From IMG/VR virus record IMGVR_UViG_3300032291_001423, positions 1 through 20,825 of that record: DNA of 20,825 nt, one strand, 5' to 3'. The stretch comes from a virus. Below, one piece after another: positions 1 through 20,825 of the stretch. The position numbers were made by a program, and so were the translations under genes. Positions within the stretch are counted from its first letter, which is position 1; each line of letters opens with the position of its first letter. Under the pieces are notes generated by a model. That model was not told the DNA's origin, did not search any database, and saw only the letters and a list, made by a program, of their open reading frames with translations.

Positions 1-144
1 GGTGATTTGGCACCATGATATGTTCACCCCCACTTCACGCATCTTGGCCATCGTAAAGAGTAAGCCCTGTACGTAGTTACCTGTGCACATGCCCCCATAC
101 ATGGGGGTGGCAATCATAAGGCTCGGTTTCTTTTCTTCAGTCAT
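1..144 (-). CDS. Glycosyltransferase-like protein, N-terminal part only (runs off the left edge)
   Basis: Only the first 48 codons are present; the gene continues beyond base 1. The visible protein starts MTEEKKPSLMIATPMYGG and continues with CTGNYVQGLLFTMAKMREVG. A short hydrophobic strand followed by a P-x-Y-G-G-x-x-x-x-x-Y turn and a helix resembles the start of a GT-A fold glycosyltransferase, and similar starts occur in marine phage genes annotated that way. That assignment is from memory of the family and is tentative, because the catalytic DxD region is missing. The ATG at 144 overlaps the end of the upstream gene by 8 bp. It is preceded by AGGAGCAGACGA, a variant of the leader shared by many leftward genes here. 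Confidence 0.6.
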   Translation of the reverse strand, partial: MTEEKKPSLMIATPMYGGMCTGNYVQGLLFTMAKMREVGVNISWCQIT

Positions 145-940
145 TCGTCTGCTCCTGTTGGGCTTGTTTGGTTGTTTCAATCTGGGCCTTCTTACCCTTC
201 AAATACGAGTGGTTAAACGCGACTTGTGGCCGAGCCACTTGCATCGTCATATATTCTTGGGGGACTAGGTGGTGCCGAAGGATAACTTTACGCTCCGTAA
301 GTGGCATAATAAACACCAAGGGGGTGTTAAACTTGAGTTCTACAGTCCGCGCTTCATCCGGTAGCTTACGAATAAACATGTTTATGTTTGTACCCGTTTG
401 ATGTTTAAAATTCAGTATTCCGGGGGGGATAATGGCTACCTCTTCACCCTCGTAAGATGGCCAGAACGGGTCAAAGAACAGAAAGTTGATGTTCTCGTCG
501 CAATGTAGATACCACGGACTGTCGAGCTTGAGGTGCTGAAAATGTTCCGGTGGCATGAAGTCCCCCCTCTGGAACGCATGATGTTCGCTCAACTTACTAT
601 TGGCATCAGCAAACTTCCACGCATAGCCGTCCTGCATCGCTGGCTCTACGTGTATATCCAGATCGCTCCACAGTGGAAAACAGAAACTCTTCTTAAACAT
701 GTCCGTAAGACCAATACAATGGCGCATGGTGGTTGCGGGGCGCTTAAAGTTCGGGACCTTGTCCATTACAGGACGCTCCACGGTAGGTAACAACCGCTTC
801 CACCACATAGGCAGGTAGTTGATGGCGCTACTTATACGCGCCGCTTTATATGCGCTATGGTTGCTTGTGTAGCAGTCCAGATAGATAGGACCATCCAGCT
901 TATTCCGTAACCACTTTTTGAGTGTTTGCTTAATCTCCAC
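137..940 (-). CDS. Conserved phage protein of unknown function, 267 aa
   Basis: I recognise the type but not the function. The protein has several Trp/Pro-rich conserved-looking stretches: CIGLTDMFKKSFCFPLWSDL (about residues 74-93), DSPWYLHCDENINFLFFDPF (139-158), and PPGILNFKHQTGTNINMFIR (172-191). Proteins with the same order of motifs are frequent in marine myo- and podophages and, as far as I recall, have no established role. No signal peptide or membrane segment is visible. The start is GTG at 940, supported by a strong ribosome site AAAGGGGGTAAGTA. It sits in a TAGTG arrangement, sharing one base with the stop of the membrane-protein gene upstream. The 3' end overlaps the glycosyltransferase-like gene by 8 bp. 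Confidence 0.85.
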   Translation of the reverse strand: MEIKQTLKKWLRNKLDGPIYLDCYTSNHSAYKAARISSAINYLPMWWKRLLPTVERPVMDKVPNFKRPATTMRHCIGLTDMFKKSFCFPLWSDLDIHVEPAMQDGYAWKFADANSKLSEHHAFQRGDFMPPEHFQHLKLDSPWYLHCDENINFLFFDPFWPSYEGEEVAIIPPGILNFKHQTGTNINMFIRKLPDEARTVELKFNTPLVFIMPLTERKVILRHHLVPQEYMTMQVARPQVAFNHSYLKGKKAQIETTKQAQQEQTND

Positions 941-1122
941 TACTTACCCCCTTTAAACCGACCACGACTATCGCGGTCTGTTAGTTTATGTAGTTCCTTA
1001 TTCAGTCGTTCGTTCTCACGTTTGATACCTTCGGTGGAGGCAAAGGTGCGTATCAACGCCACCAGATATCCAAGAACGAACAGTCCAACAAAAATAAAAG
1101 TCAATAACCAATCCATAATCAT
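940..1122 (-). CDS. Small membrane protein with C-terminal coiled coil, 60 aa
   Basis: Residues 3-26 form one hydrophobic helix (WLLTFIFVGLFVLGYLVALI), which predicts a single membrane span. A charged, heptad-like stretch follows (EGIKRENERLNKELHKL, residues 31-47) and then a basic tail ending GRFKGGK. The layout of N-terminal anchor and short coiled coil is seen in i-spanins and other phage membrane proteins, but no holin or endolysin lies nearby, so no lysis role is claimed. The start ATG at 1122 overlaps the stop of the 22-aa ORF upstream (ATGA) and has AAAGGAG just upstream; a second in-frame ATG lies two codons further in. Confidence 0.75.
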   Translation of the reverse strand: MIMDWLLTFIFVGLFVLGYLVALIRTFASTEGIKRENERLNKELHKLTDRDSRGRFKGGK

Positions 1123-1187
1123 TCTCCTTTCTTACGTACAACTAACTGGTATCCACCGTGGATGATCTCTGCCTCCTTTTCGGTCAT
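1119..1187 (-). CDS. 22-aa microprotein between two ATGA overlaps
   Basis: The ORF encodes 22 residues beginning MTEKEAEIIHGGYQLVVRK. Its ATG (1187-1185) overlaps the TGA of the zinc-ribbon gene by four bases, and its own TGA (1121-1119) overlaps the ATG of the membrane-protein gene by four bases. It therefore fills exactly the gap between two coupled genes, which is the arrangement of real genes in this operon. A purine-rich stretch GGAGAGCAGGGT precedes it. An alternative is that the ORF exists only to couple translation and the peptide itself has no role. No domain is recognisable at this length. Confidence 0.5.
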   Translation of the reverse strand: MTEKEAEIIHGGYQLVVRKKGE

Positions 1188-1654
1188 ACCCTGCTCTCCA
1201 TTACGGCGCTGTAGTCGAAGAACTCAACGCAATCTTTGATTGATATTAACTCGTCGCTGAAGCCTTCAACCTCGGCGTTATATGTGTAGACTTTCTTTGG
1301 TACTTTTATGTTATTCTGCGCAAACAGGATGCCGCTCTGGGTAGCGCGCCAGAAGCCAGAGTGTTTCTTGGTAGGGTCTTCAGTACCCTGCCGCTCCACC
1401 AGGCCCCACCAACGCAGTGTTGGTAGTTGGTTTGATCTTACAAGCCAGCGCGGTGCGTGTTTAGGCACATCCACCCAGTCACCGTCTATACTATGATGTG
1501 CTAGCCAAACTAATGACCGTGCCATAGTCTCGTTAAGGCTACGTGGGTAAACCCTCCCCCACCTATCACAGCAGGGGCAATGACCACCGTCGGCCTCAAT
1601 AGCCCCGCGCCATAGGGCGCGAATTTCATTTAAAAAGCTTTTCCGTTCACTCAT
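1184..1654 (-). CDS. Zinc-ribbon/winged-helix-like phage protein, 156 aa
   Basis: The N-terminal part contains HCPCCDRWGRVYPRSLN (residues 25-41), a Cys/His cluster that could bind one zinc, followed by a helical region (MARSLVWLAHHS) and then RWWGLVERQ and GFWRATQSGILFA, which look like the helix and wing of a winged-helix domain. Similar proteins are common unknowns in phages. A role as a DNA-binding regulator is an inference from this layout only. The ATG at 1654 lies inside the 3' end of the sigma-4 gene (8-bp overlap) and is preceded by GGAAGGAGCAAACCA, one of the shared leaders. Confidence 0.8.
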   Translation of the reverse strand: MSERKSFLNEIRALWRGAIEADGGHCPCCDRWGRVYPRSLNETMARSLVWLAHHSIDGDWVDVPKHAPRWLVRSNQLPTLRWWGLVERQGTEDPTKKHSGFWRATQSGILFAQNNIKVPKKVYTYNAEVEGFSDELISIKDCVEFFDYSAVMESRV

Positions 1655-2267
1655 TGGTTTGCTCCTTCCAAGTTAATGTTTTGTAAGGCGAGTGTGCTCT
1701 TACTTCTTCATCAAAATATTTCTTCAGCCCCCGTGATGGATGCTTCAGCTTGCGGAGTGCCTTACACTCTATCTGCCGAATGCGGGTCTTCGACACACCC
1801 CAATCGCTAGCGATTTCCTCTAAAAGCTCTTCGTCAAAATACCTACGTCTGACTACTTGCTCTTCACGGGGTGTCAGGAGGCTTAAGGCCCCCCTTAAAA
1901 TACGAGATTGCTCGCCCCCTAAGGCCAGCTTGTCGGTGCTTTCACCAGAGGCGAGTTGCTTTACTTGCTCTTCGCTCATGTTGATCTCGTAGTTGTTACG
2001 TTCGAGTGCCATGCCTTGCTGCGCACTGGTCCACAGTTCTTCCGGCTCCACTTGAAGGGCGGACGATAACGCAAAGGCAGCATCTATCCATTCTCCAGTG
2101 TATGTATTCCTCGGCGCTTTACGTAACGTAATGAGGGAGTTCAAAGTTTGCAGGGAAATACCCGTTAGCTTTGCTAACTCGACTTGGCTTTTAATCCCAA
2201 GCTTCTTCATCTGACGTAAAATCAGTCCGTTGCGGATAGTTACTTTAACTGCATATTCACCCGCCAT
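1647..2267 (-). CDS. XRE helix-turn-helix fused to sigma-70 region 4, 206 aa
   Basis: Residues about 10-80 form an XRE/Cro-type DNA-binding domain: SQVELAKLTGISLQTLNSL is the helix-turn-helix, and the domain ends LSSALQVEPEELW, as in bacterial XRE repressors. Residues about 128-180 match region 4 of the housekeeping sigma factor: LTPREEQVVRRRYF (4.1), then VSKTRIRQIECKALRKLKHP (4.2), very close to E. coli RpoD RIRQIEAKALRKLRHPSR. Aligned with RpoD, the -35 reading residues R584 and E585 are replaced by K160 and T161, while R586, R588 and Q589 are kept (R162, R164, Q165). Regions 1.2 to 3 are absent, so it cannot melt a -10 element and is not a full sigma factor. It may place region 4 at XRE-bound sites, compete with host sigma, or act as a repressor. 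The leader is AAGGAGCAAGCT. Confidence 0.9.
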   Translation of the reverse strand: MAGEYAVKVTIRNGLILRQMKKLGIKSQVELAKLTGISLQTLNSLITLRKAPRNTYTGEWIDAAFALSSALQVEPEELWTSAQQGMALERNNYEINMSEEQVKQLASGESTDKLALGGEQSRILRGALSLLTPREEQVVRRRYFDEELLEEIASDWGVSKTRIRQIECKALRKLKHPSRGLKKYFDEEVRAHSPYKTLTWKEQTNE

Positions 2268-2280
2268 AGCTTGCTCCTTC

Positions 2281-2565
2281 TTATGGCCTTAAATGTTCAG
2301 GCATAAACTCGAAGTATACGCTTACGCTGTTACCGGAAGACAACCCGACAGCATTGGCACAATCCTTCCAAGTTTCGCCTTGCCTACGCATTATTGCCAC
2401 TCTGCGTAACTTAACCCCAGTCATCTGCTTATACATATGGCTACCATACTTTGGCCGCCTACGGTTTGTCGGTCTATCTAACCACGCTTGATACTCTTCG
2501 GCAGACGGCACAGTGCTGGGCGTCATATGCATGTCGCGGTATCCTTTTATACCTTTAACCTGCAT
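2281..2565 (-). CDS. Small helix-turn-helix-like phage protein, 94 aa
   Basis: The C-terminal half reads LRRVAIMRRQGETWKDCANA followed by VGLSSGNSVSVYF (residues about 53-85). This is the pattern of a helix-turn-helix in which a 'W-x-x-C/I-A-x-x-V-G' turn leads into a recognition helix. The N-terminal half is rich in Pro, Arg and Lys. A DNA-binding role is inferred from this and from its position between the alpha-CTD-like and sigma-4-like genes. The start ATG at 2565 is supported by the leader AAGATAGGAGCAAGCT, identical to that of the alpha-CTD-like gene upstream. No membrane segment is present. The exact family is not recognised. Confidence 0.75.
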   Translation of the reverse strand: MQVKGIKGYRDMHMTPSTVPSAEEYQAWLDRPTNRRRPKYGSHMYKQMTGVKLRRVAIMRRQGETWKDCANAVGLSSGNSVSVYFEFMPEHLRP

Positions 2566-2574
2566 AGCTTGCTC

Positions 2575-2946
2575 CTATCTTATTGGTGCTATGATGTCGG
2601 TCAGCTTGTTATAGTGTGTAGCTAACATTCTATGTGTGGCTGCGATCTGGTTAATAGTTGCGCGTATATCCTTGAGCGCCTTATACTCCGCCATCTGCTC
2701 TTCTTTAGCGGGGTTATCGGGGTTCTCGACCGCCCACACGATCTCCCGCCACTCGGCCAAAGATTTGCGCCCAAAATTGGGGATGCGCATTAACTCGTGG
2801 TCAGGTATATCTATAAAATCTCCGACAGTTGCGGGCCTTTTTGCGTTTCGAGGGTAGTCCCAATCGTTTATTAGGCAGTGGTGTAGGCGTACACCTATCT
2901 CCAAGTGGTCGATCAACGTGTCCCGTGTTATCTTTCTATCCTCCAT
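2575..2946 (-). CDS. RNA polymerase alpha-CTD-like protein with coiled-coil tail, 123 aa
   Basis: Residues about 12-72 match the C-terminal domain of bacterial RNA polymerase alpha: VRLHHCLIND, TVGDFIDIPDHELMRIPNFG and GRKSLAEW align with E. coli [28 protein letters not shown] and GKKSLTEI. Aligned residues that contact UP-element DNA in E. coli are largely kept: R265 (R20), C269 (C24), N294 (N57), G296 (G59), K298 (K61) and S299 (S62); N268 is His and K271 is Ile. Residues 81-120 are a charged helix that may be a coiled coil. The alpha N-terminal assembly domain is absent. The protein could bind UP-element-like DNA or contact sigma region 4 and activators, but this is inferred. The start at 2946 overlaps the polymerase stop by 11 bp. 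Confidence 0.85.
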   Translation of the reverse strand: MEDRKITRDTLIDHLEIGVRLHHCLINDWDYPRNAKRPATVGDFIDIPDHELMRIPNFGRKSLAEWREIVWAVENPDNPAKEEQMAEYKALKDIRATINQIAATHRMLATHYNKLTDIIAPIR

Positions 2947-4753
2947 AGCTTGCTCCTATCTTGCTCTCACAGTTTAGTGGTAATCCCAGTGCCCACTTGG
3001 GCCTGATCCGCATGCATTGCTCGACGAAGGTGCGGCCTGCGTCAGCGTCATCAATCTTAACCAGCGCGCCGACAGCGTCATGCACGGTCATCACAACAGG
3101 TAGTTTCCGTGCGACCATCAGCATCTGTTCACCGATCACGATCCTAGCCAACGCCTGACACACATTCTCGACAGCCTTCCCGCCATAGATGCGGGTAGGG
3201 ATAGTGGCTCGACCCTTCTTGGTATCGTAGACCATCTCTTGCCTGTCACCCTGCGCCTGGGTTCTTAGCCGTGGGTACTTGATGTACAGGCCGTTGGGTA
3301 ACTTGATGCCGTCTGTATCCACCACCAGCACACCGTCACGCCCTAGGGGTACAGTCTGACCAGCCGTCAATGCAGTCAGTGCGCGTCCTGCTTCCTTCCA
3401 CAGTCGCGGGATCATCGGGTAGGTCTCACGATATACCCTGATGATATACTCACACTCGCTCAGTTCCATATCGACACCGAAAGTCTTTAGCTGTGCCTTA
3501 AACTTAGCAGCACCCATGCCGTACCCTGCGCCAAGGATGGTGGTCTTACCTACGAACCGCTCTTGCTCGGTAACGTCATCGGCTGGTTTGTTATAGATGG
3601 CAGACGCCATGATCTTGTACACATCCTCGCCCTTATCAAAGGCTTCGACCAGATCATCTTGGCCAGCTAGCCACGCCAGTGTACGTGCTTCGATCTGTGA
3701 CGAATCGCAATCGACCAGCAAGTACCCATCTGGTGCGCGTATCGCCTTCTTCAGCGGTGACTTGCGTGGTAGGTTCTGCATGTTCACCTTGTCATCCCCG
3801 CCCCAGCGCCCAGTGTGGGCAGCGTAGTAGCGCAGCGGTATCGGTAGTGTTCCTCGATCTGCGATGTTGATGAACCGTTCGGTGCGTGTCTCTTCCAACG
3901 TGGACTTAACGCCCAGCCGCGCAGCAACGATGGCTTGCACCATAACGTCTTCATGCTCGAGCAGTTCCTTGAATGCCTCGTCGTTCTTAGCAAAGGCATA
4001 GGTCTGCTTACCATTGGCGGGGCTAACCTTCATCGGCACTACAACACCATGAAACTCCAGGAGTTCGGCCAGCTTCGGGTTGCTCATCAGATCGGCCTTG
4101 TCGTAGTTCAGCTTCGACATCAGGGCTTCCTTCTTAGCCTGTACGTCGAGCAGATGGTTCTCCAAGACGCCCTTATCCAGCGTCAGCTTTGGTTCTGTGA
4201 ACATACGGATCGTCAGGTCGATCAGCCGTAACTCTGACGTAGGGAAGCCATCGGCTAGCACCTTGAACATGTCATAGGTAAGTTCGACGTCATTGATGCA
4301 GTAGTCACCGTAACGGGACATCTCTTCCGCTGTGAAGTCTAGCCGCCGCTTGCCTAGCGCATTGATAACCTCTGTACCTTTGACACCTAGGCTAAAGTAT
4401 TCGGCCAGCGATTTGAGGCTAAGGCTGATACCATCTGTGCCATGCAGTGCCCGTGCCATCGACAGTGTGTCCGCAATACGCTTGGGTCGGATATCAAACT
4501 GCCAGTTCAGGATCGCCATATCAAAGACAGCATTGTGCGCGACAGCCACAGCATCATCCCAGGGAAACTGGTCAAGCCACTTCTTCGTTGCGGCCTTCGG
4601 GCCTGAGAACCACTGGGTCTCGCCATCGTTCACCTTCACGGCAACACCAATGGTCTCGAACAATTCGTGACGGACGTATTCTTCGGTGGTGATCTTCGAC
4701 AGACTGAATTGCTGGCTGTAGAATGTCTCAAAGTCGATTGTGATTATGTCCAT
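2936..4753 (-). CDS. polA: Family A DNA polymerase with 3'-5' exonuclease (Leu762 type), 605 aa
   Basis: This is the replicative DNA polymerase. The N-terminal third is a proofreading exonuclease with D7/E9 in DFET (Exo I), N74/D78 in AHNAVFD (Exo II) and Y151/D155 in YCIND (Exo III). The polymerase domain follows: HTGRW (313-317), NMQNLP (324-329), motif A D350 in DSSQIEAR, and the O helix with R399, K403 and Y411. The residue equivalent to E. coli Phe762 is Leu407. Motif C reads VHDA, so catalytic D559 is present but the usual following Glu (E883) is Ala. No 5'-3' exonuclease domain is present, which is usual for phages. The ATG at 4753 overlaps the upstream stop (TGATG) behind AAGGATAAGGTG; an in-frame GTG one codon upstream is less likely. 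Confidence 0.97.
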   Translation of the reverse strand: MDIITIDFETFYSQQFSLSKITTEEYVRHELFETIGVAVKVNDGETQWFSGPKAATKKWLDQFPWDDAVAVAHNAVFDMAILNWQFDIRPKRIADTLSMARALHGTDGISLSLKSLAEYFSLGVKGTEVINALGKRRLDFTAEEMSRYGDYCINDVELTYDMFKVLADGFPTSELRLIDLTIRMFTEPKLTLDKGVLENHLLDVQAKKEALMSKLNYDKADLMSNPKLAELLEFHGVVVPMKVSPANGKQTYAFAKNDEAFKELLEHEDVMVQAIVAARLGVKSTLEETRTERFINIADRGTLPIPLRYYAAHTGRWGGDDKVNMQNLPRKSPLKKAIRAPDGYLLVDCDSSQIEARTLAWLAGQDDLVEAFDKGEDVYKIMASAIYNKPADDVTEQERFVGKTTILGAGYGMGAAKFKAQLKTFGVDMELSECEYIIRVYRETYPMIPRLWKEAGRALTALTAGQTVPLGRDGVLVVDTDGIKLPNGLYIKYPRLRTQAQGDRQEMVYDTKKGRATIPTRIYGGKAVENVCQALARIVIGEQMLMVARKLPVVMTVHDAVGALVKIDDADAGRTFVEQCMRIRPKWALGLPLNCESKIGASYGG

Positions 4754-4953
4754 CACCTTATCCTTGTTACGTGTATGGTGTCGCCATGAGCGCGGGTCAT
4801 GTAATAGCGGTCTGACCGCTCGTTTTGGTTATGTGCAGCGCGGCGAATCAGGTCTTTGTCTCGTGGCGTAGGTGTATCGAACACACGCACCTCGTTTAGT
4901 TCCATCGCGTTGATACCGTACTTAGACTTTCTTATGTCCGTACCAAACGTCAT
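4753..4953 (-). CDS. Small unknown protein, 66 aa
   Basis: The protein begins MTFGTDIRKSKYGINAMEL and is basic and polar, with no recognisable domain. The start is placed at ATG 4953 because it overlaps the TGA of the 42-aa membrane-protein gene (ATGA); the only earlier in-frame candidate is a TTG at 4962. Its stop overlaps the polymerase start as TGATG, so it is probably translationally coupled to the polymerase. A role in replication is suggested by position only. Confidence 0.7.
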   Translation of the reverse strand: MTFGTDIRKSKYGINAMELNEVRVFDTPTPRDKDLIRRAAHNQNERSDRYYMTRAHGDTIHVTRIR

Positions 4954-5078
4954 TCCCACCAATCCTCTTCCATCTCTTTGCGCTCTTCTGCGGTTATCTT
5001 CGGTGCGGTTGCAATCAGGTAGGCGGCTAAGGCCACCACTCCCAAGAGTATAAAGAATAAGGGTGTGTCGTTAGTCAT
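4950..5078 (-). CDS. Single-span membrane microprotein, 42 aa
   Basis: Residues 6-24 (PLFFILLGVVALAAYLIAT) form one hydrophobic helix, preceded by a short polar N-terminus and followed by an acidic tail ending EEDWWE. It overlaps both neighbours as ATGA (5078-5075 and 4953-4950), the coupling seen across this operon, which supports it as a real gene despite its length. It is a predicted inner-membrane protein. Its function is unknown, and its place among replication genes does not explain it. Confidence 0.7.
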   Translation of the reverse strand: MTNDTPLFFILLGVVALAAYLIATAPKITAEERKEMEEDWWE

Positions 5079-5422
5079 GCTGTTCCCCCCGCTCTTATCC
5101 TGCGTTCCCTGTTCTCAAAAAACTTAAGCAGTGCCTTCAGCAGTGCAGCCGAGCCTTCCTTGGCGTTCTTGTTCCACTTGCGTTCGGAGTCGCTGTTCAA
5201 CCCCATAGAGTTAGCGTTGGGCTTCGCGGTTGTGGCATGCTCTACCTCTGGCTGCACCGCTACGACCTTATCCTCTTTGCCCATCTTTATCTTATCGCGC
5301 AGGGTGGTGACGCGCTTCACATCCACACCGTAGTATGATGCAATGTATTTCATGTCAGTTATGTACCCGATTGCGCGGATGATATCCTGGTCGGTCTGGC
5401 CCACGCCTTTATACTTCGACAT
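5075..5422 (-). CDS. Unknown protein with possible N-terminal helix-turn-helix, 115 aa
   Basis: The first 45 residues (DQDIIRAIGYITDMKYIASY followed by YGVDVKRVTTLRDKIKMG) have the spacing of a small helix-turn-helix. A low-complexity polar linker (residues 50-80) leads to a basic helical tail (AALLKALLKFFENRERRIR). DNA binding is inferred. The ATG at 5422 lies within the DnaA-like gene (14-bp overlap) and has AAGGATAAAG upstream; the TGA overlaps the next ATG. Confidence 0.75.
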   Translation of the reverse strand: MSKYKGVGQTDQDIIRAIGYITDMKYIASYYGVDVKRVTTLRDKIKMGKEDKVVAVQPEVEHATTAKPNANSMGLNSDSERKWNKNAKEGSAALLKALLKFFENRERRIRAGGTA

Positions 5423-5648
5423 TTACTTTATCCTTGTTCAACGCATGAACGATGGTGGTGTGGCAGCGGTTCATAACTCTCCCTATCTCCGTAGTGGAGA
5501 AGCCCTTACCTCGTAGCATTAGTATGCAGTGCAAGCGTACCTCCACCAGCTTCTTGCGGCGCAACGGCCCAAGAACATCATCGATAGTGTAGCCATGTTC
5601 TCGTGCAATCTCATCGATTGCCTCATGGGTTTTCTCTCTCGGGGTCAT
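5409..5648 (-). CDS. Stand-alone DnaA domain IV-like protein, 79 aa
   Basis: Residues about 33-72 resemble the DNA-binding domain IV of DnaA: LVEVRLHCILMLRGKGFSTT, then EIGRVMNRCHTTIVHAL, which aligns with the DnaA signature region around GRDHTTVLHA. The AAA+ domain is absent, so this is only the box-binding part. Similar short proteins are found in phages, where a role in origin recognition or regulation is plausible but unproven. The start is set at ATG 5648 because it overlaps the TGA of the methyltransferase-like gene (ATGA). A much longer ORF reading through from 5867 has a Gln/Thr/Ala-rich N-terminus that is just the shadow of that upstream gene. Confidence 0.8.
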   Translation of the reverse strand: MTPREKTHEAIDEIAREHGYTIDDVLGPLRRKKLVEVRLHCILMLRGKGFSTTEIGRVMNRCHTTIVHALNKDKVNVEV

Positions 5649-6244
5649 ACCTGCCCCCACTGATCCGCCATTGCTTCTGCAATGCCTTTGTATGTTGTAC
5701 TGCGTAGCTTCCACCTGTCCGCACTGGGTGGTAGATAGTGTAGCCGTTGGCGTTGGTTGGCTGGCAGCGCCAGCATCTCTTCCTTGACGTTGTTTGTCGG
5801 CACTAGCGGTGGCAGGTTCTTTAGCCACAGGCATGTTGCCTTTTGTTCCGTGTGCCCAAACATCCAAGGTTGAACAGTCTGCGTCTGCTTCATGCCCCCG
5901 ATCCGTTCCTTTGCATACTTATGCATGATCGGGTTTTCTATCGCGATGCGCTTTATCGGTGCGTCCCACAATTCCTTGAAGAACGCAGCGCCTTCATCCA
6001 GCTTAGCCCAACGACTAGGGTCGCGATGCAACCACGTTACACCACTGTTGGTCATGTATGTGCATGGTGGATGCGCGATTAACATATCCCAGTCGCCATA
6101 AAGAATGTCGGTGATATCACCTTCATGATGCCATTGCGGGTCACCATCAGTCGGCAACAGATCGCACGACCATGCGTCATGCCCCTTGGCACGGAACGCA
6201 TCGCGCACAGTGGCGCTATATTCACAGGCTACTAAAACCCTCAT
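5645..6244 (-). CDS. C5-cytosine-methyltransferase-like phage protein, 199 aa
   Basis: The protein opens with MRVLVACEYSATVRDAFRAK, like the SAM-binding motif I strand and loop of C5 methyltransferases. HPPC (residues 58-61) matches the position of the catalytic Pro-Cys loop (motif IV), and ENP (103-105) matches motif VI. Later stretches QPWMFGHTEQKATCLWL and RSTTYKGIAEAMADQWG are typical of a widespread phage family. At 199 aa it is much shorter than a full DNA methyltransferase and shows no target-recognition domain. It could modify phage DNA, or a nucleotide or other base; the sequence does not decide. It starts at 6244 with an ATGA overlap. Confidence 0.8.
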   Translation of the reverse strand: MRVLVACEYSATVRDAFRAKGHDAWSCDLLPTDGDPQWHHEGDITDILYGDWDMLIAHPPCTYMTNSGVTWLHRDPSRWAKLDEGAAFFKELWDAPIKRIAIENPIMHKYAKERIGGMKQTQTVQPWMFGHTEQKATCLWLKNLPPLVPTNNVKEEMLALPANQRQRLHYLPPSADRWKLRSTTYKGIAEAMADQWGQV

Positions 6245-6639
6245 GCCTCTTCACTCTTGGTGCGAACGACAGGGGCGGTGTTATGCTCGATCCCGTTTTT
6301 GTCGCAGAGCCGTTGCAGAAAACCGGCAATCCCCTCAAGGTGACGTATCCGCTGCCGCTCTTTACGATCCATAGTCAGGGGCAGTTCAAGACCTATCTCA
6401 ACCATGCGGCGCTCAATGCGGCGCAAAGATACGCCAACAAATCCTGCTTTGGACTTAGCGCGGATGGCCCAATCAACATCGTCACTGCTGTGATCATCAA
6501 ACAGGTTATGCGCGGCGACTTGCGCTTTAAGGTTATCGTACAAGTCAACGGCATTCTCGTGCCAATCAAGTAAGACTTTGGCGCTGGTCTCCTGTTGGAT
6601 TTCCTCGCGGTCAGGCATCGTGTCATGTTCTATGTTCAT
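6241..6639 (-). CDS. Unknown protein, 132 aa
   Basis: No family is recognised. The protein is predicted helical and charged, with two amphipathic segments (about residues 20-45 and 70-115) and no membrane or signal sequence. It is coupled to both neighbours (TAATG upstream, ATGA downstream) and sits between a VRR-NUC nuclease and a methyltransferase-like gene, so it probably belongs to the same replication or DNA-processing group. Confidence 0.75.
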   Translation of the reverse strand: MNIEHDTMPDREEIQQETSAKVLLDWHENAVDLYDNLKAQVAAHNLFDDHSSDDVDWAIRAKSKAGFVGVSLRRIERRMVEIGLELPLTMDRKERQRIRHLEGIAGFLQRLCDKNGIEHNTAPVVRTKSEEA

Positions 6640-6956
6640 TATGTGTTTTCCCTTGCGGCTCTTAGTGATAGTTCCTGAACCAGTGCGCGCACCATGTCCC
6701 AGTTCTCTTCATTAGCCACGACCGCCACACCATTAGCGCGGCGTATTGCTTCGATCTCGTTGGCTTGCAGGGCAGTCAGCTTGTTCGTCCCTGCCTTGCA
6801 CTCGATGGCCAGGAAATACCCGGCCACACAGGCCACGATGTCAGGCACACCGCTGCGGCCAAAGCCATGCGTAGCTGGGAAGAAGTAGTACACCCCTTCA
6901 GCCTTCAAGATCGACACGACCTTGTCCTTAACGATTTTCTCAGGCGTCTTTGCCAT
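6639..6956 (-). CDS. VRR-NUC domain nuclease, 105 aa
   Basis: The whole protein is one VRR-NUC domain of the PD-(D/E)XK nuclease superfamily. GVPD (residues 36-39, metal ligand D39) and IECK (51-54, E52 and K54) form the active site, and TALQ with a following helix (61-72) completes the fold. This length is normal for phage VRR-NUC proteins. In eukaryotes the same domain is found in FAN1. In phages it usually lies among replication and recombination genes, as here, and is thought to process branched or flapped DNA; the substrate here is unknown. The start at 6956 overlaps the upstream gene by 17 bp. Confidence 0.92.
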   Translation of the reverse strand: MAKTPEKIVKDKVVSILKAEGVYYFFPATHGFGRSGVPDIVACVAGYFLAIECKAGTNKLTALQANEIEAIRRANGVAVVANEENWDMVRALVQELSLRAARENT

Positions 6957-7317
6957 CAGACGCTCCCTTCTGGGCTGTGCGGGACGCCCTTATTTCCGCT
7001 TGGCGTTCCTTAATGTAGGCTAGATACCCTTCTATGTTCTCATGGTCACTGCTGTACGCATCTGCTACGGCCCCGTCTGGGGACAGAACAACATAGTCGC
7101 TGTCCGATGAACCCTCTATGGTGATTGCATCCGTAATTGAATATATCTCGCGATTGTCGCGTTGGTATGTCTGTACCCGCCACCCAATGATCGAACTCAT
7201 CCATAAGTCCTCTACCTTCTCCGGCACATCATCTTCGTCGAAAGGGTCAACGTACACCGCCTTATATCCTACCGCTGCGGGCACGACTGTGACGTTGATA
7301 AGTTCTGGGTATTTCAT
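6940..7317 (-). CDS. Unknown acidic protein, first gene after a promoter, 125 aa
   Basis: No domain is recognised. It is soluble and acidic (PFDEDDVPEKVEDLW, residues 25-39), with alternating hydrophobic stretches suggesting an alpha/beta fold. The start ATG at 7317 carries the leader AAGGAGCAAACAAA. A predicted promoter lies 25-53 bp upstream, making this the first gene of the replication operon. Confidence 0.75.
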   Translation of the reverse strand: MKYPELINVTVVPAAVGYKAVYVDPFDEDDVPEKVEDLWMSSIIGWRVQTYQRDNREIYSITDAITIEGSSDSDYVVLSPDGAVADAYSSDHENIEGYLAYIKERQAEIRASRTAQKGASDGKDA

Positions 7318-7341
7318 TTTGTTTGCTCCTTCGTATGAGTG

Positions 7342-7370
7342 CTTATCCCTCTATCCGTAGACAGTGTCAA
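7342..7370 (-). promoter_or_regulatory. Predicted sigma-70 promoter of the replication operon
   Basis: On the - strand TTGACA (7370-7365) is followed after 17 bp by GATAAG (7347-7342). The -35 is perfect and the -10 matches four of six consensus bases. It directly precedes the 125-aa gene, and upstream lies an AT-rich stretch with four phased GATC sites. Confidence 0.55.
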
Positions 7371-7380
7371 TCATTCTTTT

Positions 7381-7418
7381 GTGATCAATTTTGATCAATC
7401 GTGATCTTTTTTGATCTT
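7381..7418. promoter_or_regulatory. Four GATC sites at exact 10-bp spacing upstream of the promoter
   Basis: GATC begins at 7383, 7393, 7403 and 7413, each within A/T-rich flanks; two copies are TGATCA palindromes. The array lies 13-46 bp upstream of the -35 at 7370-7365 and overlaps the last codons of the ribbon-helix-helix gene. One-turn spacing puts all copies on the same face of the helix. It may be a tandem operator for that protein, an UP-element-like site, or a Dam-methylation switch; none of these is demonstrated. Confidence 0.5.
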
Positions 7419-7556
7419 AGCTTCCACGTGGGCATCCAATACCTCCCGCATATATGTGCGCGGGTTCTCGAACTGTTGGAAGTAAGCCAGGGTTTCTACT
7501 GGGATACGCATTGTGATGTGTGCCATAGCGGTGCTTGGCTTGGTGGTTTCAGTCAT
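7395..7556 (-). CDS. Ribbon-helix-helix (CopG/Arc-like) protein, 53 aa
   Basis: Residues 12-19 (AHITMRIP) form the DNA-contacting beta strand, VETLAYFQQF (20-29) the first helix, and RTYMREVLDAHVEAK (33-47) the second helix of a ribbon-helix-helix fold. Such proteins are dimeric repressors that often bind tandem short operators and regulate their own operon. The start at 7556 overlaps the previous TGA (ATGA) and has AGAGGATAAAAA upstream. Its stop lies within the phased GATC array just before the replication-operon promoter, which makes that array a natural candidate target. It is too short for many gene finders. Confidence 0.75.
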   Translation of the reverse strand: MTETTKPSTAMAHITMRIPVETLAYFQQFENPRTYMREVLDAHVEAKIKKDHD

Positions 7557-7705
7557 TTTTTATCCTCTTCTTTACGGGTGATATCTTCTAGGCGCTCGCC
7601 TAGCGCGATGGCTAGTTCTGTGCTGGGGTTGTACTTGGCTTCCTCGATCAGATCGTCATCACTTGCCAAGCGGTAGTAGCTGCGGTCTTTACCTCCGATG
7701 ATCAT
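7553..7705 (-). CDS. Small unknown protein, 50 aa
   Basis: The protein begins MIIGGKDRSYYRLASDDDL and is helical and acidic-basic mixed, ending TRKEEDKK. Short proteins with 'YYRLASD-(D/E)-(D/E)-L' occur in phages as unknowns. The start is set at 7705 because it overlaps the previous stop (ATGA); a longer version from 7747 would only read the neighbour out of frame. Confidence 0.7.
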   Translation of the reverse strand: MIIGGKDRSYYRLASDDDLIEEAKYNPSTELAIALGERLEDITRKEEDKK

Positions 7706-7893
7706 GCTGCTTTCCTTTCCATATTGATGGTGTTGCGTAAGTGCCACTCGTTGAACAGGGATATCCCACGGCGCTTGCCATATGCGACTGCGGCCTTGCT
7801 TAACTGCGGTTCGAGTATCTTTAGTTCTTTGCGTAGCTTGTCCACCTTTGCCAGTAGGCGGATGGTTTCTCTGTCTGCTTGTTTATCGATCAT
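7702..7893 (-). CDS. Small basic helical protein, 63 aa
   Basis: No family is recognised. Residues 7-36 look like one long amphipathic helix (ETIRLLAKVDKLRKELKILE), possibly a coiled coil. The tail is basic. The start at 7893 has the shared leader GAGGAGCAAACA; the stop overlaps the next ATG. Confidence 0.7.
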   Translation of the reverse strand: MIDKQADRETIRLLAKVDKLRKELKILEPQLSKAAVAYGKRRGISLFNEWHLRNTINMERKAA

Positions 7894-7903
7894 TGTTTGC
7901 TCC

Positions 7904-8068
7904 TCAATTCAATGGTGGCTTGTCGTACATCACGCCTTTTATCTTGATCCCTTTTTCTTCTAGCGTGTGCATGATGTTTGTTATGAACCATGCCTGTTCG
8001 GTTAGTATCGCGACGATACCCTGCATTGCTTCGGTCAGGCTCTCGATGGTTTCTCCCTCATCAGGCAT
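7904..8068 (-). CDS. Small unknown protein, 54 aa
   Basis: The protein begins MPDEGETIESLTEAMQGIVA and has a central hydrophobic helix (MQGIVAILTEQAWFITNIM), which is probably amphipathic rather than a membrane span. It overlaps the upstream gene by 8 bp and lies 10 bp from the downstream start. The reading frame and overlap support it; the function is unknown. Confidence 0.6.
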   Translation of the reverse strand: MPDEGETIESLTEAMQGIVAILTEQAWFITNIMHTLEEKGIKIKGVMYDKPPLN

Positions 8069-8288
8069 TCTCTAGTTCCCATTCATCGACGGCCTCTAGT
8101 AGTTCTCTGCGGTTGGCTGCGTGTACGCACAGGTTATTGCTCACCCACTCGCCATCCTCTGTCCATGCTTCATAGTCGCGGTGGATAGCTACCCAGTCAA
8201 ATGCACGGATCGGTGTCGGCGAGGGGTTATGTCGTATGTCCCACTTTTTATATGTTTCTTTCCATTCCTTGTATGTTTCTTGTGTCAT
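8061..8288 (-). CDS. Small unknown Trp-rich protein, 75 aa
   Basis: The protein is rich in Trp, Tyr and charged residues (WKETYKKWDIRH near the start; DGEWVSNN in the middle) and ends with an acidic helix. No domain is recognised. The ATG at 8288 follows the previous stop after 3 bp, with AAGGATGAGCA upstream. Confidence 0.7.
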   Translation of the reverse strand: MTQETYKEWKETYKKWDIRHNPSPTPIRAFDWVAIHRDYEAWTEDGEWVSNNLCVHAANRRELLEAVDEWELENA

Positions 8289-8291
8289 TGC

Positions 8292-8561
8292 TCATCCTTC
8301 ATAGTCACGCGCTGAGTCGCGTAAGTAGTCGCCATAGTCTGCCTGTGCATCGATCATGTCTTCCGATACCCGTCCAAGCGCCTCATCATACAGTTCGCGA
8401 TCCTCGGCCTCTGTGGTTTCCAGTTCAGCCCCGTTATGTCGCACCGACTCAAGCATCACCTCATCATCATCGACAAAGTAGGCCACCTCAACCTCCAGGA
8501 ATTTCCCGTCCCGCTCAAGGTCGTAGTCAAAATAGAATGTATGGTGTCTGTTGAATCTCAT
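8292..8561 (-). CDS. Small acidic protein, 89 aa
   Basis: The protein is strongly acidic, with roughly a third Asp/Glu. The first half appears to be beta strands (HHTFYFDYDLE, LEVEVAYFVDDDEVML) and the second half helical. Highly acidic small phage proteins sometimes mimic DNA, but nothing here proves that. The ATG at 8561 has GGAGAGAGACA upstream. Confidence 0.7.
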   Translation of the reverse strand: MRFNRHHTFYFDYDLERDGKFLEVEVAYFVDDDEVMLESVRHNGAELETTEAEDRELYDEALGRVSEDMIDAQADYGDYLRDSARDYEG

Positions 8562-8572
8562 TGTCTCTCTCC

Positions 8573-9061
8573 TTATGCAAAGTAGATTGCTTTGGCCTCA
8601 TCGACGGGTAGGTCGGCAAGGTATGTGTAGTGTGGGTTCTGCGCCTTCATTACATCCAGCATCATCCACAGCGTCTTGGGTTTCTTGAAGCCTAGTTGCC
8701 ATACGCCTTGCGTGTCGGGCTTGGTGAACAGCACTTTGCTTTTCATTGCGCGGTTAAAGTCCTTATCGCGCAGCCATTGATTGACTAGGTCACCGCACAC
8801 CATCTCTAGGTTTTTCTTAAGGGTGTAGCCCTCATACTCGTATGGTTCGTACGTTTCCTTGATGCGCTTGTTTAGTTCTGCGAGGTCATCATAGCTTTTG
8901 TTTTCGCTGTGGAAGTCATCACCACCCCCTTGTCCTTGGTTAGACACAGTCCCCCACTTAACGCCATCGACGTACAGGGTTGCCTGATAGCAGTGGGTCT
9001 CTTCCGATGCCCATGCGGTGTGCTTGATGTTCTTCAATTCGATTACTGGTTTAATTGTCAT
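8573..9061 (-). CDS. Unknown protein, 162 aa
   Basis: The protein begins MTIKPVIELKNIKHTAWASE and has an N-terminal beta-rich part with a Gly-rich turn (NQGQGGGDDFH, residues 41-51), then helices. It resembles unknown phage proteins with the pattern 'ETxCYxATLYVDG'. The start is set at ATG 9061, which has AAGGAGCAAACGAC upstream; the longer ORF from 9358 has an Arg-rich N-terminus that is the shadow of other genes. The gap before it contains two GTGNCAC motifs. Confidence 0.8.
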   Translation of the reverse strand: MTIKPVIELKNIKHTAWASEETHCYQATLYVDGVKWGTVSNQGQGGGDDFHSENKSYDDLAELNKRIKETYEPYEYEGYTLKKNLEMVCGDLVNQWLRDKDFNRAMKSKVLFTKPDTQGVWQLGFKKPKTLWMMLDVMKAQNPHYTYLADLPVDEAKAIYFA

Positions 9062-9075
9062 GTCGTTTGCTCCTT

Positions 9076-9094
9076 GTGTCACGTTGTGTGGCAC
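9076..9094. promoter_or_regulatory. Pair of GTGNCAC motifs in an intergenic gap
   Basis: GTGTCAC lies at 9076-9082 and GTGGCAC at 9088-9094, between the stop at 9111 and the start at 9061. A TTGACA on the - strand (9114-9109) lies just upstream, but no acceptable -10 is present at 16-18 bp (GCCACA or CCACAC). This is therefore either a weak promoter or an operator without its own promoter. The same motif is in the spacers of three better promoters in this window. Confidence 0.4.
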
Positions 9095-9110
9095 GGGTTG
9101 GTTTGTGTTG

Positions 9111-9302
9111 TCAATGGGTTTTTTCTGCTTCGAGCATCTCTTCTTCGATCCACGCCATCGCGGTCGTGATGTCATCCCAGATGTGGTCATACTCTTCGCT
9201 CTCAGGTATGCAGTTTTCTCTGTACCCATGCAGCGCATCCCAGATCGTCTCCAACCACGATCCCTTGTCGGCCCGTGTGAGCGGCATTGTCTTAGCAAAC
9301 AT
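9111..9302 (-). CDS. Small acidic protein, 63 aa
   Basis: The protein begins MFAKTMPLTRADKGSWLETI and is helical and acidic (ITTAMAWIEEEMLEAEK near the end). No family is recognised. The ATG at 9302 overlaps the upstream gene by 11 bp and has GGGAGCGAAGAC upstream; a second ATG five codons further in is possible. Confidence 0.7.
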   Translation of the reverse strand: MFAKTMPLTRADKGSWLETIWDALHGYRENCIPESEEYDHIWDDITTAMAWIEEEMLEAEKTH

Positions 9303-9486
9303 CGTCTTCGCTCCCGTCTATCTGTGCCTTGGCTTCTTCCATCCAGCAGTCGCGCCATCCTGCACGATACAGGGCTGCCATCGCGGCCAGCACGGATACA
9401 TTTATATCTGGTATTCCCTGGAGTTTCTTCATGTGCTTGGCTTCTTCTGCCAGCATCAGTTCTTGGCTTTTGTCATAATCAAGCAT
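9292..9486 (-). CDS. Small unknown protein, 64 aa
   Basis: The protein begins MLDYDKSQELMLAEEAKHMK and is predicted helical, with one hydrophobic stretch (VSVLAAMAALYRAGW) of the kind common in phage proteins. The start is ATG 9486, overlapping the previous TGA as TGATG; an in-frame GTG one codon earlier is less likely. Confidence 0.7.
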   Translation of the reverse strand: MLDYDKSQELMLAEEAKHMKKLQGIPDINVSVLAAMAALYRAGWRDCWMEEAKAQIDGSEDDVC

Positions 9487-9725
9487 CACTTTTCCCCTCT
9501 CATTGCTACTGCGTACTCAAAATCTTCGTCGGCCTGTACTGCGTCCCAGCGCAGGATGAATGCATTAAGCCACATTGCGTTAGCCTTCAGTTTGTTTATG
9601 CGTTTGAGCACATCCAGCAGCACTTCATCAGCCGATTCGAACGCTAGGTCGTTTGCCTTGCAGTATGCGTTGAGCAGGTCGCTCAGTTGGTCGGTGGTCT
9701 TTGCTTCTATGATATCTGCGGTCAT
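9486..9725 (-). CDS. Small unknown protein with DEDFEYAV tail, 79 aa
   Basis: The protein is predicted helical throughout (DQLSDLLNAYCKANDLAF, then a DEVLLDVLKRINKLKANAMW stretch). Its last residues DEDFEYAVAMRGEK closely resemble the tail DDFEYAVMTGRGK of the 91-aa protein two genes upstream, which suggests a shared interaction segment or a duplication. The ATG at 9725 overlaps the 34-aa ORF (ATGA) and follows GGGTAACAAACC. Confidence 0.75.
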   Translation of the reverse strand: MTADIIEAKTTDQLSDLLNAYCKANDLAFESADEVLLDVLKRINKLKANAMWLNAFILRWDAVQADEDFEYAVAMRGEK

Positions 9726-9826
9726 GGTTTGTTACCCTTCAATGTCGCGTGGATCGCCCAGATGGCGAAGATTAATGTAGATACAAAAAATACCTCTACT
9801 AATGCGTGTAAGATAGTTCCCGTCAT
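9722..9826 (-). CDS. Single-span membrane microprotein, 34 aa
   Basis: The sequence runs from MTGTILHALVEVFFVSTLIF through AIWAIHATLKGNKP. Residues 5-27 form one hydrophobic helix, followed by a short basic tail. It has ATGA overlaps with both neighbours, which supports translation. A membrane location is predicted; the function is unknown. Confidence 0.65.
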   Translation of the reverse strand: MTGTILHALVEVFFVSTLIFAIWAIHATLKGNKP

Positions 9827-10098
9827 TTCCCTCTCCCCGTCATTACTGCGTACTCAAAGTCATCTTCTGCCCACCCCGCTGCTTCGATGGAGCATTGGCC
9901 TTCATCGACTGCGATGCCTAGCTTTGCTGCTTGTCCCCATGTCAGGTCGGTTTCATCGTTCAGTTCCATCACCACCCAAGGCTTGACTGTGTCCCCGTTG
10001 GGCAGGGTGAATTCTCTGCTTCCGATATCTCCGAATGACGGCCACTTTGTCCCTTCGGGCAGTGTTATCATTGCCTCTAGTGTTACCTTCACCATCAT
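9823..10098 (-). CDS. Small unknown protein with DDFEYAV tail, 91 aa
   Basis: The N-terminal half looks beta-rich (VKVTLEAMITLPEGTKW, then REFTLPNGDTVKPWVVMEL). The C-terminal tail DDFEYAVMTGRGK is shared with the 79-aa protein downstream. Two adjacent ATG codons (10098 and 10095) are possible starts; both overlap the upstream stop. Confidence 0.7.
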   Translation of the reverse strand: MMVKVTLEAMITLPEGTKWPSFGDIGSREFTLPNGDTVKPWVVMELNDETDLTWGQAAKLGIAVDEGQCSIEAAGWAEDDFEYAVMTGRGK

Positions 10099-10331
10099 GC
10101 TGCCTCTCCCTTAGTGTATGTGATTAGCATCGGGCCTTCTTTCCAACGGGTATCCACTACCCGCCACGCTCGCGTGTCGCTCTCGCTCAGTGCTCGCGCT
10201 GCTTCCATTGCATGGATGCCGTATTCAAACTTAGCGGTCAGCTTCCAGCGGTGCGTCAGTTCGTCGCGAACTTCCAGGAATATTTCCATGTCGGTTTCTG
10301 GTTTGATGAATGTTATGGTGTTGTCGGTCAT
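10095..10331 (-). CDS. Small unknown protein, 78 aa
   Basis: The protein begins MTDNTITFIKPETDMEIFLE, with a beta-alpha-beta pattern (ALSESDTRAWRVVDTRW, then MLITYT). The first five residues and 14 bases match the start of the next gene upstream. The start at 10331 overlaps the previous stop (TAATG), with GGGGGTAAGCTA upstream. The function is unknown. Confidence 0.75.
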   Translation of the reverse strand: MTDNTITFIKPETDMEIFLEVRDELTHRWKLTAKFEYGIHAMEAARALSESDTRAWRVVDTRWKEGPMLITYTKGEAA

Positions 10332-10732
10332 TAGCTTACCCCCACTTCACGGCGCACATATAGGATTTGGTCGCTATACTCGCCTTGGTCTATCTCTATG
10401 TCGGCAGTGTCCTGACCTAGCCGCACCATCTCCCATGCGAACGGCGCATCAGGTGCAAAGCCGTCGAACGTGTCATCAAAATTGCGGAGCGCCGCTATAA
10501 CATCCTGCACATGGGGCTTGCCCTCACGCCATTCGACGCGCTCGTACTGGACAATGATGCGGCCATCGTTCTGCCGCTCTATCTGCGCTTCCCATTCAGT
10601 CGCGGCTATATAGTGCGGGTAGTTCTGGTCAAACCACAGGTTCAATGTCTCATTGCTGTTTGCGTCACTTGCTGCACCACGCACATAAAAGGCTATGGTG
10701 ACGTTCGATGTATACCCCGTGTTGTCGGTCAT
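10331..10732 (-). CDS. Unknown protein, 133 aa
   Basis: The protein begins MTDNTGYTSNVTIAFYVRGA and is predicted mixed alpha/beta, with an acidic C-terminal half (LGQDTADIEIDQGEYSDQIL). No family is recognised. The ATG at 10732 has the shared-type leader AAGGGAGCAGACCA. Confidence 0.75.
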   Translation of the reverse strand: MTDNTGYTSNVTIAFYVRGAASDANSNETLNLWFDQNYPHYIAATEWEAQIERQNDGRIIVQYERVEWREGKPHVQDVIAALRNFDDTFDGFAPDAPFAWEMVRLGQDTADIEIDQGEYSDQILYVRREVGVS

Positions 10733-10941
10733 TGGTCTGCTCCCTTCATTGGTTCGATCGAATAGATCGCGCCTTGCTCTGTGATAAAGTCGGCTGCGGC
10801 GTAGTCTACGTCAGTGTCCTGTTCGAAATAGTATATCTGAAAGCGGCTATGCACTGCATCGGTCGCGGCCTTATACGTTGGGTAAGTGTCAACCACCTCG
10901 CGGCGCAACATGGTTGGATATGTGATAAGCTGGTAAATCAT
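10729..10941 (-). CDS. Small unknown protein, 70 aa
   Basis: The protein begins MIYQLITYPTMLRREVVDTY and has a compact alpha/beta layout (TYPTYKAATDAVHSRFQIYY, then IYSIEP). The start is set at ATG 10941 because AAGGAGCAAACTAAA, the shared leader, directly precedes it; the longer ORF from 11052 lacks such a signal. It has an ATGA overlap with the next gene. Confidence 0.75.
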   Translation of the reverse strand: MIYQLITYPTMLRREVVDTYPTYKAATDAVHSRFQIYYFEQDTDVDYAAADFITEQGAIYSIEPMKGADQ

Positions 10942-10978
10942 TTTAGTTTGCTCCTTCTTTGATGGGTTAAGTATGAAA

Positions 10979-11272
10979 TCAAATACCCAGCCAGCTAAGG
11001 TGGCTAAAGTCATCTCTGTCAGGTTTTGCGGCTCCATCCCGAATGTCATCAATGAACGCTGCTTGCTTAGGAAATCGCTCCCGAAATAGTTGGTCTAGCT
11101 TTTCCTCCACCTCTTCCTTGTTGGCACAATAGTTATCATCATCCCAACCAGTGCCGCCCAACCAGTACCCCCAATAGTTGCCCTCCAACGGCACATCATA
11201 TCGGTCAACCTCAATCGTAACGCCCAGATTAGCTGCACGTTCGCGTAGTTCTTTGAGTGTCTTTACCTTCAT
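10979..11272 (-). CDS. Unknown protein, 97 aa
   Basis: The protein begins MKVKTLKELRERAANLGVTI. A middle segment rich in Gly, Trp and Tyr (YWGYWLGGTGWDDDNYC, residues 33-49) is followed by an acidic-basic helix. Proteins with this 'GYWL-GTGWDD' pattern are seen in phages as unknowns. The start at 11272 has AAGGAGCAAACGAC and overlaps the previous stop. Confidence 0.75.
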   Translation of the reverse strand: MKVKTLKELRERAANLGVTIEVDRYDVPLEGNYWGYWLGGTGWDDDNYCANKEEVEEKLDQLFRERFPKQAAFIDDIRDGAAKPDRDDFSHLSWLGI

Positions 11273-11430
11273 GTCGTTTGCTCCTTTGCTTGTGCTCTTT
11301 TAATCTTGTCGATGGCATCCATCGCTGCATCCTCTGATAGGTAGCGGCCTTCGACTGGTGTCGTGTCCGTGTGGATGGTGAACGTGCCGTCAGCTTCTGC
11401 CTCGATGGTAAATCCGCGATAGATGGTCAT
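11269..11430 (-). CDS. Small unknown protein, first gene after a strong promoter, 53 aa
   Basis: The protein begins MTIYRGFTIEAEADGTFTIH. It has two beta strands with a turn and then a helix (LSEDAAMDAIDKIKRA), a common small phage fold with no assigned role. The ATG at 11430 has AAGGGAGCAAACGAC and is about 30 bp downstream of the best promoter in the window; the stop overlaps the next ATG. Confidence 0.75.
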   Translation of the reverse strand: MTIYRGFTIEAEADGTFTIHTDTTPVEGRYLSEDAAMDAIDKIKRAQAKEQTT

Positions 11431-11460
11431 GTCGTTTGCTCCCTTGCTCTTGATGTCCCC

Positions 11461-11488
11461 ATTATACCTAGCGTGACACGGATGTCAA
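11461..11488 (-). promoter_or_regulatory. Strong predicted sigma-70 promoter with GTGACAC in the spacer
   Basis: On the - strand a perfect TTGACA (11488-11483) and a perfect TATAAT (11466-11461) are separated by 16 bp. The spacer holds GTGACAC (+ strand 11473-11479, within the palindrome CGTGACACG). The 11-bp sequence containing the -35 is repeated in inverted orientation at 11512-11522. Confidence 0.8.
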
Positions 11489-11522
11489 TAAATTTTTTAC
11501 AATGTATGATTATTTATTGACA
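11483..11522. repeat. Perfect 11-bp inverted repeat over the -35 element
   Basis: TGTCAATAAAT (11483-11493) and ATTTATTGACA (11512-11522) are exact inverted copies separated by 18 bp of AT-rich sequence. One arm contains the -35 of the promoter. The centre-to-centre distance of 29 bp is close to three helical turns, compatible with a repressor site, but nothing identifies the binder. Confidence 0.6.
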
Positions 11523-11548
11523 CCCGGCTTTCCCTGGTTAGCGGCCGC

Positions 11549-11713
11549 TTAGGTAAACCGCTCAATCTTGTTGCGTTGCTCGACCAGAAAGTCTGTCACT
11601 GTGTCGAACTCTTGGAAATCCATCAGCACGATGTCATGCACCTGTCCGCTGTCGATTAGGTCGCACAGGTCGAAATAGATTTCCTGTAGCGTTGTTTTGT
11701 CTTTGTCTGTCAT
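11549..11713 (-). CDS. Small acidic protein, 54 aa
   Basis: The protein begins MTDKDKTTLQEIYFDLCDLI and is acidic and helical, with a hydrophobic patch HDIVLMDFQEFDTV in the middle. No family is recognised. The start is set at ATG 11713, which overlaps the previous stop (ATGA) and has AAGGGACAGAGCA upstream; the longer ORF from 11800 is a frame shadow at its N-terminus. This is the last gene of its run before the promoter at 11461-11488. Confidence 0.7.
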   Translation of the reverse strand: MTDKDKTTLQEIYFDLCDLIDSGQVHDIVLMDFQEFDTVTDFLVEQRNKIERFT

Positions 11714-11856
11714 TGCTCTGTCCCTTTCAATATATCTGCACATTGCAGGATGCGTACTAGTTCCCGTGCCCATTGTGCTGCGTCTATATCCTTGCCGCAT
11801 TGTTTGTATGCAATGGCCTTTGCCATCGCTCGGCTTGCTTCGCTTCTATCGATCAT
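11710..11856 (-). CDS. Small unknown protein, 48 aa
   Basis: The protein begins MIDRSEASRAMAKAIAYKQC and is predicted to be all helix (DAAQWARELVRILQCADIL). It overlaps both neighbours as ATGA. The function is unknown. Confidence 0.65.
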   Translation of the reverse strand: MIDRSEASRAMAKAIAYKQCGKDIDAAQWARELVRILQCADILKGTEQ

Positions 11857-12056
11857 GGTGTTTGTCCCTTCATCTGTGCCTGTAGCGACAGGATTAATGT
11901 TTCGTACTCTTGCGATATGTCGTAATAGTTTGTTGCTTGGCTTTCGTGGCCTTTGCGGTCGGCATGGTGTGCCTTTTCGAAATAGTCTCCCCTTAGGTCA
12001 TCCAAAGCGGCAATGATTGTGTGCATCTGCACTTCTGTTAGGTTTATGTTATGCAT
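11853..12056 (-). CDS. Small helical protein, 67 aa
   Basis: The protein begins MHNINLTEVQMHTIIAALDD and consists of two predicted helices with His-rich positions (YFEKAHHADRKGHESQA). Similar short phage proteins are unassigned. It overlaps the upstream gene by 8 bp and the downstream gene by ATGA. Confidence 0.7.
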   Translation of the reverse strand: MHNINLTEVQMHTIIAALDDLRGDYFEKAHHADRKGHESQATNYYDISQEYETLILSLQAQMKGQTP

Positions 12057-12321
12057 CGCTAGTTCCCTCCCCTTGGATATACTCGCACTCTACCTTCAAC
12101 ATTGATTTAAGTTCGGCCTTGATCGCTCGCGCTGTTTCTCCCCGCCACGATGTCGCGTTGGATAGGAAATAGCGCACGATGTCGGATGCGTTGTCGTAAT
12201 AATAACTGTCGTGGATTGTATCCAAGTGAAGCATTGCATCCAGATAAGGTACGGCTCCGAAATATGGTTTCGCCCAATCCTTGCGGATGTCGTTTGCAAT
12301 AGTGTTAAGTGAACGTATCAT
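12049..12321 (-). CDS. Unknown protein, first gene after the 12.3-kb promoter, 90 aa
   Basis: The protein begins MIRSLNTIANDIRKDWAKPY and continues with a helical region (YYYDNASDIVRYFLSN) and a basic helix (ARAIKAELKSML). No family is recognised. The start is set at ATG 12321 because AGGAAGGAAACCAGAAA precedes it and a promoter lies 30 bp upstream; the reading frame extends 10 codons further, but without a ribosome site. Confidence 0.7.
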   Translation of the reverse strand: MIRSLNTIANDIRKDWAKPYFGAVPYLDAMLHLDTIHDSYYYDNASDIVRYFLSNATSWRGETARAIKAELKSMLKVECEYIQGEGTSDA

Positions 12322-12344
12322 TTTCTGGTTTCCTTCCTGTTGAT

Positions 12345-12379
12345 GTGTCACAGTTTAGTTTAGTGTGCCACGATGTCAA
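12345..12379 (-). promoter_or_regulatory. Predicted sigma-70 promoter with two GTGNCAC motifs
   Basis: On the - strand TTGACA (12379-12374) is followed after 16 bp by TAAACT (12357-12352; four of six consensus bases). GTGCCAC (+ strand 12365-12371) lies in the spacer and GTGTCAC (12345-12351) directly abuts the -10 on its downstream side. The core of this promoter resembles the one at 11461-11488 (TTGACATC, GTG-N-CAC, CTA). Confidence 0.65.
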
Positions 12380-12387
12380 GCACCTAA

Positions 12388-12702
12388 TGTTGTAAAAATG
12401 GGTGTATTGTTGTAAAAGTGATTTTGAAAATATTACAAAAGAAACTGGCCTTGCACTAAGCATTTTCTGGTATTGTTGTAATGTTGTATTGTAATAAGTA
12501 TATATATGTAGCAACCAAATTTTATGTGCTTTCAGGGGAGAGCTTGCGAGACTGCCCGTTCGATTTCATTTTCCCCATGTATACCGATATTTTTGCTACA
12601 ATTGCTACAATAGGGTTATGTCGTTGAAACTAAACGATTTAAAATAATACATTAGTTACAACAATACACCTATTTTTGCTACATTACATTATTTTTGCTA
12701 CA
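12388..12702. repeat. Iteron-like repeats TGTTGTA and TATTTTTGCTACA
   Basis: TGTTGTAAAA occurs at 12388-12397 and 12408-12417, exactly 20 bp apart, with related TGTTGTA copies around 12474 and 12482. The 15-mer GGTGTATTGTTGTAA (12401-12415) has an exact inverted copy at 12656-12670. TATTTTTGCTACA occurs exactly at 12588-12600, 12671-12683 and 12690-12702. A tandem TTGCTACAA is at 12593-12601 and 12602-12610, and an inverted TTGCTACAT is at 12506-12514. Repeats of this kind bind initiators or regulators. Confidence 0.7.
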
Positions 12703-12738
12703 ATACCCGCCAGCCATTGACGTTTAAATCAATTCATG

Positions 12739-12761
12739 ATATTCACAAAGTTTGTGAATAT
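12739..12761. repeat. Perfect 23-bp palindrome (operator-like)
   Basis: ATATTCACAAA (12739-12749) and TTTGTGAATAT (12751-12761) are exact inverted arms around a single central G. This is the geometry of an operator for a dimeric repressor rather than an RNA hairpin. It lies 70 bp beyond the stop of the cysteine-rich gene. No promoter is clearly associated. Confidence 0.6.
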
Positions 12762-12795
12762 ATAGCGGCACGCAAGTTAAGATAGTTCCCGCTTA

Positions 12796-12818
12796 GGAAC
12801 CGGGAAAAACCCGGTTCC
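12796..12818 (-). terminator. GC-rich hairpin after the cysteine-rich gene (terminator-like, no U tract)
   Basis: GGAACCGGG (12796-12804) and CCCGGTTCC (12810-12818) form a perfect 9-bp stem around a 5-base loop, 13 bp past the stop at 12831. The stem is strong, but no run of T follows on the - strand, so it is not a canonical intrinsic terminator. It could stabilise the 3' end of the transcript. Confidence 0.4.
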
Positions 12819-12830
12819 CATGATCTCCCC

Positions 12831-13565
12831 TTAGTGTCGTGCAATCTGGATTGATACTTTCGCTTTGCCACTTGTGCCCATGCAAGCACGGCACGTAGCG
12901 CAATCAGTAAGCGCGCCCTTTTCTTTTGATGCGGGACAGATTGCTTCAACGCCCTTTACATTTTCAAATGGCTTGGCGGTAACGCGAAACGTACGATAGC
13001 CTTTTTTGTGTGCGTCTAACATATCCGCCAAGCTATCCGCGCTTGCCATTACAAGCTTAGCCCATGCCGTTCCTGCTATGCGCCATTGGTGCGTATATCC
13101 CGTCCACCCTAAAGCCTTGCTTGCCATTGCTCGCCATAGTGCAATTGGTGCGGCATATGGATCCCCGTAGCTACCGAAACGTACCATACGATTTTCGCAT
13201 AGGGCCGCGATATCGGCATAGCTAGCAACGGGATATAAACCACGCTTGTAAGCTTTCCAGACAACCAATGGCGCTTGCCACACTTTGACATAGCATCGGA
13301 TATGCTTTGCGCCTGTCGCTTCAATCTCCGCCTTGCGGGCTGGCCGATGTATACACTGGCCACATATCGATTCATCTTCCCCGTTTCGGATAGCCTCATT
13401 AGGTGCAATGTCTTCCCGAATAATCCACGTTTGAATCATATCACCCGTTTTGCCATTGGCGCTTTTGTTCGCAAAGCCTGTGGCGATTACCACGATAGGC
13501 TTGCCGTCGATATTGCTAGGCCCTTGATAAAGGATATAGCCATTAGGTGCTTGTGCTTTAGGCAT
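12831..13565 (-). CDS. Cysteine-rich phage protein of unknown function, 244 aa
   Basis: Cysteines are arranged as C68-x2-C71, C91, C123, C210 and C222-x2-C225-x2-C228. The C-terminal region reads EAICPASKEKGALTDC followed by ATCRACMG, a pattern compatible with zinc or an iron-sulfur cluster. A helical segment VMASADSLADMLDAHKKGYR (172-191) precedes it. Related proteins occur in phages and plasmids as unknowns; I know of no established role. It has no membrane segment. The ATG at 13565 follows AAGGGGATTTCCC. It is the last gene of the operon starting near 14.14 kb and borders the repeat-rich control region, so a DNA-linked role is possible. Confidence 0.85.
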   Translation of the reverse strand: MPKAQAPNGYILYQGPSNIDGKPIVVIATGFANKSANGKTGDMIQTWIIREDIAPNEAIRNGEDESICGQCIHRPARKAEIEATGAKHIRCYVKVWQAPLVVWKAYKRGLYPVASYADIAALCENRMVRFGSYGDPYAAPIALWRAMASKALGWTGYTHQWRIAGTAWAKLVMASADSLADMLDAHKKGYRTFRVTAKPFENVKGVEAICPASKEKGALTDCATCRACMGTSGKAKVSIQIARH

Positions 13566-13576
13566 GGGAAATCCCC

Positions 13577-13771
13577 TTAAGAAAGTTTGTTCAATTGCTT
13601 GATTGCTTGCGCTTCTAGCCCATTAGTGTCGGGCATATCGTGCAACCCAAGGATTTTGAGCGCCACATAAACAAGGCCCGAATTCGATAGGTGTGGATAG
13701 GTACGCTTTGCGTCTAATGCGACTCGCACCAATACAGTTACAGTGTGTAATGATTTAGCTAATGGTTTCAT
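13577..13771 (-). CDS. Small unknown protein, 64 aa
   Basis: The protein begins MKPLAKSLHTVTVLVRVALD and is helical and basic (SNSGLVYVALKILGLHDM in the middle). The start is set at ATG 13771 because it overlaps the previous TGA (ATGA); the ORF reading from 13825 starts inside the neighbour. No family is recognised. Confidence 0.7.
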   Translation of the reverse strand: MKPLAKSLHTVTVLVRVALDAKRTYPHLSNSGLVYVALKILGLHDMPDTNGLEAQAIKQLNKLS

Positions 13772-13962
13772 GGTATCGCCTTCCACAATCCGCGCTCGTG
13801 CATCGCGGTATTTACTTCTGCCCATGCTGCTAGGTCGCGTGGCGTGGCATCGGCTTCACTGTCGCGGCCATACAAGTACCAGTAACCTTTAAGCGCATCG
13901 TTTGAGATTCGTTCAAACTTGTCAGCATAAAATGCTGCCCATTTGGTGTATGTATCGTTCAT
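13768..13962 (-). CDS. Small unknown protein, 64 aa
   Basis: The protein begins MNDTYTKWAAFYADKFERIS and is aromatic-rich (GYWYLYGRDSEA, residues 26-37), with a C-terminal helix. No family is recognised. The ATG at 13962 follows CGGGAGCAACTAATC, a weak version of the shared leader, and its stop overlaps the next start. Confidence 0.7.
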   Translation of the reverse strand: MNDTYTKWAAFYADKFERISNDALKGYWYLYGRDSEADATPRDLAAWAEVNTAMHERGLWKAIP

Positions 13963-13964
13963 GA

Positions 13965-14138
13965 TTAGTTGCTCCCGATTAACATTTGAACCATGCGCTG
14001 GTCGCTAGGCGATAGCAGGATGCGAGCGAACGGATGCTTGCGATCATACTTTGCTAGGCGATCTAACGCTTTCATGGGATTGTTAATGCCCCGATATTGT
14101 AAGACTTCCGCACAAGCGGCCTCTAGTAACTTTTGCAT
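13965..14138 (-). CDS. Small basic helical protein, first gene of the leftward module, 57 aa
   Basis: The protein begins MQKLLEAACAEVLQYRGINN and has a basic middle (MKALDRLAKYDRKHPFARIL), consistent with nucleic-acid binding though no family is recognised. It is separated from the next start by 2 bp. The ribosome site is weak (TTAAGGATTTAATACC). A promoter lies about 100 bp upstream. Confidence 0.65.
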   Translation of the reverse strand: MQKLLEAACAEVLQYRGINNPMKALDRLAKYDRKHPFARILLSPSDQRMVQMLIGSN

Positions 14139-14238
14139 GGTATTAAATCCTTAAGCTTTCGTTTCGTATCGAGAGACGCAGGTTAGATCATGTTAGCCGT
14201 AGCGGGTCGATCTAGTGTTTGTCGTTTCGATGTTTTTA

Positions 14239-14282
14239 AGAATAAACGAAACTGTGTCACAGTCAAACGGAAAATGTGTCAC
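14239..14282 (-). promoter_or_regulatory. Predicted sigma-70 promoter with two GTGNCAC motifs
   Basis: On the - strand TTGACT (14266-14261) is followed after 16 bp by TATTCT (14244-14239). The first bases of the spacer are GTGACAC (+ strand GTGTCAC, 14254-14260), inside the perfect palindrome ACTGTGTCACAGT (14251-14263). A second GTGTCAC lies at 14276-14282, 22 bp upstream and just behind the -35. It would drive the operon starting at 14138. Confidence 0.55.
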
Positions 14283-14385
14283 AATCCAAAATAACTAGAA
14301 AATAACTGGTAAGTGATTGATTTAATTGGAATCTTTTTTGTATTTTGTTTGGATGTGGCGGAAAGCCTAGGGAAGCAAAGCGGAT

Positions 14386-14475
14386 GACGCGCCTACGCGC
14401 ACATCGCGCAACACACGCGCTACGCGCAACGCACACACGACACGCGCATCTCGCGCTACGCGCTCACCACGCGCA
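14386..14475. repeat. Alternating purine-pyrimidine GC-rich block (CGCG/GCGC/CACA)
   Basis: About 90 bp are dominated by CGCG, GCGC and ACAC steps. The 12-mer CGCGCTACGCGC occurs exactly at 14416-14427 and 14452-14463. Both flanks are AT-rich or of ordinary composition. Such alternating sequence is prone to left-handed (Z) DNA under negative supercoiling. Confidence 0.6.
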
Positions 14476-14564
14476 GCCGAGCGGGGATATAAAACACACG
14501 GGCGGGCGTAACGTGGGCGGGGGTCATCTCTATGCGCGCCCAGGCGCGTACCCACCCACCCGCG

Positions 14565-14735
14565 ACCCCCCTGTGTGACGTTGGGACTCCGCCGCTCCCA
14601 TATACATAGTAATTTGCACAGTTTATCACATACATACAGAAACACCCCCCTATACAATGTCAAATCAAGACCCCCCACCCCCCTATATTTTCTGCCAACC
14701 ACCATCCGCTTAGCGCGCACTCAGAAACACCCCCC
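14565..14735. repeat. Cluster of C6 tracts and a 14-bp direct repeat
   Basis: Runs of six C occur at 14566-14571, 14645-14650, 14671-14676, 14678-14683 and 14730-14735. CAGAAACACCCCCC is exactly repeated at 14637-14650 and 14722-14735, and ACCCCCCTATA at 14644-14654 and 14677-14687. The opposite strand therefore carries repeated G6 runs, able in principle to form G-quadruplexes. Confidence 0.6.
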
Positions 14736-14747
14736 GTCAATGGTACC

Positions 14748-14775
14748 TTGACACACAAAGCCCCCATGGTACTAT
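14748..14775 (+). promoter_or_regulatory. Predicted rightward promoter upstream of the packaging genes
   Basis: TTGACA (14748-14753) is followed after 16 bp by TACTAT (14770-14775; four of six consensus bases). It is the only clear rightward -35 in the divergent region. Transcription would start near 14782 and give a structured leader of about 110 bases before the HNH gene. Confidence 0.5.
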
Positions 14776-14780
14776 TTCAC

Positions 14781-14848
14781 ACCGCATTCGGCATTATGCG
14801 GTACCTTTCGGAAGGGGTGGTGTTTCCCCTCATTTTGCGCCACCCCTT
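14781..14848 (+). promoter_or_regulatory. Two hairpins in the rightward leader
   Basis: ACCGCAT (14781-14787) pairs with ATGCGGT (14796-14802) around an 8-base loop, beginning at the expected transcript start. AAGGGGTGG (14812-14820) pairs exactly with CCACCCCTT (14840-14848) around a 19-base loop and is followed by TTCCTTC. The second could act as an attenuator or weak terminator; the T tract is poor. Confidence 0.4.
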
Positions 14849-14890
14849 TTCCTTCATAAATTTGCCACTTCCGTGGTATAAACCCGCCCC

Positions 14891-15247
14891 ATGCCTTTCA
14901 ACGACATAGAGAAGCGTAGGGAAGCGAGCCGCAGGCATTACGCGAAGCATCGTGACAAGGTTATTGCCAAGGCAAAAGCGAACAGTAAGGTTGCCCGCGT
15001 ACGCATACGCACCTATATAAACAACCACCTCAAGGCTAACCCCTGTGTGGATTGCGGCGAGACGGACATCGTCGTGCTTGAGTTTGACCACATAGGTGAC
15101 GACAAGCATTTCTCCATATCGGATGCCGTCCGTCTGGGGTACAGCATAAAGAAGATAGAGGTCGAGATAGCTAAGTGCGAAGTGCGCTGCGCTAACTGCC
15201 ACCGGAAGAAGACCTACGAGCGCGGAGGCTGGACACACAAGGATTAA
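14891..15247 (+). CDS. HNH endonuclease, 118 aa
   Basis: The protein has a zinc-binding HNH/ββα-metal fold: C52-x2-C55 (PCVDCG), the catalytic D66-H67 in LEFDHIG, and C100-x2-C103 with N102 and H104 in RCANCHRKKT. The N-terminal 45 residues are basic and helical. It lies directly upstream of the terminase genes, the position of HNH proteins that assist packaging-related DNA cleavage in HK97-like phages; a homing endonuclease or an anti-host nuclease is also possible. No Shine-Dalgarno sequence precedes the ATG, but TATAAA lies 9 bases upstream, so the transcript may be leaderless. Confidence 0.9.
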   Translation: MPFNDIEKRREASRRHYAKHRDKVIAKAKANSKVARVRIRTYINNHLKANPCVDCGETDIVVLEFDHIGDDKHFSISDAVRLGYSIKKIEVEIAKCEVRCANCHRKKTYERGGWTHKD

Positions 15248-15309
15248 AACTATTTACTACTTGCCGCTGCGCTGTTACACGCACGCCTTTACTGCTTCCC
15301 TCAAACCGG

Positions 15310-15984
15310 ATGCTGCACCACATGCCCGTAATAAAAGTTGAGCCTACTAGGGATTACAAAGTCCCATATAGCTTAGATGATGAGACACCTAATACACTCA
15401 TCGAAGAGATAGCGGTCGCTGGCAATACTGCCGAGCTTCAGGTGGAGATGGGTGCGCCGCTGGAACTGCCGAACAAGGCAGATCAAGAAAAATTAAATAA
15501 CCTCATCAGGGATGCCAAACGCAATCCGGCGGGCAAAGGCAATGGAAACACACTTAGTCCAGCCTTGACCCAAACCAATACGGCATATGCCACTGCGGCC
15601 TTCCTGCGTAACTACGGACAGATGTTAGCATTTGATGTAGTCCAAGTGCGTGCTGCAATTACACATAAGCTGATGGAGATCGCAGACTGCGGCGACATTA
15701 AGCACGAGCTAAGGGCACTTGAGCTTCTTGGTAAGCATAGTGACATCGGGTTGTTCACCGAGCGCAGCGAGATAACCATAAACCATAAGACGCCCGAGAG
15801 CCTTGAGAATGCAATCAAGGAGCGGATCAAGCGCCTACTAAACGCAGACATCATAGACGTCACGCCCATAGGTATGGACCTAGACGAGGAGCTAGGGGTG
15901 TACGTGCCGCCCGGTGAGTTTGCAGAGGTAGAAGACGCGCAGTTCGAAGAACTGACGGAAGAGGGGGAAGAGCTAAACCCGTAA
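15310..15984 (+). CDS. Terminase small subunit-like protein, 224 aa
   Basis: Its position directly before TerL (TAATG overlap), its size and its layout support a small terminase subunit, which recognises phage DNA for packaging. The middle region (about residues 90-190) is helical, with ITHKLMEIADCGDIKHELRA followed by LELLGKHSDIGLFTERSEIT, a segment typical of TerS oligomerisation cores. The C-terminus is acidic (EDAQFEELTEEGEEL), as in regions that contact TerL. An N-terminal DNA-binding helix-turn-helix is not obvious. Two starts are possible (15310 and 15322); neither has a clear ribosome site. Confidence 0.75.
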   Translation: MLHHMPVIKVEPTRDYKVPYSLDDETPNTLIEEIAVAGNTAELQVEMGAPLELPNKADQEKLNNLIRDAKRNPAGKGNGNTLSPALTQTNTAYATAAFLRNYGQMLAFDVVQVRAAITHKLMEIADCGDIKHELRALELLGKHSDIGLFTERSEITINHKTPESLENAIKERIKRLLNADIIDVTPIGMDLDEELGVYVPPGEFAEVEDAQFEELTEEGEELNP

Positions 15985-17516
15985 TGGCCTCCCCCTTCGA
16001 AAACATCTCCCTAAACGACATACCGGCTATCTTACCGGCCCTAAGCCCGTCTGAGCAAGAACAGTTACTGGCGGAGTTGGAGAAGTTAGAGAAGCTCAAG
16101 ACACAAGACTTGGCACGCAAGCGGTTCTTAAAGTTCGTAGAACAAGTGTGGCCAACATTCGTAGGAGGACGACATCATGCAAAAATGGCAGATGCCTTCG
16201 AACGCGTTGCTCGTGGTGAGCTTAAACGGCTCATTATTAATATGCCACCGCGACACACAAAGTCGGAGTTCGCGTCTTACCTGCTCCCTGCATGGTTCCT
16301 CGGACTCAACCCCCATAAAAAAGTTATCCAAGCATCTCATACGGGTGAGCTAGCTGTTGGCTTCGGACGTAAAGTTCGTAACTTGGTTGACACAGAAATA
16401 TACCACGAGACATTTCCAGACCTAAAACTGGCTGCGGACTCTAAGGCTGCTGGTCGGTGGAATACGTCGAGAGGGGGTGATTACTTCGCTATCGGTGTGG
16501 GTGGTGCGGTTACTGGTAAAGGTGCCGACGTGCTCATCATCGATGACCCACACTCAGAGCAGGAAGCTGCGCTGGCGGAAATCAACCCTGACATCTACGA
16601 CAAGACTTACGAGTGGTATACCTCAGGGCCACGTCAGCGTCTCCAGCCAGGTGGTGCCATCATAATCGTGATGACACGTTGGTCGAAGCGCGATCTAACT
16701 GGGCAGATACTTAAAGACGCAGCAGCTAACGACAGCCTTGATGAGTGGGAAGTCATTGAATTTCCAGCGATTCTTCCGTCTGGTAAGCCACTATGGCCTG
16801 AGTTCTGGGAACTTGAAGAACTTGAGAAAGTCAAGCGCGACGTTCCGAACAGTAAGTGGCAGGCGCAGTATCAGCAGAACCCGATCTCCGAGTCGGCTGC
16901 TATCGTCAAGCGTGAGTGGTGGATGGAGTGGGAAAGTGATGACCCACCACAATGTGATTTTATCTTGCAATCGTGGGATACGGCGTTCGAGAAGACCAGC
17001 CGTGCCGACTATTCGGCATGTACTACGTGGGGTATATTTTATCACCCTGACGACAATGGCGTCACACAGGCTAACATCATCCTCCTTAATGCTATCCGTG
17101 ACCGCATGGAGTTCCCAGAACTGAAGAAGGTGGCTATAGAAGAATATAAAGAGTGGCAACCAGACGGTATCATCATAGAAAAGAAGGCGTCAGGTGCACC
17201 GCTCATCTACGAGATGCGAGCCATGGGCATACCAGTGCAAGAATTTACCCCGACACGAGGTAACGACAAGATAAGCAGGCTTAATGGTGTAGCAGATATA
17301 TTTGCATCAGGCCGTGTGTGGGCACCAGCGACGCGCTGGGCAGAAGAAGTTATTGACGAAGTAGCTGAATTTCCTGCCGGAGCTAACGATGACTATGTCG
17401 ATACTGTGTCTATGGCACTGCACAGGTTCAGGCGTGGTGGTTATGTGACTACAAATCTAGACGAGCCGGAAGATATCGTGTACTTTAAGTCAAATCGTAA
17501 TCAGGGATACTATTAA
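15984..17516 (+). CDS. terL: Terminase large subunit (TerL), 510 aa
   Basis: This is the packaging motor ATPase and nuclease. The N-terminal ATPase has the Walker A variant MPPRHTKSE (residues 87-95), Walker B VLIIDDPH (183-190) and the coupling motif MTRW (230-233). The C-terminal RNase H-like nuclease has acidic residues at D332 (SWDTAFEKTSRADYS), E399 (IIIEKKASG) and D470/D473 (DDYVDTVSMAL). The length is normal and the gene is intact. It overlaps TerS by one base of TAATG; the portal gene follows with its ATG just after the TAA. Together with the portal it forms the packaging machine at the procapsid vertex. Confidence 0.97.
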   Translation: MASPFENISLNDIPAILPALSPSEQEQLLAELEKLEKLKTQDLARKRFLKFVEQVWPTFVGGRHHAKMADAFERVARGELKRLIINMPPRHTKSEFASYLLPAWFLGLNPHKKVIQASHTGELAVGFGRKVRNLVDTEIYHETFPDLKLAADSKAAGRWNTSRGGDYFAIGVGGAVTGKGADVLIIDDPHSEQEAALAEINPDIYDKTYEWYTSGPRQRLQPGGAIIIVMTRWSKRDLTGQILKDAAANDSLDEWEVIEFPAILPSGKPLWPEFWELEELEKVKRDVPNSKWQAQYQQNPISESAAIVKREWWMEWESDDPPQCDFILQSWDTAFEKTSRADYSACTTWGIFYHPDDNGVTQANIILLNAIRDRMEFPELKKVAIEEYKEWQPDGIIIEKKASGAPLIYEMRAMGIPVQEFTPTRGNDKISRLNGVADIFASGRVWAPATRWAEEVIDEVAEFPAGANDDYVDTVSMALHRFRRGGYVTTNLDEPEDIVYFKSNRNQGYY

Positions 17517-20020
17517 TGGACATCGACAAGTCGCTCAACCAAGCCCCACTAGGTATGTCTCCGATGATGTCGGAGATGGACGAGGGTCCTGACCTTGAGA
17601 TTGAGATCGAAGACCCAGAGGAAGTAACAATCCGTGCTGGTGACATGGAGATCGAGATCGACCCTGATGAGGACGAGGGCGACTTTAACGACAACCTAGC
17701 CGAAGATATGGACGAGAGCGTGCTGACAGAGCTTGCTGGCGACCTGCTCGGTGAGTTTGACGAAGATATTAGCAGCCGCAAGGACTGGATACAGACTTAT
17801 GTCGATGGCCTAGAGCTATTGGGGATGAAGGTCGAAGACCGTACGGAACCTTGGCCCGGAGCCTGTGGTGTACATCACCCACTGCTGGCCGAAGCGGTAG
17901 TTAAGTTCCAAGCCGAGACTATGAGCGAGACATTCCCAGCCCAAGGCCCGGTGCGTACGCAGATAATCGGTAAAGAGACTACAGAGAAGAAGGACGCTGC
18001 TGCACGCGTCCAAGAAGATATGAATTATCAGTTGACCGATGTGATGGTCGAGTATCGCCCTGAGCATGAGCGGATGCTGTGGGGCCTCGGTCTTGCAGGT
18101 AATGCGTTCAAGAAGGTGTACTACGATCCGTCACTCGGTCGCCAGGTCGCAATGTATGTAGCTGCGGAAGACGTAGTTGTGCCTTATGGCGCGTCCAGCT
18201 TGGAAGTCGCTGAACGCGTCACCCATGTAATGCGGAAGACCCCGAATGAGCTTAAGAAGCTCCAAGCGTCGGGCTTTTACCGTGACATAGACCTGCCAGA
18301 ACCTGTCAACTCGATGGATGAAGTAGAGCAGAAGATTTCGGAACAGCTTGGCTTCCGTGCAGAGACCGATGATCGGTACAAATTACTAGAAATGCACGTA
18401 GATTTAGTCATTGAAGATGATGATTACCGTGATGAGGCTGAAAATGACCTCGAAATAGCCCTCCCATACGTCATTACTATAGATAAAGAGACCGAAACGG
18501 TCCTATCTATTCGCCGTAACTGGAACCCCGATGATAAAAAGAAACTTAAACGCAATCACTTCGTACATTACTCGTACGTTCCGGGCTTTGGCTTCTATGC
18601 TTTTGGCCTTATTCACCTCATTGGTGCTTTTGCTAAGTCTGGTACCAGTCTTATTCGTCAGCTTGTCGATGCTGGCACTCTATCTAATCTCCCTGGTGGG
18701 TTCAAAACTAAGGGCTTGCGTGTCAAGGGTGACGACACCCCGATAAGTCCTGCTGAATGGCGTGATGTAGACGTAGCGTCAGGTACGATGCGTGATAATA
18801 TCATGCCGTTGCCGTACAAAGAGCCAAGCCAAGTCCTGTATTCGCTCCTAGGGACCATCGTAGACGAAGGTCGTCGCTTCGCGGGTATGGCGGACATGAA
18901 GGTGTCTGACATGTCTGCACAGGCTCCTGTGGGCACCACACTGGCTATTCTTGAGCGTACGTTGAAAATGATGAGTGCCGTGCAGGCACGCGTCCACTAT
19001 GCGATGAAGCGCGAGTTCCAGTTACTCAAAGGTATCATCCGCGATTATACGCCAGTAGCGTATAGCTTTGAGCCAGAAGAAGGCAGTCGTAGGGCTAAGA
19101 AGTCTGACTACGACAACGTCGATGTTATTCCTGTATCTGATCCTAACGCTGCCACTATGGCGCAAAAGATTGTTCAGTATCAGGCTGTTATCCAGTTGGC
19201 ACAGGGCGCGCCGCAAATCTACGACTTGCCCTACCTACACCGTCAGATGCTTGAGGTGCTAGGTATCAAGAACGCGCAGAAGCTCGTGCCGCTCAAGGAC
19301 GGCGACGACATGAAGCCGCGTGACCCTGTGTCTGAAAACATGGATGTCTTGAACGGTAAGCCCCTCAAGGCGTTTATCTACCAAGATCACGAAGCACATA
19401 TCACTGTGCACACAAGCGCCATGCAAGACCCCAAGATTATGCAGCTTATGGGTCAGAACCCCAATGCACAGGCAATGATGGCGTCTATGCAATCACACAT
19501 CGCTGAACATCTTGCGTTCGAGTATCGCAGGCAAGTCGAAGAACAGGCTGGTGTACCTCTGCCTCCACCCGATGCAGAAATGGATCAGGACACCGAGATG
19601 GCCGTTTCTCGTCTGGCCGCACAGGCAGCTACTCAGTTGCTACAGAAGAACCAAGCCGAAGCGCAACAACAGCAGAACCAACAGATGCAGCAGGACCCAA
19701 TCGTCCAAATGCAACAGCAAGAAATTCAGATTAAACAAGGCGAGCTTCAGATCAAGCAAGGTGAACTCGAACTCAAGAAGCAGAAGCTGCAGGTTGACGC
19801 CGCTGAAAAGAACGACCGACTCGAGCTTGAGATGGCGCGTATTGAGTCGCAAGAAGAGATAGCTGGCCTAAACGTCGGCGCAAAACTTGCCACTTCCAAA
19901 AGTCAAATGGAAGCTAAGCAGGAAGCAGAAGGACTCCGCATGGGTATCGAAGTTGCCCGTGAAGCCCTTCAAAGCGAACAACCCGTTCCCAACCAAGCAA
20001 CGCCTAAGGAGAATGAATGA
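17516..20020 (+). CDS. Portal protein, 834 aa
   Basis: The protein forms the dodecameric head portal to which TerL docks. A very acidic N-terminal extension (residues 21-85) is followed by EPWPGACGVHHPLLAEAVVK (111-130), typical of a portal family frequent in marine phages, and a long core. After about residue 700 there is a Gln-rich stretch (AEAQQQQNQQMQQDP) and then an imperfect repeat (EIQIKQGELQIKQGELELKK) that leads into a coiled coil. The size is at the upper end for portals, as for podovirus portals of the P22 kind with a C-terminal barrel, though I cannot show the fold here. Its stop overlaps the next ATG (ATGA). Confidence 0.92.
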   Translation: MDIDKSLNQAPLGMSPMMSEMDEGPDLEIEIEDPEEVTIRAGDMEIEIDPDEDEGDFNDNLAEDMDESVLTELAGDLLGEFDEDISSRKDWIQTYVDGLELLGMKVEDRTEPWPGACGVHHPLLAEAVVKFQAETMSETFPAQGPVRTQIIGKETTEKKDAAARVQEDMNYQLTDVMVEYRPEHERMLWGLGLAGNAFKKVYYDPSLGRQVAMYVAAEDVVVPYGASSLEVAERVTHVMRKTPNELKKLQASGFYRDIDLPEPVNSMDEVEQKISEQLGFRAETDDRYKLLEMHVDLVIEDDDYRDEAENDLEIALPYVITIDKETETVLSIRRNWNPDDKKKLKRNHFVHYSYVPGFGFYAFGLIHLIGAFAKSGTSLIRQLVDAGTLSNLPGGFKTKGLRVKGDDTPISPAEWRDVDVASGTMRDNIMPLPYKEPSQVLYSLLGTIVDEGRRFAGMADMKVSDMSAQAPVGTTLAILERTLKMMSAVQARVHYAMKREFQLLKGIIRDYTPVAYSFEPEEGSRRAKKSDYDNVDVIPVSDPNAATMAQKIVQYQAVIQLAQGAPQIYDLPYLHRQMLEVLGIKNAQKLVPLKDGDDMKPRDPVSENMDVLNGKPLKAFIYQDHEAHITVHTSAMQDPKIMQLMGQNPNAQAMMASMQSHIAEHLAFEYRRQVEEQAGVPLPPPDAEMDQDTEMAVSRLAAQAATQLLQKNQAEAQQQQNQQMQQDPIVQMQQQEIQIKQGELQIKQGELELKKQKLQVDAAEKNDRLELEMARIESQEEIAGLNVGAKLATSKSQMEAKQEAEGLRMGIEVAREALQSEQPVPNQATPKENE

Positions 20021-20211
20021 CAAATGAGTTACTGATGTACCTGTCAAAAAAGGTACAAGATGAGATCGACGTAATTAGCGGCGACCTCGCCCGCGGTACT
20101 GCAAAGGATCATGGGGAATATAAATATGCCTGCGGAATTATTCGCGGACTTATGATGTCAAACGGTTTCATCGCTGAAACCGCACAAAGAATGGAACAAG
20201 ACGATGACTGA
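20017..20211 (+). CDS. Small unknown protein, 64 aa
   Basis: The protein begins MTNELLMYLSKKVQDEIDVI and is predicted to be two helices with an acidic end (MEQDDD). Small proteins of this type, with 'YKYACGIIRGL', often follow portal genes in such phages and are unassigned; a virion or chaperone role is only a guess. It has ATGA coupling to the portal gene and an 8-bp overlap with the next gene. Confidence 0.8.
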   Translation: MTNELLMYLSKKVQDEIDVISGDLARGTAKDHGEYKYACGIIRGLMMSNGFIAETAQRMEQDDD

Positions 20212-20638
20212 TATTGTTGGGGTCACCACCCCCTCGTTAGTGGGCCTTAATGGCAAACCCATTGTGGCAGCGGACAAAGAACCCGAAGTTCCGGTAGAAG
20301 ACCGTGCAAAGCAGCTTCCAGACCCATCAGGCTATCGCATCCTGTGCGCTATCCCTGAAGTTGAAGACAAGACCGCTGGCGGTATCTTCAAGGCCGACTC
20401 TACCAAGCAATACGAAGAGCTTACTACTCCAGTGCTTATGGTGCTGAAGATGGGCCCAGATTGCTACAAGGACGAGAAACGCTTCCCGTCTGGCCCATGG
20501 TGCCAAGAAGGTGACTTTATCCTGACCCGCCCGATGGCAGGCAGCCGTGTGAAAATTCACGGTCGTGAGTTCCGCCTAATCAACGACGACAGTGTAGAAG
20601 GTGTTGTTGAAGACCCTCGGGGCATTTCCCGCGCTTAA
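20204..20638 (+). CDS. GroES-like co-chaperonin, 144 aa
   Basis: Residues about 40-135 resemble the GroES/Cpn10 fold: GYRILCAIPEVEDKTAGGIF aligns with the start and mobile loop of GroES (the K-x-A/S-G-G-I segment that contacts GroEL), and PVLMVLKMGPD and WCQEGDFILTRPMAGSRVKI match the later barrel strands. An N-terminal extension of about 40 residues is extra. Phage GroES analogues work with host GroEL to fold capsid proteins, which fits its place after the portal gene. Part of this gene is duplicated at the right edge. Confidence 0.85.
   Translation: MTDIVGVTTPSLVGLNGKPIVAADKEPEVPVEDRAKQLPDPSGYRILCAIPEVEDKTAGGIFKADSTKQYEELTTPVLMVLKMGPDCYKDEKRFPSGPWCQEGDFILTRPMAGSRVKIHGREFRLINDDSVEGVVEDPRGISRA
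20357..20475 (+). repeat. 119-bp direct repeat, copy 1 (within the GroES-like gene)
   Basis: This segment is repeated at 20707-20825 with one mismatch (T at 20362, C at 20712), 350 bp apart; 113 bp from 20363 onward are identical. Both copies are in the same reading frame. Confidence 0.95.
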
Positions 20639-20667
20639 CGGACGTAACCCGTACAAGGAGAAGTAAA

Positions 20668-20825
20668 ATGACCATGCAGAATGATGACTTCGAGGATTTT
20701 TCCTACGAAGTCGAAGACAAGACCGCTGGCGGTATCTTCAAGGCCGACTCTACCAAGCAATACGAAGAGCTTACTACTCCAGTGCTTATGGTGCTGAAGA
20801 TGGGCCCAGATTGCTACAAGGACGA
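20668..20825 (+). CDS. Partial ORF fused in frame to a GroES-like fragment (probable chimera)
   Basis: A strong ribosome site (AAGGAGAAGTAAA) precedes ATG 20668. The first 13 codons, MTMQNDDFEDFSY, are unique. Then the frame enters the 119-bp repeat copied from the GroES-like gene (EVEDKTAGGIF onward) and runs off the edge. The unique start resembles that of a different, commonly adjacent marine-phage protein whose natural sequence continues with a similar 'EVxDxT' motif. The simplest reading is a true gene start joined to the wrong continuation by assembly at a short shared sequence. Confidence 0.5.
   Translation, partial: MTMQNDDFEDFSYEVEDKTAGGIFKADSTKQYEELTTPVLMVLKMGPDCYKD
20707..20825 (+). 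repeat. 119-bp direct repeat, copy 2 (right edge)
   Basis: This is the second copy of 20357-20475. It ends exactly at the window edge, which is typical of an unresolved assembly graph end; a real recent duplication cannot be excluded. Confidence 0.9.

Follow-up and report, generated by a model that had tools for sequence, protein, structure and literature searches.

Transcription-like genes behind a phage DNA polymerase gene look like passengers of a gene-swapping slot

Do three adjacent phage genes that resemble parts of the transcription apparatus form one machine, or were they collected separately? The question is raised by a viral DNA stretch of 20,825 nucleotides (the window, by which we mean the whole stretch analyzed), in which genes for an alpha-CTD-like protein, an HTH-like protein, and an XRE-sigma4 fusion protein follow a DNA polymerase gene (pol). 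A preliminary description had called the three genes correctly in position, length, and strand. From the string shared by their leaders it had suggested matched translation and, with two of the proteins imitating host holoenzyme parts that touch each other, it had proposed a candidate host-transcription takeover module. The features of the region are as follows.

2936-4756, minus strand: DNA polymerase A gene (pol), 606 aa, with a 3'-5' exonuclease domain (PF01612, E = 7.5e-9) and a polymerase domain (PF00476, E = 1.1e-32)
2936-2962, minus strand: junction 1, the pol 3' end, also ribosome site and ATG of the alpha-CTD gene; found at the equivalent position in relatives
2575-2946, minus strand: alpha-CTD-like protein, 123 aa, helix-hairpin-helix (HhH) DNA-binding domain of RNA polymerase alpha (PF03118) plus a predicted long C-terminal helix
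2563-2581, minus strand: junction 2, an exact 19-bp copy of junction 1, containing the alpha-CTD stop (TAG), Shine-Dalgarno sequence, and HTH start
2281-2565, minus strand: HTH-like protein, 94 aa, predicted helices at residues 50-61, 66-72, and 78-86
2265-2278, minus strand: junction 3, AGGAGCAAGCTATG, which supplies XRE-sigma4 with its ribosome site and start
1647-2267, minus strand: XRE-like HTH plus sigma-70 region 4 fusion, 206 aa (PF04545; HTH_3)
1652-1665, minus strand: leader of the downstream gene, GGAGCAAACCAATG, which is the ribosome site that this phage uses generally and not a pol-derived junction
1184-1654, minus strand: downstream gene, 156 aa, phrog_2693, also found 3' of pol in several relatives

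The sequence likeness itself held up. The string GGAGCAAGCTATG occurs exactly three times in the window, always on the minus strand (2944-2956, 2563-2575, and 2265-2277), and all three copies share one extra base, so that the 14-bp AGGAGCAAGCTATG precedes each of the three genes. The 19-bp identity between the first two leaders is likewise exact (AAGATAGGAGCAAGCTATG, 2944-2962 versus 2563-2581). Because simple 4^13 arithmetic predicts only ~0.0006 matches to GGAGCAAGCTATG per 20.8 kb at zero mismatches, these copies are not a product of chance. The first "leader," however, is not a leader: it is the 3' coding end of pol, whose last codons (AAG ATA GGA GCA AGC TAT GGA GGA TAG) read K I G A S Y G G stop; pol and the alpha-CTD gene have 11 bp in common (2936-2946). 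These codons are the source of all three "leaders." Since derivation from the polymerase tail explains the match, the leaders are weak evidence for matched expression. Scans for sigma70-type promoters and terminators stayed near chance in the region and gave no coding-strand match at the junctions, and the RNA fold at leaders and junctions was no better than that of shuffled sequence.

The same site is occupied by very different genes in related phages. The next gene begins at the pol overlap in 44 distinct (deduplicated) related loci, a set that mixes unbiased loci with those gathered by a junction search (L086-L132), and it belongs to at least 10 different families, among them alpha-CTD, HTH, XRE-sigma4, other sigma4-like proteins, endonucleases, and F0, a family of unknown function. 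DNA-binding or RNA-polymerase-like proteins, which we class as regulators, are encoded in 21 of the 44 sampled slots. The polymerase C terminus is GASYGG in 37 of the 44, and the stretch encoding it is spelled (A)TAGGAGCAAGCTATGG in these phages, with a stop (TAG), a Shine-Dalgarno sequence, and an ATG in other frames; the Gly-Gly-stop of pol also sets the first residues of the next gene (MAD, MED, MAG, or MEV across the 44 loci). In L012 and L014, where pol and the next gene do not overlap, the tail is spelled GGC CCC TCC TAC GGG GGC and the ATG is lost. Two further loci of this non-overlapping kind (L016 and L030) keep the TATG spelling, which counts against the explanation that we favor. 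On a tree of 90 polymerases, the label alpha-CTD-first showed 7 changes for 7 rows, HTH 3 for 3, and sigma4-like 10 for 10, the last being a single-linkage cluster (F4) some of whose members match sigma weakly; all three labels were as scattered as shuffled ones. The two polymerases nearest to that of the window (92% and 88%) are followed instead by F29 and XRE-sigma4. Thus, various genes stand at one junction without tracking the phylogeny of the flanking polymerase, as in modular exchange. We conclude that the island is probably a gene-acquisition slot behind pol, in which a junction derived from the polymerase tail (stop, ribosome site, and start) recurs behind the cargo.

A competing reading is that the shared leader reflects convergent use of the phage's favored ribosome site, GGAGCAA-N-ATG, and that the slot is simply an ordinary variable stretch of early-gene DNA. 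GGAGCAA is indeed an ordinary ribosome-binding string of the window phage, so leader similarity is not peculiar to the trio: GGAGCAA(N2-5)ATG occurs 153 times on the plus strand in pol relatives and 9 times on the minus strand in the window, where GGAGCAAACGACATGA starts three further matches (at 11442, 11284, and 9073). Yet the GCTATG half of the junction, which is dispensable for ribosome binding, lies at the pol end or in the slot in 23 of 24 cases. This count comes from 80 pol relatives (672 kb) fetched without regard to the junction, the only set used for enrichment, in which GGAGCAAG[CT]TATG lies 19 times at the pol end, 4 times at the start of the next gene in the slot, and once elsewhere. 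The identity also continues upstream, for 19 bp in both the window and L126. Moreover, junction copies covary with the pol tail of their own locus: second junctions, present in a minority of slots, resemble their own pol junction more than shuffled ones do (16 pairs, p ~0.005-0.007), and L040 carries GGAGCGAGCTATG at both places. Finally, several cargo proteins themselves end in pol-like tails (GASYDG, GISYG, GASYGG, GASNGG, GATHDG, and GADHGG). We therefore consider convergence on a ribosome site unlikely. Small tandem duplications, or selection favoring a single effective ribosome site, could still account for the copies. A search of 84,980 bacterial and archaeal genomes for the junction pattern gave 25 matches, mostly Bacteroidetes contigs, which we took as unrelated on the basis of their titles.

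Homing classically targets conserved essential genes, and passengers might instead have been brought into the slot by nucleases of the homing type that cleave pol at its conserved tail. Its cargo does include a PDDEXK_14 endonuclease-like protein (E = 3.1e-27) and one with a weak GIY-YIG/HTH_17 match; however, the GIY-YIG match falls below the cut-off and most slots, that of the window included, have no nuclease, which makes this route very improbable.

If the slot is the right frame, what are the three passengers? The first had been described as alpha-CTD-like, and this identification is sound: its match to PF03118 (E = 5.6e-9) scores 36.0 bits against a curated cut-off of 23.8, and searches against the PDB return RpoA chains (best E = 5.6e-6). 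RpoA models align, through their C-terminal part, only to residues ~6-77. Equivalents of R265, N294, G296, K298, S299, and E302 are present, and the DNA-contact positions R265, N268, C269, G296, K298, S299, and E302 read R, H, C, G, K, S, and E; the single change among these seven, N268H, affects a position that is N in 6 of 8 homologues. The protein thus shares with RNA polymerase alpha its HhH domain and most residues of the 265 determinant, but it has ~8 extra residues inside the domain and a helical tail of ~50 residues and, at 123 aa, lacks the N-terminal dimerization and assembly domain. Its structure model was poor (pLDDT 61.8, pTM 0.29). No match at E <= 0.01 was found by tblastn in annotated phage genomes, so there is no characterized relative to lean on, and a literature search found no paper on free-standing alpha-CTD proteins of phages.

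The third protein contains sigma region 4, as had been recognized: PF04545 matches at E = 1.3e-15 (57.1 bits against a cut-off of 24.1), behind an XRE-like HTH that scores just under threshold (HTH_3, 21.8 bits against 23; Phage_CI_repr, 20.5 against 22). Equivalents of sigma K593, R596, K597, and R603 are kept. The strong region 4 match to RpoD invites comparison with sigma-70 and with phage sigma4-like coactivators, of which T4 gp33 is one. Unlike sigma-70, however, the protein is fused to an XRE-like HTH, and a Pfam scan at E <= 10 found no region 2 (-10 recognition and core binding); hence it is not a complete sigma factor. Its relatives in viral contigs number at least 488. In annotated phages it matched 35 records, mostly through the sigma4 part alone and with host-type RpoD among them, and its sole match in a defense-system library was MzaA (E = 4e-9, region 4 part alone). 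We found no paper on XRE-sigma4 fusions. The middle protein had no Pfam or NCBIfam match above threshold; its model is helical and of moderate confidence (pLDDT 66.6), with a best PDB match of E = 1.2, and we regard it as a putative HTH protein from its predicted helices.

These identities leave part of the takeover proposal standing, in that two of the proteins have holoenzyme domains with most contact residues kept; what does not stand is the three-gene module. As a single machine, the proteins would touch one another at UP-element promoters, and the alpha-CTD protein does retain E261 along with most of the 265-determinant equivalents, as the fusion does its sigma residues. An alpha-CTD gene and a sigma4-like gene also share a slot in L083, L092, and L146 (the last outside the deduplicated set), and HTH and alpha-CTD form a single polypeptide in L191 and L192. 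The absence of a phage RNA polymerase, which the proposal presumed, was borne out as well: no T7-type single-subunit enzyme was found in 17 related contigs by a search that recovers that of T7. The distribution of the genes nonetheless argues against a module. The trio was present in 1 of the 44 loci, namely the window; alpha-CTD and sigma4-like genes co-occurred no more often than by chance (Fisher p = 0.68; counts 3/5/10/26 over the 44 loci); and none of 81 inspected XRE-sigma4 loci had an alpha-CTD gene within ~4 kb. On these counts we rejected a conserved trio. Homologues of the three genes are instead scattered and unlinked in related loci, a pattern that the preliminary description had itself named as refuting its proposal, and each is found alone adjoining pol. 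The HTH-like family stands there by itself in L029, L088, L105, L116, L130, and L131, and XRE-sigma4 lies directly 3' of pol, without the other two genes, in L003 and L112. The gene after alpha-CTD is usually F0 or methyltransferase-like, and alpha-CTD genes end alike, in ATAG followed by GAGCAAGYTATG, whether F0, F30, or HTH comes next. Similarly, in L088, L105, and others the junction 3 string follows the HTH gene, and the unrelated F0 gene comes next. With the shared leaders already accounted for by pol, we judge a single takeover module to be a poor prospect. Because the "leaders" repeat the terminal codons of pol, which provide stop, ribosome site, and start for any next gene, the three transcription-like genes look like passengers collected separately in a gene-swapping slot.

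How might such a slot work? Pol keeps its -GASYGG end, as its conservation indicates. A gene joined at the ATG in the tail would be translated, since the tail spelling holds TAG, Shine-Dalgarno sequence, and ATG in other frames, and its translation may be coupled to that of pol. Cargo would then carry or re-create the junction at its own 3' end, as suggested by alpha-CTD genes that stop inside the junction and by cargo proteins with -GASYGG-like tails. Short junction homology could allow cargo to be stacked or exchanged by recombination, and in the window phage three cargo genes would have been stacked. Judging from their families, the alpha-CTD protein and XRE-sigma4 might each act individually on host RNA polymerase, the former as a putative binder of A/T-rich UP-element-like DNA and/or sigma region 4, the latter as a putative operator-bound factor touching the beta flap, alpha-CTD, or a -35-like site. 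A bolder version, which we offer tentatively, is that an essential replication gene ends in codons that serve as a universal adaptor copied behind each acquired gene, a self-renewing "assembly scar" through which regulators aimed at the host, free alpha-CTD and sigma4 proteins among them, are stacked.

Short borders between exchanged phage genes have precedents. A PeSL is a promoter plus stem-loop terminator between genes. Such mobile regulatory cassettes of T4-type phages were reportedly described by Arbiol and colleagues in 2010 and by Comeau and colleagues in 2014. The slot shares with PeSLs a short repeat at gene borders alongside modular shuffling of accessory genes, but its element is polymerase-tail coding sequence that supplies stop, ribosome site, and start, and its junctions have no promoter or terminator signal and no unusual fold. 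Lambdoid "linker" or boundary sequences and morons are short conserved borders and single accessory genes gained or lost. The slot resembles them in both respects; however, its conserved sequence lies inside the codons of an essential gene and is re-created behind cargo, which borrows the upstream gene's ribosome site in place of a promoter of its own.

There is little explanation so far of how a virulent phage can gain a single gene and keep its operons intact. The slot offers an exact junction, its derivation from an essential gene, and readable reuse behind cargo. As many cargo families have no known function, it is also a concrete place to seek host-directed phage proteins.

Three adjacent minus-strand genes, proposed in the preliminary description as a host-transcription takeover module with matching leaders, lie behind the DNA polymerase A gene (pol).

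1647-2267, minus strand: XRE-sigma4, an XRE-like HTH fused to sigma-70 region 4
2281-2565, minus strand: HTH-like gene
2575-2946, minus strand: alpha-CTD-like gene
2936-4756, minus strand: DNA polymerase A gene (pol)
5409-5867, minus strand: phage protein carrying the helix-turn-helix of DnaA domain IV (PF08299, E=6.4e-9)
20204-20638, plus strand: GroES-like co-chaperonin gene, adjoining structural genes

The gene calls proved correct, with an alpha-CTD domain (PF03118, E=5.6e-9) and a sigma region 4 (PF04545, E=1.3e-15) both confirmed. The XRE-sigma4 N-terminus is HTH_3-like, scoring slightly under the HTH_3 cut-off, and family searches with the middle gene gave no convincing match. The identical start GGAGCAAGCTATG is exact on all three genes (2944-2956, 2563-2575, and 2265-2277), as is the 19-bp identity between the first two starts (2944-2962 and 2563-2581). 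The 3' end of pol reads AAG ATA GGA GCA AGC TAT GGA GGA TAG, encoding K-I-G-A-S-Y-G-G-stop, and its TAT-GGA codons contain the start ATG of the alpha-CTD gene; thus, the first "leader" is no separate leader but part of an essential gene's coding sequence. For the second and third, the best reading is that they are copies of the pol tail. GGAGCAA alone is a general ribosome string of this phage, and the specificity of the junction (the pol tail string giving stop, ribosome site, and start) resides not there but in the GCTATG half. Near-identical ribosome sites are reused widely by the phage. GGAGCAAACGACATGA occurs exactly three times in the window (11284, 11442, and 9073, minus strand), at or near gene starts.

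Relatives were drawn from a pol scan (80 viral contigs) and a junction scan (47 further); these are short-read contigs, with families built by single linkage and genes walked rather than taken from curated calls. At about 41-44% identity, Pelagibacter phages HTVC027P/HTVC023P, Roseobacter phages CRP-901/902, and Planktothrix/Synechococcus phage records are among the nearest relatives with annotation. The gene after pol begins at the pol end minus 7, within the same codons, in almost every close relative. Deduplication left 44 such overlap loci, 43 of them at -7 and one at -4, and the pol C-terminus is GASYGG in 37 of the 44. The motif GGAGCAAG[CT]TATG has 24 copies in an unbiased 672-kb set: 19 at a pol end, 4 in the accessory-gene slot behind pol, and 1 elsewhere. 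Where the next gene does not overlap, two loci (L012 and L014) encode Ser-Tyr-Gly-Gly in other codons and lack the ATG, which suggests that pol accounts for the maintenance of the protein sequence and the junction for that of the DNA spelling; two others (L016 and L030) likewise have no overlap yet retain the ATG.

The gene behind pol varies, with at least 10 families among the 44 loci.

Main gene families behind pol (number of the 44 loci)
F0, unknown family: 15
Sigma4-like, XRE-sigma4 included: 9
Alpha-CTD: 7
HTH family: 3
F22, zinc-ribbon-like Cys pattern: 3
PDDEXK endonuclease family: 2
F29: 2

F0 (HPVVELLxARMESHPEEF...), the commonest, follows pol or another slot gene (e.g., L103, L113, and L040) and stands behind pol in distant relatives too. 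No meaningful Pfam match to F0 was found; it is possibly a polymerase-linked factor.

Copies of the junction also lie behind these genes. The stop of alpha-CTD genes falls within it (..ATAG, then GAGCAAGYTATG) regardless of what comes next: F0 (L008, L020, L109, and L113), family F30 (L092), or the HTH gene (window). GAAGGAGCAAGCTATGGCGG directly follows the HTH gene both in the window, where XRE-sigma4 comes next, and in L088, L105, L116, L130, and L131, where F0 does. Other slot proteins end in GASYDG, GISYG, GASYGG, GASNGG, GATHDG, or GADHGG, which is the junction read in the pol frame. In 16 pairs, second junctions resembled the pol junction of their own locus more closely than under shuffled pairing (p about 0.005-0.007). 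Thus, the junction behaves as an adaptor, supplying stop, ribosome site, and start.

First-gene labels were mapped on a tree of 90 polymerases and compared with shuffled labels, as change counts in which gain and loss are not distinguished. Alpha-CTD (7 changes for 7 rows), HTH (3 for 3), and sigma4-like (10 for 10) labels equaled shuffled values. All 30 labels together showed some clustering (51 changes versus 63.5 shuffled), as near relatives would be expected to show. The relatives nearest to the window by pol (92% and 88%) carry F29 and XRE-sigma4. From these patterns we infer probable recombination at the junction. The nearest known parallel is the shuffling of modules at short common borders, as in lambdoid linkers and, reportedly, T4 PeSL cassettes; in contrast to both, the border here is pol coding DNA supplying translation signals. 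The T4 cassettes are cited in PMC4503421. Scans for promoters, terminators, and RNA folding gave no signal at the border.

Elsewhere in the window, a 119-nt direct repeat (99% identical; 20357-20475 and 20707-20825) lies at the contig's extreme end, its copies inside and just after the GroES-like (Cpn10) gene; its appearance suggests either an artefact of assembly at the contig end or a recent partial duplication. GroES is likewise annotated in the structural region of CRP-901. A protein resembling the DnaA-domain-IV protein was seen by eye at L004 3401-3646.

Conserved co-occurrence of the trio was not borne out, an outcome that the preliminary description had itself listed as refuting the takeover module. 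Among the 44 loci, 3 have both alpha-CTD and sigma4-like genes, 5 alpha-CTD only, 10 sigma4-like only, and 26 neither (Fisher p=0.68), and only the window has the complete trio. Wider scans gave 61 alpha-CTD loci and at least 488 XRE-sigma4 relatives, 80 of which were fetched; no alpha-CTD lay within about 4 kb at the inspected XRE-sigma4 loci (those 80, plus L004 and duplicates).

The residues of both proteins allow some prediction. Established work on E. coli alpha assigns the residue roles; the alpha-CTD protein retains equivalents of R265, C269, N294, G296, K298, S299, and E302, with H for N268, which makes it plausible that it binds A/T-rich UP-like DNA or sigma region 4. XRE-sigma4 retains equivalents of K593, R596, K597, and R603, a sigma surface touching alpha-CTD and activators, and has K and T in place of R584 and E585, the two residues with which sigma70 reads the -35 element. 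It lacks sigma region 2, so its expected role is accessory and not that of a sigma factor.

Several observations nevertheless indicate a functional theme. An alpha-CTD, sigma4-like, or HTH gene is present in 21 of the 44 slots. Alpha-CTD is fused to an HTH at L191 2-634, L192 3773-4429, and, judged by eye, L169 3683-4216, and to F0 in the second gene after pol of L124. From such fusions, phages appear to reuse alpha-CTD as a general part for binding DNA or RNA polymerase. Some relatives (L018 3267-3698, L151 3908-4333, L155 3938-4363, L162 1834-2214, and L166 3953-4333) also encode, upstream of pol by roughly 0.4-1.3 kb, another alpha-CTD family that is more canonical (PF03118, E about 1e-22 in the parent contigs) and absent from the window. 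A search that recovers the single-subunit RNA polymerase of T7 found none in 17 related contigs (32-68 kb).

Follow-up and report, generated by a model that had tools for sequence, protein, structure and literature searches.

In phage P22, the ribbon-helix-helix (RHH) repressors Arc and Mnt act within phage promoters. RHH dimers enter one major groove of the DNA (PMC3325190). In E. coli, the RHH protein RelB occupies two palindromic half-sites of 12 bp that lie side by side on one helix face (PMC2812701). Short repeated intergenic sites in non-structural operons have also been described in mycobacteriophages, namely the 17-bp repeats of cluster O, the stoperators of cluster A and the start-associated sequences of cluster K, which are proposed or shown to be binding sites (PMC4351075, PMC9283540, PMC3203893); the function of the cluster O repeats is not known (PMC4351075). 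The GTGNCAC palindrome reported here resembles these sites in being short, repeated and intergenic, but differs from them in its location in promoter spacers, its length of only 7-9 bp and its symmetry. Stoperators are asymmetric and start-associated sequences overlap the ribosome-binding site (PMC9283540, PMC3203893). Cluster A stoperators are moreover oriented with transcription, present in many copies and served by an immunity repressor, whereas GTGNCAC is symmetric, lies in promoters and has 7 copies.

The window, i.e. the whole stretch of DNA analysed, is a 20.8-kb virus record in which the early genes (replication side) run leftward and the terminase and portal genes rightward. Its terminase is 50-57% identical to those of HTVC023P, HTVC027P and DSL-LC04, and 74-95% identical to those of 80 IMG/VR loci. 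Genes on the contigs of relatives were called with our own script, which was checked on the window.

In the whole window, GTGNCAC occurs eight times, against a mean of 6.2 expected from dinucleotide shuffles, 26 of 100 of which reach 8; an enrichment over the whole window was thus rejected, the total being at chance level. The signal lies in placement and not in count, since seven of these eight copies are non-coding. They are found in four gaps, as the first-pass annotation had reported, and non-coding DNA amounts to about 1.85 kb, or 9% of the window. The exhaustive count against a shuffled background gave 0.59 expected non-coding copies, and none of 2000 dinucleotide shuffles reached 7. Furthermore, of the 64 possible palindromes that have arms of three bases and a free centre base, GTGNCAC ranks first in non-coding copies (7, the next having 4). 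The same annotation had seen no copy in coding sequence by eye; the full count revealed a single one, at 7741-7747.

The sites (GTGNCAC at 9076, 9088, 11473, 12345, 12365, 14254 and 14276) and the promoters were all found at the positions previously given, and the three leftward promoters indeed have 16-bp spacers and match the consensus well. All these features lie on the minus strand. Promoter P1 (TTGACT-16-TATTCT, 14239-14266, 9/12 consensus) leads leftward into 13965-14138 and the following genes. In its spacer, immediately behind the -35 (0 nt), is the copy at 14254-14260, which is kept in G001 and L050; another, at 14276-14282, is upstream of the -35, 22 bp from the next copy, and is absent in G001. 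L050 has a counterpart of this pair, spaced by 21 bp. In P2 (TTGACA-16-TAAACT, 12352-12379, 10/12 consensus), the sequence and its comparison with G001 place one copy in the spacer, 2 nt behind the -35 (12365-12371), and one directly downstream of the -10 (12345-12351), 20 bp from the former. P3 (TTGACA-16-TATAAT, 11461-11488) has perfect hexamers (12/12), with a copy at 11473-11479 in the spacer, 3 nt behind the -35; in G001 the extended palindrome reads AGCGTGTCACGCT.

The last two copies form a pair, 12 bp centre to centre (9076-9094, minus strand), shortly before the ribosome-binding site that serves 8573-9061 (minus strand, 162 aa), the first gene behind it. A TTGACA does lie upstream of the pair, which had been noticed in this gap before, but a good -10 is missing. 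It heads the operon that contains an RHH gene, and a 12-bp pair of this kind is also present in G001, G022, G024 and L211, that is, in five genomes with the window. A promoter-like TTGACA-17-GATAAG (7342-7370, minus strand), belonging to the nuclease/DNA-polymerase operon, is without GTGNCAC in the window, whereas its orthologue in L209 carries GTGACAC. The edge of the regulon therefore varies and, of the earlier proposal that a single regulator switches all leftward operons, the single regulator is retained and the "all" is not.

A search in relatives, one of the checks suggested in the first-pass annotation, showed that the relative G001 (62 kb, about 78% nucleotide identity to the window in the operator stretches) retains six of the seven sites at orthologous places, the lost one being 14276. 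At these sites the arms are identical at 36 of 36 positions, the centre base at 3 of 6 and the flanks at 385 of 495 (78%; Fisher p=1.7e-4). Fixed arms around a free centre are the pattern of a palindrome read by a protein. The TTGAC-GTGNCAC arrangement is likewise found in L050 and L017, upstream of the terminase side.

A consensus was derived from 30 distinct sites of nine contigs, in which the core is full by construction. This consensus, YGTGNCACR, covers about 9 bp: position ±4 is a pyrimidine, in outward reading, in 59 of 60 half-sites, and the information is near zero beyond ±5. Fourteen of the 30 sites sit 0-4 nt after TTGAC (or TTGCCA), with a -10 at 16 nt in the window, G001, L209 and L050, and paired sites are spaced by 12 bp (five genomes), then by 18, 20, 20, 21 and 22 bp. 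A palindrome of about 9 bp suits a dimer reading a single major groove. RHH-type operators are short palindromes of this sort, often repeated at 10-12 bp, and GTGNCAC agrees with this description in confining its information to about 9 bp and in forming the 12-bp pair in five genomes, its other pairs being at 18-22 bp. The likeness to RelB and its operator relO lies in one short palindrome per RHH dimer and in 12-bp side-by-side half-sites, which is the spacing of the 9076/9088 pair; the RelB system differs in serving toxin-antitoxin autoregulation, with the toxin as co-repressor, and in its core, [A/T]TGT[A/C]A (PMC2812701).

From their placement, the conservation of the arms only, their recurrence in other genomes and their near-fixed position behind the -35, it is well supported, at the level of sequence, that one dimeric regulator acts through these sites. 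The candidate is a 53-aa RHH protein (7395-7556, minus strand), whose gene is the seventh of an unbroken run starting at the 9076/9088 pair. An RHH domain is a strand-helix-helix of about 45 aa with alternating DNA-facing strand residues, and this protein has a predicted DNA-facing strand H13-x-T15-M-R17 (HxTMR); its AlphaFold2 monomer model (pLDDT 83) displays an extended segment followed by helices 20-26 and 32-52. H13, T15 and R17 are invariant across the HxTMR set. In Pfam, the closest match of the family is the BrnA antitoxin (BrnA_antitoxin, PF14384), obtained for 8 of 18 members (best 6e-6); the window member is below detection and matches no RHH family there. Searches of PDB sequences with the family and by Foldseek with the 53-aa model returned no match, and in sequence the protein showed no detected match to Arc. 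As for a BrnT/BrnA module, no toxin gene was recognised adjoining the RHH gene: the scanned neighbours 7904-8068, 8292-8561 and 6639-6956 matched no toxin family, the last being an Hjc/VRR-NUC-like nuclease.

Homologues of the RHH protein are found in G001 (75%), L209 (65%), and G022, G024 and L211 (43-57%), and in most relatives the gene lies just upstream of the nuclease/polymerase genes. The strand is of the HxTMR type in genomes with the motif, and mainly HxNxR or xTSxR elsewhere. A TTGAC-linked or closely paired GTGNCAC was present in each of the six HxTMR genomes whose upstream DNA was long enough, against 3 of 33 relatives with another strand (Fisher p = 2.6e-5, kinship ignored). In some of these 33 the strand could not be read automatically, but none of those is HxTMR in alignments, and the pairs of the three positives (L153, L155 and L158) correspond to one shared spot in coding sequence and were discounted as coincidence. 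The contigs L017, L038 and L050 are not long enough to show the RHH gene, and that of G024 ends near its operator pair.

When loci were searched with the single RHH sequence no match was obtained, and an alignment query retrieved L209 and L211. As these were fetched through RHH similarity, without use of the motif, they confirm the prediction that links the two: 4 of 4 copies in L209 and 6 of 7 in L211 are non-coding (p=4.5e-4 and 3.5e-6, respectively). In the polymerase phylogeny, the genomes with the motif split into two groups with supported branches between them, and a single clade is rejected (p-AU 0.028), so that the motif and the RHH type moved together in an early gene block. This block holds other proteins too: early genes of 199, 54, 89 and 79 aa travel with the RHH gene and co-occur equally well, so that co-occurrence alone cannot single out the RHH protein. 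It is favoured within the block because it is the sole recognised DNA-binding protein there, as it is the only one present in all motif genomes examined. The binder of GTGNCAC is thus most likely, as far as sequence can tell, the 53-aa protein of 7395-7556.

Another protein of the early block (199, 54, 89, 79 or 244 aa) might be the binder of the same phage operator. The motif genomes share the early-block genes, which are missing in eight relatives that lack the motif and whose genomes are complete or nearly so, but none of these five proteins matches a DNA-binding family, and we consider this alternative unlikely. The 244-aa family (phrog_2554) was rejected as binder, since relatives without the HxTMR RHH protein lack the motif pattern: among 76 loci of this family where no RHH protein was found, only L221, a truncated contig of L017, and L244 combine a non-coding with a TTGAC-linked copy. 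A regulator supplied by the host, which would tie early phage transcription to the state of the cell, is less probable still; the window promoters are of host type, but phages at equal polymerase distance use no GTGNCAC, and the motif tracks one type of phage gene.

The first-pass annotation had named three candidate regulators, of which the RHH protein is indeed found in the motif genomes. The other two, a fusion of an XRE domain with sigma-70 region 4 (XRE-sigma4, 1647-2267, minus strand), by its domains a plausible promoter binder, and a 94-aa HTH protein, are without a homologue in the motif-bearing genomes G001, G022 and G024, and the stretches of L209 and L211, which bear the motif too, contain none either. 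A Cro-type HTH dimer needs half-sites spaced by about one turn of the helix, and the 7-bp core of GTGNCAC is unlike such half-sites, as it is unlike a Cro/CI (XRE) operator. In addition, three short contigs with XRE-sigma4 homologues contain no non-coding GTGNCAC. Both proteins are largely refuted by their absence from other motif genomes, and it is highly improbable that either is the binder. Almost as improbable is that GTGNCAC is no operator at all, being either a part of an extended promoter read by RNA polymerase or an RNA hairpin. Its nearly constant position just behind the -35 and the copies in presumed leaders would agree with this, but the offset from the -35 ranges from 0 to 4 nt, additional copies lie upstream of the -35 and downstream of the -10, and the centre base is free; spacer copies are untranscribed from their own promoter, and a hairpin of the 7-bp core would have a loop of 1 nt.

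On balance, GTGNCAC is probably the operator of a dimeric phage regulator of early leftward transcription, most likely an RHH protein that would repress. One dimer would contact the 7-9 bp palindrome within a single major groove and, at P1, P2 and P3, would lie between the -35 and -10 of host-type sigma-70 promoters, where it would block RNA polymerase. Steric hindrance is the simplest reading of sites so placed. Second copies might raise occupancy; at P1 and P2 they are at a distance of 20-22 bp, and the two sites of the pair at 9076/9088 are spaced by 12 bp. As the RHH gene belongs to the run that starts at this last pair, accumulation of the protein would shut down early transcription, making early expression self-limiting. 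The identity of the binder, repression as its effect and the shut-off of early genes are what we infer, and the regulator may instead activate.

With Arc and Mnt, the proposed system would share a small RHH protein of phage origin, strand residues that alternate and have Arg in third place, and an operator within an early promoter. It differs in the unrelated operator sequence and in that several promoters across 5 kb share one site. It would provide a concrete regulator-operator candidate pair for a phage group akin to the abundant pelagiphages of the HTVC023P type; for this group, no description of early-transcription control was found in the literature searched.

In relatives that lack GTGNCAC, the corresponding early region contains other repeated intergenic palindromes, specific to each genome. 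There are 11 copies of CTAACANTGTTAG in L121 and 8-9 of GTGACNNGTCAC in L143/G041; further lineages use GTAACNNGTTAC, CCTAACATGTTAGG, CTTACN4GTAAG, CTCACN4GTGAG, CTGATACGTATCAG and ATAGGAATTCCTAT, and GTGACTTGTCAC and CTAACATTGTTAG are also among them. L121, L143, L127, L134, L101, L095, L054, L021, L079, L056, L120, L156 and L150 each have their own early palindrome. These palindromes do not extend past the polymerase operon, being confined to the early region. Most of them are outside promoter spacers, at 13-36 nt upstream of start codons or right before the terminator after the RHH gene. At orthologous places, three close relatives have three different palindromes. The isolates HTVC023P and DSL-LC04 show no short palindrome that is prominently repeated in a comparable way.

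The RHH protein was rejected as binder of these other palindromes, since L134 and L156 have near-identical RHH proteins and different palindromes. The genomes concerned share early genes absent from the motif genomes, among them one for a P-loop ATPase-like protein, which has the sequence GEPGIGKS and in G002 a length of 355 aa, and one for a strongly diverged protein of about 280-300 aa upstream of the RHH gene (27% mean identity). The latter is a candidate for setting palindrome specificity in genomes without GTGNCAC; just upstream of the RHH gene (L134 8582-9439, L143 8751-9578), the protein of about 280 aa is 25-70% identical between near relatives. Tentatively, GTGNCAC might be one dialect of a family-wide code of early operons, in which close relatives swap their lineage-specific palindromes together at orthologous sites, as for the immunity/superinfection specificities of some regulator. 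The phages of this palindrome-bearing podovirus group look purely lytic. If one cause underlies the lineage palindromes, presumed lytic phages would have a specificity-switching early control resembling immunity systems.

Promoters whose -35 is one arm of the palindrome TTGACNNNGTCAA gave 24 matches, with 1.7 expected. They were observed at L121:19215, L112:13759, L095:17268, L153:15285 and some 16 further loci, and in most cases they precede the same orthologous gene.

Several other features of the window were recorded. The XRE-sigma4 protein has only three homologues in IMG/VR (58-63%). Two genes from it, a 123-aa protein (2575-2946, minus strand) matches the RNA polymerase alpha C-terminal domain (Pfam RNA_pol_A_CTD, 5.6e-9) and has homologues in G001 (45%) and L211 (39%); judged by this match, it is a piece of transcription machinery carried by the phage. 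A 79-aa protein (5409-5648, minus strand) matches the DNA-binding domain of DnaA (Bac_DnaA_C, 1.3e-9) without the ATPase part. At about 14640-14745 (minus strand) lies a conserved G-rich non-coding element, ATTGACGGGGGGTGTTTCT, with a second copy, GGGGGGTGTTTCTG, about 80 nt further; ATTGACGGGGGGTGTTTCT is also found near the terminase side in L014, L017, L049 and L057. Adjoining this element, a promoter-like TTGACA-16-TACTAT with TG before the -10 (14748-14775, plus strand) is directed rightward to the structural genes, and matches resembling it are present in G002 and G035.
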